Assembly: GCA_017396555.1 (NCBI GenBank)
Contig: JAFQLS010000052.1
Coordinates: forward strand, 1 to 64,000
DNA: 64,000 nt
Reading direction: 5' to 3'
Source of the DNA: Lachnospiraceae bacterium
Lineage (GTDB): Bacteria; Bacillota; Clostridia; Lachnospirales; Lachnospiraceae
This document shows positions 1 to 64,000 of this stretch, piece by piece. The notes under the pieces are model-generated. The model worked only from the letters and a program-made list of their open reading frames with translations, ran no database searches and was not told where the DNA came from. Position 1 is the first letter of the stretch. Each line of letters starts with the position of its first letter. A program made the position numbers and the translations under genes.

Positions 1-1
1 C

Positions 2-790
2 AGTAAGGTGATAACAGCACAGAGGTTTAGAGATATTCTTAAGAATTGTGTTGTGAAGTCGGCAAATGGTGTTACATATATGCTTATAGGCATAGAGAAT
101 CAGACGGATATCCACTATGCAATGGTTATTAAGAATATGGTATACGATGCTCTTAACTATGCCACACAAGCAGACCAATGTGCAAAGCAGCATAGAAATG
201 ATAAAGATTTGGAAGGAGCAGAGTTTTTATCTGGATTTGCTAAGACGGATAAGCTTATGCCGGTTATAACGATTACGATATATTGGAATTCAGGTAAGTG
301 GGATGGTTCGAGAAGTCTTCATGAGATGCTAGACGTGAAAGATAAGAATATTCTTGAATTTGTGCCTAACTATTGGATAAATCTTATTGTGCCGAATGAT
401 ATAGAAGATTTTGATAAGTTCAATACAGAACTTGGTAAGGTGTTTGATTTTATTAGCTATTCGGAAGATAAGGATGAAATACGAAGAAGGTTTTATGAAT
501 CTGAAAGTAATGAAGAAGGTATGTTTAGTGCAGATGCAATAACATTACTTAATGAATGTGTTAAAGCTAATTTGAAAACAACGAAGAAAAAAGGAGGAAA
601 GACAGACGTGTGCAAAGGAATAAAGGATTTGGTTGAAGAGGAAAAGGATAAGAGTAGGATAGAGGGAGAAGAAATGTTAAGTTCATTAATGAATAAATTA
701 GTAGAAGATAATCGTATAAGTGAATTAAAGAAAATATCATCAGACAAAGAACTTAGAGAAAAGCTATATAAGGAATATGGAATAAAATAG
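2..790 (+). CDS. Rpn-family recombination-promoting nuclease/putative transposase, 5' end outside window
   Basis: Member of the Rpn/PD-(D/E)XK nuclease family that is highly copied in Lachnospiraceae; such proteins are DNA endonucleases linked to RecA-independent recombination, and their cellular role is unclear. Visible signs are the family blocks GIENQTDIHYAM, YDALNYATQAD, LSGFAKTDKLMPVITITIYW, WDGSRSLHEML and NLIVPNDIEDFDKF, then a charged C-terminal tail. The frame is open to the left edge, and a GTG at position 8 has no ribosome site before it and lies inside the conserved region. I therefore treat the gene as cut by the window, with the N-terminal part of the nuclease domain missing. 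A related but distinct gene lies near 38 kb. Confidence 0.75.
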   Translation, partial: SKVITAQRFRDILKNCVVKSANGVTYMLIGIENQTDIHYAMVIKNMVYDALNYATQADQCAKQHRNDKDLEGAEFLSGFAKTDKLMPVITITIYWNSGKWDGSRSLHEMLDVKDKNILEFVPNYWINLIVPNDIEDFDKFNTELGKVFDFISYSEDKDEIRRRFYESESNEEGMFSADAITLLNECVKANLKTTKKKGGKTDVCKGIKDLVEEEKDKSRIEGEEMLSSLMNKLVEDNRISELKKISSDKELREKLYKEYGIK

Positions 791-818
791 TATATAATAC
801 AAGAGATAGGAGAATTAT

Positions 819-1316
819 ATGAAAAACAAGGTTATTTTTGTATTGGTATTTATAGGTTTGATTTGTGCATTGAAATTTTTATCTCAAAGTAAAATTGATA
901 ACAAGGCTGTAGAAGAACATTTAAATTCAACATATGAAGATTATAAAGAAGATATGCAGGGATACACTGTGACATATGGAACAATTCTTAAAGAATATGA
1001 TGCTGATGACGGTATTGAAATAAGTTTTTACGGAGCGAGAGAATGGATTGTTGAAGTTGAGTTACAGGATGGTACAGTAGTTGAGGCATCGGTTCTTAGA
1101 GATGAAGGTGAGAAAGTCGGAGATGTTATTGATATAGCATATAAAAATGCAGATATTCAATATCTAAAGAAGTATATAAACGCAACTAGATTAAATTATA
1201 TAGAATGTTTTGCAGTAATTAAAACTATTAATATTCTTGAAAGTGTAGTTAAGGTAGCTATGTTTGGAATGGTAGGTTTTGCTATATTTATGTTTGCTAG
1301 GAAACTAAAAAAGTAA
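819..1316 (+). CDS. Small two-pass membrane protein of unknown function
   Basis: A 165-residue protein with an N-terminal hydrophobic segment (about residues 5-21) and a C-terminal one (about 137-160). Between them is a region rich in beta-forming residues (roughly 45-115), probably outside the membrane. The layout and the small middle domain recall DUF3592-type membrane proteins, but I cannot confirm the family. An AGGAGA ribosome site lies just before the ATG. It begins 28 bases after the Rpn-family gene and could be cotranscribed with it. No catalytic motif is seen. Confidence 0.6.
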   Translation: MKNKVIFVLVFIGLICALKFLSQSKIDNKAVEEHLNSTYEDYKEDMQGYTVTYGTILKEYDADDGIEISFYGAREWIVEVELQDGTVVEASVLRDEGEKVGDVIDIAYKNADIQYLKKYINATRLNYIECFAVIKTINILESVVKVAMFGMVGFAIFMFARKLKK

Positions 1317-1393
1317 TGCCAAAACCCACTAGACAAATTTGCCGAAGAAGTCTATAATCTAGGATATATGTAAAAGTTAGAGGAGATGAAGAT

Positions 1394-2785
1394 ATGGAAT
1401 TAGTATCTGTAAGAGAATTATATCGTGAAAAAGATAAATACATTGGTACAGATGTAACAATAGGAGGCTGGGTTAGAAGTCTTCGTGACTCAAAGACATT
1501 TGGTTTTATTGTGGTAAATGATGGAACATTTTTTGAACCACTTCAGGTTGTATATAGTGATAAGCTTGATAATTTTGCTGCTATTTCAAAGTTAAACGTA
1601 GGAGCAGCTATTATTGTAAAGGGTAAGCTTGTGGCAACTCCACAGGCAAAGCAGCCATTTGAAATTCAGGCAGAGGAAGTAGTTGTTGAAGGTGAGTCTA
1701 CACCGGATTATCCACTTCAGAAGAAGCGTCACAGCTTTGAATATTTGAGAACTATTTCACATTTAAGACCTAGAACAAATACATTCCAGGCAGTATTCAG
1801 AGTACGTTCTCTTATTGCATATGCTATACACAAGTTCTTCCAGGAGAGAGACTTTGTATATGTTCATACACCACTTATTACAGGAAGTGACTGTGAAGGT
1901 GCAGGAGAAATGTTCAGAGTTACAACTCTTGATATGGAGAACATTCCTAAGAATGAAGATGGAACTGTGGATTATAGCCAGGACTTCTTTAATAAAGAGA
2001 CTAGTTTAACAGTATCAGGCCAGTTAAATGGTGAGACTTATGCTATGGCATTTAAGAATATCTATACATTTGGACCTACATTCAGAGCAGAGAATTCTAA
2101 CACAACAAGACATGCAGCTGAGTTCTGGATGATCGAGCCTGAGATAGCATTTGCAGACCTTAAGGATGATATGATGCTTGCAGAAGCAATGTTAAAATAT
2201 ATCATTAATTATGTACTTGAAAATGCACCGGAAGAAATGGCATTTTTCAACAACTTTGTGGACAAGGGTCTTATCGAGAGATTACAGGGTGTAGTTAACT
2301 CTGACTTTGGTCATGTAACATACACAGAAGCAATCGAAATCTTAGAGAAGAATAACGATAATTTTGAATATAAGGTTAGCTGGGGCTGTGATTTACAGAC
2401 AGAGCATGAAAGATATCTTACAGAGGAGGTATTTAAGCGTCCTGTATTCGTTACTGATTATCCAAAGGATATCAAGGCGTTCTATATGAAGATGAACGAG
2501 GATAACAAGACTGTTGCAGCTATGGACTGTCTCGTACCTGGTATCGGTGAAATCATCGGCGGTAGCCAGAGAGAGGATGATTATGACAAGCTTGTTAACA
2601 GAATGGGCGAGTTAGGACTTAAGGCAGAGGATTATGACTTCTACCTTGATTTAAGAAAATATGGTACTGCAAGACATGCAGGATTTGGTCTTGGATTTGA
2701 AAGATGTGTAATGTATCTTACAGGTATGTCTAACATCAGAGATGTAATACCATTCCCAAGAACAGTTAATAATTGCGAACTTTAA
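1394..2785 (+). CDS. asnS: Asparagine--tRNA ligase
   Basis: Class II aminoacyl-tRNA synthetase that charges tRNA-Asn with asparagine in the cytoplasm. The N-terminal OB-fold anticodon-binding domain (residues about 15-110) contains [15 protein letters not shown]. The catalytic core shows [13 protein letters not shown], the motif 2 region [20 protein letters not shown] and the motif 3 region [15 protein letters not shown] near the C terminus. At 463 residues it has the family's normal length and ends with the usual DVIPFPRT block. An AGGAGATGAAG ribosome site precedes the ATG. It is probably a single-gene unit, closed by the hairpin at 2795. Confidence 0.97.
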
Positions 2786-2794
2786 AATTCGAAT

Positions 2795-2830
2795 ATGGCA
2801 ACCGGTCTTAGACTTGGTTGCCATTATTTA
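2795..2830 (+). terminator. Rho-independent terminator after asnS
   Basis: Perfect 9-bp stem ATGGCAACC (2795-2803) / GGTTGCCAT (2816-2824) with a 12-base loop, followed by an AT-rich TATTTA tail. The T tract is weak. The ATG in the left arm is in frame with the next gene but is not its start. Confidence 0.6.
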
Positions 2831-2848
2831 ATAGAAAATAGGAGTACT

Positions 2849-4969
2849 ATGAAGAAAATAATTAAAAAAATATTTTTATATTTCTTTCTCATAATATTGC
2901 TAGCAACACTTGTGGCTGTGATATGGCTTGGAAGTATTTTGTTCAAATATCAGGATGAAGCATCAAGACGAGTGTCAGATAGCGGCGAAGAGGCTTTTAA
3001 GGCGAGTCAGACAAGTCTAATATATGATTGTGAAGGTGAGCTTATTACAAGTCTTGTCGGAGAAAAGGATGTTTATTATTTAGAATTTGAAGAGATTCCT
3101 TATATGGTAAAGAGAGCTTTAATTACTACTGAGGATAGAAAGTTTTACGAGCATACAGGACTTGACTATTTTGCCATTGCAAGAGCAATGCTTGAGCTTG
3201 TTAAGAATGACGGTGTGATAACTCAGGGTGGAAGTACCATTACACAGCAGTTATCAAGAAATATCTATCTTAGTCATGAGGTTTCTTATGAGAGAAAACT
3301 AAAAGAAATGCTTATAGCCAGAGAGCTTGAGAAGAGATATGATAAAAATAAAATACTGGAATTTTATATAAATAACATTTATTTTGCAAATGGTTTTTAT
3401 GGGATTCAGGCTGCTTCAAAAGGATATTTTAGTAAAACGATTGAACAATTGTCGTTATCCGAAATGATATTTTTGTGTGCGATTCCTAACAATCCAAGTA
3501 AGTATGACCCATATCTGTATATGAGTGATACTCTTGACAGGCGAGACAGGATACTTAAGCAGATGTATGAGCAGGGAGATATTGATTTGCAGATGTATAA
3601 ACAGGCGGTCGATGAAAAAATTTTCTTAAAACCTGCTATACATACTACAAACAATTATATTGAAACATATGTAAGGCATAGTGCAACTTTGGCATTAATG
3701 CAGAAGGATGGTTTTAAGTTCAGATATTCATTTGAGGATAATGAAGATAGAGAAGAATATTATGAGAAATACTATGCAAGCTATGATGTATGGTCTAGTA
3801 AGTTATATACCGGAGGATATAGGATATATACATCTATTGATATGAAGAAGCAGGCAAAACTTCAGGAAATAGTTGATAATACATTATCATTTTATACGTC
3901 TAAGAATGAAGAGGGTGTATATGATTTTCAAGGTGCTGTAACGTGTGTAGATAATACAACCGGAAGAGTTGTTGCGATAGTTGGTGGACGAAGTGAAGAA
4001 AATTCGGGATACACAATTAATCGTGCATATCAGTCTCATAGGCAACCGGGCAGTACTATAAAACCATTAATAGTATATACACCGGCACTTGAAAATGGTT
4101 ATGAACCTGATTCTATTTTAAAGGACGAACCGATTAAGGACGGACCGGTTAATTCTCCAAATGTATATGCCGGAGATATTACCTTAAGGTATGCGGTAGA
4201 GACATCTAAAAATACTACGGCATGGGCGTTGTTTCAGGAACTTACACCTAAAAAAGGACTTAAATATTTGCAAAGAATGAATTTTACAAAGATTTACAAG
4301 GAAGATTTTGTGCCAGCAGCTTCAATTGGAGGAATGACTTATGGTGTGTCAACGGTTGAAATGGCAGAAGCATATTCAACTATTGCAAATGATGGGATGT
4401 TTAGAAAATCAACTTGTATTGTTAGAATTACGGATGCTGACGGTAATAAGATTATATCAGGAAATGCAAAAGAAAAAAGTATCTATGCTACAGAGGCCTC
4501 GCGTATGATGACGGATATACTTAAGGGAGTTCTTATTAGAGGTACAGGACGAAATTATAATATTGCAAATGCCATATGTGCGGCAAAGACTGGTACTACA
4601 AATGAAAACAAGGATGTTTGGTTTGTAGGTTATAGTACATATTATACGACGGCTGTATGGTGCGGTTATGATACACCGAAGGAAATAAATGATGGATATG
4701 GAACGACTTGTTCGGGCACTATTTGGTCAGAGTTTATGACATATTTACATGATGGATTAGAAACTAGAGATTTTCTTTCATATGCACAGTATGAAGAGGA
4801 GGAAAGCAGTTCGGATGAGAATGTATCGGAAGAATTGACGGACGAATATGCGGAGACAGATGATAGTACGTCTGAACAAACAGAAAATGAAACTACAACA
4901 TTAGATGATGAAGAGGAGGTTACAGCTCCGGGAGACAGTGAATTATACACTGAGTACTGGGGTAGATAA
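2849..4969 (+). CDS. Class A penicillin-binding protein (transglycosylase/transpeptidase)
   Basis: Bifunctional PBP1a-type enzyme that polymerises and cross-links peptidoglycan outside the membrane. It has an N-terminal membrane anchor (about residues 8-32), a GT51 glycosyltransferase domain (EDRKFYEHTGLDYFAIARAM, GGSTITQQLSRNIYLS, then FYINNIYFANGFYGIQAA) and a transpeptidase domain with the SxxK box STIK (Ser about 402), SKN in VETSKNTTAW and KTGT near residue 580. The C-terminal 55 residues are a Glu/Ser/Thr-rich acidic tail, probably disordered. The ATG at 2849 is chosen because it starts just before the membrane anchor and follows GGAG; an in-frame ATG at 2795 sits in the terminator hairpin. 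The GH25 gene starts 3 bases after the stop, so the two are cotranscribed. Confidence 0.93.
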   Translation: MKKIIKKIFLYFFLIILLATLVAVIWLGSILFKYQDEASRRVSDSGEEAFKASQTSLIYDCEGELITSLVGEKDVYYLEFEEIPYMVKRALITTEDRKFYEHTGLDYFAIARAMLELVKNDGVITQGGSTITQQLSRNIYLSHEVSYERKLKEMLIARELEKRYDKNKILEFYINNIYFANGFYGIQAASKGYFSKTIEQLSLSEMIFLCAIPNNPSKYDPYLYMSDTLDRRDRILKQMYEQGDIDLQMYKQAVDEKIFLKPAIHTTNNYIETYVRHSATLALMQKDGFKFRYSFEDNEDREEYYEKYYASYDVWSSKLYTGGYRIYTSIDMKKQAKLQEIVDNTLSFYTSKNEEGVYDFQGAVTCVDNTTGRVVAIVGGRSEENSGYTINRAYQSHRQPGSTIKPLIVYTPALENGYEPDSILKDEPIKDGPVNSPNVYAGDITLRYAVETSKNTTAWALFQELTPKKGLKYLQRMNFTKIYKEDFVPAASIGGMTYGVSTVEMAEAYSTIANDGMFRKSTCIVRITDADGNKIISGNAKEKSIYATEASRMMTDILKGVLIRGTGRNYNIANAICAAKTGTTNENKDVWFVGYSTYYTTAVWCGYDTPKEINDGYGTTCSGTIWSEFMTYLHDGLETRDFLSYAQYEEEESSSDENVSEELTDEYAETDDSTSEQTENETTTLDDEEEVTAPGDSELYTEYWGR

Positions 4970-4971
4970 GT

Positions 4972-5982
4972 ATGAAAAATAAGATTTTGACTATTACAGC
5001 TATGGTTGTAATGATAGCGATGATGATATGTAACGTTGGTATGTTTTTGACAGTGATAAGAATTGCTGATAAAGATATGGATTCAAAGCCTGTGGCAAAT
5101 CAAGAAGAAAGTACGGAAGAATCAACAGAAGAAAAGGTTACAATTTCGGAAAATGATAATACAGTGATTTCAAGAGAGGAAGTGCTATCCTATTTTGACG
5201 AAGACGGAGAAGGAACACTTGGACTTTTGAGAGATAATTTTCCTGAATATATAGTATATAAAGAAGGTAACGCGTATAAATTCGCTAAGGTTAATACCTC
5301 TCTTGCTAAGAATGACTGGGAGCCTGCTAATCTTAAGAAGGATAAAAATGGTGAAATGAGCTATAAGAAAAATGGCAAGGTTATTTCTAAAAAAGGTATT
5401 GATGTATCTAAGTATCAGGGAGATATTGACTGGGAAAAGGTAAAAGGCGATGGCGTAGAATATGCAATAATAAGAATTGCTTATAGAGGCTATGGCTCAG
5501 GGGAAATAGTGACAGACGAAAAAGCTATTGAGAATATAAAAAATGCAACCAAGGCAGGAGTAAAAGTTGGTGTATATTTCTTTTCTCAAGCTATAAATGA
5601 AAAAGAAGCAAGAGAAGAGGTGCAATACTTAATTGAACTTATAAAGGATTGTAAAATTGAGTATCCGATAGTTTTCGATATGGAAGAAATTAGTGGCGAT
5701 ACGGCAAGAATTGATAAGCTCACAAAAGAAGAAAAAACTGACATAGCAATAGCTTTTTGTGAGGAGATTAAAAAAGAAGGATATAATCCAATGATATATG
5801 CAAATATAAAATGGTTTGCAGGATATTATGAAATGGAGCGCATAGAGAAATATGATAAATGGTTTGCTTATTACGATGATAGTTTGTATTTTCCATATAA
5901 GATTAAGATGTGGCAGTATACCGATAGTGGTAAGGTTGACGGTATAGCCGGAAATGTTGATTTGAATATTTATGTAGAATAG
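4972..5982 (+). CDS. Membrane-anchored GH25 lysozyme-type muramidase
   Basis: Glycoside hydrolase family 25 enzyme expected to cut the MurNAc-GlcNAc bond of peptidoglycan. Residues about 5-28 form a signal/anchor segment, followed by an acidic linker. The catalytic domain starts near residue 140 with GIDVSKYQGDIDW and continues with VGVYFFSQAINEKEA and YPIVFDMEE, which holds the expected Asp/Glu catalytic pair; MWQYTDSGKVDGI is the usual C-terminal GH25 block. Its position directly behind a class A PBP suggests it trims or remodels the glycan made by that enzyme. It is not a phage lysin by context: no holin or phage genes lie nearby. Confidence 0.9.
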   Translation: MKNKILTITAMVVMIAMMICNVGMFLTVIRIADKDMDSKPVANQEESTEESTEEKVTISENDNTVISREEVLSYFDEDGEGTLGLLRDNFPEYIVYKEGNAYKFAKVNTSLAKNDWEPANLKKDKNGEMSYKKNGKVISKKGIDVSKYQGDIDWEKVKGDGVEYAIIRIAYRGYGSGEIVTDEKAIENIKNATKAGVKVGVYFFSQAINEKEAREEVQYLIELIKDCKIEYPIVFDMEEISGDTARIDKLTKEEKTDIAIAFCEEIKKEGYNPMIYANIKWFAGYYEMERIEKYDKWFAYYDDSLYFPYKIKMWQYTDSGKVDGIAGNVDLNIYVE

Positions 5983-6034
5983 CAAAATTGTTGTAAATTG
6001 TAGTTTGAAAATTGGAGATAATTAAATAACAAAA

Positions 6035-6070
6035 GAGGCTATGATCATCAAACGTCATAGCCTCGATTTT
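6035..6070. terminator. Bidirectional terminator between the GH25 gene and prs
   Basis: Perfect 10-bp stem GAGGCTATGA (6035-6044) / TCATAGCCTC (6055-6064) with a T-rich tail on the right for the plus strand (GATTTTGTATT) and an A-rich run on the left that serves as a T tract for the minus strand. It sits between converging genes. Confidence 0.85.
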
Positions 6071-6078
6071 GTATTATA

Positions 6079-7260
6079 TTAAAGTTCTTTTCCGTTCTTA
6101 TAATCTTCAATACATTCCTGGATTCTGTTAACAGGATCAAGAAGCTCGCTGATAGAAGCATCATGGTTAAGAGTATCAATAATCAATGCAATGTATTTAC
6201 TCATATCACAGTTAATGTAATATGGCTTTTCAAGAAGCTCAGGTGTCTGATATGTAAGGTTAGTTGTAAGAACTTTATCGATGATACCTTTTTCGTAAGC
6301 ATCATCAAATTTTTCAAGACCATTTGTAAATAAGCCAAATGTAGCAGCAACAAATACTCTTCTTGCTTTTCTTCTCTTAAGCTCTGCAGCAACATCTAAC
6401 ATACTTTCACCTGATGAAATCATATCATCAATGATAAATACATCTTTACCTTCTACAGAAGCACCTAAGAATTCGTGTGCAACAATAGGGTTTTTGCCGT
6501 TTACAACCTTGCTGTAATCACGACGTTTGTAGAACATACCCATATCAACACCAAGAACGTTTGCTAAATATATAGCACGTCCCATACCACCTTCGTCAGG
6601 GCTTATCATCATTAAATGTTCAGAATCAAGCTCGAGATCCTTAACATTTCTGAGAAGTCCTTTAATAAACTGGTATGCAGGCTGAACTGTTTCGAATCCT
6701 TTAAGAGGAATAGCATTTTGTACACGTGGGTCGTGAGCATCAAAAGTGATAATGTTGTCAACGCCCATAGAAACCAATTCCTGAAGTGCGAGTGCACAGT
6801 CAAGTGATTCACGAGATGTACGCTTATGCTGTCTGCTCTCGTATAAGAAAGGCATAATGACTGTGATTCTTCTAGCCTTACCACCTGCGGCGGCAATGAT
6901 TCTCTTAAGATCCTGATAATGATCGTCAGGAGACATATGATTCTCATGTCCGCATACTGTATATTTAATATTATAATTTGTAACGTCTACCATAAGGTAA
7001 AGGTCTTTACCTCTTACTGACTCGCAAATTGTACCTTTTGCTTCACCGGAACCAAATCTTGGAACCTTTGTTTTTAATAAGAATGAATCCTTCTGATAAC
7101 CAGGATATTCATGCTCCTGCTCAGGTGAGATATGATGATTCTTACGTGACTGTACTATGTAGCTATCGACCTTTCCACCTAAAGTCTTACAACTTTCAAG
7201 ACTTACAATTCCTAATGGGCCAACTGGTAAATTCTGCAATGTTTGAAATTCGTTACTCAT
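6079..7260 (-). CDS. prs: Ribose-phosphate pyrophosphokinase (PRPP synthase), long form
   Basis: Makes 5-phosphoribosyl-1-pyrophosphate from ribose 5-phosphate and ATP, the precursor for nucleotides, His and Trp. The PRPP-binding loop is VFIIDDMISSGES near residue 265; MPFLYESRQHKR, FDAHDPRVQN and YKRRDYSK match the ATP-binding and flexible-loop regions. The protein is about 393 residues, longer than the common 310-320, with extra N-terminal sequence; I take this as the long form found in some Clostridia. The ATG at 7260 is chosen because a GGAGG lies 6-10 bases upstream; an in-frame ATG at 7275 lies upstream of that ribosome site. A consensus promoter lies directly upstream. Confidence 0.88.
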   Translation of the reverse strand: MSNEFQTLQNLPVGPLGIVSLESCKTLGGKVDSYIVQSRKNHHISPEQEHEYPGYQKDSFLLKTKVPRFGSGEAKGTICESVRGKDLYLMVDVTNYNIKYTVCGHENHMSPDDHYQDLKRIIAAAGGKARRITVIMPFLYESRQHKRTSRESLDCALALQELVSMGVDNIITFDAHDPRVQNAIPLKGFETVQPAYQFIKGLLRNVKDLELDSEHLMMISPDEGGMGRAIYLANVLGVDMGMFYKRRDYSKVVNGKNPIVAHEFLGASVEGKDVFIIDDMISSGESMLDVAAELKRRKARRVFVAATFGLFTNGLEKFDDAYEKGIIDKVLTTNLTYQTPELLEKPYYINCDMSKYIALIIDTLNHDASISELLDPVNRIQECIEDYKNGKEL

Positions 7261-7294
7261 TATAAAATCCTCCATTTAGTGTGTTTGCAATTAA

Positions 7295-7323
7295 TTTATA
7301 TCATTACTATAAAATATAGTCAA
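7295..7323 (-). promoter_or_regulatory. Sigma-A type promoter of prs
   Basis: On the minus strand: TTGACT, a 17-base spacer, then TATAAA. It lies in the 50-base gap after the helicase-loader gene and gives prs its own transcript. Confidence 0.75.
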
Positions 7324-7325
7324 GT

Positions 7326-8291
7326 CTAATTACGCTTTAAAAAGCGAATATCTTCTCCAAAAATCTTTAAAGTTTTATAATTACCAATAATTCTTGAAAA
7401 CAATCTCTCATTATATTGGTTCTGTAAATCCTCTAAGGATAGATTTGAAGAAATAATTGTTGAATGTTTCCTTAGCAATCTTTCGTTAAGACAGTTAAAG
7501 AGTGCTGAAATTGTAAAGGAATTATTAAGTTCAGTTCCTAAATCATCAATAATTAATAAATCGCAGTTCAATATATCATCAGTAAAGGAACTATTATTAT
7601 CTCTTGAAAATGATTCTTCAGCAAGTAAATCAAATAACTGTATAGCTGAAAGGTATATAACAGAATGATACCTGTCTAAAAGCTCTTTAGCAATGCAGTT
7701 TGTTAAGAATGTTTTACCAACTCCTGTTGAACCATATAAAAACAAATTAGGATTACGAGAATCAAAATTCTCGATAAATGACCTGCAATCAATAACTACC
7801 TTTTTTATATTTGTTAAAGCGGAAATGTTAGTAGCTTTATCTATGTATGACGGAGAATAATATTCATAAGAAAAAGTATCAAAATTCTCGCGACTGATAG
7901 CATTTTTAATATTTGATTGTGAGTATAGCAGTTCAAGCTCTTTTTGTCTGAAACAGTGACATTTTTTGCCTGTGTCAAGATAACCGGTATCCTTACAGTC
8001 AGGACAGTAATAAGGTATATTCTTATAGCCGGCCTGGTTAAGAATATCCGCCTTTTCATCTCTGAGAGCCTGTAGTTTTTCACGGTATTCACAAATCACA
8101 TCTTTATTATCTAAAACAGTGGCTTTGGCAATGGCAATAGAAACAGAAGAAATTTCCTGATTAATCACTTCAATTCTTGGAAATTTGGAACTTATACTTT
8201 GCATAAGTAAATCCTTTTTACGTCTGTGTTCAGTTTGCATGCGCTCATAGTCACGCATAATTTCATCATATTGATATTTGCTAAGTGACAT
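7326..8291 (-). CDS. DnaC/DnaI-type helicase loader ATPase
   Basis: AAA+ protein expected to load the replicative helicase DnaB. The 321 residues show a coiled N-terminal region, a Cys4 zinc finger (YYCPDCKDTGYLD followed by CHCF, about residues 93-112) and an ATPase domain with Walker A FLYGSTGVGKTFL (near residue 185) and Walker B LLIIDDLGTE (near 245). IstB, the transposon helper, has the same ATPase fold, but no IS21-type transposase is present, and the partner directly upstream is a DnaD-domain protein. That pairing is the standard Firmicutes primosome arrangement, so replication is the more likely role. The start lies 2 bases after the dnaD stop. Confidence 0.85.
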   Translation of the reverse strand: MSLSKYQYDEIMRDYERMQTEHRRKKDLLMQSISSKFPRIEVINQEISSVSIAIAKATVLDNKDVICEYREKLQALRDEKADILNQAGYKNIPYYCPDCKDTGYLDTGKKCHCFRQKELELLYSQSNIKNAISRENFDTFSYEYYSPSYIDKATNISALTNIKKVVIDCRSFIENFDSRNPNLFLYGSTGVGKTFLTNCIAKELLDRYHSVIYLSAIQLFDLLAEESFSRDNNSSFTDDILNCDLLIIDDLGTELNNSFTISALFNCLNERLLRKHSTIISSNLSLEDLQNQYNERLFSRIIGNYKTLKIFGEDIRFLKRN

Positions 8292-8293
8292 GA

Positions 8294-9415
8294 TTAATAA
8301 CCTCCACCTGTATTAGCTAAAAGTTCTTTTTCTAATTTATCAAAATCATAGGTGCGCTGTGTAAAATTAGCTACATTTTTCTTGGCAGGAGCCTTAGCTA
8401 CCTGCTCGGTAGGAATAAAGTTCTTGGTCTGTATATGTTCTGTATCCAACATTTTTATATCCGATAATGCTTTGATTCCGAGATTATTCCATTTGGTTAA
8501 TATTGAATCTGCATATTTAAAGCTTGGCTGATGGGTTGCATTTATTGTACGGTTACACGCATCCAAAATTATGTCTATATCAAATTCGTATTCGTCGGTC
8601 CATTTTGCTATGTAATCTTTTTCGACTTTGCCGAGCGAACGACCTTTTATTCCAAATGCCTTTATTATAGAAGTATATTTTTTTGAATACATTTCTGATG
8701 ATGATTTTGCAAGCTCTACGGTTGTAATATCATTATTTGCCCATTCCAAAGCGACCTTTTCAATATAGCGAATACTGGTATGGTTGTTTGATACACAGTA
8801 CTCAATAAGATAGTCAATAAGTTCAAACGGAAAATTTAATCCGTCATATATATATAATAGAGTGTTAATATCGTTTCTTGTTAAGGTTCTGCCTAAAAAT
8901 GTTTCTGCAATTTTCATAAGCATCTGAATTTCTTCGTTTTTGTCAAACGCAGCAAGCTCATTTGCTGTATAGGTGTGCTTTTTTGGCAACTCAGATTCAG
9001 AGGAACTCTTGGTTGTTTCATCCGAATTAATATTAGCTGTTTTTTCTAATTCAAAATCAGATAATATAGTGTTTTGTGTAAACGGATTAGAAGGAGCTGC
9101 TTTTTTAGCTGGCTGTGCCTTATATTCGTTAATGCATATTCCGGAAATATTTTTTTCGGATGAATATGTAAGTGATATTAGGCCAAACTGCTCCCAATAC
9201 ATTAATGCTCTTACTACATCATTTTCGGTATATTTAAAGGTATCAGCAATCTTACATATGGATAAGCTGCAATTATTTGCAGAGCTACATCTCAAAAGAT
9301 ACAGAAAAATTTTAACAAACTCTCCGTTGGCGTTAGGCATATATTTATCTATAAAAATATTCGATACTGATGTAGTACCGGAAGTATTATTGTTGGTTAA
9401 AGAAATGTTCCCCAT
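8294..9415 (-). CDS. DnaD-domain primosome protein
   Basis: A 373-residue protein with an N-terminal winged-helix region (NGEFVKIFLYLLRC, then ICKIADTFKYTENDVVRALMYWEQFGLI, about residues 30-85), a linker rich in Ser, Glu and Lys, and two DnaD-like helical domains (ADTL-type block GRTLTRNDINTLLYIYDGL near 175-190 and DYIAKWTDEYEFDIDIILDA near 265-285). DnaD proteins remodel DNA at origins and stalled forks and recruit the helicase loader. It is cotranscribed with the DnaC-type gene downstream, two bases apart. The upstream region carries DnaA-box-like sites, so initiator control of this pair is possible but unproven. Confidence 0.85.
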   Translation of the reverse strand: MGNISLTNNNTSGTTSVSNIFIDKYMPNANGEFVKIFLYLLRCSSANNCSLSICKIADTFKYTENDVVRALMYWEQFGLISLTYSSEKNISGICINEYKAQPAKKAAPSNPFTQNTILSDFELEKTANINSDETTKSSSESELPKKHTYTANELAAFDKNEEIQMLMKIAETFLGRTLTRNDINTLLYIYDGLNFPFELIDYLIEYCVSNNHTSIRYIEKVALEWANNDITTVELAKSSSEMYSKKYTSIIKAFGIKGRSLGKVEKDYIAKWTDEYEFDIDIILDACNRTINATHQPSFKYADSILTKWNNLGIKALSDIKMLDTEHIQTKNFIPTEQVAKAPAKKNVANFTQRTYDFDKLEKELLANTGGGY

Positions 9416-9452
9416 ATGTTTATCGTACCTTTCAAAATTTTAGAGTAAGCAC

Positions 9453-9481
9453 ATTATAACACACAAGTTTTTAAATTTGAA
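9453..9481 (-). promoter_or_regulatory. Promoter of the dnaD-dnaC operon
   Basis: On the minus strand: TTCAAA, a 17-base spacer, then TATAAT preceded by TGT (extended -10). It lies about 40 bases before the dnaD start and just downstream of the DnaA-box-like cluster. Confidence 0.6.
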
Positions 9482-9528
9482 TAGATATTTTTTTGCAAAG
9501 CCTTGAAAATAAAGGGTTTTGAGCACTT

Positions 9529-9664
9529 GTGGAAATTGTGGGAAATGTGGAATAAGTGATAAATATAACTTAAAGGCTACGAGAAATATATGGCTAAATA
9601 AAAAACAATATCCACATTAATCTTAAGTAAAAAATTTAAGAAAAATTGTGGATATTGTGGATAA
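9529..9664. promoter_or_regulatory. Cluster of DnaA-box-like TGTGGANNN sites
   Basis: Six sites share the core TGTGGA or its complement. TGTGGATAA at 9656-9664 is a perfect DnaA box (TTATCCACA on the other strand), TGTGGATAT at 9647-9655 abuts it, and ATATCCACA at 9608-9616 faces it. Looser copies stand head to tail: TGTGGAAAT at 9529 and 9538, TGTGGAATA at 9546. CAATATCCACA (9606-9616) and TGTGGATATTG (9647-9657) form an 11-bp inverted repeat around an AT-rich 30-base centre. The cluster fills most of the gap between murC and dnaD. Confidence 0.55.
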
Positions 9665-9665
9665 A

Positions 9666-11045
9666 TTATTTTGATATTAAATTTTCGCCGATTAATACCA
9701 CATCTCCGGCACCCATAGTTATCAACAAGTCATCGTTCAAAATATTTTTTAACAAAAATTGTTCTATTTCGTCAAATGTGTCAAAATGATAGGCATCTGC
9801 TCCTAATTTTTTTAGTTCTTCTAATAGATTTAACGAACTGATACCAAGTGTATCAGTTTCTCTTGCTGCATAAATAGGAGCAAGAATAATATGGTCTGCA
9901 ATGGATAATGCTTTTGCAAAGTCTTCAAGAAAAGCTTTGGTTCTTGAATAAGTATGTGGTTGAAATACACACCAGGTTTCGTTATGCGGATATGTCTTAG
10001 TTGTTTCAAGGGTGGCAGATATTTCATCAGGATGATGAGCATAATCATCAATAACGGTTGCACCATTTATTGTTCCTTTATATTGAAATCTTCGGTCAGT
10101 TCCCGTATATAGTGCTAAGCCTTCTTTAATAGAAGAAACAGGTAAATTAATTTCCAGGCAGGTTGCAACAGCGGCCATTGCATTAAGTACATTATGAAGC
10201 CCGGGAACCTTTAATTCTATGTGTTCAAGAATATTTCCATCATATACTATATCAAATTCACCACAGGCAAAATGGTTATATGTAAGATTGGTAAATGAGT
10301 AGTCAAATTTGCTGTCAGTACCGAAGGTTACAACCTTACATTTTAATCCATCCGTAAAATATGAAAGATTATCAATTTCTCCGTTAATAACCAGTAGCCC
10401 ATTTTCAGGAAGAAGTTCGGAATATTTTCTAAAACTTTCGCGTATTTCGTCAAGGCTGTTAAAAAAGTCCATATGGTCAGCACAGACATTTAGAATAATA
10501 CCTATCGTTGGGAAAAATGATAAAAAGCTATTGGTATATTCACAAGCTTCTGTAATCATTAAATTGGATTTGCCAACACGTATATTTCCATTAATGGATT
10601 TCATAATACCACCAACAAGAATTGTAGGGTCGGTATCTGCTTGTAATAAAATCTGTGATATCATAGATGTAGTAGTGGTTTTGCCATGTGTACCTGATAC
10701 ACCTATGGAAATATCATAGTTCTTCATGATTTGTCCTAGGAACTCAGCTCTTGTAAGAGTAGGTATTCCTAATTCTTTTGCGGCTACAAGTTCGGGATTA
10801 TCCTGTTTGACAGCTGCTGTATAAACTAAGACGTCTATTGAATTATTAATATTTGAAGCTATCTGTTCATAGTTTATATTAGCACCTAGAGAAACAAGCT
10901 CCCGGGTTAGAGCAGATTCCTTTGTATCAGAACCGGAAATTCTAAATTTTTTAGATAAAAGAATCTGTGCAAGTCCACTCATACTTATTCCACCGATTCC
11001 TGTAAAATATATATGTCCGGTTTGGTTAAAATTCATTTCGTACAT
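9666..11045 (-). CDS. murC: UDP-N-acetylmuramate--L-alanine ligase
   Basis: Cytoplasmic Mur ligase that adds the first amino acid of the peptidoglycan stem peptide in an ATP-dependent reaction. The N-terminal Rossmann-like domain starts with IYFTGIGGISMSGLA, the ATP loop is GVSGTHGKTTTTSMI (about residue 115), and the central domain contains ILNVCADHMDFF and DDYAHHPDEI. Its 459 residues are normal for MurC. Two near starts are possible (11045 and 11036); the ribosome site is weak. It is transcribed towards dnaD, but the 250-base gap with its own promoter suggests separate units. Confidence 0.95.
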   Translation of the reverse strand: MYEMNFNQTGHIYFTGIGGISMSGLAQILLSKKFRISGSDTKESALTRELVSLGANINYEQIASNINNSIDVLVYTAAVKQDNPELVAAKELGIPTLTRAEFLGQIMKNYDISIGVSGTHGKTTTTSMISQILLQADTDPTILVGGIMKSINGNIRVGKSNLMITEACEYTNSFLSFFPTIGIILNVCADHMDFFNSLDEIRESFRKYSELLPENGLLVINGEIDNLSYFTDGLKCKVVTFGTDSKFDYSFTNLTYNHFACGEFDIVYDGNILEHIELKVPGLHNVLNAMAAVATCLEINLPVSSIKEGLALYTGTDRRFQYKGTINGATVIDDYAHHPDEISATLETTKTYPHNETWCVFQPHTYSRTKAFLEDFAKALSIADHIILAPIYAARETDTLGISSLNLLEELKKLGADAYHFDTFDEIEQFLLKNILNDDLLITMGAGDVVLIGENLISK

Positions 11046-11170
11046 ATGTAAACCATGCCTTTCTATACGTTTATAACTTAGATATAATTATATCAGATTT
11101 GAAAAAAAAGCCAATATTATTTTTTTGTTAAAAATTTCTAAAAATACATATGATTTTCAGTAATTTTATG

Positions 11171-11199
11171 TTCACTATAATTAAAATATATGTTATAAT
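11171..11199 (+). promoter_or_regulatory. Promoter of glgC-glgD
   Basis: TTCACT, a 17-base spacer, then a perfect TATAAT at 11194-11199, 30 bases before the GTG start of glgC. Confidence 0.65.
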
Positions 11200-11229
11200 C
11201 ATATTAAATATGAGCAGTGAGGTGATAGC

Positions 11230-12501
11230 GTGATTAAAAAAGAAATGATAGCCATGTTATTGGCAGGAGGACAGGGAAGCAGACTTGGTGTGCTTACATC
11301 AAAGGTTGCAAAACCCGCAGTGTCCTTTGGTGGAAAATATAGGATTATAGATTTTCCGCTTAGTAATTGTATTAACTCTGGTGTAGACACCGTTGGTGTA
11401 CTTACACAATATCAGCCACTTAGATTGAATACGCATATAGGGATAGGTATTCCGTGGGATTTAGATAGGAATATTGGTGGCGTTACCGTACTTCCGCCAT
11501 ATGAGAAGAGTACCAACAGTGAATGGTATACAGGAACAGCTAATGCTATTTACCAGAACCTGGATTATATAGATACATATAATCCTGATTATGTGCTTAT
11601 TTTATCAGGTGACCACATTTATAAGATGGACTACGAAGTGATGTTGGATTTTCATAAGTCGAATAATGCAGATGTTACTATTGCAACAATGCCTGTTCCG
11701 TATGAAGAAGCAAGTCGTTTTGGTATAGTTCTTACTGATGAAGATAACAGAATAACAGAATTTGAGGAGAAGCCGGAGAATCCAAGAGGTAATCTGGCAT
11801 CAATGGGTATCTATATCTTTAACTGGAAGGTTTTAAGGGAAGCATTAATCAAAATGTCTGATCAGAGAAACTGTGATTTTGGTAAGCATATTATTCCTTA
11901 TATACATGAAAAGGGTGACAGGATATTTGCTTATGAATATAACGGATATTGGAAAGACGTTGGAACACTTACTTCATATTGGGAAGCTAATATGGAATTG
12001 ATCAACATAATTCCGGTATTTAATCTCTATGAAGAATTTTGGAGAATCTACACTAAGAGTGATACCTTACCACCACAGTATATATCAGAGTATGCCCGTG
12101 TTGAGAGAAGTATCCTAGGTGAAGGCACAGAGATATATGGTGAGGTATATAATTCAGTTATTGGTTCGGGTGTAACTGTTGAAGAAGGAGCTGTTGTAGT
12201 TGATTCTATAATTATGAACGACACAGTTATAGGAAAAAACACTAAGGTTACAAAGGCCATTATTGCAGAAAATGTCCATATAGGAGCGAATGTTGAAATG
12301 GGCATTGGAGAAGAAGCAGAAAGTAAGCTTGATAGCCGTATATATAATGGCGGACTTGTTACAATAGGTGAGAATACAATTATTCCTGGTAATGTTAAAA
12401 TCGGTAAGAATGTAGCAATTTCCGGTATAACAGGAAAAGAAGATTATCCGGATGAAGTTCTTCAAAGCGGCGAATATATAATTAAGGCAGGTGATAGGTA
12501 A
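11230..12501 (+). CDS. glgC: Glucose-1-phosphate adenylyltransferase, catalytic subunit
   Basis: Makes ADP-glucose from glucose 1-phosphate and ATP, the committed step of glycogen synthesis. The nucleotidyltransferase domain opens with [20 protein letters not shown] and includes [22 protein letters not shown] and [12 protein letters not shown]; the C-terminal part is a left-handed beta-helix of hexapeptide type. The start is GTG, supported by the GAGGTGAT ribosome site 5 bases upstream. The stop overlaps the ATG of glgD by one base (TAATG), so the two subunits are translationally coupled. Confidence 0.95.
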
Positions 12502-13622
12502 TGAGAGCGATTGGTATTATTTTAGCAGGTGGTAACAGCAATAAGATGAAGGAGCTGTCATATAAAAGAGCTATAGCTGCCATGCCTATTGCAGGAAGTT
12601 ACAGAAGTATAGATTTTGCATTAAGTAATATGACGAATTCACATATCCAGAAGGTTGCTGTGTTTACGCAGTATAATGCATTATCATTGAATGAACATCT
12701 TAGTTCATCAAAATGGTGGGATTTTGGTAGAAAGCAGGGTGGATTGTATGTATTTACTCCATCCATTACGGCAGATAACGGATACTGGTACAGAGGTACA
12801 GCAGATTCAATTTATCAGAATCTTAAGTTCCTTAAGAGTAGCCATGAACCATATGTTGTAATTGCTTCAGGAGATGGTATTTATAAGCTTGATTATAACA
12901 AGGTTTTGGAATATCATATTGAGAAAAAGGCTGATATTACAGTTGTTGTAAAGGATTTTCCGGAAAGTGTTGATGTATCCAGATTTGGTCTTGTTAAGAT
13001 GAATGAAGATTCGCGAATTGTGGAATTTGAGGAGAAGCCGATTGTTTCAACATCTCACACTGTATCTACAGGTATATATGTAATTCGTAGAAGATTATTG
13101 ATTGAACTTATTGAAAAGTGTGCAGCCGAAGACAGATATGACATAGTTACAGATATTCTTATAAGGTATAAGAATCTTAAGAGAATATATGGATATAAGA
13201 TTAACACTTATTGGAGTAATGTTGCTTGCGTTGAGTCGTATTTTAAGACAAATATGGATTTCTTAAAACCAAGTATAAGAGATTATTTCTTTAAGCAGTA
13301 TCCGGATGTATATTCAAAGGTGGATGATTTCCCACCGGCAAAATACAACCCGGGAGCGGTTGTTAAGAACAGTATTGTTAGTAGCGGTTGTATTATTAAT
13401 GGTACGGTAGAGAATTCGGTATTATTTAAGAAGGCTTATATTGGTAACAACTGTACGATTAAGAATTCTATTATTCTTAATGATGTGTATATCGGAGATA
13501 ACACATATATTGAGAATTGTATAGTAGAGAGCAGGGATACCATTCGTGCAAATACTACTCACATAGGAAGTAATGGCGAGATTAAGATAGTGGTAGAGAA
13601 GAACGAGCGATATGGTTTGTAG
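12501..13622 (+). CDS. glgD: Glucose-1-phosphate adenylyltransferase, GlgD subunit
   Basis: Paralogue of GlgC that in Firmicutes forms a hetero-oligomer with it and usually acts as a regulatory or weakly catalytic subunit. The normal GGxGxRL loop is replaced by [11 protein letters not shown], which fits loss of full activity, while [22 protein letters not shown] and EFEEKPIV are kept. The C-terminal hexapeptide repeats ([19 protein letters not shown]) form a beta-helix. The start codon overlaps the glgC stop. Length is 373 residues, normal for GlgD. Confidence 0.93.
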
Positions 13623-13666
13623 TGCATTATAATTTACACAATAGTGACATGGAAGGGGACTTTACA

Positions 13667-13942
13667 ATGGAGATTACAGACATCAGAGTAAGAAAAGTAG
13701 CAAAAGAAGGTAAGATGAAGGCAGTTGTTTCTATTACGTTAGATGATGCATTTGTTGTTCATGATATTAAGGTAATAGACGGAGAAAAAGGTTTGTTTAT
13801 TGCGATGCCAAGCAGACGAGCTATTGATGGGGAATATAGAGATATAGCTCATCCGATTAATTCGGATACCAGACAGGCATTACAGAATCTGATACTTGAG
13901 AAATATGAACAGACACTTTTAGTGGAAGAGACCGAAGAATAA
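13667..13942 (+). CDS. spoVG: Septation/sporulation protein SpoVG
   Basis: Small (91 residues) conserved nucleic-acid-binding regulator. The sequence opens with [19 protein letters not shown] and contains [14 protein letters not shown] and [20 protein letters not shown], all typical of SpoVG. The ATG at 13667 follows an AAGGGGA ribosome site; the open frame extends upstream to 13622, but the family start is at 13667. It follows glgD by 44 bases and is probably on the same transcript, closed by the terminator at 13949. SpoVG is not proof of sporulation, since non-spore-formers also keep it. Confidence 0.93.
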
Positions 13943-13948
13943 TTGCAA

Positions 13949-13985
13949 AATGAGTTGTTGCCGATGTGGTAGCAACTCATTTAAA
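13949..13985 (+). terminator. Terminator after spoVG
   Basis: Nine-bp stem AATGAGTTG (13949-13957) / CAACTCATT (13973-13981) with further wobble pairing inside and a short T-rich tail (TTTAAATTT). Confidence 0.65.
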
Positions 13986-13986
13986 T

Positions 13987-14015
13987 TTGACAAAAATAAT
14001 AAATAGTGATACTCT
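13987..14015 (+). promoter_or_regulatory. Promoter of the lipoprotein genes
   Basis: TTGACA (13987-13992), a 17-base spacer, then TACTCT (14010-14015). It starts directly after the spoVG terminator. Confidence 0.55.
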
Positions 14016-14056
14016 CAAAGAAAAATGTTTGTTGTAAAAGGAGTTCAAAGAACCAT

Positions 14057-14977
14057 ATGAAGAAAAGAGTATTAAGTTTTGCATTAGTATGTGTCATGGC
14101 ATTTTCCATGACAGCATGTGCAGGTAAAGAAAAGATAGGTGGAAATAGAGTTACAATTTCGACTGCTGACCTTAAGACGAGTATGTGGGAAGAATTAAGT
14201 AAAATTGATTCAGTAAATATTAAACTTAATGGAGATTTATCTATAAAGGGCGAGGTAAATGCAAGCAAGGCAGGAATTGAACTTGGCAATAGTGGTAAAT
14301 ATATTTTTGATTTCGATTCAGAGGCATTGATAAATGTAAAAGAACCAGGAGCTTATATTAATTATAAATTAGATATATCTTCAAAGAATAAGAAAGTGTT
14401 TGGTAATTTGCAACTGGATGATGCTAATTATGAAGGCGAGTGTTATGTTGATGTTGAAGATGATATTATAGATTATTATTTTAATATTGGTAAGGGCTGG
14501 TATAAGGATAGTGCTAAAACAGATGAGATTAAGAACCTGGCAATACAAGAGATAGCTGAATATATGGATCTTGATCAGTTTCTTATATTTTTGACAGATG
14601 ATGTGGATGTTGAGTTAGAATATCTTCCGGTTCTTTCAAATAAGACTGTGGATTTAGATGGAAGAGAATGTTACGAATTATCTACTGTGCATGGAAAAGA
14701 AGCTATCGGCGGAATGCCTGAGTTTAAAATGTATTATGATATGATACAGGAATATGGATATAAAATTTGTCTGTATGTTGATACGGAGACCAAACTTCCT
14801 ATCAAAATGGTATATGATATAGACATAGCCATGAAGGATGATTCAAATGGACAAGAAGAACTTATTGATTTTGAAGACTTTACATTTGAGATGACAATGG
14901 TGTATAATGAGACCGACCCTATAGTGGTACCAGATGATGTAAAAAATGCATCATATGATTATAATGCAGCAAAGTAA
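14057..14977 (+). CDS. Lipoprotein, first of three paralogues
   Basis: About 306 residues with a lipoprotein signal peptide (MKKRVLSFALVCVMAFSMTA-C, acylated Cys near residue 21), so it is anchored outside the membrane. Shared features with the next two genes: a VTIS-type segment after the Cys, a KIDSVNIKLNGDLSIKG-type amphipathic strand, SNKTVDLDGRECYELS and YVDTETKLPIKMVYDI. The pattern of long beta-strands recalls lipoprotein carriers of the LolA/LppX fold, but this is only an inference. The start is the ATG before the Lys-rich signal peptide; the upstream in-frame extension lacks a ribosome site. Confidence 0.75.
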   Translation: MKKRVLSFALVCVMAFSMTACAGKEKIGGNRVTISTADLKTSMWEELSKIDSVNIKLNGDLSIKGEVNASKAGIELGNSGKYIFDFDSEALINVKEPGAYINYKLDISSKNKKVFGNLQLDDANYEGECYVDVEDDIIDYYFNIGKGWYKDSAKTDEIKNLAIQEIAEYMDLDQFLIFLTDDVDVELEYLPVLSNKTVDLDGRECYELSTVHGKEAIGGMPEFKMYYDMIQEYGYKICLYVDTETKLPIKMVYDIDIAMKDDSNGQEELIDFEDFTFEMTMVYNETDPIVVPDDVKNASYDYNAAK

Positions 14978-14991
14978 ATTAGGAGGAACAT

Positions 14992-15906
14992 ATGAAAAAG
15001 AGAATTTTAGGATTAGCACTTGTATGTGTTATGGCAGTTTCTGTGACTGCTTGTGGTAGCAGAACAAAGGCAGGTAACAAAGTAACAATAACAATGGATG
15101 AGCTTCAGGATAAGATGACAGAAGCTATAAAAGAGGTAGATTCTGTAGATTTAGATTTAGATGCAGAAGTAGGTATTGGAATTACAGGCGAAGAAGAAAT
15201 GAATTTAGACGCTTCGTTAGAAGCAGAAGGACAGTTAATAATTGGCACACCGGCAGCACATATTGATTTTACAGGTGAAATGAAATATGGAAACAAGACG
15301 GATTCAAGAGAAAATAAGGTTGATTTTGAAGCATATTCTGTGACAGATAATGATAATATTTCTCTTTATTACAATATGAATGACGAAGGCTGGTATACAG
15401 GAGAAGCACCTGTGGATGAGTTGATGAGTGAACTTGAGTCAGCATTATCTGATTATGGAATGGATATGGAAGGTCTTGGTTCAATGACAACTGACGCAGA
15501 GGCTGTTGAAACAGCTCCGGAACTTAAGTTATCTGACAAAACAGTAGAGGCTGATGGAAAAGAGTGTTATGAGTTAGTATCAAAGGTAGATAAAGAAACA
15601 CTTAAGAAAGAAATGGAAGCGGCAAAGGATGAGCTTGATGAGGAAATGCTTGGTCAGGCAGAAACAGTTATGGATAGCTTTGAAAACCTTGATGCAACAA
15701 TGAAGATATATGTTGATGTTGACACAAATCTTCCAATTAAAGTGGTAATGGATATGTCAATGAAAGCAGAACTTGAAGTTTATGAAACAAATATGGGCAT
15801 TAATGTTGATGAATTCAGTATTACATTAACAGCAGAGTATAATAAAGTAAAATCTATCGAAGTTCCTGCAGAAGTTAAGGACAAAGCTATTAATTTAGCA
15901 GAATAG
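14992..15906 (+). CDS. Lipoprotein, second of three paralogues
   Basis: A 304-residue paralogue of its neighbours with signal peptide MKKRILGLALVCVMAVSVTA and lipobox Cys at 21. It shares VTITMDELQDKMTEAIKEVD, LSDKTVEADGKECYELVSKV and KIYVDVDTNLPIKVVMDM with them and is more acidic than the first copy. It starts 14 bases after the first copy behind an AGGAGG site, and a strong hairpin follows it. No enzyme motif is visible. A role in binding a hydrophobic or glycan ligand is possible but unsupported. Confidence 0.75.
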   Translation: MKKRILGLALVCVMAVSVTACGSRTKAGNKVTITMDELQDKMTEAIKEVDSVDLDLDAEVGIGITGEEEMNLDASLEAEGQLIIGTPAAHIDFTGEMKYGNKTDSRENKVDFEAYSVTDNDNISLYYNMNDEGWYTGEAPVDELMSELESALSDYGMDMEGLGSMTTDAEAVETAPELKLSDKTVEADGKECYELVSKVDKETLKKEMEAAKDELDEEMLGQAETVMDSFENLDATMKIYVDVDTNLPIKVVMDMSMKAELEVYETNMGINVDEFSITLTAEYNKVKSIEVPAEVKDKAINLAE

Positions 15907-15931
15907 TAAATAAAGATAATATAACAATGAT

Positions 15932-15968
15932 AAAAGTCATATATGGCGAAAGCTGTATATGACTTTTT
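15932..15968 (+). terminator. Terminator after the second lipoprotein gene
   Basis: Twelve-bp stem AAAAGTCATATA (15932-15943) / TATATGACTTTT (15956-15967), extended by inner GC pairs, followed by TTTAT. Confidence 0.85.
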
Positions 15969-16088
15969 ATATTCAGCAAAATGCTGAAAAATATAAATAT
16001 CTAATTTTTCGGCAGATGTTTGACTATATATATACAGAGTGTTAAAATGTATTTTAGAAAACATATCGTTTTGAAATGGAGGAGAATT

Positions 16089-16994
16089 ATGAAAAAGAGA
16101 GTTATATCGTTTGGTTTAGCGGCTGTTATGTCATTTGCTATGTTAAGTGGTTGTGGAACAAGAGAGGAGAAAGTTACACTTAGTCGTGATGAGCTGTTGA
16201 CAAAAGCAGTAGAAAGTATGGAGACGATTGATTCTATTGAACTTGATGTAAGTGGTAAGCTTAACGGAGAAGCAACAATAGAAGGGCAGGATATTAAGCT
16301 TAACGGTAGTGCAACAGCAGAGGGTGTAGGTACGGTAAAGGAGCCTTCTTTACACCTTACCGGAAAAGTTGATTATAATTATGAAGCAGGAAATAGCAAG
16401 GCAAGTGGAGAACATACAGCCGAAGTGTATGGAGAATGTGATAAAGAAAATGAATTGTTTTATACATATGCAAGGTTAGATGATAGAGATTGGAATGTTT
16501 CTGAGGATAGTATGCCTGATTTTTCAGAAGATATATCAGAAATGGTTGATGATGCTAAAGAAGCAATTAAGGAGATTAGCGAAGATAAAACAATGAGTGA
16601 TTTGTTTAAGCTTAACGAAACCCTTAAAAAGGTTAATGGTAAAAAATGTTATCTGATTTATGCAGATATAGATAAAGAAGTACTTAAGAACATTGTAGGT
16701 CAGGAATCGGAAGTAGATGCTGAAGAAATGGAATATTTTGATAAATTAAATATCTCATATAAGATTTACTTTGATAAGGATACATATTATCCTGTTAAAT
16801 TTGTTCTTTCGGCTGAAATTAAAGCTGAGGTTGAAGAAGAAGGATATTTTATTGACCTTAAGGAATGTGAATTTGAAGTTAATGCAAAGGTAAATAAGGC
16901 TGAACCTGTAAAAGTACCTCAGGCGATTAAAGACAGTGCTAAAGAGACAGAGTTAGACGGTTCAAGCAGTCTTTCGGAGGTTATAGGCTTGTAA
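16089..16994 (+). CDS. Lipoprotein, third of three paralogues
   Basis: About 301 residues. Signal peptide MKKRVISFGLAAVMSFAMLS with the acylated Cys in LSGCGTRE. It shares VTLSRDELLTKAVESMETID, LDVSGKLNG, LNETLKKVNGKKCYLIYADI and YFDKDTYYPVKFVLSAEI with the two copies upstream. The start is placed at 16089 because GGAGGAG lies just before it and the signal peptide begins there. A terminator separates it from the second copy, so it has an independent start, but it runs into pth with only 16 bases between. Confidence 0.75.
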   Translation: MKKRVISFGLAAVMSFAMLSGCGTREEKVTLSRDELLTKAVESMETIDSIELDVSGKLNGEATIEGQDIKLNGSATAEGVGTVKEPSLHLTGKVDYNYEAGNSKASGEHTAEVYGECDKENELFYTYARLDDRDWNVSEDSMPDFSEDISEMVDDAKEAIKEISEDKTMSDLFKLNETLKKVNGKKCYLIYADIDKEVLKNIVGQESEVDAEEMEYFDKLNISYKIYFDKDTYYPVKFVLSAEIKAEVEEEGYFIDLKECEFEVNAKVNKAEPVKVPQAIKDSAKETELDGSSSLSEVIGL

Positions 16995-17010
16995 TTTTAG
17001 GAGGGAATTT

Positions 17011-17571
17011 ATGTATATTATAGTGGGACTTGGAAATCCTACCTCTCAGTATTCGGGCACCAGACATAATATAGGATTTGATACCATAGACAGACTCGCG
17101 TCTAAAATGGGAATTGGTGTAGATACTAAGAAGCATAAGGCACTCATAGGAAAGGGTGTTCTTGGTGGTGAAAAGGTGGTTCTTGCTAAACCACAGACAT
17201 ATATGAATCTTAGTGGCGAATCTGTAAGAGAGTTAATTGATTTTTATAAAATAGATTCTAAAGACGAATTAATTGTTATTTATGACGATATAAGTCTTGA
17301 TGTGGGAAAACTAAGGATGAGAGCAAAGGGAAGTGCCGGAGGACACAATGGAATCAAGAGTATCATTGCACATACCGGCTCAGAAGTATTTAAGAGAGTT
17401 AAGATAGGAGTGGGCAATAAGCCGCCAAGGATGGACCTTGCGGATTATGTGCTGGGACATTTTAGTAAAGAGGAAAGAGTTATTATGGATGAGGCACTGG
17501 ACAAAGCTACAGATGCGATAGAAGTAATAATTTCAGAGGGGCTTAGTGCTGCAACAAATAAATATAATTAA
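17011..17571 (+). CDS. pth: Peptidyl-tRNA hydrolase
   Basis: Cleaves peptidyl-tRNAs that fall off the ribosome and recycles the tRNA. It opens with MYIIVGLGNPTSQYSGTRHN, which holds the catalytic His (about residue 20) and the Asn-rich substrate site; KPQTYMNLSG, YDDISLDVGKLR and KGSAGGHNGIKSI are the other family motifs. At 186 residues it is the normal bacterial length. GGAGGGA precedes the ATG. Mfd follows by 13 bases, the usual pth-mfd order of Firmicutes. Confidence 0.97.
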   Translation: MYIIVGLGNPTSQYSGTRHNIGFDTIDRLASKMGIGVDTKKHKALIGKGVLGGEKVVLAKPQTYMNLSGESVRELIDFYKIDSKDELIVIYDDISLDVGKLRMRAKGSAGGHNGIKSIIAHTGSEVFKRVKIGVGNKPPRMDLADYVLGHFSKEERVIMDEALDKATDAIEVIISEGLSAATNKYN

Positions 17572-17584
17572 TTAGGTAATAGAT

Positions 17585-20500
17585 ATGAAAATTTATTCGT
17601 CACCTTTAAAATCTATGAAGGAATACGAAGATATAGTTAAAATATTTTCGGATGGAAGAAAAAAGAATAAAGCTGTACAGGTAAGTGGTTGTATCGATTC
17701 AGGGCAGGCACATTTTGTAAACTGTATATCAGAGGGATTTAAAAATTGTGTTATTGTAACTGAGAATGAGCAAAGGGCAAAGGAAATTATCGAAGATTAT
17801 AAATGCTTTGATAGAAATGTCCTATACTATCCTGCAAAAGATTTTATTTTTTTTCAGGCAGACATTCATGGAAGGCTTCTGGTGGAGCAAAGGCAAAAAG
17901 TAATAAAGAGTATAATTGAAGAAAAAGGTATAACCGTAGTAACTACAATTGATGGTTTGATGGATATGGTTATGCCTGTTTCCTATATAAAAAATAATAT
18001 CATTGAGTTTAAGGTTGGAGATATTATTGATATAAATAAAATAGTTAATAGGCTTGTGTTACTTGGTTATGAAAGATGTTCTCAGGTTGAGGGAACGGGA
18101 CAATTTGCCATAAGAGGAAGTATTATTGATATTTATCCGCTGACAGATGAAGTGCCTGTAAGAATTGATTTATGGGATGATGAAATAGATTCTATTAAAT
18201 TATTTGATGTTGAAAGCCAGCGTTCAATAGAAAATCTTAAGGATATAATTATTTATCCTGCGGCTGAATATTTGCTATCAAAGGACGAATTGGATGCCGG
18301 AGTGAATAGAATAAAAGAAGACGCGGGAGAACATTATGAAAAGCTTCGTAAGCAAATGAAAACAGCAGAAGCTCACAGATTAATGAAGAATATTGAAGAG
18401 TTCGAAGAACAGGTTGGTATTTTTGGAGCAAATGGCGGAATTGACAGTTATATAAATTATTTTTGTGAAAATACATTGTCATTTATAGAGTACTTTGACA
18501 AAGAAGATACGTTATTTGTTGTGGACGAACCAAATAGAATTTCTGAAAGGTGTAAGGCTATTGAATTACAGCTTAAGGAAAGTATGATTAATAGAATTGA
18601 GAAGGGGTATATTTTGCCTAAGCAGGCAGAGGTATATATGCCGTCAGCGCAGATATTTGCTGCCCTTGCTCTTAGAAAAACACTGCTGTTAACAATGCTT
18701 GAGCAGAAGGTTGCAGATTTTAATCCGTCTGAAAAATTTACGATACAACAGAAGAACATACTTTCATATAATAATAGCTTTGAACTATTGATTAAGGATT
18801 TGGAGGCTTATAAAAAGAAGGGATATAAGGTGATAATTCTTGCGGGTTCTTCAAGCAGAGGCAAGAGAATGTCTGAGGATATAAGAAACCTTGGAATAGA
18901 AAGCTATTATTCAAATGATTTAGACAGGGAATTAAGCAGTGGAGAAATAATGCTTACATCAGGAAGTGTTCATAAAGGTTTTGAATATCCTAATTTAAAA
19001 TTTGCCGTAATAACACAAAATGATATCTTTGGTGTATCAAAAAACAAGAAGAAGAAAAAGAGGAAATTTTCGGGAAGCAATATACAAAGTTTTGCGGATT
19101 TGAATATTGGCGATTATGTCGTGCACGAAAATCATGGTCTTGGAGTTTACAGAGGTATCGAAAAGATAGAAGTAGACAAGGTAGAAAGAGATTATATTAA
19201 AATAGAATATGCAGGGAATAGTAATTTGTATATATTGGCTACCCAATTGGATTTGATTCAGAAATATGCGGGTTCAGACGCAAAAAAACCTAAGCTTAAT
19301 AAGCTTGGTACTAAAGAGTGGACAAATACAAAGACGAGGGTGAGACGTGCTGTTAAGGATATGGCAGAGGAACTTGTTAAGCTATATGCAGTGCGTCAGG
19401 CAAAAAAAGGTTTTCAGTTTGAAAAGGATACTGTGTGGCAGACAGAATTCGAGGAAGAATTTCCGTATCAGGAGACAGATGATCAGCTGGCAGCGATTGA
19501 AGAAACTAAGCGTGATATGGAAAGTACAAAGATAATGGACAGATTAATTTGTGGTGATGTTGGGTTTGGAAAAACTGAAATTGCCATAAGAGCAGCATTT
19601 AAGGCAGTGCAGTCTGGAAAACAGGTCGCTTATCTTGTTCCTACTACAATTCTTGCAGGTCAGCATTATAGTACATTTGCAGAGAGAATGAAGGATTATC
19701 CGGTGAGGGTGGATATGCTCTCAAGGTTTAAGACTGCGACAGAACAAAAGGATACCATAGCAGGACTCAAATCGGGTGAAGTAGATATTGTTATTGGGAC
19801 ACATAGAATATTATCAAAAGATGTGGAATTTAAGAATCTGGGTCTTCTAATTGTTGATGAGGAGCAGAGGTTTGGAGTTGGTCATAAGGAGAAGATAAAA
19901 CAGCTTAAAACAGATATAGATGTGTTGACGTTAACCGCAACGCCTATACCAAGAACACTTCATATGAGCCTTGTTGGCATCAGAGATATGAGTGTGTTAG
20001 AGGAAGCTCCGGTAGATAGACAACCGATACAGACTTATGTAATGGAATATGATGATGAAATGGTAAGAGAAGCTGTATCAAGAGAGATGTCAAGAGGTGG
20101 TCAGGTTTATTATGTATATAACAGAGTAAATGATATAGAAGAGGTAGCATTACGCGTGGCAAGTATTGTCCCAAATGCAACTGTTGCTTATGCGCACGGA
20201 CAGATGAGTGCGAGAAAAGTTGAGCAGATAATGTATGATTTCATCAGAGGAGATATAGATGTATTAGTTGCCACTACGATAATAGAAACAGGTCTTGATA
20301 TCTCAAATGTAAATACAATGATTATACATGATGCTGATAACCTGGGATTATCACAGCTATACCAGCTACGAGGAAGAGTTGGACGTTCCAATAGAACAGC
20401 ATATGCATTTTTAATGTATAAAAGAGATAAACTTCTCAAAGAAATAGCAGAAAAGAGGCTTCATGCGATTAGGGAATTTACTGAACTGGGTTCCGGATTT

Positions 20501-21130
20501 AAGATTGCAATGAAGGATTTGGAAATTAGAGGTGCAGGAAATATTTTAGGTGCAGAGCAGCATGGACATATGGAAGCTATTGGATATGATTTATACTGCA
20601 AGATGCTTAATGAAGCTGTTATGTTTATGAAAGGTGAGATAGAGGAAGCTAAAGATTATGAAACCTCTGTTGAGATTGATGTAGATGCATATATACCTGC
20701 ATCATATATTAAAAATGAATACCAGAAGCTTGGTATTTATAAGAAAATTTCGTGTATATCTAATGAAGAGGAATTTATGGATATGCAGGATGAATTGACA
20801 GATAGATTTGGAGACATACCAAGGACAGTTGATAATCTTATGAATATAGCCTTGATTAAGGCAATGGCGCACAAATTGTATATAACAGATATTAAAGGAG
20901 GGAAGAAAGGATTTAAGCTTGTTATGTATCCGCAAGCGAAGATTAATACGGAGAAAATACCGGAGTTAATCAATAAATATAATAGAGCGTTAAAGTTCAC
21001 AATGGATGCGAAGCCGTATTTTGAATATACAACATCCGCGGTAATGAAAGATATACATGATATAAAAAAAGAGTTGATATCTTTGTTATCCGATATGCAA
21101 TGTCTTTTGGAAACAGATGGAACCTTTTAA
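17585..21130 (+). CDS. mfd: Transcription-repair coupling factor
   Basis: Large DNA translocase (1181 residues) that removes RNA polymerase stalled at lesions and recruits UvrA. Domains in order: UvrB-like N-terminal module, an RNA polymerase-binding CarD-like domain (IGDYVVHENHGLGVYRGIE, about residue 510-530), then a RecG-like helicase with Walker A CGDVGFGKTEIA (about 655), DEEQ box VDEEQRFGVGHKEK, TATPIPRTLHMS, and the C-terminal TRCF domain. The start ATG follows pth closely and no strong ribosome site is seen, which suggests translational coupling. The last bases reach into the leader of the next gene. Confidence 0.97.
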   Translation: MKIYSSPLKSMKEYEDIVKIFSDGRKKNKAVQVSGCIDSGQAHFVNCISEGFKNCVIVTENEQRAKEIIEDYKCFDRNVLYYPAKDFIFFQADIHGRLLVEQRQKVIKSIIEEKGITVVTTIDGLMDMVMPVSYIKNNIIEFKVGDIIDINKIVNRLVLLGYERCSQVEGTGQFAIRGSIIDIYPLTDEVPVRIDLWDDEIDSIKLFDVESQRSIENLKDIIIYPAAEYLLSKDELDAGVNRIKEDAGEHYEKLRKQMKTAEAHRLMKNIEEFEEQVGIFGANGGIDSYINYFCENTLSFIEYFDKEDTLFVVDEPNRISERCKAIELQLKESMINRIEKGYILPKQAEVYMPSAQIFAALALRKTLLLTMLEQKVADFNPSEKFTIQQKNILSYNNSFELLIKDLEAYKKKGYKVIILAGSSSRGKRMSEDIRNLGIESYYSNDLDRELSSGEIMLTSGSVHKGFEYPNLKFAVITQNDIFGVSKNKKKKKRKFSGSNIQSFADLNIGDYVVHENHGLGVYRGIEKIEVDKVERDYIKIEYAGNSNLYILATQLDLIQKYAGSDAKKPKLNKLGTKEWTNTKTRVRRAVKDMAEELVKLYAVRQAKKGFQFEKDTVWQTEFEEEFPYQETDDQLAAIEETKRDMESTKIMDRLICGDVGFGKTEIAIRAAFKAVQSGKQVAYLVPTTILAGQHYSTFAERMKDYPVRVDMLSRFKTATEQKDTIAGLKSGEVDIVIGTHRILSKDVEFKNLGLLIVDEEQRFGVGHKEKIKQLKTDIDVLTLTATPIPRTLHMSLVGIRDMSVLEEAPVDRQPIQTYVMEYDDEMVREAVSREMSRGGQVYYVYNRVNDIEEVALRVASIVPNATVAYAHGQMSARKVEQIMYDFIRGDIDVLVATTIIETGLDISNVNTMIIHDADNLGLSQLYQLRGRVGRSNRTAYAFLMYKRDKLLKEIAEKRLHAIREFTELGSGFKIAMKDLEIRGAGNILGAEQHGHMEAIGYDLYCKMLNEAVMFMKGEIEEAKDYETSVEIDVDAYIPASYIKNEYQKLGIYKKISCISNEEEFMDMQDELTDRFGDIPRTVDNLMNIALIKAMAHKLYITDIKGGKKGFKLVMYPQAKINTEKIPELINKYNRALKFTMDAKPYFEYTTSAVMKDIHDIKKELISLLSDMQCLLETDGTF

Positions 21131-21179
21131 TGAACTTATGCATCTATATTATATACTGAAAGAAAAGGAGCGTGATGTT

Positions 21180-22100
21180 ATGAAAATAACACTAAAAAGA
21201 ACATTGGCAATGGGGTTGATGGCAATTATGTTTGCATTAACCTTCTTTCCGGCAAATGTAGCATTTGCTGCACCAAAGAAAATGTCATTAGAGGATTTTT
21301 ACTATTACCTTCCGGATGGTTCGGACTGGAGCTTTATGGAGGTCGAGGATGAAGGTCCGAGAATGGAACTTTTAGGCGAAGACTGTAAAACAAAAAGAGG
21401 AATTAAAGTAGGTGATAAGGCATCTAAGGTAACAAGCAAATATGGAAAAACTACTAAGAAGAAAGTTAGTAACAAGGATAGCTTTACAAAGTTTATGAGT
21501 TATTACAGTGAATATTATGAAAAAGACACATCTAAGTGGAAATATTACCTTGAATACACCTATAAGAAGGGAACAAAGAACAGCCGTACACTTCGTTTTT
21601 ATTTAAATGCAAAGAATAAGGTTGTAGATGTGTTATACATCCATCGTATCAATTATTTTAAATTAAATAAAAAGAGTATTGATATTGATTTAAAATTTGT
21701 AGCTCCAAAGGGTAAGAAGATAACTACTAAGAAAATTGGTGGCAAGAAGGTTCAGATTTTACCAAATGGAACAAAAATCAAGTATAATAATAAGAAGGTT
21801 CCAAAGGATTCATGGGGCTATAATTATGGTTTGATGTTTGACATTAAGCAGATAAATAACAAAGGTAAGGAGATTGGAAAATTAGATTATCCGATAACAA
21901 TTGGCTTTATCAAAAATAATAGTGTATTCGATGAATTACTTGAAAGAGAGATGAATTCTGTATCTGCAAAGGATGGAGCTTATAAAGGCGATTTGGATAT
22001 GAATAAGCTTGGAAAATATAAATATTTCAAGATGACAATTTATGATAATGATTGGGAAGATGGTTTTGATAAACCAGTAACAAGATATTTTAAATACTAG
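21180..22100 (+). CDS. Secreted protein of unknown function
   Basis: About 306 residues with a cleavable signal peptide (hydrophobic core ending in ANVAFA, cleavage before APKKM). The mature protein is rich in Lys, Tyr and Asp. An early segment, GIKVGDKASKVTSKYGKTTK, resembles the short region seen in secreted proteins that carry a GxKxGDsxxxVxxxYG motif, also found in Bacillus lipoproteins. No catalytic motif is visible. The ATG at 21180 is chosen because AAAAGGAG lies 9 bases upstream and the signal peptide begins there; the open frame extends into mfd. A terminator follows directly. Confidence 0.7.
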   Translation: MKITLKRTLAMGLMAIMFALTFFPANVAFAAPKKMSLEDFYYYLPDGSDWSFMEVEDEGPRMELLGEDCKTKRGIKVGDKASKVTSKYGKTTKKKVSNKDSFTKFMSYYSEYYEKDTSKWKYYLEYTYKKGTKNSRTLRFYLNAKNKVVDVLYIHRINYFKLNKKSIDIDLKFVAPKGKKITTKKIGGKKVQILPNGTKIKYNNKKVPKDSWGYNYGLMFDIKQINNKGKEIGKLDYPITIGFIKNNSVFDELLEREMNSVSAKDGAYKGDLDMNKLGKYKYFKMTIYDNDWEDGFDKPVTRYFKY

Positions 22101-22103
22101 AAA

Positions 22104-22141
22104 AAAGAGTGCATTTTCGATAGTGGAGATGCACTCTTTAT
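22104..22141 (+). terminator. Terminator after the secreted protein gene
   Basis: Perfect 11-bp stem AAAGAGTGCAT (22104-22114) / ATGCACTCTTT (22129-22139) with a 14-base loop and a short TATAG tail. Confidence 0.75.
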
Positions 22142-22174
22142 AGTAGAATGTAATACGAGAGGACGAACCAAGGT

Positions 22175-25141
22175 ATGATAAAAAAACGGCTTATATCAGG
22201 AATAATGGTGATAGCTATGCTAGGAACTGTATTATGTACGAATGATGATACGGTAAAGGCTGACGAGATAACAATAAGCAATCCAAGAATAGAAAAGACA
22301 AGCGTGTATGATGGATATATGGATGTGGAATGGGATTGCTTGTGGTTTGGTAGTTACCCTCAGACAGAGATTACAAGTGATGATGGAGAAATATATGAGC
22401 TACTAATTAGCTCGCCGGAGAATGAATGGGAAAACAATGATATTGTCATCAATGGAAATCAATACCGTAGAATGAATGGACATCAGGCATTATTTGCATA
22501 TACGGAGAAGAAAACAGGTTATTATAAGTGGGATGATATTGATGAATATCATTATTTTAAGTATGAGCCTATTAAGTGGAGAGTGCTTGAGGTTGAAGGT
22601 GACAGGGCATTTCTTATGGCCGACGGAGCACTTGATACAAGGATGTACTCTGCAAGAGAAGAGGGGCTAGTCTGGGCTAATAGTGACATTAGAAGCTGGC
22701 TTAATGGATATTCAGCTGAATTTAATAGAGAGGGAGCTGACTATACAGAGGATAATTTTATAGATAAGGCATTTACGAAGAAGGAACAGTCAGCTATTTT
22801 ATTATCAGAGGTTGTAAATAATGATAACATTGAATATGGAACGGAAGCAGGAGAGGATACAGAGGATAAGATTTATCTTCTATCAGAGGAAGAATTGCTA
22901 AATGAAAGTTATGGATTTGTTCCAGATGAAGATAATAACGATTATGCAAGACGTTTATGGGATGATCTGATGAGTGATTACGTCATCCAGAAGGGTGCGT
23001 CTTATTCAACGAGAACTACCGGCTGGACAGAAGAAATGCAAATGCATGCAGCTATGTGGTGGACTCGTACACCGGGAATTAGTTCTGATACAGTTAGAAT
23101 CGTGTATGAATGGGGGATTTTAAAAAGAGATTCTCTTCCAACTTTTATAGGAATAAGTATAAGACCTTGTATACAGTTGGATTTATCGAAGACATCATTA
23201 TATGCTTATGCAGGAACCATAACTAAAGATATGGAGATAAATGAAGTAGAAGAGCCGGGATTGTATGAAATGGTAACTTTAACATTGAACGAAATACCGG
23301 TTGCTTCAGATATTACATATGGTCAGACGCTTGCTGATTCCGAACTGACAGGGGGAAAGGTAATATCAGGTGGCGAAGAAGTTGAAGGCGAATGGAAATT
23401 TATAGAAACATCTATTGCTCCAACAGTGAATGACAGTAATGAAACCGAATATGGGATAAGATTTTATCCGAAGGATTTTAAGCAGTATAAGAAAATAGAT
23501 ACGACTGTTACTATAAATGTTAAAAAGTCAGAAATTACTCCATACTATCCAAATTTAGGAGAGTCCTTTGCAGAGATAGTTACGAATTATATAGATGGCA
23601 AGACGGTGTCTGATGTGATGCTTGCAGATTATCCGGGATGGCAATGGGCTGATGAGTGCAAAGATATGGAGCTGGTGCTTGACGAATTTGTAGAGGCAAC
23701 CGTGGAATATGTGGGTGAGGATAAGGATAATTACAGTAATATAACGGCTACCATAAAGGTTAAAATGAATGAATGTGATCATAAATATACATGTACAGAG
23801 GTTAGTGAGCCTACTTGTCAGTTGCCGGGGGTTATGGTGTATAGTTGTAATTATTGTGATACCAGTTATAGAGTTAATAATCCAAGAAAACCTCGTCTTG
23901 AGTGTGATTATCAATATAACGAGGAGGAGTCACAGCCTCTTACCTGTACTACACGAGGGGTAACGGTATATACATGCACTATGTGTAAGAAGTCGTACAG
24001 TGAGGTTGTCAGATATACAGGTCACGAGTTTGGGTGTGCAGAGTATAAGGAACCAACCTGTGTAGAAGAGGGTTATAATAATTATCCATGTAAAAAATGT
24101 GACTTTGTTATTGAAAATATATTGCCGACGCTTAGTCATAATTATAATATTGATGCATATTCAGCACCTACCTGTACGACAGAAGGAAGTGTTACAAAGA
24201 CGTGTGATTTTTGTAATGAAACAGTTACGGAAACACTTGATGCAAGTGGGCATAAGTTTAGCATTGTAAGGGTTGAAGCAACCTGTACTACAGATGGAAG
24301 TGAGGTGCGAACCTGTACACGAGGCAATTGTAATCATACAGAGACAGATATTTTGAAAGCATTCGGTCATAACATTCAGGCATCATGGGTTGAAAAGCAG
24401 GCTACCTGTGAAACGGATGGTGTAGAGATTGATTACTGTACAACTTGTAAGAAAAATTTGCAAAGAACCATACATAAGAAGGGGCATAACTATAAAGAGA
24501 TATTTTCGCATGCTTCATTTGGTGAAGACGGATATATTATTAAGAAATGTTCTAATAATTGTGGTTCTAATAAAATTACTAATATTGACAGAATTATAAG
24601 TGTCGAGTTATCAGCAACAAGCTATACTTATGATGGGAAAGTGAAGACACCAAATGTTATAGTTAAAGATAGCAAGGGCAGGGTGTTGATTAAGAATACG
24701 GATTATACTGTAGTGTACCCGTCAGGAAGAAAGAATAAGGGTAAATATAAGGTTTTAGTTAAGTTTAAAGGGAATTATACCGGTGAGGTAAGCAGGGAAT
24801 TTGAGATTAAGGCTATGCCTAAACCACAAAAGCCAAAATCTACATTAATAACTAAGCTAACAGCAAAGAAAAAGGGATTTGTGGTCAAATGGAGAAAAAT
24901 CACAAAGGATAATACCGGATATCAGTTACAGTATTCAACATCGCGCTCATTTAGTAAAAAGACAACTAAGACGATTACAATAGGTAAGACAAAGACAGTA
25001 TCTAAGACGGTGTCTAAATTGAAGGCTAAGAAGAATTATTATGTAAGAGTTCGTTGTTATTATAAGGTTAAATATAATAATAAAGTAAGGACATTGTATT
25101 CTAGCTGGACACAAACTAAAAAGGTAAAGACAAAGAAATAA
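22175..25141 (+). CDS. Large secreted multidomain surface protein (DUF6273, Cys-pair repeats, FN3-like)
   Basis: Secreted 988-residue protein. Signal peptide about residues 1-30, then a DUF6273-type domain (WFGSYPQTEI, YEPIKWRVLEVEGDRAFLM, ANSDIRSWLNG, WWTRTPGI, ISIRPCIQLDL; about residues 50-345). Next come MBG-like segments, then five to seven short repeats of about 40-45 residues (about residues 530-780), each with a PTC-TxxG segment, a CxxC pair and a GH pair. Another MBG-like unit (SYTYDGKVKTPNVIVKD) and a C-terminal Lys-rich FN3-type domain (GYQLQYSTSRSFSKK, YYVRVRCYYKV) follow. No sortase motif or catalytic residues are seen. It is probably an extracellular binding or cell-surface protein. 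Confidence 0.8.
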   Translation: MIKKRLISGIMVIAMLGTVLCTNDDTVKADEITISNPRIEKTSVYDGYMDVEWDCLWFGSYPQTEITSDDGEIYELLISSPENEWENNDIVINGNQYRRMNGHQALFAYTEKKTGYYKWDDIDEYHYFKYEPIKWRVLEVEGDRAFLMADGALDTRMYSAREEGLVWANSDIRSWLNGYSAEFNREGADYTEDNFIDKAFTKKEQSAILLSEVVNNDNIEYGTEAGEDTEDKIYLLSEEELLNESYGFVPDEDNNDYARRLWDDLMSDYVIQKGASYSTRTTGWTEEMQMHAAMWWTRTPGISSDTVRIVYEWGILKRDSLPTFIGISIRPCIQLDLSKTSLYAYAGTITKDMEINEVEEPGLYEMVTLTLNEIPVASDITYGQTLADSELTGGKVISGGEEVEGEWKFIETSIAPTVNDSNETEYGIRFYPKDFKQYKKIDTTVTINVKKSEITPYYPNLGESFAEIVTNYIDGKTVSDVMLADYPGWQWADECKDMELVLDEFVEATVEYVGEDKDNYSNITATIKVKMNECDHKYTCTEVSEPTCQLPGVMVYSCNYCDTSYRVNNPRKPRLECDYQYNEEESQPLTCTTRGVTVYTCTMCKKSYSEVVRYTGHEFGCAEYKEPTCVEEGYNNYPCKKCDFVIENILPTLSHNYNIDAYSAPTCTTEGSVTKTCDFCNETVTETLDASGHKFSIVRVEATCTTDGSEVRTCTRGNCNHTETDILKAFGHNIQASWVEKQATCETDGVEIDYCTTCKKNLQRTIHKKGHNYKEIFSHASFGEDGYIIKKCSNNCGSNKITNIDRIISVELSATSYTYDGKVKTPNVIVKDSKGRVLIKNTDYTVVYPSGRKNKGKYKVLVKFKGNYTGEVSREFEIKAMPKPQKPKSTLITKLTAKKKGFVVKWRKITKDNTGYQLQYSTSRSFSKKTTKTITIGKTKTVSKTVSKLKAKKNYYVRVRCYYKVKYNNKVRTLYSSWTQTKKVKTKK

Positions 25142-25151
25142 AGGCATTACA

Positions 25152-25186
25152 AAACGCTGTAGGCATTAATTGCTTACAGCGTTTAC
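25152..25186. terminator. Terminator between converging genes
   Basis: Ten-bp stem AAACGCTGTA (25152-25161) / TACAGCGTTT (25175-25184) with extra inner GCA/TGC pairing. It lies between the large surface protein and the LCP gene and can serve both strands. Confidence 0.75.
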
Positions 25187-25196
25187 TATATATACT

Positions 25197-26465
25197 CTAT
25201 TCTGTTGCCTCAGACGAAGCTTCTGTTTCAGGTTCTTCATATATGATACCTGTTTCGTTGCTGATTGCCTCACTTATTGACTTAAGTGTTGATGTAGGTT
25301 TGTACTTATCATCGCCATATAAAAACTTATGAAGTTCCATAGCTGTGTGCTCTAAATCCTTTGGAATCAAGGAGCCGTAATAAGATTGTCCTTCTCCTGT
25401 AGTTCCGTAGAAATCTCTTGAAGGAAATCCAGAGCTTTCAGTTAGGTTGGCTTCAACTGCTATTGGAATTAAATCAAGAACCTCATCCCATGGAAGGCTT
25501 GTCTCAATAATTTTTTCGCCGGAAGCCGTACTATTTTCAAGTACTGTATTGGCTATATCTACAAGTTGTGTAGCACCTGCCGATTTTGCTTTATTTAATA
25601 ATTGATTGAGGACAAAACGTTGTCTTGCTGTACGTCCAAAATCATCATGGTAAGCATTTCCCTGTTCATCATAGAATGTTGTATATCTTATTCTGCAGTA
25701 TGCTGTTGCCTGAAGTCCGTCTAAATGAACTAATCCGTGAGTTGTAATATTTGGTGAATCCATACCGGTAACAAGTCTTGTTTCTGTAAGATAGTTATTA
25801 ATCCAGGTAGCTTCATCAGCAGTAATATTAACATCAATACCTCCAAGGGAATCGACTATAGTAGCAATACCGTTGAAGTTTACAACTGCGTAATCTGTTA
25901 TGTCTAAGTCAAAGTTCATATTTAGCATATCAATTGCATTTTTAGGACCTCCTGCACGATATGCAAAGTTTGATTTTCTATATTCGATTTCTGTATCACC
26001 TTCTAATAAAGGCATCTGAAGAAGCGTGTCTCTGTATACAGAAGCCATTCTTATTTCAGAAGTCTCGTGGTTAATACTAACAATAATCATAACGTCGCTA
26101 TTGGCAGACTCAAATGTATTAGTTCTAAGGTCTGTTTGCTCGGTACCGGCATCAATACCAAAAAGAACTATGTTTGTATAGCCTTTTTTCTTTTTTACGC
26201 CATCGTTGATATTAACCTTATCTCTGTCAAAGTCTTTGTTCAAAATATTGTTTACATAGTCTTCCTGACCAATACAGCTTACTATCGAACGTCCAAAGCT
26301 ACAGTTCATAAATGCCTTTAAGAACTTAACCTTGGAATTGGGAATAATCATAAATGCTGCAATCGTAAGTAATATAACAGCGACTAATATTTCGACTACA
26401 AATATGGTAATCTTAGTTTTCTTTTTAAACTGTTTTACATTTTTCATTTTTCTCTTTTTTTTCAT
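25197..26465 (-). CDS. LytR-CpsA-Psr (LCP) family cell-wall glycopolymer ligase
   Basis: Membrane enzyme of the LCP family, which transfers teichoic acids or other polymers from lipid carriers to peptidoglycan. The N terminus is Lys-rich, then one membrane segment (about residues 20-42). The LCP domain begins with NIVLFGIDAG, then SANSDVMIIVSINHETSEIRM, SVYRDTLLQMP, ITDYAVVNFNGIATIVDSLG and the Arg-rich block RIRYTTFYDEQGNAYHDDFG / RTARQRFVL. An AAAGGATG site precedes the ATG. At 422 residues it is normal for the family. It stands alone with its own promoter. Confidence 0.9.
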   Translation of the reverse strand: MKKKRKMKNVKQFKKKTKITIFVVEILVAVILLTIAAFMIIPNSKVKFLKAFMNCSFGRSIVSCIGQEDYVNNILNKDFDRDKVNINDGVKKKKGYTNIVLFGIDAGTEQTDLRTNTFESANSDVMIIVSINHETSEIRMASVYRDTLLQMPLLEGDTEIEYRKSNFAYRAGGPKNAIDMLNMNFDLDITDYAVVNFNGIATIVDSLGGIDVNITADEATWINNYLTETRLVTGMDSPNITTHGLVHLDGLQATAYCRIRYTTFYDEQGNAYHDDFGRTARQRFVLNQLLNKAKSAGATQLVDIANTVLENSTASGEKIIETSLPWDEVLDLIPIAVEANLTESSGFPSRDFYGTTGEGQSYYGSLIPKDLEHTAMELHKFLYGDDKYKPTSTLKSISEAISNETGIIYEEPETEASSEATE

Positions 26466-26520
26466 GGAAACACATCCTTTATATATGTTAATACAACTAT
26501 TTTCTGTAACTCATTGAGTA

Positions 26521-26549
26521 ATGATACTACTTTTTGATGCAATTTTCAA
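26521..26549 (-). promoter_or_regulatory. Promoter of the LCP gene
   Basis: On the minus strand: TTGAAA, a 17-base spacer, then TATCAT, about 55 bases before the start codon. Confidence 0.6.
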
Positions 26550-26650
26550 TACGAATTTTGTAAATGATGATTTAGTGAGAGGTTGATGTTGTATTTTGGA
26601 TGAGACTTATACTAGGATGGGAAAGATATTTATATATATCAATATTCATC

Positions 26651-26680
26651 TTGCGGTTGATAAGGAGCTTGAGATATAAT
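26651..26680 (+). promoter_or_regulatory. Promoter of the LacI-family gene
   Basis: TTGCGG, an 18-base spacer, then a perfect TATAAT at 26675-26680, 28 bases before the start codon. The 243-base divergent gap between the LCP and LacI genes holds this and the LCP promoter, and nothing else I can name. Confidence 0.55.
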
Positions 26681-26708
26681 GTAATCGTAAAGGCAAGAAA
26701 GGAATTGT

Positions 26709-27632
26709 ATGCGAATGAACAGGAATAAAAAAGTAACAATGCGTGATGTAGCAAAAGAGGTTGGAGTATCTTTGGCTACGGTATCATATGTTCTTAACCA
26801 TTCTGAAAAAGAGAAGATTAGTCATGAAATGAGATTAAAGGTAATGGAGACTGCCAAACGAATGAATTATGTTCCGAATCAGTCTGCCAGAGCATTGGCT
26901 GGTAAAAAAAGCAGCCTGATAGGAATAATAGTTAATATTGACGAAGGTAGTACAAGCTCTAAGAAGGGAAGATATTATGATTTGGTTGCCGAGTTGCAGA
27001 GACAATTTCATCTTATGAATTATGATACAGTAGTGTCGTTTATGAGTAAAATGGATGATGTGGATATAATTTCTAAGAGAAGTATGGATGCAGCTTTTAT
27101 AATTGATATTGATGAAAAAAATCTCAACGCTTCTACTAGAAATTACTATGTTCCGGTAATTTTTCTTGATTGTGATTTTGAAGAGAATCTATTTTATAAG
27201 ATATTGCCTGATTATGATGGAATGTTTAGTGAAGCGAAGAAAGTACTTGGGACAGATAAAATGTTTTTGGTATGTGAAGAGGTGAAAAATAAGTCAGTAA
27301 GAGAAATCTATGAAAAACATTTTGCCTTGGAAGACATATTTGTAAATGGTGGGAGAGATAGTTTAAGCAGTTTTCTGGAAAGGAACAAGGGGCGTAAGGG
27401 TGTTATAATTGGTGACCTGTTGGGACTTCAGGTGGAAAGATATTTGGAGAATGACAGGTTTATTGTAATAAGTCATAGTGGTGACAATATGTTACTTGAG
27501 GGGACTAAGAGGTTTGTGGTAAAAAATGAAGAAATTGCCAGGTGCGCGGCAGGAGTATTAAAAAAATTACTTACACTTGAATATGATGAAGCGAAAGAGA
27601 ATAGAATATATCTTCCATTTACAATTGAATAG
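26709..27632 (+). CDS. LacI-family transcriptional regulator of the maltodextrin operon
   Basis: The N-terminal helix-turn-helix is clear: VTMRDVAKEVGVSLATVSYVLN, then ARALAGKKSSLIGIIVN as hinge helix and start of the sugar-binding domain. At 307 residues it is shorter than usual (330-345). It sits directly upstream of the maltodextrin transport and degradation genes, and a LacI-type palindrome overlaps the start of their transcript (27883). I infer that it represses that operon without maltose or maltodextrin. The ligand cannot be read from the sequence. Confidence 0.88.
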   Translation: MRMNRNKKVTMRDVAKEVGVSLATVSYVLNHSEKEKISHEMRLKVMETAKRMNYVPNQSARALAGKKSSLIGIIVNIDEGSTSSKKGRYYDLVAELQRQFHLMNYDTVVSFMSKMDDVDIISKRSMDAAFIIDIDEKNLNASTRNYYVPVIFLDCDFEENLFYKILPDYDGMFSEAKKVLGTDKMFLVCEEVKNKSVREIYEKHFALEDIFVNGGRDSLSSFLERNKGRKGVIIGDLLGLQVERYLENDRFIVISHSGDNMLLEGTKRFVVKNEEIARCAAGVLKKLLTLEYDEAKENRIYLPFTIE

Positions 27633-27647
27633 AACAATATTTTAGTG

Positions 27648-27683
27648 CAGCTTATAGAATCTATCTATAAGCTGTATTTTTGT
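27648..27683 (+). terminator. Terminator after the LacI gene
   Basis: Eleven-bp stem CAGCTTATAGA (27648-27658) / TCTATAAGCTG (27664-27674), 5-base loop, then TATTTTTGTT. Confidence 0.85.
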
Positions 27684-27846
27684 TCAACTTTGTTTAATTA
27701 CTTAACAAAATTAAGAAAACGTCTATAACAGAGGAAATACAGTGGTTGAAAAATAAACACTTAACTTAACAGAAAAAATTTAAGTAAAATTTGTACAAAA
27801 TAGATAAAAAAACTAAAAAAACATCCACGATTTTATGCAAATTTAC

Positions 27847-27875
27847 TTGACATGGATATGCGAAAGGCGTATATT
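27847..27875 (+). promoter_or_regulatory. Consensus promoter of the maltodextrin operon
   Basis: TTGACA (27847-27852), a 17-base spacer, TATATT (27870-27875). It is followed by the predicted operator and then malF, 42 bases downstream. Confidence 0.8.
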
Positions 27876-27882
27876 TAAATTA

Positions 27883-27898
27883 ACTTAAACGCATAAGT
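27883..27898 (+). promoter_or_regulatory. Predicted LacI-type operator
   Basis: ACTTAAACGCATAAGT is a 16-bp imperfect palindrome: five bases at each end match perfectly and the centre is CG, the typical shape of a LacI/CcpA-class operator. It begins 7 bases after the -10 box, so a bound repressor would cover the transcription start. Confidence 0.6.
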
Positions 27899-27917
27899 AG
27901 AATTTGGAGGTGTCGTA

Positions 27918-29261
27918 ATGAAAAGAAGATGGATATCACTTATTTCTTCAATTTTTGTATGGGGAAGCGGTCAATTTTTTGCGTGTAGGCAAAAGATAAA
28001 GGGGCTTATGTTCTTTTTAGTACAGCTTGTGGTAGTGTTCGTGGAAATTTCTACAGGGTACTGGATTGAGTATATGCAGGGGCTAATTCCGAAATTTAGG
28101 ATTGGTACTTATGGCGGTTTTTTTTCAAAGGGAATCTGGGGCTTTGTAACACTCGGCACTTCACCTGGAATAAGGGGAGATCATTCAACAAGTCTGCTTA
28201 TTAACGGAATAATAGTAATTTTGATTCTTATGCTGGTTATTTTTGTATATGTATGGAATCTTATAGATGCATATAAAAGTGGCTTGGAGATAGAGAGGAC
28301 TGGCAAATATATCAGTAGTAAGGACTACTGGAAAAAGCTGTATCAAAAATCTTTTGCATACATAGTTTTAACACCAATAGGAGTGTTGATTGTATTCTTT
28401 GTTTTAATGCCAATTATATTTTCGGTGCTTACAGCATTTACAAATTATAACAGAAACAATCTTCCGCCGGCAAATCTTGTTGACTGGGTGGGATTTGAGA
28501 ATTTTACAAAATTGTTCAGGGTGCCTATATGGTCATCAACGTTTTTTAAGGTATTTAAGTGGACTGTTATCTGGACCTTGTGTGCTACTTTTAGTACTTA
28601 TTTTTTTGGAATGCTTCAGGCGGTATTGCTTAATAGTAAATATGTAAGGTTTAAAAAAGTCTACAGAGGAATAATGATTCTTCCATGGGCAATACCACAG
28701 ATGATTAGCTTATTAGTATTTAAGAATATGTTGAATGGACAATTTGGTCCGATTAATCAATTGCTACTAGATATTGGAATTATTAACGAAAGGATCCCAT
28801 TTCTTACGGACCCTATGATTGCAAAGATAACAGTTATTCTTGTTAATCTGTGGTTAGGTTTTCCGATGTTTATGATTATGATTCAAGGATGTCTGTCTAA
28901 TATTGATAATAGTTTGTACGAGTCAGCAGCAATGGATGGTGCAAATGGATGGCAATCATTTAGGAAGATTACACTTCCGCTTGTGCTTAGGGCGACAGGA
29001 CCTTTGCTTATAATGAATCTTGCAGGTAACTTTAATGGGTTTGGTGCGGTGTTCTTTCTGACAGATGGTGGACCTTCAAATGCTACTATGCAGTTTGCGG
29101 GAGAGACGGATATATTGATTTCATGGATTTATAAAATGACATTAGATCATCAAATGTACGATATGGCTGCTGTAATGTGTATTATTTTGTTTGTGTTTAT
29201 TGGAAGTGTTTCTTTGTGGAATTTCAAGAGAACAAGAGCATTTAAGGAGGTAACAGAATGA
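27918..29261 (+). CDS. malF: Maltodextrin ABC transporter permease, MalF type
   Basis: Inner-membrane permease of a CUT1 sugar importer. Its 447 residues exceed the usual 290-320 because of an N-terminal extension of about 130 residues with several hydrophobic stretches. The core starts near residue 140 (IGVLIVFFVLMPIIFSVLTA) and holds the EAA loop SAAMDGANGWQSFRKITLP, which docks the ATPase. GGAGGTGTCGTA precedes the ATG. Downstream malG overlaps by four bases (ATGA). No ATPase gene lies in this operon, so a shared MsmX-type ATPase elsewhere is expected. Confidence 0.88.
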   Translation: MKRRWISLISSIFVWGSGQFFACRQKIKGLMFFLVQLVVVFVEISTGYWIEYMQGLIPKFRIGTYGGFFSKGIWGFVTLGTSPGIRGDHSTSLLINGIIVILILMLVIFVYVWNLIDAYKSGLEIERTGKYISSKDYWKKLYQKSFAYIVLTPIGVLIVFFVLMPIIFSVLTAFTNYNRNNLPPANLVDWVGFENFTKLFRVPIWSSTFFKVFKWTVIWTLCATFSTYFFGMLQAVLLNSKYVRFKKVYRGIMILPWAIPQMISLLVFKNMLNGQFGPINQLLLDIGIINERIPFLTDPMIAKITVILVNLWLGFPMFMIMIQGCLSNIDNSLYESAAMDGANGWQSFRKITLPLVLRATGPLLIMNLAGNFNGFGAVFFLTDGGPSNATMQFAGETDILISWIYKMTLDHQMYDMAAVMCIILFVFIGSVSLWNFKRTRAFKEVTE

Positions 29262-30079
29262 GAAGATTAAAGAGCATTTTAATTAATCTGGAATTGATTA
29301 TTGTATGCATTGTTGTCTTGTTGCCGATATCATGGATTGTGTTGTCTTCGTTTAATAAAGGGAAAGGTCTTGCCACTTCCTCCCTTATACCCAAAGAATT
29401 GACTATTGAAAACTACATAAGATTATTTGAAGAGACAAACTATGAACTGTGGTTTTCAAATACTATGACTATTGCCATATTTAATGCAATTACATCCGTA
29501 ATACTTATAATGATTACGGCATGGGTAATGTCCAGGTTTAATTTTAAAGGAAAGAAAGCTAGTTTGCTTACAATTCTCATATTGTCAATGTTTCCAAGCT
29601 TCTTATCCATGACAGCTATATATACATTATTTACAACTCTTGGAATTATAGGAGAACCGATGTCTTTGATTCTTGTATATTCATCGGGGGCAATACCTTA
29701 TAATGTATGGCTTGTTAAGGGATACTTGGATGGTATACCAAAGTCTATTGACGAGGCAGCATATATGGATGGTAGTGGGAAGTTTAGAACATTTTTCAGT
29801 ATTATTATTCCAATGTCAAAGCCTATAATAACCTATTGTGCAGTGTCGCAGTTTATGATGCCCTGGATGGATTACATATTGCCAAACCTGATACTTACTG
29901 GTGATAAGAATAAGACTTTGGCAGTGGGAATATACAGTATGATATCAGATCAGGAAAGTACAAACTTTACAATGTTTGCAGCGGGCGCAGTAATTGTCGC
30001 GGTTCCAATAACAATACTGTATCTGGTATTTCAAAAATATCTTGTTGAAGGTATTTCGGCAGGAGCAAGTAAAGAATAA
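29258..30079 (+). CDS. malG: Maltodextrin ABC transporter permease, MalG type
   Basis: Second permease of the CUT1 importer: 273 residues, six predicted membrane segments, and the EAA loop IDEAAYMDGSGKFRTFFSII. The first codon overlaps the malF stop by four bases, so translation is coupled. The C terminus KYLVEGISAGASKE is typical of MalG-like proteins. GGAGG lies upstream in the malF 3' end. Confidence 0.9.
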   Translation: MRRLKSILINLELIIVCIVVLLPISWIVLSSFNKGKGLATSSLIPKELTIENYIRLFEETNYELWFSNTMTIAIFNAITSVILIMITAWVMSRFNFKGKKASLLTILILSMFPSFLSMTAIYTLFTTLGIIGEPMSLILVYSSGAIPYNVWLVKGYLDGIPKSIDEAAYMDGSGKFRTFFSIIIPMSKPIITYCAVSQFMMPWMDYILPNLILTGDKNKTLAVGIYSMISDQESTNFTMFAAGAVIVAVPITILYLVFQKYLVEGISAGASKE

Positions 30080-30100
30080 TAGAGAAATGGAGGGTTTGTT

Positions 30101-31381
30101 ATGAAAAGATTTATGGCGATTGTTATGGCAGGCGTGATGGTTGTGGCTATAACGGGATGTAACAAAAAAAGTTTGGAGGAGTTAAATTCTTCTGGAAATC
30201 AGACAAGTGGGACAGAAACAGAAGTCTCCTTTGAGGAATTAAAGCCAGAGGAGGGTGCAAGTCTCGTATTCTGGGCAACAGATAAAGAATTTGGAGAAGA
30301 AATGGCAAAGAATTTTGAGGCTGAATATGGTGTGCCTGTACAGGTTGAAGAGGTTGGTCTTGGTGCTATTGACAAAATGACGCTTGATGGTCCTACAGGA
30401 AAAGGTGCAGATGTATTTATGTGTCAGCATGATGCTTTTGCTCAGGGGATTGCTTCAGGGATTTTGAGACCGATTGATAATGCTGTAGTTGAATACCTTA
30501 GTGGAAGAGTAGACGAAGTTGGTATAAAGACAGTAACTAATGAAGATAAGATATATGGTGTACCTGTATCCCTTGAAACAAGCTGTCTTTTCTATAACAA
30601 GGATATGGTGGGAGATAATCCTGCTACAACTTTAGAAGAAATAATGGAGGGTGCAGATGCTGTAAATGATCTTGATAATAATATATTTCAGATACTTTAT
30701 ACGGTAGGGGATGGATATAAGATTTATCCAATTTTATCATCAGCAGGGTTTCAGTTATTTGGAGAAAATGGTACAAATGAAGCCAATCCGGGATTTGATA
30801 CAGATGAATTTGAAAAAGGTTTGGAACTTTTATCCGAACTTCACGATGTAATGCCTATTTCTTCAGATGATTTAGGAAATGTAAGTTTCTTAAGTAATCA
30901 GTTTTGTGAAGGAAAGGTTGCATATGAAATTTCGGGACCGTGGGATATTGAGGCATTCAAAGAAAGCGGAGTTAACTTTGGGGTTACAACTCTTCCTACA
31001 TATCAGGGAAATGAGCTTACTCCATTTGCAGGTGTAGTTAATGCACATATTTCTGCCTATACTGAGTATCCTATTGCAGCCCAGCTATTGGCGGCATATT
31101 TAGTTTCTGATGAGGCAGCGATTAAATTGTACGAAATTTCAGGAGATATAACTACTGTGAAATCTGTTGCGGAGATAGATGAATTTAAGAATGATGAGTG
31201 TGTAAAAGCGTTTACAGAGCAGTTTGCTAATTCTTATCCAATGCCTTCGGTTAAGAGAATATCTTATTATTGGACCGTGTCTAAGGCGGTGGCGAAGGCT
31301 GTGTTTGATCAGGAACTGACTCCGGCAGAGGGAAGAAAGAAAGCTGTTGATGACTGGAATGCACTTGTTGAATCAGAATAA
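30101..31381 (+). CDS. malE: Maltodextrin-binding lipoprotein (MalE-type)
   Basis: Extracellular solute-binding protein of family 1: signal peptide MKRFMAIVMAGVMVVAITG with lipobox Cys in TGCNKKS, a Ser/Thr/Glu-rich linker, then ASLVFWATDKEFGEEMAKNF at the start of the first lobe. GVPVSLETSCLFYNKDM and GKVAYEISGPWDIEAFKES are typical of maltose-type binding proteins. It feeds the MalFG permease. GGAGGG precedes the start. At 426 residues it is of normal length. Confidence 0.9.
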   Translation: MKRFMAIVMAGVMVVAITGCNKKSLEELNSSGNQTSGTETEVSFEELKPEEGASLVFWATDKEFGEEMAKNFEAEYGVPVQVEEVGLGAIDKMTLDGPTGKGADVFMCQHDAFAQGIASGILRPIDNAVVEYLSGRVDEVGIKTVTNEDKIYGVPVSLETSCLFYNKDMVGDNPATTLEEIMEGADAVNDLDNNIFQILYTVGDGYKIYPILSSAGFQLFGENGTNEANPGFDTDEFEKGLELLSELHDVMPISSDDLGNVSFLSNQFCEGKVAYEISGPWDIEAFKESGVNFGVTTLPTYQGNELTPFAGVVNAHISAYTEYPIAAQLLAAYLVSDEAAIKLYEISGDITTVKSVAEIDEFKNDECVKAFTEQFANSYPMPSVKRISYYWTVSKAVAKAVFDQELTPAEGRKKAVDDWNALVESE

Positions 31382-31393
31382 AAGGATGGCGAG

Positions 31394-33154
31394 GTGACAG
31401 CGGTGAACTTGACGGCAATATGTCATATATCGGGAAGTAATTATGCTTATGCTTATAAGAATAATGAATTGCATATTAGGCTGCGAACAGGTAGAGATGA
31501 TATAGATAAAGTTGAAATTTTTTACGGAAATAAATACGACTGGGTAAATAAAGTTAATTTTCCTATGAAAAAAATACTCAGCGATGATTTGTTTGATTAC
31601 TATGAATATCGAATTGTGAGTGATGACACAAGACTTGGTTATTATTTCGGATTGACTAAGGGACACAAGATTCTGTATTACACGGAAGCAGGTTATGTTG
31701 AAGAATTTAATGATGAAAAAGCATATTGTTATTTTTTTCAATATCCATATATTAACGAAATTGATGTTCATCGTACTCCAGACTGGGTAAATGATGCCAA
31801 TTTTTATCAAATATTTGTAGAAAGATTTTGTAATGGCAATCCTAAAAACTCGCCGGATAATATTTCTCCTTGGGGAACAGAACCAACTCCTATAACATTT
31901 ATGGGAGGTGATTTGGAAGGGATAATTCAAAAGATGGATTATTTGGAAGAACTTGGTATAAATGGGCTGTATTTAACTCCAATTTTTGAATCTGTATCTA
32001 ATCATAAATATGACACCAAGGATTATATGGAAATCGACAAATATTTTGGAGATAAGGATACGTTAAAGAGGCTTATTAAAGAGTGTCATAAAAGAAATAT
32101 AAAAATAGTTTTAGATGCTGTATTTAATCATTGTGGTTTGGGTTTTGCTCCGTTTCAAGATGTTGTAAAAAAAGGAAATACTTCTAAATATTTTGACTGG
32201 TTCTATATAGATGGTGAAAGTGTTAAATTTGAACCGATTAATTTTCAGGCGTTCGGGTTTGTGCCATATATGCCAAAAATGAATACTAGTAATCCACAGG
32301 TGAAAAAATATTTATATGATGTAATCAGATATTGGACTGAGAATTTTGAAATAGACGGTTGGAGACTTGATGTGTCAGATGAGCTTGACCATGAGTTTTG
32401 GAGAGGATTTAGAAAGCTTGTAAAGGGAATAAATCCACAGGCGGTTATAATTGGTGAAAATTGGCATAATGCATATCCCTGGCTTATGGGAGAACAATTT
32501 GACAGTGTTATGAATTATTCTTTGACAAAATTATGCTTAGACTATTTTGCTACAAATGAAATAAATGCAATGACATTTATGTATGGAATTTCTTCATTGC
32601 TTATTAGATATTCTAAGCAGGTGAATGAAACAATGCTTAACCTTCTTGACAGCCATGATACGGAAAGATTTTTAACCACTTGTAAAGGCAAGGTGGAAAA
32701 TCTTAAAAATGCAGCGGCATTTCTGTATGCATATATTGGGATGCCGTGCACGTATTATGGTACAGAAATAGGTATGGATGGGGTATATGATCCAGGTTGT
32801 AGAAAAGCATTTATATGGAATAAAGATGGTTGGAATAAGGAGCTGTACTCATATTATAAAAAACTAATTAGTATCAGAGGTAAGGAAATGCCATTTAGAT
32901 ATGGAGAAGTAGAATTTATTTATAACAATGATGTATTTGCAATGAAACGAATATATAAAGATGATGTTATATATGTTCTTATTAACAACACAGATGAAAT
33001 GCAGAGTGTAAATCTTGGTACAGAATGTAAGGATATGTATGACATTCTTAATGAAACAGAAATAAAAAGTAATTTAGGTAAAGTTAATGTATTGCCAAAA
33101 ACAGCACACTATATTAAAAGGAAAGAGGGAAAATGGAATGAAAAAATTAGTTAG
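31394..33154 (+). CDS. Cytoplasmic GH13 alpha-glucosidase/neopullulanase-type enzyme
   Basis: GH13 hydrolase without a signal peptide, so it acts on imported maltodextrins. Residues about 1-115 look like the CBM34-type N domain of cyclomaltodextrinases. The catalytic barrel shows DAVFNHCG, the nucleophile Asp in GWRLDVSDE (near residue 325), the acid/base Glu in IGENWH (near 355) and LLDSHDTERF (near 420). The operon position behind a MalFGE importer fits cyclomaltodextrinase, maltogenic amylase or neopullulanase activity; the sequence cannot separate these. The start could be GTG 31394 (AAGGA upstream) or GTG 31403 (GAGGTGA upstream). Confidence 0.88.
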   Translation: MTAVNLTAICHISGSNYAYAYKNNELHIRLRTGRDDIDKVEIFYGNKYDWVNKVNFPMKKILSDDLFDYYEYRIVSDDTRLGYYFGLTKGHKILYYTEAGYVEEFNDEKAYCYFFQYPYINEIDVHRTPDWVNDANFYQIFVERFCNGNPKNSPDNISPWGTEPTPITFMGGDLEGIIQKMDYLEELGINGLYLTPIFESVSNHKYDTKDYMEIDKYFGDKDTLKRLIKECHKRNIKIVLDAVFNHCGLGFAPFQDVVKKGNTSKYFDWFYIDGESVKFEPINFQAFGFVPYMPKMNTSNPQVKKYLYDVIRYWTENFEIDGWRLDVSDELDHEFWRGFRKLVKGINPQAVIIGENWHNAYPWLMGEQFDSVMNYSLTKLCLDYFATNEINAMTFMYGISSLLIRYSKQVNETMLNLLDSHDTERFLTTCKGKVENLKNAAAFLYAYIGMPCTYYGTEIGMDGVYDPGCRKAFIWNKDGWNKELYSYYKKLISIRGKEMPFRYGEVEFIYNNDVFAMKRIYKDDVIYVLINNTDEMQSVNLGTECKDMYDILNETEIKSNLGKVNVLPKTAHYIKRKEGKWNEKIS

Positions 33155-33800
33155 TATTTTAAGTGTAGTTGCATTATTGCTTGTTAGTGTGTTTACAGTA
33201 AATGTAAATGAGGCTATGGCAGCAGAAAAGGTAGATATCCATATTAGAAATGGTGTTGGTTGGGAATCAATAAATATCTATAACTGGGGTGATGATGGTG
33301 AAATAGCAGGTGCTTGGCCGGGAACTGCCATGACAGATGAAGGTAATGGCTGGTTTACAATAAGTTTTGAGGTAACAGGTAAAATGAACCTAGTATTTTG
33401 TGTGGATGCAGATGGAGATGGAACAGCAGAAGCTCAGAGTGGAGACCTTAATGATGTAGTAGCAACAGATGGTGAGGTTTGGATTGATTTCAACAGTGGT
33501 GAAGAGGCTGAAAATGCTTTGGGTGCAGCTGTGGCAGGAACACTTGAGCTTCTTGAAGGGCAACCAGATGATTATGTAGCTCCTAATGAGGAGGAAGAAA
33601 CTTCTAAACAGCAAGAGGATACTTCGGAAGTTGTAGAAGAGGAAAACTCGGAAATTACAGAAGATACAGAGACTACTACACAGGCAGCTACAGAAGAAGA
33701 TGTACCTAAGACAGGAGATACGGTATGTGTTTCGGTATTAGTTTTGATGTGCGCAAGTGTTGTTACTTTTGTGGTATCCAAAAAAATTATTGCTGATTAA
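33138..33800 (+). CDS. Sortase-anchored CBM26-like starch-binding surface protein
   Basis: A 220-residue exported protein. Signal peptide about 1-28 (cut after AMA), then one module of about 100 residues with NGVGWESINIYNW and AGAWPGTAMTDEGNGWF, the pattern of CBM25/26 starch-binding domains. A Glu/Thr-rich stalk follows, and then the cell-wall sorting signal VPKTGD, a hydrophobic stretch and a short charged tail (KKIIAD). There is no catalytic domain. It overlaps the GH13 gene by 17 bases. I infer that it holds starch or maltodextrins at the cell surface near the MalFGE importer. A housekeeping sortase would be encoded elsewhere. Confidence 0.8.
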   Translation: MKKLVSILSVVALLLVSVFTVNVNEAMAAEKVDIHIRNGVGWESINIYNWGDDGEIAGAWPGTAMTDEGNGWFTISFEVTGKMNLVFCVDADGDGTAEAQSGDLNDVVATDGEVWIDFNSGEEAENALGAAVAGTLELLEGQPDDYVAPNEEEETSKQQEDTSEVVEEENSEITEDTETTTQAATEEDVPKTGDTVCVSVLVLMCASVVTFVVSKKIIAD

Positions 33801-33836
33801 TAATACATTTTGTGCTGTTTGATATTTACTTTTTAT

Positions 33837-33890
33837 AAAAAGCTGTTGTGTTAGTTGATATTTCATTCTAACATAGCAGCTTTTGTTAAA
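33837..33890 (+). terminator. Terminator of the maltodextrin operon
   Basis: Long stem, AAAAGCTG (33837-33844) / CAGCTTTT (33877-33884), continued inside by GTGTTAG / CTAACAT, followed by TTTTGTTAAA. Confidence 0.8.
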
Positions 33891-33919
33891 AAAGAGAATT
33901 TTAATTGTAGGCTATATAA

Positions 33920-33948
33920 TTGACATAAAACGACAAATATGGTACGAT
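33920..33948 (+). promoter_or_regulatory. Promoter of the riboswitch transcript
   Basis: TTGACA (33920-33925), a 17-base spacer, TACGAT (33943-33948). Transcription should begin near 33955, at the start of the c-di-GMP aptamer. Confidence 0.7.
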
Positions 33949-33959
33949 ATGGCACAGGT

Positions 33960-34048
33960 AGAGATGATTATAAGGGCAAACATGTAGAGATATATGGACG
34001 CAAAGCTAGGAGTCTTAAGTAATATTACAAAGATAGTTCGGCTGCATT
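33960..34048 (+). ncRNA. Cyclic-di-GMP-I (GEMM) riboswitch
   Basis: The class I c-di-GMP aptamer is recognisable from its conserved blocks in order: AAGGGCAAAC, a hairpin CATGTA-GAGA-TATATG capped by a GNRA tetraloop, GGACGCAAAGCTAGG, then the AGTCTTAAG tetraloop receptor and a 3' arm with GATAG and GGCTGC. This matches the published GEMM-I pattern of GGGCAAAC, GNRA hairpin, ACGCAAAGC and receptor. A terminator hairpin follows at once, with its left arm inside the aptamer's 3' arm. So c-di-GMP binding probably decides between termination and read-through, most likely favouring read-through, though direction is inference. Confidence 0.85.
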
Positions 34049-34076
34049 GATTTGTTTCAGTGCGGTCTTTTTTTAT
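34040..34076 (+). terminator. Riboswitch-controlled intrinsic terminator
   Basis: An 11-pair stem, GGCTGCATTGA (34040-34050) with TCAGTGCGGTC (34057-34067), with three wobble pairs and a 6-base loop, followed by seven T. The left arm overlaps the riboswitch 3' end. Confidence 0.75.
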
Positions 34077-34101
34077 ATTTGTTTGAAGAAGGAGTTTAAT
34101 A

Positions 34102-34143
34102 ATGGAGGAAAAAATTGAATTACTTAATAAGCTTATTATATAA
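34102..34143 (+). pseudogene. Thirteen-codon ORF after the riboswitch, likely a gene remnant
   Basis: ATG at 34102 with a good ribosome site (GAAGGAG, 8 bases upstream) opens a frame for MEEKIELLNKLII and then TAA. The start signals are intact but no protein domain follows. It looks like the 5' end of a gene whose body has been lost; a leader peptide is the alternative. The next downstream ORF is in another frame. Confidence 0.4.
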
Positions 34144-34172
34144 AATTCTAATAGGGAAATATAAGAATAGTA

Positions 34173-34421
34173 ATGTACGTTAAGAAAGATGGAGATAATA
34201 CAGGAGATGTATATTGGTCATGGTCACATATGAAGAAAAGTGTATCTCTTGATATAGGCTCTGTTGTTTCAGCTTCGGTATCATTGGTTGATTTAGATAT
34301 ACCGAGTGCATTGGTAACTTTATCAGATGGAACTGAGGTGTCGGTAAAGTATTCTAGTGCTGGCGCAAACCATGATGCTTGGACTGTTGAGTTCGAACCA
34401 GAAGTAAAAACATATAAATAA
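34173..34421 (+). pseudogene. Fragment of an unknown gene
   Basis: An 82-codon frame, MYVKKDGDNTGDVYWSWSHM and onwards, without a proper ribosome site (nearest purine-rich stretch about 17 bases away) and without a signal peptide. The residues (VVSASVSLVDLDI, ALVTLSDGTEVSVKYSS) look like the beta-rich end of an extracellular domain. It is probably the 3' remnant of the gene that once followed the riboswitch, but a real short gene cannot be excluded. The next gene starts 15 bases later. Confidence 0.4.
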
Positions 34422-34436
34422 TAGTAGGGAGCAATT

Positions 34437-35555
34437 ATGGAAGAAAAAAACTTATATGAATTAATATCAAAAAATTATCGGCATATATATAACATTATTT
34501 ATTTATGTACGGGTGAAAAAGAATTTTCTAAGGAAATATCGTTTAAAATCTTCGCAAAGTTGTATTATGATAATCCGTGGTTTATAGATGAGATTACATA
34601 TAAGAAATGGATGCTGAGTCATACATTAAGTTTGATAAATGATATATATAAAAGTGCGGATAAAAAGAACAAAAAAGTAAATGATGAATTGATAGCACTT
34701 GATTTTGAACAAATAGTGGCATTATATATGGATGAGTGTATGGAATTGCCCTTTGAAGTGATAGTGGAAGTGCTTGATAGAAAGTCGAAGACTGTAAGAA
34801 AGCTAATAACAAAGAGTAAAAAAATTTTAATGTCTCACAAAGAAATGAATGACATAAAAGAATACATAGAAAATATAGTGCTAGAGAACGGTGTGGTGTG
34901 TGATGACTATGCTGATCTGACACAGAACATATGTGACATTGATAAAGAAACATTATATATGTGGGAAGAAAGTTTAAAAATAAAGATATTAAAAAAGAAT
35001 ATTATACGTTGTTGTGTATTAATATTACCGCCTATATTAGTTGTATTAATGGTGTGTTTGATTTCCTATATTAGATATGATAATTATAATATTTTTGAAG
35101 TGATGAATTTTGGAGATAGGGGAGAATGGTTTGAAGCAGATTTAAGAGCTGTGGAGGATGGGAGATGTTTTACTTCAAAAAACACAAAGATAACACTTGA
35201 AAAGTCATGGTATGATGAGGAGAAAAAAGAAGGCTATTGTTATTTTGTTATATCATGTGAAGGCGTGGATATGAGAACAGAGAGTATTGAAGTCTCAAGA
35301 TATGGACAAAAATCTATAAAATTTGGTAAAAATAATAAATTAGAATTGTATTTATTAAATATAGATGGATTTGGAAGAATGTATGATATTAAGTATTATA
35401 CAACTAAGGAAGCGTTATATCTTGGATTTAATTTTGAACTCGATAAAGTGTTATATGGTTGTATGTTTGGTATTGATTTTGTTGATTGGAATAATTATAA
35501 GAGTATGTCTTTTGAATTTGGAACATTGAATGGTGGAGAACCTAAGTATGAATAG
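34437..35555 (+). CDS. Sigma-like N-terminal domain fused to a membrane anchor and outside domain
   Basis: A 372-residue protein with no close family I can name. The N-terminal part (residues about 8-145) reads like a degenerate ECF sigma factor: YRHIYNIIYLCTGEKEFS and KWMLSHTLSLINDIYK in the place of region 2, and PFEVIVEVLDRKSKTVRKLI with a Lys-rich tail in the place of region 4. One membrane segment follows (about 190-210), and the C-terminal 165 residues should be outside. An ECF domain fused to a membrane domain is unusual. It may be a transmembrane sensor regulator or a decayed one. It lies in the c-di-GMP riboswitch operon. Confidence 0.6.
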   Translation: MEEKNLYELISKNYRHIYNIIYLCTGEKEFSKEISFKIFAKLYYDNPWFIDEITYKKWMLSHTLSLINDIYKSADKKNKKVNDELIALDFEQIVALYMDECMELPFEVIVEVLDRKSKTVRKLITKSKKILMSHKEMNDIKEYIENIVLENGVVCDDYADLTQNICDIDKETLYMWEESLKIKILKKNIIRCCVLILPPILVVLMVCLISYIRYDNYNIFEVMNFGDRGEWFEADLRAVEDGRCFTSKNTKITLEKSWYDEEKKEGYCYFVISCEGVDMRTESIEVSRYGQKSIKFGKNNKLELYLLNIDGFGRMYDIKYYTTKEALYLGFNFELDKVLYGCMFGIDFVDWNNYKSMSFEFGTLNGGEPKYE

Positions 35556-35617
35556 AAATACTAATAATACAAATTCAAGGATTATATAATTTTAGATATA
35601 TAAGGAGACTAACTATA

Positions 35618-36493
35618 ATGAAAAAAATTAAAAATGTAATAAAGAGATTTTGTATAATAGGTTGCTTATATATGATGTGCTTTATAAATACGGGATGTAC
35701 AAGTACAGAAGGAAAGCTTGAGGTATATGGAGGAGAAATTGTAAAGAATAGTACATTAAGTTATTCGGAAAAATATTTGTCGTATGAGTTACCTATTATT
35801 TCAAGTCAGAAAATAAAAGATTTTAAAATAAATGAATATATTATATCTGGGAATGGTAGCTTTGATATTAAGTACAAAGATTTGACAGGAGGGGAAAAGT
35901 ATAAAGATTGGTATTATTATTTTGCAAATATTGAAGTCAAAATAGATTCTGATATTGATACAGAGATATCGGTTGATTCAATTGATATGAGTATAAATGG
36001 TAATAGTATAAATTATGAGGTTGCAGATTTAAATTTTTCTAATACAAAAGCTGTTTTGGGTAATGATATTGATGTTGAAAAGAGAAGCTTTGTTTATGAT
36101 ATGGAAAAAGTATATTTATATCAATATATACCAGAGAATAAACAGATAATAGCTTTGGATATACAAGAGGATTGTACCATTACAGGTTTTAAAATAATAG
36201 ATTTTGTTGATATAGAAAACTTAGTAACTAAAGTTAATGATACTGAGAAAAATTTAGATGAAGGTATTGTTGTAAAGAAAGGTGATAAGGTTACATTTGA
36301 GTATAATCTAAAATATAAAGAAAATGTTTCTAAAAATAATTTAATAAAAACTACAAGTTATATTACATATTTGGAAGAAAATAATAAAGATTGTGCCTTT
36401 ATAGATGAGCAGGGTATTATGATAATAAACTATATGAATGACCAGTTTGTAAAAGATTACATCGATAATGATATCATCGCTGAAAACAATTAA
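35618..36493 (+). CDS. Lipoprotein of unknown function
   Basis: A 291-residue protein with a lipoprotein signal peptide (hydrophobic core ending in INTGC, acylated Cys near residue 27). The mature part is beta-rich and acidic, with no catalytic motif. An AAGGAGAC site lies upstream of the ATG. It sits 62 bases after the sigma-like membrane gene and should be on the same riboswitch-controlled transcript. The outside domain of its neighbour and this lipoprotein may work together, but that is conjecture. Confidence 0.65.
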   Translation: MKKIKNVIKRFCIIGCLYMMCFINTGCTSTEGKLEVYGGEIVKNSTLSYSEKYLSYELPIISSQKIKDFKINEYIISGNGSFDIKYKDLTGGEKYKDWYYYFANIEVKIDSDIDTEISVDSIDMSINGNSINYEVADLNFSNTKAVLGNDIDVEKRSFVYDMEKVYLYQYIPENKQIIALDIQEDCTITGFKIIDFVDIENLVTKVNDTEKNLDEGIVVKKGDKVTFEYNLKYKENVSKNNLIKTTSYITYLEENNKDCAFIDEQGIMIINYMNDQFVKDYIDNDIIAENN

Positions 36494-36610
36494 AGTCTTG
36501 CTTTTGGTATTAAAGGAAGGATATATCTTCAAGCATTTTTTTCATTATTACCCGGAATTTATGCAACAAAAATTAAGACCATAGATGCCATAAATTTCAT
36601 ATAAAAATTG

Positions 36611-36639
36611 TTGACACATTTTAAAAGCAGGAGTAAGAT
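36611..36639 (+). promoter_or_regulatory. Promoter of ilvE
   Basis: TTGACA (36611-36616), a 17-base spacer, TAAGAT (36634-36639). The 55-base leader that follows holds no T-box or leader peptide. Confidence 0.75.
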
Positions 36640-36694
36640 TAAATAATAGTATTTTACGTTAGTGTACTAAACTAGGGAAAGGAACGTGTTATTT

Positions 36695-37714
36695 ATGGAA
36701 AAGAAGAATATTGATTGGTCTAATCTTGGTTTTGCTTATATCGAGACAGAGAAGAGATTTGTATCTAATTATAAGGATGGAGCCTGGGATGAGGGAGCAT
36801 TAGTTACGGATGCTAATATAGTTATGAATGAGTGTGCAGGTGTACTTCAGTATGCTCAGACTTGTTTTGAAGGTCTTAAGGCTTATACTACAGAGGATGG
36901 CAAGATTGTAACATTCCGTCCTGACCTTAATGCTCAGAGAATGGTTGACTCTTGTAAGAGACTTGAGATGCCTGTATTTCCGGCTGATAAATTTGTTGAA
37001 GCTGTTAAGGAAGTAGTTAAGGCAAATGCAGCATATGTGCCACCATATGGTTCGGGTGCTACATTATATTTAAGACCATATATGTTTGGTAGTTCACCGG
37101 TTATTGGTGTTAAGCCTGCTGATGAATACCAGTTCAGAATATTTGCAACACCAGTTGGTCCATATTTCAAGGGAGGAGCTAAGCCTATTACTATCAGAGT
37201 GTCTGATGTAGATAGAGCAGCACCTAATGGAACAGGTCATATCAAGGCTGGTCTTAACTATGCTATGAGTTTGTATAACATAGTTGATGCACATAACAAG
37301 GGATTTGATGAAAATATGTACCTTGACCCTGCTACAAGAACTAAGGTAGAGGAGACAGGCGGAGCAAACTTCTTATTTATTACTAAAGATAATAAGGTTG
37401 TAACACCTAAGTCAGGAAGTATCTTACCTTCGATCACACGTCGTTCACTTATGGTAGTAGCTGAGAAATATTTAGGCTTAGAGGTAGAGGAAAGAGAAGT
37501 ATATGTTGATGAGCTTAAAGATTTCGTAGAATGTGGACTTTGTGGTACAGCAGCAGTTATTTCACCGGTTGGTAAGATTGTTAATCATGGCGAGGAGATT
37601 TGCTATGGTATGGAAGATATGGGACCAATCACTAAGAAGTTATATGATACACTTACAGGAATCCAGATGGGTAGAATTGAAGCACCGGAAGGCTGGATTC
37701 AGGTTATTGAATAG
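36695..37714 (+). CDS. ilvE: Branched-chain amino-acid aminotransferase
   Basis: Class IV PLP aminotransferase of the last step in Leu, Ile and Val synthesis. The PLP lysine lies in the block GHIKAGLNYAMSLYN (about residue 185), with ETGGANFLFI and GLCGTAAVISPVGKI as cofactor and substrate motifs. At 339 residues it is the long form found in Gram-positives. The start is the ATG at 36695, because AAAGGA is 11 bases upstream; a GTG at 36686 would sit too close to it. It stands alone between the lipoprotein and an Rpn-family gene, separated by hairpins. Confidence 0.93.
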   Translation: MEKKNIDWSNLGFAYIETEKRFVSNYKDGAWDEGALVTDANIVMNECAGVLQYAQTCFEGLKAYTTEDGKIVTFRPDLNAQRMVDSCKRLEMPVFPADKFVEAVKEVVKANAAYVPPYGSGATLYLRPYMFGSSPVIGVKPADEYQFRIFATPVGPYFKGGAKPITIRVSDVDRAAPNGTGHIKAGLNYAMSLYNIVDAHNKGFDENMYLDPATRTKVEETGGANFLFITKDNKVVTPKSGSILPSITRRSLMVVAEKYLGLEVEEREVYVDELKDFVECGLCGTAAVISPVGKIVNHGEEICYGMEDMGPITKKLYDTLTGIQMGRIEAPEGWIQVIE

Positions 37715-37736
37715 ACAATAGATATGAGTTGATTTG

Positions 37737-37805
37737 AGTACCTGTGTAGGCAGTTGTGCTGACATATATTTGTATGCGCACACTGAGATACATAGGTACT
37801 TATTT
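37737..37805 (+). terminator. Structured terminator after ilvE
   Basis: AGTACCTGTGTA (37737-37748) pairs with TACATAGGTACT (37789-37800), and the inner CAGTTGTGC / GCGCACACTG forms a second long stem. A short T-rich TATTTG tail follows. The outer and inner stems make one long interrupted hairpin. Confidence 0.6.
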
Positions 37806-37925
37806 GTTATGAGACGCAAAATGTAATAAATTACATAAATAAAAAATAATAAAAATATATTTACAATATAACCGATGCGTGATATATTATAAATAGTTAT
37901 TGGTATTATTCGGAAAGGAGATAAT

Positions 37926-38894
37926 ACGAAAAATTTAGATTCATATAAGGACATAACTAATATTCCTAAGAACATAAGGAAATCTTTTAAACCATTATCT
38001 AAATTAAATCTAATAGACAATTTCTTGTTTTCAACTCTTATGGAGCAACCCGAAAATGCAAAGAAACTTGCGAGACTTATTATAAAAAGATCAACTGGTA
38101 GAAATATTGATGATTTTACTGTGGAAATACAAAAAGAATTAAATGGAACAGACACTGACAAGCGAGGTGTTAGAATTGATGTGCTTGTTAAGGTGGATGA
38201 TGAAACTAATTCGATAAAAGAAGTGTATGACATTGAACCGAATGCATATTATGAGAAAGATCTTGCAAAAAGAAATCGATACTATAATGCACTTACTGAC
38301 TCTAAGCTACTTCATACTGGCGAAGAGTTTGACAGCTTGCCGGAATTAATAACAATATGGATACTACCCTATGATCCGTTTGGAAAAGGTGAAGTAATAT
38401 ATACTATAAAAAATATAGTAGCAGAAAACCCCGACATAGTGTATAATGATGGTATGACAACACTGATATTGAATGCTAAAGGACATGGAAGCAATAATAA
38501 AGGACTTGAAGAACTACTTGAGTTTTTTATGAATACTGATAAGGTGGTAACAGATGTGGAACTACTAGATATTCAAAATATTGTGAAAGCCATTAAAGGT
38601 GATGCGAAGGTGGGTGAAAGATATATGACTCTTGGAACGACATTGTATTACGAAAAGAGAATGAGCTATGATGAGGGAATTCAGATTGGCGAAAAACGTG
38701 GCAAGGAAGTTGGAATTCAGATTGGCGAAAAACGTGGCAAGGAAGTTGGAATTCAGATTGGCGAAGAACGTGGCAAGGAAGTTGGAATTCAGATTGGCGA
38801 AGAACAAGCCAGAGAACATATAACTGAAAAACTTCTTGAACTTGGAGTGGATCCTGCAATAATAAAGCAAGCAATAGAAGCTAAGAATATTTAA
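37926..38894 (+). CDS. Rpn/PD-(D/E)XK-family protein with no ATG at its natural start
   Basis: Family blocks are LNLIDNFLFSTLMEQPENAK, DTDKRGVRIDVLVKVDDE, IEPNAYYEKDLAKRNRYYNA and ITIWILPYDPFGKGEVIYTI; LVKVDDE and IEPNAY surround the nuclease site. The conserved start of the domain (NLIDNFLF) lies upstream of the first ATG at 38025, so the true start must be further left. In frame, AAAGGAG (37914-37920) is followed 5 bases later by ACG AAA AAT, exactly where ATG AAA AAT would be expected. Either ACG is used as a weak start or the ATG was lost by one change. The C-terminal region holds a 36-base tandem repeat. Confidence 0.6.
   Translation, partial: TKNLDSYKDITNIPKNIRKSFKPLSKLNLIDNFLFSTLMEQPENAKKLARLIIKRSTGRNIDDFTVEIQKELNGTDTDKRGVRIDVLVKVDDETNSIKEVYDIEPNAYYEKDLAKRNRYYNALTDSKLLHTGEEFDSLPELITIWILPYDPFGKGEVIYTIKNIVAENPDIVYNDGMTTLILNAKGHGSNNKGLEELLEFFMNTDKVVTDVELLDIQNIVKAIKGDAKVGERYMTLGTTLYYEKRMSYDEGIQIGEKRGKEVGIQIGEKRGKEVGIQIGEERGKEVGIQIGEEQAREHITEKLLELGVDPAIIKQAIEAKNI
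38676..38811 (+). repeat. 36-base tandem repeat inside the Rpn-family gene
   Basis: Three full copies and one partial copy of a unit coding GIQIGEKRGKEV (or GEERGKEV) in a row, with only A/G changes between copies. The region is an extended charged coil before the C-terminal helical tip. Copy number is likely to vary by slippage. Confidence 0.85.
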
Positions 38895-38925
38895 ACTAAT
38901 AATTTAAGTAACAAAAGGAAAACAA

Positions 38926-39501
38926 TTGAGAATAATGCCAATAATTCTTAATAGTATAACGGTTATGAGAGAGAAAAGAACAAAAACTTACAATATAATA
39001 GTATGTGGTCTGATGGCTGCTGTATTATGTGTGCTGGCACCACTTGCAATACCTACGACAATTCCTATAACTCTAGCTACCTTTATTATATTTATAATTA
39101 CCTACATTCTTGATTATAAATATGCGTTTGTAAGCTGTCTGATTTACATTTTACTTGGAATTGTGGGAATGCCGGTATTTTCCGGATATCAGGGAGGTAT
39201 AGGTAAGATAATAGGCCCGACAGGAGGATATATAGTTGGATATTTGCTTCTTGTGCTTATAAGTGGATACATCAATAATAAATGTAAATCGAATAGGTTA
39301 ATACAGATGATTGGTATGATGACCGGGCTGGGTGTGTGTTATGCGCTGGGTACATTGTGGTTTGCATATCAGCAGAAGGTGAGTATATATGGAGCAATGA
39401 CTGTATGCGTATTTCCATTTATAATAGGAGATGTGCTTAAGATAGCAGGGGCGCTTGCAGTAGGAAATATTTTAAGAAAAAGAATAGATTTAGGACACTA
39501 G
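38926..39501 (+). CDS. BioY-like biotin transporter substrate-binding membrane protein
   Basis: A 191-residue, about six-segment membrane protein. The blocks MAAVLCVLAPLAIPTTIPIT, GIVGMPVFSGYQGGIGKIIG and PTGGYIVGYLLL match the BioY family (ECF-transporter S component for biotin). The start is TTG at 38926, supported by AAAAGG 6 bases upstream; ATG 38935 is the alternative. No ECF ATPase or T component is nearby, so it would use shared ones or work alone. Confidence 0.85.
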   Translation: MRIMPIILNSITVMREKRTKTYNIIVCGLMAAVLCVLAPLAIPTTIPITLATFIIFIITYILDYKYAFVSCLIYILLGIVGMPVFSGYQGGIGKIIGPTGGYIVGYLLLVLISGYINNKCKSNRLIQMIGMMTGLGVCYALGTLWFAYQQKVSIYGAMTVCVFPFIIGDVLKIAGALAVGNILRKRIDLGH

Positions 39502-39516
39502 AAAGGAAGAATAATT

Positions 39517-39993
39517 ATGGGTGAGATTAATTTAGAACAGAGCGAATATGCTAAAAAAGCAATGGAGCTATTTAAGGAAGGATATAACTGTGCGCAGGCG
39601 GTGTTTCTGGCGTTTGAGGACAAATATGATATGAGTCATGAATTGGCACTTAAGATGAGTTCTTCATTTGGTGGTGGAATAGGAAGAATGAGAGAGGTAT
39701 GTGGAGCTGTATCAGGTATGTGTATGGTAGCCGGTGCTATTTATGGATATGATTCACCTACAGATCATGAGGCTAAGACAGAACATTACAAGAGAATTCA
39801 AGAGCTTGCAGGTATATTTCGTGAGCAGAATGGTTCGATTGTATGTAGAGAGTTATTGGGCCTTGCAAAAAAAGGTAGTGACAATCCGGAGCCAGAGAAA
39901 AGAACAGAGGAATATTACAAGAAACGTCCCTGTGTAGAGCTGGTTGGGATGGCAGCCGCTATTATGGAAAATTATATTAAAGGAAATGAATAG
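39517..39993 (+). CDS. C_GCAxxG_C_C family protein
   Basis: A 158-residue protein with the signature that names this family: NCAQAVFLAF (near residue 25), then SFGGGIGRMREVCGAVSGMC with Cys residues, and further Cys in IVCRELLGL and RPCVELVGM. The spaced cysteines suggest metal or cluster binding, possibly redox. It is about normal length. It starts 15 bases after bioY and is followed by a methyltransferase 2 bases after its stop, so they form one transcript. Function is unknown. Confidence 0.85.
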   Translation: MGEINLEQSEYAKKAMELFKEGYNCAQAVFLAFEDKYDMSHELALKMSSSFGGGIGRMREVCGAVSGMCMVAGAIYGYDSPTDHEAKTEHYKRIQELAGIFREQNGSIVCRELLGLAKKGSDNPEPEKRTEEYYKKRPCVELVGMAAAIMENYIKGNE

Positions 39994-39995
39994 TT

Positions 39996-40778
39996 ATGAA
40001 GCAGATGTCAGAGCTTGAGAAGCATTATAATAAATTTAATGAAGATAAGAGATTGTTAAGGAGACATGGTCAGGTCGAATATATAACCTCTATGAAATAT
40101 ATTCATAAATATCTGGAGGGCTTGGATAAGAACGCAAAGATTCTTGATATAGGTGCAGGAACGGGAAGATATTCAGTTGCGTTGGCAGAGGAAGGATATG
40201 ATGTAACTGCCGTTGAACTTGTAAGGTATAATCTTGGAATATTAAAGTCAAAGAACAGTACAGTTAAAGCTATGCAGGGAAATGCAACAAATTTAAAAAA
40301 GCTTGAAGATAATACATTTGACTTAACACTTTTATTTGGCCCAATGTATCATTTATATACCTTTGAAGATAAATTAAAGGCACTTAATGAGGCTAAGAGA
40401 GTTACAAAATCCGGCGGAATTATACTTGTTGCGTATGTTATGAATGAATATGGTGTTATAACTTACGGCTTCAAGGAAAATAATGTGTTAGAGTGTCTTA
40501 AGGATGGAAGACTTACAGAAGATTTTAAATGTGTTTCAACTGAAAAAGATTTATATGATTATATGCGACTTGAAGATATTCAGAAATTAAATGAAGTGTC
40601 AGGGCTTGAAAGAATACAGATTATTTCTGCCGACGGACCGGCAGATTATTTAAGACCGATATTAAATGCAATGGATGAGGAAACCTTTGAGATATTTATC
40701 AAATATCATTTATCAACCTGTGAAAGATATGAACTACTTGGAGCATCAGCACATACGCTTGATATTCTAAGAAAATAG
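39996..40778 (+). CDS. Class I SAM-dependent methyltransferase
   Basis: A 260-residue protein with the SAM-binding motif AKILDIGAGTGRYSVALAEE (about residue 45-65) and motif-IV-like FDLTLLFGPMYHLYTFEDKL. The middle and C-terminal parts fit the Methyltransf_11/25 type. The substrate cannot be told from the sequence. It starts 2 bases after the C_GCAxxG_C_C gene, which suggests they share a pathway, but I know of no firm functional link. Confidence 0.85.
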   Translation: MKQMSELEKHYNKFNEDKRLLRRHGQVEYITSMKYIHKYLEGLDKNAKILDIGAGTGRYSVALAEEGYDVTAVELVRYNLGILKSKNSTVKAMQGNATNLKKLEDNTFDLTLLFGPMYHLYTFEDKLKALNEAKRVTKSGGIILVAYVMNEYGVITYGFKENNVLECLKDGRLTEDFKCVSTEKDLYDYMRLEDIQKLNEVSGLERIQIISADGPADYLRPILNAMDEETFEIFIKYHLSTCERYELLGASAHTLDILRK

Positions 40779-40785
40779 TTTAAAA

Positions 40786-40822
40786 TTTACCATTTGCAAT
40801 GTATAGGGAAAAATGGTAAAAT
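40786..40822 (+). promoter_or_regulatory. Promoter of the OPT gene within an inverted repeat
   Basis: TTGCAA (40794-40799), a 17-base spacer, TAAAAT (40817-40822). Around it lies the 10-bp inverted repeat TTTACCATTT (40786-40795) / AAATGGTAAA (40811-40820), so both boxes sit inside the repeat arms. A repressor bound there would block the polymerase. There is no T tract, so it is not a terminator. Confidence 0.5.
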
Positions 40823-40869
40823 CGTAAAGATTAAGTTACGAAAAAATAAAATATTTAACGGAGGTTACA

Positions 40870-42771
40870 ATGAAACAAGACGAATTTAAGCCGTATGTAC
40901 CGGCTAACAAAATTACGCCTGAAATTACATTTACATCAGTTATATTTGGTATTATTTTAGCTGTTGTATTTGGAGCTGCAAATGCATACCTTGGACTTAG
41001 AGTAAGTATGACAGTATCTGCATCAATTCCAGCAGCAGTTATCTCAATGGGATTGATTAGAGGTTTACTTAGAAGAGATTCAATATTAGAGAACAATATG
41101 GTTCAGACTATTGGTTCAGCTGGTGAGTCATTAGCTGCCGGAGCTATTTTTACAATGCCAGTATTATATATGTGGGCAGATGAAGGTAAAATGAGCGCAC
41201 CGGATTTGGTTACAATTGCTCTTATAGCTCTTTGCGGTGGTGTGCTTGGTGTGTTATTTATGGTGCCACTTAGAAATGCTCTCATTGTCAAAGAACATGG
41301 AAAACTTCCTTATCCTGAAGGAACAGCTTGTGCAGAGGTTCTTTTAGCTGGAGAAGAAGGCGGATCAAGTGCTAAGTCTGTATTCTCAGGACTTGGACTT
41401 GCAGCAGTATTTAAATTTGTAGTAGATGGTCTTAAGGTTATACCGGGAGTTATTACAGCACCTGTAAAAGCAATGAAGACAGCTGTTGCGGCAGAAGTAT
41501 ATCCTGCACTTATTGGTGTTGGTTATATCTGTGGACCAAAGATTGCTTCGTATATGTTTGCTGGTGGATTGCTCGGATGGTTAGTATTTATTCCACTTAT
41601 TGTTACATTTGGAGCAGATATTATCCTTTATCCTGGAACAGAGACAATTGCAGAGATGTATAAAGCTGGTGGTCCAGACTTAATATGGAGTAAATATATT
41701 AGATATATCGGAGCTGGAGCAGTTGCAGCAGGTGGTATAATAAGTCTTATCAAGTCATTACCACTTATTGTTAAAACATTTATAGATGCGATTAAAGGAA
41801 TTAAGGCTGGAAGTAAGAAGAGTACCCTTCGTACAGACCAAGACCTTGATATAAGAATAATAGGAATTGGTATACTTTTATGTATCGTTGCTATATGGTT
41901 ATTACCACAGATTCCTGTATCATTCCTTGGAGCAGTAATTATTGTATTATTTGGTTTCTTCTTTGCAACTGTTTCTTCAAGAATGGTTGGTATTGTTGGA
42001 AGTAGCAACAATCCTGTATCAGGTATGGCAATTGCAACATTATTAGTAGCAACACTTTGTCTTAAGGCAACAGGGGATAATGGTAACCATGGAATGATGG
42101 GTGCTATAGCAATTGGTTCTGTTATTTGTATAGTAGCAGCTATGGCGGGTGATACATCGCAGGATTTAAAGACAGGATTTATCCTTGGTGCAACACCTAA
42201 AAAGCAGCAGATTGGAGAACTCATCGGTGCTGTTATATCAGCATTTGCAATTGGTTTAGTTTTAATGCTTCTTGGAAATGCATGGGATTTTGGTTCTAAA
42301 CAGTTACCTGCATCTCAGGCATCTATTATGAAGCTTATTGTAGAAGGTGTTATGGACGGAAATCTTCCTTGGGTTCTTATATTTATAGGTGCATTTACAG
42401 CTATCGTTATAGAGGTTCTTGGAATATCTGTTCTTCCGGTAGCAATCGGACTTTACCTACCACTTGAATTAAGTTCAACTATTATGATAGGTGGAGCAAT
42501 TAAGTGGTTTGTTGATAAGAAATCAAAGGATGCTAATAAGAAGAAAGATGCTAGTAATGGTATTTTATTCTGTTCAGGTATGATAGCAGGTGAAGGACTT
42601 ATTGGTATATTGCTTGCGATATTAACTATTGCAGAATTGGATAAAAAAATCGATTTATCTGGAAAATTAAATACTGGTATCATAGGTGGTATAGTGCTTA
42701 TGGTAGTAATGATAGGTTGTGTATTATTTAGCGCACTTAAGGGCAGTAAGGTAAAAAATGAAAAGAAATAA
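40870..42771 (+). CDS. OPT-family oligopeptide transporter
   Basis: A 633-residue membrane protein with about 14-16 hydrophobic segments. Family signs are PYVPANKITPEITFTSVIFG at the start, YLGLRVSMTVSASIPAAVI, then NNMVQTIGSAGESLAAGAIF and NPVSGMAIATLLVATLC. OPT proteins import small peptides or metal chelates by proton symport. GGAGG lies 5 bases before the ATG. The C terminus overlaps the downstream PqqD-like gene by 14 bases. The substrate is unknown. Confidence 0.9.
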   Translation: MKQDEFKPYVPANKITPEITFTSVIFGIILAVVFGAANAYLGLRVSMTVSASIPAAVISMGLIRGLLRRDSILENNMVQTIGSAGESLAAGAIFTMPVLYMWADEGKMSAPDLVTIALIALCGGVLGVLFMVPLRNALIVKEHGKLPYPEGTACAEVLLAGEEGGSSAKSVFSGLGLAAVFKFVVDGLKVIPGVITAPVKAMKTAVAAEVYPALIGVGYICGPKIASYMFAGGLLGWLVFIPLIVTFGADIILYPGTETIAEMYKAGGPDLIWSKYIRYIGAGAVAAGGIISLIKSLPLIVKTFIDAIKGIKAGSKKSTLRTDQDLDIRIIGIGILLCIVAIWLLPQIPVSFLGAVIIVLFGFFFATVSSRMVGIVGSSNNPVSGMAIATLLVATLCLKATGDNGNHGMMGAIAIGSVICIVAAMAGDTSQDLKTGFILGATPKKQQIGELIGAVISAFAIGLVLMLLGNAWDFGSKQLPASQASIMKLIVEGVMDGNLPWVLIFIGAFTAIVIEVLGISVLPVAIGLYLPLELSSTIMIGGAIKWFVDKKSKDANKKKDASNGILFCSGMIAGEGLIGILLAILTIAELDKKIDLSGKLNTGIIGGIVLMVVMIGCVLFSALKGSKVKNEKK

Positions 42772-43126
42772 GAAAACTGTATCCGCTAATTATCTTGATT
42801 ATATTCCTGTGCATAATGAAAAATATGAATATTCAACAGATGATGCAGGAAATGTAACGATATTTATTGAAAATACAGGATTATTTAATAAAATAGCACA
42901 AAAATGCTTTAAGAAGCCGGAAGTCAGCCAGATACATTTGGACGAAATGGGAAATTTTATTTGGCCGCTTATTGATGGTAAAAGAAGTATTTTGGATATA
43001 TCTGTACTTGTTCATGAAGAGTTTGGTGAAAAGGCTGAACCGCTATATAACAGACTTGTTCAGTATATCAGGAATTTAGAAGGTTATGAGTTTATTAAAC
43101 TTATAAAAACTGAAGAGAATAAATAA
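42758..43126 (+). CDS. PqqD-like protein coupled to the OPT transporter
   Basis: A 122-residue protein with the PqqD/RiPP-recognition fold signature (QIHLDEMGNFIWPLIDGKRS, then ISVLVHEEFGEKAEPLYNRL and YIRNLEGYEFI). PqqD domains bind leader peptides of ribosomal peptide products. There is no precursor peptide, radical SAM or maturase nearby, so this copy is more likely a transporter-associated binding protein. It overlaps the OPT gene by 14 bases, which suggests translational coupling. Confidence 0.75.
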   Translation: MKRNKKTVSANYLDYIPVHNEKYEYSTDDAGNVTIFIENTGLFNKIAQKCFKKPEVSQIHLDEMGNFIWPLIDGKRSILDISVLVHEEFGEKAEPLYNRLVQYIRNLEGYEFIKLIKTEENK

Positions 43127-43130
43127 AATA

Positions 43131-43163
43131 AGAACAGCGAGAGAAATCTTGCTGTTCTTTTAT
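43131..43163. terminator. Bidirectional terminator between the PqqD-like gene and the zinc-ribbon operon
   Basis: AAGAACAGC (43131-43139) pairs with GCTGTTCTT (43152-43160), extended inwards by AGA / TCT to a GAAA loop, with TTTTAT on the right for the plus strand. It lies between converging genes. Confidence 0.85.
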
Positions 43164-43165
43164 AT

Positions 43166-43399
43166 CTAATGAAAACGATATCCGTCCCAAGGGTTAGAAT
43201 CTTCACCTAAATCTCGAGATTCCTCAAATATAATTCCAAGTTCACTTTTTTTGCTTGTGTATTTTATGCGTTTTTCAGCAAAATGCTTAAAATTTCCTTT
43301 GTGTTTTCCACAATCATTATACTTATATGCAAAAAAGCTGTTTAGTGCATAGGCAAGGGGAAATCCAAGTCCTAATCCTAAAACTATTGAAAATACCAT
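43166..43399 (-). CDS. Small membrane protein, third module (B3)
   Basis: A 77-residue protein with one N-terminal membrane segment (VFSIVLGLGLGFPLAYALNS), then YKYNDCGKHKGNFKHFAEKR and a charged tail. The KxNDxGNxKGxFxxFA block is shared with the small proteins at 44562 and 45899. A GAGGTTAAT site lies before the ATG at 43399. Unlike the other two it has lengthened its C-terminal tail, ending WDGYRFH. Last gene of the operon. Function unknown. Confidence 0.7.
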   Translation of the reverse strand: MVFSIVLGLGLGFPLAYALNSFFAYKYNDCGKHKGNFKHFAEKRIKYTSKKSELGIIFEESRDLGEDSNPWDGYRFH

Positions 43400-43408
43400 A
43401 TTAACCTC

Positions 43409-44545
43409 CTATCTATTATTTGCAAATCGTTTGGTTTTATGTAATGTTGTATAGTATAAGCTTTCATGAAGCTTGTTTAGAAATTTTTTGCCAATGAAAA
43501 TTAGGCCTATACTAAACAAAGTTATTAATATAAATAAATTAAATTTTGTAAAGTAATCAGTAATCAAGTTAATCAGAAAAATTAAAGGTATTGATATTGC
43601 TACGCCTGATAAGAAGGTAAATTTGTTAAAATTAGATTTAACAAAAGGTGTTGCCCCCACAACCTTGCCGGTTTGTCCATTTACCATCATTGTATAATTT
43701 ATGTCATCATCTGAAAAAGATAGGAACCATACAGGCAATAATGCATAGTAAGCAGATTTTATTTTGTAAGAAGCAACATCATATTCTATTTTAACCTGAA
43801 ATGCTGTGTGAACACTCTGTTTGATTTTACTGTTATACGCCTCCTTAACCATATTCAATACACTGTATTCAGAAGTGTCTTGATCTTCATCATAACAGTC
43901 AGCATAGAAACCTGAGAGATAGCTTATATCAAAATCAACCATTTCTTTACAATTAAATGGAACTAAACGTTCAGAATAGTGATTTTCCAGTTCTTTTGAG
44001 GCGTCAAAGGTAACATTTTTAAAAGAACATTTGCCTCTTCGTCTAAAATAACGGGTTAAGAGTTTCTTTTCTATTATTATTGGAAATTTACCACTTAAGA
44101 GGACTGAACTGGAATAATCAATATCATAAACCCAAAAAGGTACATAGATACCACATACTTTATCAAGTTCAATATTCTTAACACTCTTTTTTGTGTAAAA
44201 GCTTTTCTTGAGTCTTCGGCTAAGTAGCTTCTCCGCCTCTTCCTTTGTAACCTTAAAAGGTATTATTTTCTGTGGTTTAGCCATTGAAGATACTCTGTCA
44301 AATATAATAGTTGGCTGTCCGCAGAAACCACAGAAGGTAGCCGCTTCTACATCATTAACTGTAATCTCAGCACCGCATGTACTGCACTTATATATGTTAA
44401 AATCCATAGTCTCAAGCTGTGACCATAGAGCCTCAGTTATTATACTGTTTGAGTCAAAGCTGGATTTACAGCTTGAACATTTTAAAGACTTATCCTCAAT
44501 GCTATATGTTATTGCGTCGCCGCAATTAGGACATTTACAAATCAT
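43409..44545 (-). CDS. Zinc-ribbon membrane protein, third module (A3)
   Basis: A 378-residue paralogue of A1 and A2. Two N-terminal Cys4 zinc ribbons (MICKCPNCGDAITYSI then LKCSSCKSSF, and CSTCGAEITVNDVEAATFCG then FCGQPT) are followed by a soluble domain of about 230 residues with CGIYVPFWVYDIDYSSSV, HYSERLVPFNC and YLSGFYADCYD, the conserved block MMVNGQTGKVVGATPF, and two C-terminal membrane segments (near 305-325 and 330-348). The C terminus is shorter (KRFANNR) than in the sisters. GGAGG lies before the ATG. These proteins are often labelled PriA-like or TFIIB-type zinc-ribbon proteins; I see no helicase here. Confidence 0.75.
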   Translation of the reverse strand: MICKCPNCGDAITYSIEDKSLKCSSCKSSFDSNSIITEALWSQLETMDFNIYKCSTCGAEITVNDVEAATFCGFCGQPTIIFDRVSSMAKPQKIIPFKVTKEEAEKLLSRRLKKSFYTKKSVKNIELDKVCGIYVPFWVYDIDYSSSVLLSGKFPIIIEKKLLTRYFRRRGKCSFKNVTFDASKELENHYSERLVPFNCKEMVDFDISYLSGFYADCYDEDQDTSEYSVLNMVKEAYNSKIKQSVHTAFQVKIEYDVASYKIKSAYYALLPVWFLSFSDDDINYTMMVNGQTGKVVGATPFVKSNFNKFTFLSGVAISIPLIFLINLITDYFTKFNLFILITLFSIGLIFIGKKFLNKLHESLYYTTLHKTKRFANNR

Positions 44546-44561
44546 AATAGACCTCCATTTA

Positions 44562-44759
44562 CTATTTATAATAAGAATAGGATTTAGATTCTCGTATATG
44601 GTCTTGTCTTTTTAGTACGGAAAGATGTCTTTTAGAAAAATCATAAAATCTTCCTTTTGAATTGCCGTTATCGTGAAGCTTAAACAATATAAATCCCATT
44701 AGTGCATAAGAAGCTCCAAATCCTAAAAAACATCCTATAATTAATGCTATATATGTCAT
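44562..44759 (-). CDS. Small membrane protein, second module (B2)
   Basis: About 65 residues. The start is the ATG at 44759 behind AGGAGG; an in-frame ATG at 44786 lies inside the previous gene. One membrane segment (IALIIGCFLGFGASYALMGF), then KLHDNGNSKGRFYDFSKR, the same block as in B1 and B3, and a Lys/Arg-rich tail. It begins one base after the stop of A2 (TAATATG junction). Function unknown. Confidence 0.7.
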   Translation of the reverse strand: MTYIALIIGCFLGFGASYALMGFILFKLHDNGNSKGRFYDFSKRHLSVLKRQDHIRESKSYSYYK

Positions 44760-44760
44760 A

Positions 44761-45909
44761 TTACTCCTCCTGTCTTTCTTCTGCATATTTATTAATATCT
44801 GAAGCGGTGGTTAAATAAATACTGGTTCGTATTTTATCCCAATATTTAATTCCAAACTTGAAAATAGCTACAATAGCAGCTATAAGTGCGATTAACACTT
44901 CAAAAGTTTTTGAAATATCATCACCGGTAAGAAGTGTTTCCACGAATTTAAAACTAGTCATGGATAACAAACTTCCTAAGACAAGTGTAGGAATAATTAT
45001 TCTTGCTTTTACATATGGTAGAGCACCGATAACTTTACCCGTTTGCCCGTTGACCATTATTGTATAACACTTTTTTTTATCATCCAGAAATGAAAGAAAC
45101 CATACAGGTAATAGTGCATAAGTAACAGAGTTTATCTTATATGTAGGGGAATCTGCTGTTATCGAAACGCTGTGTGCAGGAATGGTTTTTATAACTTCCT
45201 CATTGTATAGTTCTCTTGCATTGTAGGTAGCATCATATTTTCCATATTCTGATGTTACATCATAGCGATCGGCGTAAAAACCTGACAAATAGCCTATATT
45301 AAAATCCTTTGCATCGCTAAAATCATAGGGTTCAAGACGCTGCGAAGACCTGTTATCAAGTCTCTTAGAAGCGTCTACAGTTAAATTGCTGAAACTGCAT
45401 TCACACTCTCTAAAATAATAATATGTACGAGCATCTTTACCATGACCTTCAGTACCTTTTATGGTCTGCTGACTACGATAATCCATATCGTATAGCCAGA
45501 ATGGTACATATATTCCGCAAATTCGTTCTGTCTTAAAATTTCTTAATTTTTTTTTAGTAAAAATACTTTTTCTTAAATATTTGCGAATAGCACGCTCGGC
45601 TTCGTCTCTTGTAACAGAAAAAGGAATTATCTTTTCGGGCTTTTCCCATGAGGAAACCCTGTTAAATACAATAGTTGGCTGACCACAATAACCACAGAAT
45701 GTAGCAGCTTCCACGTCATTAATAGTAAGTTCAGCGCCACAGGTGGTACATTTATATATGTCACACTCCATGGATTCAAACTGTGAATATAGTTCTTCTT
45801 CAATTGTTCCGCTAGGGCTGAATTTACTGTTACAGCTAGGGCATGTAAGAGATTTATTTTCAATACTATATATTAATGCTTTACCGCAATTAGGACATTT
45901 ACAAATCAT
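44761..45909 (-). CDS. Zinc-ribbon membrane protein, second module (A2)
   Basis: About 382 residues. Two Cys4 zinc ribbons (MICKCPNCGKALIYSI, CPSCNSKFSP; CTTCGAELTINDVEAATFCG, YCGQPTIVF), a conserved core (CGIYVPFWLYDMDYRSQQ, SSQRLEPYDFSDAKDF, YLSGFYADRYD), TIMVNGQTGKVIGALPYV and two C-terminal membrane segments. The ATG at 45909 is preceded by GTGGGGGT and overlaps the end of B1 by 11 bases; the frame extends upstream without a ribosome site. Ends KYAEERQEE, next to the A1 end KFAKERQDG. Function unknown. Confidence 0.75.
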   Translation of the reverse strand: MICKCPNCGKALIYSIENKSLTCPSCNSKFSPSGTIEEELYSQFESMECDIYKCTTCGAELTINDVEAATFCGYCGQPTIVFNRVSSWEKPEKIIPFSVTRDEAERAIRKYLRKSIFTKKKLRNFKTERICGIYVPFWLYDMDYRSQQTIKGTEGHGKDARTYYYFRECECSFSNLTVDASKRLDNRSSQRLEPYDFSDAKDFNIGYLSGFYADRYDVTSEYGKYDATYNARELYNEEVIKTIPAHSVSITADSPTYKINSVTYALLPVWFLSFLDDKKKCYTIMVNGQTGKVIGALPYVKARIIIPTLVLGSLLSMTSFKFVETLLTGDDISKTFEVLIALIAAIVAIFKFGIKYWDKIRTSIYLTTASDINKYAEERQEE

Positions 45910-46090
45910 AAAAATTACCCCCACTAACATTGTTTTCTGCGACTTTTATATGTACAGTATTGTCTGCAAAATCTTGAAAGTCTCCTTTTGAATTGCCAAT
46001 GTCATTTGATTTGACAGCAAGGAAACCAACCATGGCATATGCTAGACCAAATCCTATTCCGATTCCTAATATTAAAGGTAATAAAAACAT
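45899..46090 (-). CDS. Small membrane protein, first module (B1)
   Basis: About 63 residues starting at ATG 46090 behind AGGATGG. A membrane segment (FLLPLILGIGIGFGLAYAMV), then VKSNDIGNSKGDFQDFADNT, the block shared with B2 and B3. It starts one base after the A1 stop (TAATATG) and its 3' end overlaps the A2 start by 11 bases, so all three genes are translationally linked. Function unknown. Confidence 0.7.
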   Translation of the reverse strand: MFLLPLILGIGIGFGLAYAMVGFLAVKSNDIGNSKGDFQDFADNTVHIKVAENNVSGGNFYDL

Positions 46091-46091
46091 A

Positions 46092-47234
46092 TTAACCATC
46101 CTGCCTTTCTTTAGCAAATTTGTTAATGGATTCGGCTGTGGTTAGACCGATACTCTTCTTAAGCTTTTTAAATTGCTTAGCTCCATAACTGAAAGAAATA
46201 AAAATTAATACAATATATATAAATAATGATTCTCTGAAATCTTTTGGATGACTATATAAATCGCTTTCTAGAAATTTAATAGCTAATCCAGATAATAATG
46301 TACCAAGAATCATAATAGCTGCTTTTATTTTAAATTTGACATAAGGTACAGCACCAACCGTTTTGCCGGTTTGTCCATTAACCATTATGGTATATCCTTT
46401 ATCTTCGTGAATAAATGACAAGAACCACACCGGTAGCATTGCATAGGTTTCTGAAAGAATTTCATGTGTGGGATTATCTTGTGTTATCTTAACGTTGTCA
46501 GCCGGTACAGATTTAATGACTTCCTGATTAAAAAGTTCTTTAACTTTGTATACAGCAAAGAACTTTTTATCCTGAGATGTACTGTCATAGCAGTCGGCAT
46601 AAAAACCTGACAAATATCCTGCCTCAAAAGGCTTCAGTGCAGTGGTATCAAAGGGCTCTAAACGTTGTGAAGATTCATCCTGAAGTCTTCTGGATGCGTC
46701 AACAGTAACTTTATTAAAAGTACATTCTGAAATTCTGCGATAATAATGCGTTTGTCGATATTTTCCATGTTTAATAGTGCCTCTTAATACCTGATTGCTG
46801 GAATAAAACACGTCATATAACCAAAAAGGAACATATATACCGCAGATACGTTCTGTTTGAAAGTTCTTGACTCCTCCATCGACAAAAAACCCTCTGCGTA
46901 AATGATTACGAATAGCTTCTTCAGCTTGTTCTCTTGTGATAGAAAAGGGTATTATAAATTCTGGCTTTTTTTGAGAAGCAACTCTGTTAAAAATTATGGT
47001 AGGTTGTCCGCAATAAGCACAAAAAGTAGCAGCTTCTACATCATTTACTGCTATTTCCGCACCACAGGTAGTACATGAATATATATCACATTGCATAGTC
47101 TCATATTCGGATATAGTTTCTTCATCTACTGCATCATTTGGATTAAAATTACTATCACATGCAGGACATAAAAGCAGTTGTTCATCAATATTATAGCTTA
47201 ATGCTTCTCCGCAATTAGGACATTTACAAATCAT
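46092..47234 (-). CDS. Zinc-ribbon membrane protein, first module (A1)
   Basis: First gene of the operon, about 380 residues. Two Cys4 zinc ribbons (MICKCPNCGEALSYNI then CPACDSNFNP; CTTCGAEIAVNDVEAATFCA then YCGQPTIIF), a core with CGIYVPFWLYDVFYSSNQ, RLQDESSQRLEPFDTTA and YLSGFYADCYD, the TIMVNGQTGKTVGAVPYV block and two C-terminal membrane segments. AAGGTGAT lies 8 bases upstream of the ATG at 47234, preferred over the GTG at 47246. Ends KFAKERQDG. Likely a membrane-bound zinc protein with its core on the cytoplasmic side. Confidence 0.75.
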   Translation of the reverse strand: MICKCPNCGEALSYNIDEQLLLCPACDSNFNPNDAVDEETISEYETMQCDIYSCTTCGAEIAVNDVEAATFCAYCGQPTIIFNRVASQKKPEFIIPFSITREQAEEAIRNHLRRGFFVDGGVKNFQTERICGIYVPFWLYDVFYSSNQVLRGTIKHGKYRQTHYYRRISECTFNKVTVDASRRLQDESSQRLEPFDTTALKPFEAGYLSGFYADCYDSTSQDKKFFAVYKVKELFNQEVIKSVPADNVKITQDNPTHEILSETYAMLPVWFLSFIHEDKGYTIMVNGQTGKTVGAVPYVKFKIKAAIMILGTLLSGLAIKFLESDLYSHPKDFRESLFIYIVLIFISFSYGAKQFKKLKKSIGLTTAESINKFAKERQDG

Positions 47235-47316
47235 TTTAAGAATCACCTTTTCTAAAAATAAACTAGTATAATCTTATCATATAAACAAATAATTGTAAAT
47301 TTTTATTATAAACTAG

Positions 47317-47345
47317 TTGACTTTGTTGGTTTAAAGTGCTATTAT
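47317..47345 (+). promoter_or_regulatory. Promoter of the aromatic amino-acid operon
   Basis: TTGACT (47317-47322), a 17-base spacer, TATTAT (47340-47345). It drives the leader that codes the Phe/Tyr peptide. Confidence 0.75.
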
Positions 47346-47381
47346 AGTGACTATCAAAAAATTATGAAGGAGGCAGTTAAA

Positions 47382-47459
47382 ATGAAAAACAATAAATTTT
47401 ATTACTTTTATTACTTTTTTAATAAGGACTGCCCGGCTTCAATGATGTTCAAAGATTAG
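47382..47459 (+). CDS. Leader peptide of the aromatic operon (25 residues)
   Basis: ATG at 47382 behind AAGGAGG opens MKNNKFYYFYYFFNKDCPAS and ends TAG at 47457. Residues 6-13 (47397-47420) are eight aromatic codons in a row: Phe, Tyr, Tyr, Phe, Tyr, Tyr, Phe, Phe. This is the classic shape of an attenuation leader. Ribosomes stall at these codons when charged tRNA-Phe or tRNA-Tyr is scarce. It lies 111 bases before the DAHP synthase gene and overlaps the antiterminator arm. The protein itself has no expected function. Confidence 0.85.
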   Translation: MKNNKFYYFYYFFNKDCPASMMFKD

Positions 47460-47532
47460 ATTCTTTGAATTGAATAAAAACGGACAGTCCGAATTTGATG
47501 TACTATTTGGTACACAAATCGGACTTTTTTTA
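47426..47532 (+). promoter_or_regulatory. Phe/Tyr attenuator: antiterminator and terminator stems
   Basis: Three pairing segments are visible. Segment 2, GGACTGCCCG (47426-47435), lies in the leader peptide's 3' half. Segment 3, CGGACAGTCC (47481-47490), pairs with segment 2 (nine of ten bases). The same segment starts the terminator arm AGTCCGAATTTGATGTAC (47486-47503), which pairs with GTACACAAATCGGACT (47510-47525), followed by seven T. A small hairpin TTCAAAGA/TCTTTGAA (47448-47469) covers the leader stop. Stalling on the Phe/Tyr codons should free segment 2 and let the operon be read; fast translation should allow termination. Confidence 0.85.
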
Positions 47533-47570
47533 TTCCTTAAATAAAAAATAAGAAAAGAGAGGTATTTATT

Positions 47571-48599
47571 ATGAGAATGAATTTTAAGAGAAAGCTTCCA
47601 ATTCCACAGGAGGTTAAAAAAGAATTTGCATTAACTGAAAAAATGGTACAGGTAAAGGAAAATAGAGATTACGAGATAAGAAGCGTATTTGAAGGACAGC
47701 TTGATAAATTTATCCTTATTATAGGACCATGTTCTGCTGATCAGAGTGAACCTGTTCTTGAATATATTTCCCGTCTTCGTAAGATAGAGGATCAGGTTTC
47801 AGACAAGATGATAATTATTCCTCGTATATACACCAATAAGCCAAGAACTACAGGTCAGGGATATAAAGGAATGTTACATCAGCCGGATCCTAATGCTGAA
47901 CCGGATATGTACAAAGGTATTGTCGCAATTAGAGAATTACATTTAGCAGCGCTTAGAGACTACGATTTTTCATGTGCGGATGAAATGTTATATCCTGAAA
48001 ATTACAGATATCTTTCAGACCTTCTTTCATATGTTGCAATTGGTGCCCGTTCGGTTGAAAATCAGCAACACAGATTAACAGCTAGTGGAATTGAGGTGCC
48101 GGTTGGAATGAAGAATCCTACAGGTGGAGACTTAAGTGTTATGATGAATTCTATAGTAGCTGCACAGTCAAGCCATACATTTTTATATCGTGGCTGGGAA
48201 GTTACAAGCAAGGGTAATCCTTGGTCACATGCAATTCTTAGAGGCTATATTGATTACACGGGTAAGAGTACATCAAATTACCATTACGAAGACCTTGTTC
48301 AGGTAAATGAATTGTATGCAAAGTCAGGACTTGCAAATCCTTCTGTTATTGTTGATACAAATCACAACAATTCAGGAAAACAATATCTTGAACAGGTGCG
48401 TATTGCAAAGGATATCGTTCATAGCCGCAATCAGAATCCGGATATCAAGAAGCTTGTAAAGGGCTTGATGATTGAGAGTTATCTTGAGGATGGTGCTCAG
48501 GGTATAGGAGAAAATGTTTTTGGAAAATCTATCACAGACCCTTGTCTTGGATGGGAAAAGACAGAAAGCCTTATTTTCGATATTGCTGATAAACTATAA
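47571..48599 (+). CDS. aroF: 3-Deoxy-7-phosphoheptulonate synthase (DAHP synthase)
   Basis: First enzyme of the shikimate pathway, joining phosphoenolpyruvate and erythrose 4-phosphate. It is the class I type: FILIIGPCSADQ, IYTNKPRTTGQGYKGM, SVENQQHRLTASGIEVPVGM, KNPTGGDLSVM and VIVDTNHNNSGKQY hold the substrate and metal residues. At 342 residues it matches AroF/G/H-type enzymes, which are feedback-inhibited by Phe or Tyr. First gene after the attenuator; the ATG at 47571 has GAGAGG upstream. Which amino acid inhibits it cannot be read from the sequence. Confidence 0.93.
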   Translation: MRMNFKRKLPIPQEVKKEFALTEKMVQVKENRDYEIRSVFEGQLDKFILIIGPCSADQSEPVLEYISRLRKIEDQVSDKMIIIPRIYTNKPRTTGQGYKGMLHQPDPNAEPDMYKGIVAIRELHLAALRDYDFSCADEMLYPENYRYLSDLLSYVAIGARSVENQQHRLTASGIEVPVGMKNPTGGDLSVMMNSIVAAQSSHTFLYRGWEVTSKGNPWSHAILRGYIDYTGKSTSNYHYEDLVQVNELYAKSGLANPSVIVDTNHNNSGKQYLEQVRIAKDIVHSRNQNPDIKKLVKGLMIESYLEDGAQGIGENVFGKSITDPCLGWEKTESLIFDIADKL

Positions 48600-48630
48600 A
48601 CAAATTTATTATTGAAATGGATGATGAAAA

Positions 48631-49719
48631 ATGAGTGAACTTCAAAATGCAAGAGAAATAATTAACAAAGTTGATAAAGAAATGGCGCGTTTATTCGAAA
48701 TCCGTATGGATGCGGCTAAAGAGGTTGCAAAATACAAAAAAGAAAACGGCTTACCGATTGATGATTTTGTGAGAGAAAATGAAATAATAAAAAGAAATTC
48801 AAATTATATAGAGAATGAAGAATATCGCTCTTATTATGTGAATTTTTTAAAGAAGAATATTAAGCTGTCTAAAGATTTGCAGCATCGTCTTCTTGAAGGA
48901 ATGACGGTTGCATATAGTGGTGTGGAAGGTGCATTTGCGAATGTTGCAGCTCGCCGTATATTTCCGGATGCAAGATGCATTCCTTATGCCGATTTTAAAG
49001 CGGCATACAGAGCTGTAGAGAAAGGAGAATGTGATTGTGTAATTCTTCCTATCGAGAATAGTTTTAATGGTGATGTAGGAAATGTTTTAGATCTTGCATT
49101 CTTTGGTTCGCTATACATAAATGGTGTATATGAGGCTGAAATTGTTCAAAATCTTCTCGGAGTTAAGGGAGCAAGGATTTCGGATATTAAAAAAGTAATC
49201 AGTCATCCACAGGCACTTGGGCAATGTGCCACTTATATTGATAACCATGGTTTTGAAAGTGAAGATGCTGTAAATACTGCGATTGCAGCTAAAATGGTTG
49301 CCGAAATGAGTGATAAAAGTATAGCGGCTATTGGCAGCGCAGAAGCGGCACAACAATTTGGTTTACAAATAATATCAGAGAAAATAAATGATAGTGGAAC
49401 CAATACAACCAGATTTGCAATTTTTTCACGTTCAAACAGAACACCTCAACAGGGTGATGAGAGATTTATTATGATGTTTACAGTTAAAAACGCTGCCGGT
49501 TCCCTTGGTGAAGCGATATCTGTTATAGGAAAGTACGGCTTTAACCTTAGGGCTTTAAAAAGCCGTCCAACTAAGGAGCTTGTATGGGATTATTTCTTTT
49601 ACGTTGAAGGTGAAGGAAATATTAACAGTCAAGAGGGTGAGGCTATGTTGGAACAGTTGAAGGATTGTTGTTCAAATTTGAAAATTGCGGGTTCCTATGA
49701 AAAGGAAATACATATTTAA
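48631..49719 (+). CDS. pheA: Chorismate mutase/prephenate dehydratase (P-protein)
   Basis: Bifunctional enzyme of Phe synthesis. The N-terminal AroQ-type chorismate mutase domain (ARLFEIRMDAAKEVAKYKKE, about 1-90) is followed by prephenate dehydratase (VAYSGVEGAFANVAARRIFP, then IENSFNGDVGNVLDL and NTTRFAIFSR, the catalytic TRF motif) and an ACT domain (AAGSLGEAISVIGKYGFNLR) that binds Phe for feedback control. At 362 residues it is normal for a P-protein. It starts 31 bases after aroF. Confidence 0.94.
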   Translation: MSELQNAREIINKVDKEMARLFEIRMDAAKEVAKYKKENGLPIDDFVRENEIIKRNSNYIENEEYRSYYVNFLKKNIKLSKDLQHRLLEGMTVAYSGVEGAFANVAARRIFPDARCIPYADFKAAYRAVEKGECDCVILPIENSFNGDVGNVLDLAFFGSLYINGVYEAEIVQNLLGVKGARISDIKKVISHPQALGQCATYIDNHGFESEDAVNTAIAAKMVAEMSDKSIAAIGSAEAAQQFGLQIISEKINDSGTNTTRFAIFSRSNRTPQQGDERFIMMFTVKNAAGSLGEAISVIGKYGFNLRALKSRPTKELVWDYFFYVEGEGNINSQEGEAMLEQLKDCCSNLKIAGSYEKEIHI

Positions 49720-49734
49720 GAGGCGGTGAATAGA

Positions 49735-51273
49735 ATGATTATTCCAGTAAAAACACAAAATGGTTCATATAATATTTACCTTGAGAGAGGTGCATTATCC
49801 AAGGCCGGAGAATATTTTAAGCTTGACAGAAAGGTTCTTATAGTTACGGATTCAGGTGTTCCGGTCGAGTATGCAAAAACAGTAGCCAAATGTTGTAAGA
49901 TTCCTGTTATAGTTACCATAGAAATGGGTGAAAGGTCTAAGAATATGGATACATTTAAGGAGCTGCTTGGTTATATGGTTGAAAATAATTTTACCCGTAC
50001 AGACTGTGTCGTAGCAGTTGGTGGTGGAGTAGTAGGTGACCTTAGTGGATTTGTTGCATCAACATTTATGCGAGGCGTGGATTTTTACAATATTCCAACG
50101 ACGATGCTTTCACAGGTGGATTCTTCCATAGGTGGAAAAACAGCAATTGATTTTATGGGATATAAAAATATTGTGGGTGCATTTTATCCGCCAATGGGAG
50201 TGTTGATTGACCCGGATACATTGAAGACACTTCCAAAACGCCAGTTGTCAAATGGACTTGCGGAGGCTTTAAAGATGTCTGCAACAAGTGATAAAGACCT
50301 TTTTGCAATATTTGAAAATGATGATATAGAAGCTAGTATTGATACCATTATTGAACGCTCTCTTCGTATTAAAAAATATGTGGTTGAGGAGGATGAGAAG
50401 GAAGCCGGACTTAGAAAAATTTTGAATTTTGGTCATACGCTTGCACATGCAATTGAGAGTGCAAATGACCTTGAAAAATATTATCACGGTGAATGTGTAG
50501 GAATAGGTATGCTTCCTATGTGTGATTATAAGGTGAGAGAAAGACTTTTACCTGTTCTAAAAAAGCTTCAATTACCTACAAATACAGAGTATACAATAGA
50601 TGATTTGCTTGAAGCATGCAGGCATGATAAGAAAGCATCGGGAGATACTATTACTATTGTATATGTTTCTGAAATTGGAAATGCAGAGTTAAAAAATATG
50701 AGCTTTGAGGAATACGAAGATTTAGTGCGGGAGGGTTTAGAATTTGATCCGAATTATCGTGAAACCGTAAACTTAAAGCAAAATATTGTTTTAACCGGAA
50801 TGCCTGGAAGTGGAAAGACAACTATCGGAAAACTAATTGCAGAAGAAACAGGGATGAAATTTATTGATACAGACGAAGAAATAGTTAAAAGAGAAAATAA
50901 AACGATTCCTGAGATATTTGAAGAGAGTGGTGAAAAAGGATTCCGTAAGATTGAAACTGAGGTAATAGCAGACATATCAGTTGTAGAAAATGCAGTTATT
51001 TCTACCGGTGGAGGAGCAATACTTAATAAGACTAATATAGATATGCTTAGGGAAAATGGAAGAATTTATTTTATTGACAGAGCACTTGAAGATATAGTTG
51101 CAACCTCTGACAGACCTTTATCAAGTAACAGAACTGACCTTGAAAAGAGATATTCAGAGAGATATGAGTTATATTGTTCAAGATGTGACAAACAAATAAA
51201 GATTAGTAATGAAGCTTATTCAAATATGAAAATAATTTTAGAGGACTTTTATGATGAAAATACTTGTGATTAA
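49735..51273 (+). CDS. aroB: Fused 3-dehydroquinate synthase/shikimate kinase (AroB-AroK)
   Basis: A single protein of 512 residues. The N-terminal 345 residues are AroB (VVAVGGGVVGDLSGF, IPTTMLSQVDSSIGGKTAID, NFGHTLAHAIES). The C-terminal 165 are AroK (VLTGMPGSGKTTIGKLIAEE with the P-loop, FIDTDEEIVKRENK, ISTGGGA). The join is short and the frame is open throughout. In most bacteria aroK and aroB are separate, so the fusion would link steps two and five of the pathway. The ATG at 49735 is chosen behind GAGGCGG; a GTG at 49726 is in frame but lies inside that site. Confidence 0.92.
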   Translation: MIIPVKTQNGSYNIYLERGALSKAGEYFKLDRKVLIVTDSGVPVEYAKTVAKCCKIPVIVTIEMGERSKNMDTFKELLGYMVENNFTRTDCVVAVGGGVVGDLSGFVASTFMRGVDFYNIPTTMLSQVDSSIGGKTAIDFMGYKNIVGAFYPPMGVLIDPDTLKTLPKRQLSNGLAEALKMSATSDKDLFAIFENDDIEASIDTIIERSLRIKKYVVEEDEKEAGLRKILNFGHTLAHAIESANDLEKYYHGECVGIGMLPMCDYKVRERLLPVLKKLQLPTNTEYTIDDLLEACRHDKKASGDTITIVYVSEIGNAELKNMSFEEYEDLVREGLEFDPNYRETVNLKQNIVLTGMPGSGKTTIGKLIAEETGMKFIDTDEEIVKRENKTIPEIFEESGEKGFRKIETEVIADISVVENAVISTGGGAILNKTNIDMLRENGRIYFIDRALEDIVATSDRPLSSNRTDLEKRYSERYELYCSRCDKQIKISNEAYSNMKIILEDFYDENTCD

Positions 51274-51682
51274 CGGACCAAATCTTAACATGCTCGGTAT
51301 CAGAGAACCAGATCATTATGGCAGAGAGACATATGCTGATCTTGTAAAAAAAATTAATAATTATTGTGAATTAAAGGGAATAGAGGTAAAACTATTTCAG
51401 TCAAATCACGAAGGGGCACTTGTTGATGAAATTCAAAATGCATATGGAAATATTGATGGAATTGTTATTAATCCAGGTGCGTATACACATACAAGTATAG
51501 CTATATTAGATGCTGTAAAATCAGTGAACATTCCAACCGTTGAGGTTCATATTTCAAAGGTTGAGGAACGTGAAGAATTCAGACAGATAAGTTATGTGCG
51601 ACTTGCCTGTGTAAAAACTATTACAGGTCATGGAACAGATGGCTATCTTGAAGCTATTGATTATTTAGTTGGGAGCAAATAG
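51251..51682 (+). CDS. aroQ: 3-Dehydroquinate dehydratase, type II
   Basis: Third enzyme of the shikimate pathway. ILVINGPNLNMLGIREPDHY, FQSNHEGALVDEIQ, INPGAYTHTSIAILDA and VEVHISKVEEREEFR are the type II signature; the catalytic Tyr (Y in DHYGR) and His (H in NHEG and VEVHIS) are present. At 143 residues it is normal length. The start overlaps the end of the aroB-aroK gene by 23 bases and uses GAGGA. Confidence 0.95.
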   Translation: MMKILVINGPNLNMLGIREPDHYGRETYADLVKKINNYCELKGIEVKLFQSNHEGALVDEIQNAYGNIDGIVINPGAYTHTSIAILDAVKSVNIPTVEVHISKVEEREEFRQISYVRLACVKTITGHGTDGYLEAIDYLVGSK

Positions 51683-51683
51683 T

Positions 51684-52886
51684 ATGAAGGCAGTATTCAA
51701 ACCTAGTAAACTTAATGGAACCATATCAGCGCCACCTTCAAAAAGTATGGCACACAGATACTTAATTGGTGCAGCTCTGTCTGGTCAAAAATGTATTTTG
51801 TCAGGTGTTGACTATAGTGAAGATATACTTGCAAGTATTGATTGTTTAAAGGCACTTGGGGCTGAAATAACAGCTGAAAAAGATACTGTAATTGTAGAGT
51901 CTTGCGATTTTATGAAGGCAAAAAATCCCGTATTAGAATGTAGGGAAAGTGGGAGCACTCTTAGATTTTTTATCCCGCTTGCATTATGTATGGGGAATGA
52001 GGTTGTTTTAAATGGAAGTGAGAGACTTTTGGAGAGACCTCTTGGTGTCTACGAGGAGCTGTGCAGTGAAAATGGCTTTAAGTTTGATAAGAATAAAAAT
52101 AGTGTAACAGTTTGTGGAAATCTTAAGAGTGGAAATTATAAGCTCAGAGGTGATATAAGCAGTCAGTTTATTACAGGATTAATTTTTGCCCTTATTTATC
52201 TTAATGAGGATAGCGAGATTGAAATTATCCCGCCCTTTGAAAGCAGGTCTTATATTAATTTAACAATCAGTGCGTTAAAATCCTTTGGTGCAGATATTGA
52301 ATTTATGGATGAATACAAAATTGCGATTAAGAAGTCAGAGTTAAATGCTTTTTCGGGAAGAATTGAAGGTGATTATTCTAATGCAGCATTTCTTGATGCA
52401 TTTAATTATATAGGTTCGAATGTAAATATATCTAATTTAAACCCTTATAGCTTGCAGGGTGACAGGGTTTATGCAGAATATTTTGAACAAATTTCAAAGG
52501 GAGTACCGACTCTTGATATTTCTGATTGCCCGGATTTGGGACCGATTTTATTTGCTCTTGCCGCAATGAAAAATGGGGCTGTATTTACAGGAACTAACAG
52601 GCTTAAGGCAAAAGAAAGTGACAGAGGTCAGGCTATGTATGACGAGCTTAAGAAGCTTGGAGTTGAGTTAGAAATACGTGATAATTCTATTATTGTGCCC
52701 AAGCAGAAGCTTGAGTTTAATGGAGAGATTCTTGACGCTCATAACGACCATAGAATTGTTATGTCGATGTCGGTTATTTTATCAGAAATTGGCGGAGAAA
52801 TTGAAGGAGTACAGGCGGTAAGAAAGAGTTATCCGGGATTTTTTGAGGATATAAAGGAACTTGGAGCAAAGGTGGAATTAATATGA
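51684..52886 (+). CDS. aroA: EPSP synthase (3-phosphoshikimate 1-carboxyvinyltransferase)
   Basis: Sixth enzyme of the pathway, joining shikimate 3-phosphate and phosphoenolpyruvate. APPSKSMAHRYLIGAALSG, ECRESGSTLRFFIPLAL, LRGDISSQFITGLIFAL, EGDYSNAAF and NRLKAKESDRGQAMYDE are active-site blocks. About 400 residues, slightly short of typical 430. The ATG at 51684 is chosen: it begins the conserved FKPSKLNGTISAP region and follows the aroQ stop by one base. GGGAGC is upstream. Confidence 0.93.
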   Translation: MKAVFKPSKLNGTISAPPSKSMAHRYLIGAALSGQKCILSGVDYSEDILASIDCLKALGAEITAEKDTVIVESCDFMKAKNPVLECRESGSTLRFFIPLALCMGNEVVLNGSERLLERPLGVYEELCSENGFKFDKNKNSVTVCGNLKSGNYKLRGDISSQFITGLIFALIYLNEDSEIEIIPPFESRSYINLTISALKSFGADIEFMDEYKIAIKKSELNAFSGRIEGDYSNAAFLDAFNYIGSNVNISNLNPYSLQGDRVYAEYFEQISKGVPTLDISDCPDLGPILFALAAMKNGAVFTGTNRLKAKESDRGQAMYDELKKLGVELEIRDNSIIVPKQKLEFNGEILDAHNDHRIVMSMSVILSEIGGEIEGVQAVRKSYPGFFEDIKELGAKVELI

Positions 52887-53740
52887 TAGTTGATATAAGA
52901 AAAAGAATACTGATAGTTGGATTAGGACTTTTGGGTGGCAGCTATGCAAAGGTATTGAAAAGATTTGGGTTTCATATCAGTGCTATAACCAAGGAGCAAG
53001 GTTCGATAGATTATGCAATTAAAGAAAACATTATAGATGACGGTTCAACGGAGCTTGATAAGGAATTGATAGGAAATGCAGATATTGTTATATTTGCATT
53101 ATATCCTCATGTGTTTGTGGAATGGATTGAGGAGAACCAGAGCCTTCTTAAAAGCGGAGCACTTATAACAGACGTTACCGGTGTTAAAGGAAGTATTGTG
53201 TATAAGATTCAGGATATGCTTCGTCCGGATGTTGAGTTTATTGCAGCTCACCCAATGGCAGGACGCGAAGTGTCGGGCGTTGAAAATAGCTCTGATAAGA
53301 TATTTATTGGAGCAAACTATATTGTAACGCCTACTGAAAAAAATACGGAGGAAGCCATTGAAACCTGTATGGAGCTTGGCAGACTTCTTGGTTTTTCAAA
53401 TGTAACTACACTTTCACCGAAAGAGCATGACGAAATGATTGGTTTCCTTTCACAGCTTACACATTGCATTGCAATTACATTAATGACCTGCAATGACAAA
53501 GAAGATATGGAAAAATTTACGGGTGATTCATTTAGAGACCTCACACGTATCGCTCGTATAAATGACCTTATGTGGAGTGAATTGTTTGTTGCAAATAAGC
53601 AGGCACTTTTAGAGCAGATGAATTTATTTATGGATAAGTTTAAAGAATTAAAAACTATGCTTGAGGAAGAGGATATTGACGGTATGAGAAAAATGATGCG
53701 CCATTCGACAGAAAGACGTGCGTTATTTGATAAGAAATAG
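52883..53740 (+). CDS. tyrA: Prephenate dehydrogenase
   Basis: Makes 4-hydroxyphenylpyruvate for Tyr synthesis with NAD. RILIVGLGLLGGSYAKVL is the dinucleotide site, HPMAGREVSGVENS the substrate region with the catalytic His in FLSQLTHCIAITLM. At 285 residues it lacks the C-terminal ACT domain that many TyrA have. The start overlaps the aroA stop by four bases (ATGA), so the two are coupled. It closes the pathway from DAHP to Phe and Tyr inside one operon. Confidence 0.93.
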   Translation: MIVDIRKRILIVGLGLLGGSYAKVLKRFGFHISAITKEQGSIDYAIKENIIDDGSTELDKELIGNADIVIFALYPHVFVEWIEENQSLLKSGALITDVTGVKGSIVYKIQDMLRPDVEFIAAHPMAGREVSGVENSSDKIFIGANYIVTPTEKNTEEAIETCMELGRLLGFSNVTTLSPKEHDEMIGFLSQLTHCIAITLMTCNDKEDMEKFTGDSFRDLTRIARINDLMWSELFVANKQALLEQMNLFMDKFKELKTMLEEEDIDGMRKMMRHSTERRALFDKK

Positions 53741-53755
53741 GTAGGGATTGAAATT

Positions 53756-54220
53756 ATGATTCGAAGAGCTAAAGAAAAGGACATTTATAAAATTGGAGAT
53801 TTGTTATCTCAGGTTGATTTAGTGCATCACAATGGCAGACCGGATATTTTTAAAATTGGCAGGAAATACTCTGATGAGGAGCTAAAAGAGCTTTTGGAGG
53901 ATGAGAAGCGCCCGATACTTGTAGCCGTAGATGAAAATGACGAGGTAATGGGATATTGCTTCTGCATTTACCAACAGCATTTTGATAATTCGGTTCTTAC
54001 GGACATCAAGACTTTATATATTGATGACCTTTGCGTGGATGAGAAACTACGTGGCAAACATATCGGCAGGGAATTATATGAGGCAGCAGTTAAGCTTGCA
54101 AAAGACAATGCTTGCTACAATCTTACACTTAATGTGTGGAGCTGTAATCCATCTGCCATGCGTTTCTATGAGGCATGCGGTTTGATTCCACAGAAGGTGG
54201 GAATGGAATTGATATTGTAA
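53756..54220 (+). CDS. GNAT-family N-acetyltransferase
   Basis: A 154-residue GNAT protein. The acetyl-CoA site is LCVDEKLRGKHIGRELYEAA (with the RGKHIGREL loop), preceded by EVMGYCFCIYQQ and followed by NVWSCNPSAMRFYEACGL. It follows tyrA by 15 bases and may be a trailing gene of the aromatic operon. The substrate is unknown. Confidence 0.88.
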   Translation: MIRRAKEKDIYKIGDLLSQVDLVHHNGRPDIFKIGRKYSDEELKELLEDEKRPILVAVDENDEVMGYCFCIYQQHFDNSVLTDIKTLYIDDLCVDEKLRGKHIGRELYEAAVKLAKDNACYNLTLNVWSCNPSAMRFYEACGLIPQKVGMELIL

Positions 54221-54314
54221 TTTTAATAATTAGATAGAAACATATTGGTATAAATCCGTTATTTTTCCACATACTAACTTCATATCCAATTATAAGGAAA
54301 AGGAGTTAAGATAT

Positions 54315-54530
54315 ATGAAAGCAACAGGTATAGTCCGTCGTATAGACGAGCTTGGAAGAATAGTAATACCAAAGGAAATAAGAAGAACTTTACGTATTAG
54401 AGAAAGTGACCCGCTACTGACAATGTTGACAGAGTGTGGAAGGTCTGATGGAGAGGGAGTTTGTGGGAAGGTTAAAAGAAATCTGTTCGTTAGTGGGGTG
54501 GTTGGACTCTGTGAGAGAGTGGGAAAGTGA
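54315..54530 (+). pseudogene. Truncated SpoVT/AbrB-type regulator
   Basis: MKATGIVRRIDELGRIVIPK and RRTLRIRESDPL are the full N-terminal AbrB-type DNA-binding domain of a SpoVT-like protein, behind an AAAAGGAG site. From about 54416 the reading frame no longer matches the family: the expected EIFT-type strand and C-terminal GAF domain are missing and the sequence runs into LTMLTECGRSDGE and beyond. So the gene was cut by a deletion or insertion. The remaining 71 codons may still give a DNA-binding fragment. Confidence 0.75.
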
Positions 54531-54565
54531 ATAAGGAAGCTTTAAGTTAGAAAATGTATGTGTTA

Positions 54566-54599
54566 AGCGCTAGTTGGAGAGATCTGACTGGTGCTTTTT
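54566..54599 (+). terminator. Terminator after the truncated regulator
   Basis: Nine pairs with two wobbles: AGCGCTAGT (54566-54574) / ACTGGTGCT (54587-54595), then TTTTTG. Confidence 0.65.
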
Positions 54600-54645
54600 G
54601 TCATATAAAAAAATTCTTGATGATAATATGAGTGGGAAAAAAATT

Positions 54646-54654
54646 TGATATAAT
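54646..54654 (+). promoter_or_regulatory. Extended -10 promoter of the ABC exporter operon
   Basis: TGATATAAT (TGN then TATAAT) at 54646-54654, with no good -35 box. Followed 77 bases later by the permease start. Confidence 0.45.
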
Positions 54655-54731
54655 AAAATTATTTAAGGATTATTTAATAATTTAAGATTTATACTGTGAC
54701 CTGTAAGAAAAAAAGGAATGGAGTTGTACAA

Positions 54732-57104
54732 ATGTTTTTAAATATTCTAAAAAAAGACTTAAAACGCAAGAAAACAATGAATGTAATTCTGCTTATATTT
54801 ATTTTGATGTCTGCTATGTTTATGTCAAGCAGTGCAAATAATATCATTGCGGTTACATCAGGTCTTGATTATTTCTTTAAAAAAGCAGATATGGCAGACT
54901 ATTATGTTTTAGCTCTTGATGGTGATGGCAAGAAAATGCAGACCTCGCTTGATGGGTTAGATTCAGTAATTGATTATCGAAGAGAAGAGTCAATCTATAT
55001 TTCAGGCAAAAATGTCGAAATAAACGGCAAAACTCTTAACGACCTGAACAGAGCAGCTATTGTTATGTCCATTGATAATGCTAAGCTAAACTACTTTACT
55101 CCGGATAACGAGCAAATAGCTACAGTGGAATCAGGCAAAGCATATGTTTCAGGAGTGTTTGCAAGTGAAAATAATCTTGATATCGGTGATAAGTTCACCC
55201 TTATAGTTGGCGACACCAAAAAAGAGTTTGAATATTTAGGCAGAGCTAAGGATGCTTTATTAGGTTCAGACTTTATGGGGAATCCAAAATTCATTATTAA
55301 TGACGAAGACTATGAATATCTGAATAGTGATAAAGAAGTAAAGAATCGTCAAGGAAGTACTTATTACATCAACACTACCGACACTTCTAAAATCGAGGCA
55401 ATGTTAGGTGAGCAGAGTGGAATATTGTTCAATGCAAACAATGACACCATTAAAACAACCTACATTATGTCGATGATTGTAGCAGCTTTGCTTCTTATTG
55501 TGAGTATATTTCTAATTGTAATATCTTTTGTAGTTCTTAAATACACAATAGGTTTTACTCTGGCAGAAGAATTTCGTGAAATTGGTGTTATGAAAGCTAT
55601 AGGTATGAAAAATAGCAGTATCAGAGCACTCTACCTTATAAAATATTTTGCAATTACAGTAGTAGGTTCTGCAATAGGTTTTGCTGTTAGTATGCCGTTT
55701 TCAGACATGATGCTCAAGGCTGTAAGTTCCTCGATGTATATTGACAGCGAAAACTCTGTTATGGTTTCCCTTCTTTGCAGTATTGTAGTAATCTTTATAA
55801 CATTATGTTTTTGTTGGAGCAGTACAAGAAGGATAAAAAAACTTTCTCCTATTGATGCCGTAAGGAACGGAACTACAGGCGAGCGATTCAAAAAGAAAAG
55901 TCTTATGCAACTTAGAAAAAGCAAACTTAATTCTACTGTATTTCTTTCAACTAACGATATTTTAAGTGCGCCTAAGAAATATTCAATCGTTACATTTATA
56001 TTTACTATACTTATGCTTCTTGTAATGATTCTTGCCAACACAGCAAATACATTAAACAGCGACAAGCTTTTGTTTTTACTTGGTTGTACAGAAAGCGATG
56101 TTTATCTGACTCTTACTGATGAAGTGATGCAAGCTACCGGTTCAAATGTAGATTCGCAGGCTATACTTAATGAAACTATTAAAGATGTTGAAAAAACACT
56201 TAGTGATAACGATATGACAGGCAAGGTACATGTTGAAACAATGTACAACACAACGGTTTTTACAAACGATACAAAAACAGGTGTCATGTTCCAGCATTGT
56301 CCTGACACAAAGGCAGATGACTACACATACAGCGAAGGAGTAGCTCCTGAAAATGCAAATGAAATTGCAGTATCATATCTTATAGCAGAACGTCTTAACG
56401 TAGGTATTGGTGATACTGTTACCTTCATTATAGATGGTGAAGAATGCGAATGTATGATAACGGCACTTTTTCAGACTTTTAATCAACTTGGTAACGTAGG
56501 TAGACTACACGAAGATTTTGATGTATCAAAGCTTGACTTATTAAATGCTTTCTCATTCCAGATTGATTTTGATGATGAAATTAGCGAAGCTGAATGTGAA
56601 AAACGAATTGAAAAAATCAAGGATATATATGACACCAAACACGTTTACAACTGTGCTGATTTCGTAAAAGATTCAACCGGTGCAGCTGATATAATAAGTG
56701 CAGTTAAAAATATGGTACTTATCATAACACTCATTATTGTAGTTCTAATTGCAGTACTTATGGAGCGTTCATTTATCTCAGCAGAAAAAACAGAAATTGC
56801 TTTGATGAAAGCTATAGGATTCTCAAATAAATCTATTATTTGGCATCATACACTCAGATTTGCTATAGTAGCGGTTATCGCTTCAATACTTGCCGTAATT
56901 CTGTGTATGCCAATAACTAAGCTTGTTATAGACCCTGTAATGGGAGTAATGGGTGCTGTAAGTGGTGTAGGATACGAAATCATACCTTTTGAAATCTTCG
57001 TTTTTTACCCTGCAATTCTTGTTGCTGTTACAATTATTGCTGCATTTTTTACATCAATTTATACAAATAAAATCAAGTCAAGTGATGCCTCTAACATAGA
57101 GTAA
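54732..57104 (+). CDS. FtsX-like ABC exporter permease (two repeated halves)
   Basis: A 790-residue permease. Each half has one membrane segment, a large outside domain and a three-helix FtsX bundle (AEEFREIGVMKAIGMKNSSI near residue 285-305; AEKTEIALMKAIGFSNKS near 690). Two FtsX halves in one chain is the layout of exporters in Firmicutes that move lipids or peptide antibiotics. The start is the ATG at 54732 behind GGAG. The ATPase, regulator and kinase follow at once, so it may be an antimicrobial-peptide response unit. It does not have the exact BceB layout as far as I can judge. Confidence 0.85.
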   Translation: MFLNILKKDLKRKKTMNVILLIFILMSAMFMSSSANNIIAVTSGLDYFFKKADMADYYVLALDGDGKKMQTSLDGLDSVIDYRREESIYISGKNVEINGKTLNDLNRAAIVMSIDNAKLNYFTPDNEQIATVESGKAYVSGVFASENNLDIGDKFTLIVGDTKKEFEYLGRAKDALLGSDFMGNPKFIINDEDYEYLNSDKEVKNRQGSTYYINTTDTSKIEAMLGEQSGILFNANNDTIKTTYIMSMIVAALLLIVSIFLIVISFVVLKYTIGFTLAEEFREIGVMKAIGMKNSSIRALYLIKYFAITVVGSAIGFAVSMPFSDMMLKAVSSSMYIDSENSVMVSLLCSIVVIFITLCFCWSSTRRIKKLSPIDAVRNGTTGERFKKKSLMQLRKSKLNSTVFLSTNDILSAPKKYSIVTFIFTILMLLVMILANTANTLNSDKLLFLLGCTESDVYLTLTDEVMQATGSNVDSQAILNETIKDVEKTLSDNDMTGKVHVETMYNTTVFTNDTKTGVMFQHCPDTKADDYTYSEGVAPENANEIAVSYLIAERLNVGIGDTVTFIIDGEECECMITALFQTFNQLGNVGRLHEDFDVSKLDLLNAFSFQIDFDDEISEAECEKRIEKIKDIYDTKHVYNCADFVKDSTGAADIISAVKNMVLIITLIIVVLIAVLMERSFISAEKTEIALMKAIGFSNKSIIWHHTLRFAIVAVIASILAVILCMPITKLVIDPVMGVMGAVSGVGYEIIPFEIFVFYPAILVAVTIIAAFFTSIYTNKIKSSDASNIE

Positions 57105-57124
57105 TCAAGAATAGGAGAATTATT

Positions 57125-57883
57125 ATGAATACAATACTTAACGTAAAAGACCTTTGCAAAACATATATCACAAACAAAAGACAAAACAACGTTTTAAAGA
57201 ATGTAAATTTCCAGGTAGAAGAAGGCGAAATGGTTGCTATCATGGGACCATCCGGCTCTGGTAAATCTACACTTCTCTATACAGTTTCAAGTATGGATAA
57301 AATGACCGCAGGGGAAGTAAATTTCTGCGGAAAGAATATTGAAAAGTTAAATGACAATGAACTTGCTAAGCTTCGTCTTGAGGATATGGGATTTATTTTC
57401 CAACAAATGTATATGCTAAAAAATCTTTCGGTTCTTGATAATATCATTCTTCCAGCAGTTAAGTCTGCAAAGACTAAGGAAAGCAGAGCTGAAATTGCTG
57501 AACGCGGCTTAATGCTTATGAAAAAGCTTGGGATTGAAGAAATTGCTGACAATGATATCAATGAAGTATCAGGTGGACAGCTTCAGCGTGCTTGTATTTG
57601 CCGTAGTATGATAAATAATCCAAAGGTTATTTTTGCAGATGAGCCTACAGGTGCATTAAATCGTACATCTTCTGATGAAGTTATGAATGAACTTACAAAA
57701 CTTAACAACGAAGGAACAACAATAATGCTTGTTACACATGACGCTAAGGTTGCCGCAAAATGTAAAAGAGTTCTATTTATAGTTGATGGAAATATTAAAG
57801 GTGAGTATAATTTGGATGTAACATCTAATGCTCGAGATAGAGAGCGTGCACTCAATAATTGGCTTATGGAAATGGGATTTTAG
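57125..57883 (+). CDS. ABC exporter ATPase (MacB/BceA type)
   Basis: A 252-residue ATPase of the LolD/MacB class: Walker A GPSGSGKSTLLYTVSSMD (about residue 40), signature VSGGQLQRACICRSM, Walker B VIFADEPTGALN and FIFQQMYMLKNLSVLDNIIL around the Q loop. It powers the permease in the same operon. AGGAGAATTATT precedes the ATG. Confidence 0.92.
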   Translation: MNTILNVKDLCKTYITNKRQNNVLKNVNFQVEEGEMVAIMGPSGSGKSTLLYTVSSMDKMTAGEVNFCGKNIEKLNDNELAKLRLEDMGFIFQQMYMLKNLSVLDNIILPAVKSAKTKESRAEIAERGLMLMKKLGIEEIADNDINEVSGGQLQRACICRSMINNPKVIFADEPTGALNRTSSDEVMNELTKLNNEGTTIMLVTHDAKVAAKCKRVLFIVDGNIKGEYNLDVTSNARDRERALNNWLMEMGF

Positions 57884-57913
57884 TATAAAAATCCCTCGGA
57901 AATGGTGACTAAT

Positions 57914-58576
57914 ATGGATATACTTATTGTTGAAGATAATAAAGAACTTTTAACACTTTTAACTGACTTTTTGCGTGCGGAAGGGTATATAGTCAGCACA
58001 GCTGAAAATGGAGAAAAAGCCTTGCACCTATACGAAAAGTATGGGGCAAGGCTTGTGTTACTTGATATAAATTTGCCGGGAATGGACGGCTTTGCAGTAT
58101 GTGAGAAAATCCGTAGTGAAGGTAACACTCCTATTATTATGCTTACAGCTCGTGTTAGTAAAGAGGATAAATTAAATGGTCTTATTTTGGGAGCTGATGA
58201 CTATATGGAAAAGCCTTATGATATTGATATTCTACTTGCAAAAATTAAGGGCATTTTCAAACGCAGATTTGCTGAAGACAAGATAACAGAGGGAAATTTG
58301 ACTCTGAATCTTGTAACACAATCAGTTACAAAAGCAGGTAAAGCCGTTGAAATGACAGCAAAGGAGTTTGAACTCCTCAAAATGCTTATTGAAAACAAGG
58401 GGCAAGTCCTTACGAAAGATAGGTTATTTAATCGAATATGGGGAATTGATAGTGAATCTGAACCCCAGACTCTTACAGTTCATATCAAATGGTTAAGAGA
58501 AAAAATAGAGTCAGATCCTAAGAAGCCTATACACATACTTACAGTGTGGGGTAAGGGTTACCGTTGGGAGGAGTAG
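57914..58576 (+). CDS. OmpR-family response regulator
   Basis: A receiver domain with phosphoacceptor Asp (about residue 51, in VLLDINLPGMDG), ILIVEDNKELLTLL at its start, and a winged-helix DNA-binding domain (KEFELLKMLIENKGQVLTKD, TVHIKWLREKIESDPKKP). The start at 57914 follows a weak GGTGA site; upstream GTG/ATG options lie in the same frame at 57902. It pairs with the kinase that starts 1 base after its stop. Likely controls the exporter operon. Confidence 0.93.
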   Translation: MDILIVEDNKELLTLLTDFLRAEGYIVSTAENGEKALHLYEKYGARLVLLDINLPGMDGFAVCEKIRSEGNTPIIMLTARVSKEDKLNGLILGADDYMEKPYDIDILLAKIKGIFKRRFAEDKITEGNLTLNLVTQSVTKAGKAVEMTAKEFELLKMLIENKGQVLTKDRLFNRIWGIDSESEPQTLTVHIKWLREKIESDPKKPIHILTVWGKGYRWEE

Positions 58577-58577
58577 G

Positions 58578-59795
58578 ATGAAAAGTTTTAATAAAATTAT
58601 AGCTCTGGCGGTTGTTTTTATTATTCTTATGTTTGTAATTGTTAATGTTATTCCAGAGTTTTCAAAAGAATATTCAAGGGTTCTTAAGGTTGAAATTAAT
58701 CGCACTGTTCGTGAAATCGATGAGACGGGCAAGATTCCTGATATAGATAAATATAAGACGATTGTAGGCATATCTAAGCAATTAGATAGTGATGATTTTT
58801 GGATATCAGAAAACGAATATGTAATTCGAGAGATTGATGGAGAGCTTTATCGAATTGATTATATCGAAGATACGGACAGCTCAAAAGAGATGCTTTATAT
58901 AAATATTGCTTTGGGAATAGTTTCCCTGTTTATGATTGTTGGCCTTTTTTATATTCGTCAGAATATTTTAAAGCCTTTCTCAGAAATCACAAATCTGCCT
59001 TATGAATTGTCAAAAGGTAATTTAACAATTCCACTTAAGGAAAGTAAAAATCGATTTTTTGGGAAATTTTTGTGGGGTCTTGATATGCTAAGAGAGAAAC
59101 TGGAAGAAACGCGTCAGTCTGAGCTTGAACTGAAAAAAGAGAAAAAGACTATGATTCTTTCGCTTTCACATGATATTAAAACACCACTTTCAGCTATAAA
59201 GCTATATGCAAAAGCTCTCTCAAATGGAATATATAAAGAGCCGCAAAAACAGTATGAGGTGTATGAAAGTATAAATGCAAAAGCAGATGAAATTGAAAAA
59301 CTTGTATCTGAAATTATGAGGAATGAAACAGAAGAAATTATTGCTTTTGATGTTAAAGAAGGTGAATTTTATTTATCAGAGGTTATAGATAGTATAAAGG
59401 CATATTATGGTGATAAACTTGAAAATACTTGTTTTAATATAGACAACTATAATGATTGTATGCTTAATGGTGATGCAGACAGATTGACGGAAGTATTACA
59501 GAATATTATAGAAAATGCTATTAAATACGGCGATGGTAGAAACATAAGTCTTAGTTTTTTCGACGAAGAAGATTGTCGTATTATTACTGTGAGAAATAGT
59601 GGCTGTACTTTACAACAAAATGAGCTTACTTACATCTTTGACAGCTTTTACAGAGGTTCGAATGTAGGTTCAAAAGCAGGAAATGGACTTGGACTTTATA
59701 TCTGTCGTCAGTTAACCAAAGCTATGGGTGGAGATGTATTTGCAGAGATAGAGAACGATGATATGTGTGTGTCGGTGGTATGCAGAAAGAAGTAA
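58578..59795 (+). CDS. Sensor histidine kinase
   Basis: A 405-residue kinase. Two membrane segments (about 7-24 and 110-128) flank a short outside region, then a HAMP-like linker, the H box SLSHDIKTPLSAIK (His about 198), N box NIIENAIKYGDG and G box AGNGLGLYICRQ. It ends with CRKK. It pairs with the regulator directly upstream. The short sensor region, shorter than most, fits kinases that sense through a partner permease, but that is inference. Confidence 0.92.
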   Translation: MKSFNKIIALAVVFIILMFVIVNVIPEFSKEYSRVLKVEINRTVREIDETGKIPDIDKYKTIVGISKQLDSDDFWISENEYVIREIDGELYRIDYIEDTDSSKEMLYINIALGIVSLFMIVGLFYIRQNILKPFSEITNLPYELSKGNLTIPLKESKNRFFGKFLWGLDMLREKLEETRQSELELKKEKKTMILSLSHDIKTPLSAIKLYAKALSNGIYKEPQKQYEVYESINAKADEIEKLVSEIMRNETEEIIAFDVKEGEFYLSEVIDSIKAYYGDKLENTCFNIDNYNDCMLNGDADRLTEVLQNIIENAIKYGDGRNISLSFFDEEDCRIITVRNSGCTLQQNELTYIFDSFYRGSNVGSKAGNGLGLYICRQLTKAMGGDVFAEIENDDMCVSVVCRKK

Positions 59796-59831
59796 GATTT
59801 TTATTGATAAAAAAATACGAGGAGGTAAAAT

Positions 59832-61118
59832 GTGGATTACATATTTTCATACTTAGAATTTTTAGTGCAATATATTGCGATGTTTTTAATACAGCGTTAT
59901 GTCTTTTTGGAAAGAGGTTTAGATAAGACAAAGCAAAAGATTTATTACGTTGTTACAATAACAATAGGAATAATTATTTGTGCATTCTTATCTGTAGAGA
60001 TGGCATCTGTATTTGCAATGCTCGTGTGTGGTTTGAATATTATGCTTGCTAGAGAAAAGCATAAACTGTCGGGTTTTTTCTTGGTAATTCCGATTGTTGG
60101 AATGATGGATGGATTAGTAATTCCGATTATGGTATTGCCAGATAGTTTGATTTCATTTGATAAAAAGGGTTTGATTCTTTACCAAGTAGGTGTATACGTA
60201 ATTGTTATTGTTTTACTGCTACTTTTCTACAAACACGGAAAAGAATGGAGAAAGCGTTTTGAGTTAGAAATGAGACACCGTTATGTACAGAAGTGGGAGC
60301 AGGTGCTTTTGTGGATAGTAGGTTGTATGATGATGTTGTTTTCTGTGTTTATGACAAGAGATGTTGAATCTATTTCGCATGTATTTGGAGTGGGGGTGGC
60401 AAAGGATATTGCCTCTTCTATGATAGCGGAAGGTCTTATGTCTTTTGTACTGACAATAACAACAATTATCCTTATTATGCAGGGAAATAAGCGTTCTTAT
60501 TATAATGGTATTGCTGAGAGTCGACGAGAAAGTGGTGAGCGACTTACCATACAGATGGTAAAGGCATTGGCAAATACTATTGATGCTAAGGATTCGTATA
60601 CCAATGGACATTCGACAAGAGTGGCAGAGTATTCTGTTATGATTGCAAAGCGTATGGGATATATAGGAGAGAAACTGGAACATTTATATTATGCAGCTGT
60701 TTTGCATGATATTGGTAAAATTGGTGTACCAAGAGAAATAATTAATAAACCTTCACGATTGACGGATGAAGAATATGCCATGATAAAATCTCATCCAGTT
60801 ACAGGAAGTAATATTTTGAAAGAGGTGACAGAGATACCAGACATTTCTATTGGTGCAAAATATCATCATGAACGTTATGATGGAAAAGGATATCCGGATG
60901 GATTAAGTGGCACAGATATTCCGGAGATAGCGAGAATAATTGGTGTGGCAGATGCTTATGATGCAATGACCTCCAAAAGAAGTTATCGTGATACATTAGA
61001 GCAGGAAGTCGTAAGAAAAGAAATTATTAATGGAAAAGGAACACAGTTTGATCCTGAGATTGCAGAGGTTATGTTGGAATTAATAGATGAGGATATGGAG
61101 TATCGGATGCATGAATAA
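59832..61118 (+). CDS. Membrane HD-GYP domain protein, probable c-di-GMP phosphodiesterase
   Basis: An N-terminal region with about six membrane segments (residues 5-220) and a C-terminal HD-GYP domain: GHSTRVAEYSVMIAKRMG, AVLHDIGKIGVPREI (HD at about 290), KYHHERYDGKGYPDGLSGTD (the GYP-type motif) and GVADAYDAMTSKRSYRD. HD-GYP enzymes break down cyclic-di-GMP. GGAGGT lies 5 bases before a GTG start; an ATG at 59830 in another frame stops after 8 codons. It follows the kinase by 36 bases. The N-terminal membrane part may be a sensor. Confidence 0.88.
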   Translation: MDYIFSYLEFLVQYIAMFLIQRYVFLERGLDKTKQKIYYVVTITIGIIICAFLSVEMASVFAMLVCGLNIMLAREKHKLSGFFLVIPIVGMMDGLVIPIMVLPDSLISFDKKGLILYQVGVYVIVIVLLLLFYKHGKEWRKRFELEMRHRYVQKWEQVLLWIVGCMMMLFSVFMTRDVESISHVFGVGVAKDIASSMIAEGLMSFVLTITTIILIMQGNKRSYYNGIAESRRESGERLTIQMVKALANTIDAKDSYTNGHSTRVAEYSVMIAKRMGYIGEKLEHLYYAAVLHDIGKIGVPREIINKPSRLTDEEYAMIKSHPVTGSNILKEVTEIPDISIGAKYHHERYDGKGYPDGLSGTDIPEIARIIGVADAYDAMTSKRSYRDTLEQEVVRKEIINGKGTQFDPEIAEVMLELIDEDMEYRMHE

Positions 61119-61195
61119 AGGGTAAATTCGAATATATGAACTTTGAATGACTAAATGGTTAGAAAAATACTATTATTTATGCTCAAAGTTGTGTG

Positions 61196-61242
61196 ATTTA
61201 TCTACCCATAGAAGTGCTAAAGAAGTGCGTGGGTAGATAAAT
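61196..61242 (+). repeat. Perfect 13-bp inverted repeat
   Basis: ATTTATCTACCCA (61196-61208) / TGGGTAGATAAAT (61230-61242), with AGTGC repeated inside. There is no T tract, so it may be a non-standard terminator or a remnant. A second inverted pair AACTTTGA / TCAAAGTT (61139-61146, 61183-61190) lies just upstream. Confidence 0.55.
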
Positions 61243-61361
61243 ATGGTGAAAAGAATGTATTTTTCTTCTCATTAAGTATAAATAATGCAATATGGGTAGA
61301 ATTTTTTATTTGTCTTGTTAAAGAAATAAACTTGAATTTGTAGTTGTGAAAGGAGATATGT

Positions 61362-61676
61362 ATGTTAGCAATAGACCAGTCTGGTAATAAATTATTAGAG
61401 TTTATAAAAATAACTGAAGAGGATGCGGTTTTGCAATTTTCGCCGATAACGGTTTGCCTACTTGTTGTAAAGATAGGCAAAGATTATCTTATGGGATTCA
61501 ATCATTGGCGAAAAGTCTGGGAAATATTTGGGGTATCATTAGTCGAAGAATATTTGGAGCAAATTGAGAAATTGCGAATAGATAGAGAAGAAATCGAAAA
61601 AATTGCTTTGTTAGGAGAGATTTCTTCTAATGAAGAAATAAGAGAACTTGACAGAAAACTAACTGAGTTTTATTAA
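61362..61676 (+). pseudogene. Decayed Nudix-like gene
   Basis: The first 55 residues (SGNKLLEFIKITEEDAVLQF, then VCLLVVKIGKDYLMGFNHWR and KVWEIFG) look like the start of a Nudix hydrolase, up to the point where the family shows the GG and REx2EE catalytic box. From there the frame departs (VSLVEEYLEQIEKL) and no Nudix box can be found. At 104 residues it is shorter than the family. So I call it truncated or broken. AAAGGAGA precedes the ATG. Confidence 0.5.
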
Positions 61677-61799
61677 GGCTATTTTGGGATGTTGTTGAGT
61701 TGGGAGGCACACAAAACTTTCAGTTAACAGTTGTGATTAACTGAGGTACGGATTTTGGATTTTTACACAGAACATGTTTGCTTATAAATAAGAATGAGC

Positions 61800-61828
61800 T
61801 TGCAATCAAGCTTTGATATATTTATTAT
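61800..61828 (+). promoter_or_regulatory. Promoter of the HTH-GNAT gene
   Basis: TTGCAA (61800-61805), a 17-base spacer, TATTAT (61823-61828). Transcription would begin near 61835, 25 bases before the nine-codon ORF. Confidence 0.6.
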
Positions 61829-61859
61829 AAAAATAGCGATGTGAAAGGAGAGAACTTAT

Positions 61860-61889
61860 ATGTGCAACAGATATGTTATTGCTCAGTAG
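61860..61889 (+). CDS. Nine-codon upstream ORF (MCNRYVIAQ)
   Basis: ATG at 61860 with a strong AAAGGAG site 9 bases upstream codes MCNRYVIAQ and stops with TAG. It lies between a promoter and the main gene and is followed by an inverted repeat. The shape recalls leader ORFs of translation attenuation (as in erm and cat genes). No experiment or homologue supports it here. Confidence 0.4.
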   Translation: MCNRYVIAQ

Positions 61890-61892
61890 TCT

Positions 61893-61922
61893 GAGCTTAA
61901 AATAAAATGAATAGTTAAGCTC
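61893..61922 (+). repeat. Inverted repeat after the nine-codon ORF
   Basis: GAGCTTAA (61893-61900) / TTAAGCTC (61915-61922), 14-base loop, no T tract. It could change folding of the leader, but it does not cover the ribosome site of the main gene (AGGAGG near 61943). Confidence 0.45.
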
Positions 61923-61956
61923 GGATGAATCCCCACAAAATAATAGGAGGATTAAA

Positions 61957-62682
61957 ATGAGCTATATAAGTGCAGAAAATGTTCTGCCAAAAGAACTTAT
62001 AGAAATGATTCAGCAGTATGTAAGTGGTAAAAGTATATATATTCCATGTAAAGAGAAAAAAGACTGGGGCAGTCTGACTAAATCAAAGGAGTATTACAAT
62101 AAGCGAAATTATGAAATATGTGAAAAACATAAATCTGGAGCTTCGATAAAAGTACTTGCTACTATATATTCCTTGTCAGAAAAGAGCATACAAAGAATCA
62201 TTAGAACGACTAACAGGAGGGTATTAGCTATGAAGGAATATAGATATATTACACTTCGTGAAGAGCCAATGATGAAAGAGATAGCTGCCCTATGGTTTAA
62301 CAGTAAATGGGGTGTTCCGCAAGAGGCATATCTTGAATGTATGAATGCATATTTGAATAAAGAAACAGAATATGGTTGGTATCTATGTCTTGATGGTGAG
62401 AAAATTGTTGCCGGAATGGGAGTGATAGAAAATGATTTCCACGACAGAAAAGAACTTTCACCAAATGTTTGTGCTGTCTACACAGAAGAAGAGTATCGCG
62501 GTAAAGGAATAGCTGGTAATCTGTTAAATATGGTGGTTGCAGATATGAAGGACAAGGGAATAAGTCCGATATATTTGGTAACAGACCATACAGGCTTCTA
62601 TGAAAGATATGGTTGGGAATTCTTATGTATGGTTCAGGGAGATGATGAACCAGAGATGACAAGAATGTACATACATAGATAA
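61957..62682 (+). CDS. CD3324-type HTH domain fused to a GNAT acetyltransferase
   Basis: A 241-residue protein. Residues about 1-88 match the small CD3324 family (YISAENVLPKELIEMIQQYV, SGKSIYIPCKEKKDWG, IKVLATIYSLSEKSIQRIIR), which looks like a transcription regulator. From residue 92 it is a GNAT acetyltransferase (YITLREEPMMKEIAALWFNS, then VCAVYTEEEYRGKGIAGNLL and YLVTDHTGFYERYGW). The frame is open across the join. Inside it, AGGAGG (62215-62220) lies 9 bases before an ATG at 62230 that starts the GNAT part exactly. So either a fusion protein, or two products, are made. Confidence 0.8.
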   Translation: MSYISAENVLPKELIEMIQQYVSGKSIYIPCKEKKDWGSLTKSKEYYNKRNYEICEKHKSGASIKVLATIYSLSEKSIQRIIRTTNRRVLAMKEYRYITLREEPMMKEIAALWFNSKWGVPQEAYLECMNAYLNKETEYGWYLCLDGEKIVAGMGVIENDFHDRKELSPNVCAVYTEEEYRGKGIAGNLLNMVVADMKDKGISPIYLVTDHTGFYERYGWEFLCMVQGDDEPEMTRMYIHR

Positions 62683-62723
62683 AGCTATGATGCTACAATA
62701 TATTTACAATTATTAAAATACTA

Positions 62724-62775
62724 TTTCAGGGAACTTTTGGATACAATGTTATGCATATGTTCCCTGAAAATATTT
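62724..62775 (+). terminator. Hairpin between the two acetyltransferase genes
   Basis: Eleven-bp stem TTTCAGGGAAC (62724-62734) / GTTCCCTGAAA (62759-62769), followed by ATATTT. Likely terminator with a weak T tract. Confidence 0.6.
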
Positions 62776-62791
62776 CTACAGGAAAAAAATC

Positions 62792-63637
62792 ATGTTAAAA
62801 ATAATAGAAACTGAAAACCTAGAGAAAATATATAATTATCAAATAAAGTTTAACGCTCCTTTTTTCATTTCAAAAGATTTCGCTCTATGGAGAAAATCTT
62901 TTGAGGAGGATGTTGACGGTGAAGGAAGAGTTTTATTTAAAGAGCTTTTTGTAAAAGCTGCATATGAAGAGAATGAAATTGTTGGATTTATTCAGTACGG
63001 AAAAACAGCATTTGGATTCGACAATCAAGGAGAGATTTCTTCAGATATATCCTACCCGATTATTCGTAATCTGTATTTTGATGAAAACAGAGAAGATATA
63101 GGGGAATTGTTGCTGAAAGATGCTTTAAATGAATTTGCAGCATCCAATAAAATATATGCATTTTTTCACTATTTTGGAATGAGTTGCTTTGCTCGACATG
63201 GAAAGCTGTTTGAAAAGTATGGTCACATTGAAGATGTATTGAAAAAGAACGGATTTGAAACAGAACATGAAAATGTATACTATTCATCTACCCTAAAGGG
63301 GAATGTTGAATATGAAATCGAAATAAAGCCACACAATATGACGAAAGGTAATCAACAGTATATAGATTTTATACTTTCAGGTAATCATGTTGGAGGTTGT
63401 GAGGTGCACTTTCTTGACCGTAAAAGTACATATCTTCGCTGGATATATGTTAATGATAATATCACAGGTAAGGGGATTGGTACAAAATGTATGGAGGCAT
63501 TAAAGCACTGGCTTTATGATAAAGGTGTTACAAGGTTTGATACTGACACTGCTATTTCTAACGCGATAGCGCAACACTATTATGATAAAAACGGATTCAT
63601 TCGTGAGGGTATAACAAGGAGTTATTATCGGGAATAG
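62792..63637 (+). CDS. Two-domain GNAT-type acetyltransferase
   Basis: A 281-residue protein made of two GNAT-like halves. The first (residues 1-150) lacks a clear acetyl-CoA loop; the second (about 175-281) has LRWIYVNDNITGKGIGTKCM with GKGIGTKCM as the binding loop and NAIAQHYYDKNGFIREGI. It may act on a small antibiotic or other amine. AGGAAAAAAATC lies before the ATG. The stop is at 63637 and no gene follows directly. Confidence 0.8.
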   Translation: MLKIIETENLEKIYNYQIKFNAPFFISKDFALWRKSFEEDVDGEGRVLFKELFVKAAYEENEIVGFIQYGKTAFGFDNQGEISSDISYPIIRNLYFDENREDIGELLLKDALNEFAASNKIYAFFHYFGMSCFARHGKLFEKYGHIEDVLKKNGFETEHENVYYSSTLKGNVEYEIEIKPHNMTKGNQQYIDFILSGNHVGGCEVHFLDRKSTYLRWIYVNDNITGKGIGTKCMEALKHWLYDKGVTRFDTDTAISNAIAQHYYDKNGFIREGITRSYYRE

Positions 63638-63981
63638 TCACTAACAAGACCGAATTTTGGAGATGTAGTCCACAAATACGTATCTTGCCATGTAGGGGTG
63701 ACCATTTCAGCAACCATTTTTATCCTCATTTATTCGATGGAATATTCATCACATCCCAAGTGCATTTCTAATAATAAATTTCATCTGAAACATCAAAATA
63801 GACCCCCCAACTGTCAAATTCATAGTAACACTATGACAAACTCATAGTACCGCTTTATGTTCATTATCAGTAAAAAAGTTCTATCATAATATGTGCCAAG
63901 GTAAATATCGATAATACTTCATTTGCCGGCATAGAAGTGGTAGTTATTGGCAATACTGAAATGAGAAGGAGGAGGGCATAT
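63638..63981. other. Intergenic stretch with no clear gene
   Basis: This 344-base stretch has no long frame. The only pattern I see is a short palindrome TCATAGT-AAC-ACTATGA (63820-63836), repeated in part nearby (CTCATAGT), next to the run GACCCCCCAACTGTCA. It might be the edge of a mobile element, but no transposase frame can be shown. Confidence 0.4.
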
Positions 63982-64000
63982 ATGAATCTGACTGTTAATA
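63982..64000 (+). CDS. Start of a gene cut by the window edge
   Basis: ATG at 63982 behind AAGGAGGAGG (63967-63976) codes MNLTVN before the sequence ends. No product can be named. Confidence 0.4.

Follow-up and report, generated by a model that had tools for sequence, protein, structure and literature searches.

A probable ribosome-mediated transcription attenuator with a mixed Phe/Tyr codon run in front of aromatic amino acid genes of gut Clostridia

In gut Clostridia, genes for aromatic amino acids are usually regarded as T-box territory. In a 64,000-nucleotide stretch of DNA from a Lachnospiraceae bacterium (assembly GCA_017396555.1, contig JAFQLS010000052.1; "the window"), a first-pass annotation had described a different arrangement, namely a leader with eight consecutive Phe/Tyr codons, a segment able to pair with the left arm of a strong terminator, and a seven-T tract, all placed between a promoter and the gene for DAHP synthase (DAHPS). 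This raises the question of how such a leader acts and which amino acids it reads. The T-box model RF00230 has no match in the window and none in the leader at E values up to 5; elsewhere in the same genome, seven T-box matches are found at E ≤ 0.001 (four of them over the cut-off), hence, this genome did not lack the T-box as a tool. The described elements were all recovered between 47317 and 47531 (+) from sequence and folding, together with a 1:2 hairpin that covers the SD of the leader (Table 1).

Table 1. Coordinates of the leader and the downstream genes in the window, and of leaders in tandem at four other loci
Feature	Positions	Strand	Basis
Promoter TTGACT-17-TATTAT, TG before −10, score 10/12	47317–47345	+	promoter scan
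Segment 1 with SD AAGGAGG (47367–47373), forming the 5' arm of P1 (1:2 hairpin)	47361–47378	+	folding, pair counts, arm-swap test
Leader ORF, 25 codons + stop (ATG 47382, TAG 47457–47459)	47382–47459	+	sequence; codon phase in 48 leaders
Eight consecutive Phe/Tyr codons F-Y-Y-F-Y-Y-F-F, putative stall zone	47397–47420	+	sequence, codon statistics
Segment 2, antiterminator 5' arm GGACTGCCCG	47426–47435	+	folding, swap test, pair counts
Stop-codon hairpin of the leader, inside the antiterminator loop	47447–47470	+	folding; arm-swap test (38/48 leaders)
Segment 3, antiterminator 3' arm	47481–47490	+	folding, pair counts
Terminator hairpin (3:4), −19.1 kcal/mol, z −5.0	47486–47525	+	folding, pair counts
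Seven-T tract	47525–47531	+	sequence
DAHP synthase (type I, aroFGH), first structural gene	47571–48599	+	NCBIfam
Chorismate mutase/prephenate dehydratase (pheA)	48631–49719	+	NCBIfam
aroB-aroK fusion (3-dehydroquinate synthase + shikimate kinase)	49726–51273	+	NCBIfam
aroQ, type II 3-dehydroquinate dehydratase	51251–51682	+	NCBIfam
aroA, EPSP synthase	51669–52886	+	NCBIfam
tyrA, prephenate dehydrogenase	52883–53740	+	NCBIfam
Leaders in tandem, locus L059	2592–2956		
Leaders in tandem, locus L060	682–1037		
Leaders in tandem, locus L075	786–1152		
Leaders in tandem, locus L090	2575–2952		

Behind the leader, seven proteins are encoded between 47571 and 54220, the six aromatic ones and then a GNAT protein (NCBIfam). 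Since AroE and AroC are missing among these seven, the operon is not complete, and its earlier designation as a "complete" aromatic operon was overstated. The GNAT acetyltransferase gene (53756–54220) lies directly 3' of tyrA and is possibly part of the operon. On the minus strand, three successive ORFs of 378–389 aa (43409–47246) have, by eye, the look of paralogues arranged in tandem that carry CxxC motifs at their N termini and membrane segments, and the last of them starts adjoining the leader promoter. The window also contains a c-di-GMP-I riboswitch (33965–34049, +; 66 bits).

Promoter-like sites number eight in the 1.2 kb region versus 5.5 ± 2.3 in shuffles, so that the site in the window, taken alone, is weak evidence. 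Across 48 aligned leaders, a site scoring at least 9 (out of 12, with half a point for TG) is present in 42, compared with 30 of 240 letter-shuffled controls. The end of the −10 element is most commonly found 33 nt before the ATG (11 leaders), from which the RNA would begin roughly where P1 opens.

By direct reading, the leader peptide is MKNNKFYYFYYFFNKDCPASMMFKD, with the aromatic run encoded as TTT TAT TAC TTT TAT TAC TTT TTT. This is the sole run of at least six F/Y/W codons in the six frames of the whole window, and dinucleotide shuffling of the plus strand of the intergenic region produced a run of eight once in 5000 trials. In the aromatic clusters of the 48 leaders, 356 of the 371 codons begin with T, the second position is divided between T (182) and A (180), and the third is T in 267 and C in 96. 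This codon phase suggests that the SD-bearing ORF between promoter and intrinsic terminator is translated, its run being made up of codons for the end products of the operon. Counted over 47 leaders (a pattern miss removed L093 from the codon counts and the arm-swap test), the clusters contain 177 Phe, 166 Tyr and, unlike a trp attenuator, 0 Trp codons; within the first 16 codons, both Phe and Tyr occur in all 48 leaders and Trp in none. The clusters span 6–11 codons, starting at codon 6 in 31 of 47 leaders; in 39 of 47, their end lies 5 nt upstream of segment 2. Behind the run, a KGCP peptide is recognisably conserved. In three of the 48 leaders (L037, L077 and L096; hand-corrected), segment 2 stands in another reading frame, which argues that it is kept as RNA and not as peptide. 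Among more diverged copies, the run holds Phe without Tyr in L054 and L122, and is mostly Tyr in L123 (FFYYYYYYF) and L124 (FYFYYYYF).

Folding yields the two exclusive structures that the first-pass annotation had anticipated. The whole leader (47350–47535) reaches −51.1 kcal/mol versus −27.1 ± 3.7 in 200 shuffles (z −6.4), and its minimum-energy structure consists of the terminator and of P1, in which 47361–47378 pair with 47427–47446. When segment 1 is omitted (47421–47535), much as a ribosome in the run would keep it away, the minimum, at −32.8 kcal/mol, is the antiterminator, i.e., segments 2 and 3 paired with one mismatch (C47432/A47484); the centroid still shows the terminator. P1 and the terminator are mutually compatible and the antiterminator excludes both, sharing 47427–47433 with the 3' arm of P1 and 47486–47490 with the 5' arm of the terminator. 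A simple terminator scan of the leader region in the window listed no terminator, presumably because its loop/stem rule is unsuited to the bulged stem. In all 48 leaders, a hairpin of −16 to −28 kcal/mol precedes a T-rich tract, which is poor in L042.

Comparative support for these helices comes from two alignments. A1 comprises 48 leaders, of which 46 stem from the best 80 of 271 relatives, the others being the window and L003 (genome G174 of the same family); A2 comprises 70 copies aligned to a model with P1 and the terminator and without the antiterminator, leaving out L146 (same leader as L144) and L118 (apparently the same contig as L081). The antiterminator and the terminator covary clearly, P1 less so. 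In A1, 88.7% of the cells are paired in the antiterminator, 91.6% in the terminator and 79.6% in P1, compared with at most 41.2%, 48.5% and 52.1%, respectively, when the partner is slid by 1–3 columns. Both sides are changed in 7 of the 10 pairs of the antiterminator and in 8 of the 10 of the terminator, each matched by 0 of 500 shuffles, and in 11 of 15 P1 pairs, a value reached by 18 of 500 shuffles; these controls, like the arm swaps below, leave shared ancestry in. The covarying pairs for which the first-pass annotation had asked are thus present in the two stems among relatives. In A2, built without it, the antiterminator is 87.3% paired with 8 of 10 pairs doubly changed (0/500 shuffles), its covariation score being equalled by 12 of 500 shuffles. 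From A1, RNAalifold recovered the antiterminator and no other helix. Among the helices, P1 stands weakest. One of its pairs is not formed in 28 of the 46 leaders, its register shifts between species, and it has 22 doubly changed cells, fewer than the 24–30 obtained after sliding the partner by +1 to +3 columns. When arms were swapped between species (47 of 48 leaders), permutations as good as the true partners numbered 0 for P1, 3 for the antiterminator and 0 for the terminator in 20,000 each, and likewise 0 in 20,000 for the stop-codon hairpin, for which the 38 of 48 leaders with a stop 25–36 nt after the start of segment 2 were used.

The seventh position of the antiterminator (A1 columns 87/154) is a conserved mismatch, C-A in 38 of the 48 leaders and no standard pair in 42; it is U-U in L151 and L152, whose stems otherwise differ. 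Pairing segments have changed jointly in the diverged copies L069, L084, L124, L151 and L152, in L069 affecting segments 2, 3 and 4 together (by eye). In the terminator, conservation appears by eye to be higher in the left arm (about GCATTYGYYRTGC, A1 columns about 161–175) than in the arm with which it pairs. A self-hairpin within the left arm was considered as the cause and rejected, since by eye it fails in the window, L049 and L084.

The distribution of the leader is patchy and, to judge by record titles, centred on uncultured gut Clostridia. Among the best 80 of 271 relatives, peptide scan and inspection placed it before DAHPS at 46 loci, to which a covariance model added L054 and L062 (48/80); L044 and L024, with 14 and 57 nt of upstream sequence, are too short to judge. 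A sample of 200 genomes from the family gave a DAHPS match in 174, and at 29 inspected family loci besides that of the window the leader stands directly before DAHPS in L003 only. Covariance model R1 had matches in 5 of 397 family genomes (three accepted: G000, G174 and G188), in 2 of 295 genomes of the order (one accepted, the window's own) and in 7 of 391 genomes of the class, where all eight matches were accepted; with model R2, the one genome to match among 398 of the phylum was the window's own. These genome samples overlap, and the stricter filters of the large searches lose weak matches. In the families of three class matches, the counts are 2 of 4, 2 of 13 and 1 of 16 genomes. Of 50 genomes scanned among the 80 behind the loci, 29 had a match, comprising every one of the 16 in which a leader was already known and 13 of the other 34; one of these 13, the genome of L089, carries the leader already known from L066. 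Leader and DAHPS also occur on SUWN01000048.1 (L084), with altered and still complementary segments, in a metagenome-assembled genome (MAG) labelled Treponema bryantii (Spirochaetota), which may reflect a transfer or a misbinned contig.

The genes behind the leader belong to Phe/Tyr synthesis or to a TrpX-like transporter and match Phe and Tyr. In A2, 54 of 70 copies (50 loci) precede DAHPS, six precede pheA (L115, L121, L122, L144, L145 and L062, the last with the order pheA-tyrA-DAHPS), eight precede a class I aminotransferase gene followed by a chorismate mutase gene (L120, L147–L153), and two an ABC transporter (L123, L124); family models were used for these assignments in L148 and L149 (aminotransferase), L122 (pheA), and L123 and L124 (transporter), the others being made by eye. 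At four of the DAHPS loci, two complete leaders, each with its own aromatic run and terminator, are arranged in tandem (Table 1). The transporter binding protein is PF04392 in both cases; that of L123 scores 305 bits with the TrpX model, below the cut-off of 390 bits, and the nearest PDB entries of that of L124 are 6hni, 3lft and 3lkv, the last of which we take to be VC_1101. According to PMC6816091, 6HNI is CD0873 with Tyr bound, 3LFT (SP1069) contains Trp, and VC_1101, the third structure of the same paper, contains Phe. Loss of a Clostridioides difficile ABC transporter is described in PMC5951980 as accompanied by lower uptake of Tyr and Phe.

Three covariance-model matches were rejected by eye because of their context: G115/L114 before a nusG-like gene, G015/L116 before a gene for an MBOAT-like membrane protein, and G639/L117 with no ORF of 80 codons downstream. 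Since their scores (33.1–36.4 bits with R1, 36.8–38.4 with R2) overlap with those of the five weakest accepted copies (L115, L123, L124, L152 and L153; 31.9–37.1 bits), score alone fails to separate the two groups, and these five were accepted on leader peptide, structure and downstream gene.

At leaderless loci, the T-box comes into play. The peptide scan had left 34 loci (among the best 80 of 271) with no leader, and 20 of these were surveyed: a T-box ends 43–115 nt before DAHPS in seven (L046, L050, L055, L071, L082, L083 and L086), four have a T-box followed by a phenylacetate-CoA-ligase-like gene, a gene for an ACT-like protein, and DAHPS (L040, L061, L068 and L089; names by eye), and no T-box was found in nine. 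The specifier, taken at position 85–87 of the T-box match as we presume the rule to be, is TTC (Phe) in 11 of 11; L012 has TAC. On the DAHPS tree, leader and T-box are interspersed, with six changes of the leader label, at least three of them forced by well-supported branches (bootstrap unsettled), and the T-box label clusters no more strongly than shuffled labels (122 of 500 as low). The leader-bearing L081 is sister to the T-box loci L082 and L083 with support 100/88 (bootstrap unsettled), whose genomes carry the leader before pheA instead. At L042, a T-box (604–853) lies about 2 kb upstream of the Phe/Tyr leader (2791–2965). L066 and L089, both of isolate RGIG6370, represent two DAHPS genes of one MAG, one behind the Phe/Tyr leader and the other behind a Phe T-box with the CoA-ligase-like and ACT-like proteins. 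Switches between T-box and leader peptide were described earlier for hisS, according to PMC2965389.

From the ORF, the phase-true run, the antiterminator with the two helices that it excludes, the comparative support, and the match of the downstream genes, we infer translation, stalling, the switch itself, and the action of both amino acids; the leader is very probably a ribosome-mediated transcription attenuator sensing charged tRNA-Phe and tRNA-Tyr. Transcription would start immediately upstream of segment 1. If Phe and Tyr are plentiful, the first ribosome would clear the aromatic run and leave the leader, upon which segments 1 and 2 could pair, hiding the leader SD, and segment 3 would be free for segment 4, so that the 3:4 terminator would halt RNA polymerase ahead of aroF. 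A shortage of Phe-tRNA or Tyr-tRNA would make the ribosome stall in the run, occupy the P1 loop and block P1; segment 2 would then capture segment 3, with the stop hairpin in the loop of the resulting antiterminator, and the operon would be transcribed. Without translation, P1 should form and termination be the default. Going by the usual footprint of a ribosome, an early stall in the run would leave segment 2 free, and a stall at the last codons would cover part of it. A ribosome at the stop codon in the window would not cover segment 2, which lies 22–31 nt upstream; therefore, P1 would have to re-form before segment 3 emerges, a kinetic requirement of the scheme that weighs against it.

It is plausible that Tyr is sensed as well as Phe, and we lean, by a modest degree, towards a two-amino-acid OR gate, in which shortage of either Phe-tRNA or Tyr-tRNA leads to readthrough; this gate would constitute a cross-species regulon (DAHPS, pheA, aminotransferase-pheA, and the TrpX-like transporter), occurring in tandem at four loci and exchanged several times with Phe T-boxes in close relatives, its input changing between Phe alone and Phe plus Tyr. 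The same attenuator might conceivably respond in practice to limiting Phe only, with Tyr codons kept through the coupled synthesis of Tyr and Phe or as TAY breaks in slippery T runs, a reading which we regard as tentative. T-boxes at the same place read TTC for Phe, the runs of L054 and L122 manage without Tyr, and AroR of Corynebacterium glutamicum, with its Phe-Tyr-Phe, is said in a review (PMC11802643, after Neshat et al. 2014) to respond to Phe and not to Tyr; mixed codons are, therefore, no guarantee of dual reading. However, the numbers of Tyr and Phe codons are similar, both kinds occur in every close leader, some runs are mostly Tyr (L123, L124), and the transporter protein of L124 has the Tyr-bound CD0873 nearest to it in the PDB.

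Readings in which the codons would not be what is sensed have to contend with the freedom of the peptide and the joint changes of the RNA. An arrest peptide that detects free Phe or Tyr from within the exit tunnel, comparable to TnaC and Trp, would account for the recognisable conservation of the peptide including KGCP, but the order of F and Y is freely shuffled within clusters of 6–11 codons and KGCP is lost through frame change in 3 of 48 leaders with the RNA kept; given this free order and the frame changes tolerated in the C-terminal part, we reject it as the main reading and consider it very improbable. We give equally little credence to a riboswitch for a ligand or a leader recognised by a protein, in either of which the ORF would be incidental; such a reading would agree with the very high sequence conservation of segments 2 and 3 and with the conservation bias of the terminator towards its left arm, which pairing alone does not explain (by eye). 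Yet the pairing segments change together in the diverged copies, the codon phase is conserved, and for the leader in the window, in L003 and at 20 further leader-bearing loci no family of Rfam 15, including Phe_leader (presumably RF01859), reached its gathering score. Least credible of all is a constitutive partial terminator with a chance ORF; the strong terminator alone would indeed lower expression, but a run such as this is a one-in-5000 event in shuffles, and it is conserved in phase before genes of one pathway. The first-pass observation is confirmed and its interpretation as attenuation largely supported; the 1:2 hairpin, the stop-codon hairpin, the other leader-bearing genes, the tandem copies and the exchange with T-boxes go beyond it.

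The leader peptides PheL and PheM of Escherichia coli contain Phe runs without Tyr. A T-box, which reads tRNA directly, resembles the leader in standing at the same place before DAHPS in seven relatives, in serving the same amino acid and in controlling termination; in contrast to the leader, the Phe T-box (RF00230) is about 250 nt long. Attenuation of pheA and pheST in E. coli, as summarised in PMC11802643, is similar in that pheL-pheA and pheM-pheST combine a peptide rich in the regulated amino acid, an exclusive antiterminator/terminator pair and an operon of Phe synthesis. In the same review, C. glutamicum aroR-aroF likewise has its Phe-Tyr-Phe leader before an operon with a DAHPS gene; by this description, it differs in belonging to an Actinobacterium and in having Phe-Tyr-Phe instead of a cluster of 6–11 codons. 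The uORFC-13-1 motif, as described in PMC8632094, lies upstream of aroF with a uORF whose U run codes for Phe, adjoins a terminator and has a possible promoter within the motif; again by description, its 24 representatives come from Acholeplasma and environmental sequences, and at least one Phe residue stands against the mixed run of the window. No family named uORFC-13-1 is found among the Rfam matches of the window and the leader. The His leader of hisS/hisZ in bacilli and the Leu attenuator of ilvD in Staphylococcus aureus, as described in PMC2965389 and PMC5794164, are codon-reading attenuators which replace T-boxes in Gram-positive bacteria as well, but for other amino acids and genes. 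Among the listed titles and passages of open-licence PMC papers, no description of this leader was found. As no Rfam 15 family matched, we regard the leader as a new RNA family that belongs to a familiar type, ribosome-mediated attenuation of the classical sort, with uORFC-13-1 as a possible relative.

The leader, thus, adds an RNA family to the gut Clostridia, documented by 70 aligned copies with natural compensatory changes. Since close relatives carry either a Phe T-box or the Phe/Tyr leader before the same gene, they provide a natural comparison of two RNA sensors with one and the same task, and through them it can be cleanly tested whether a single leader reads two amino acids.
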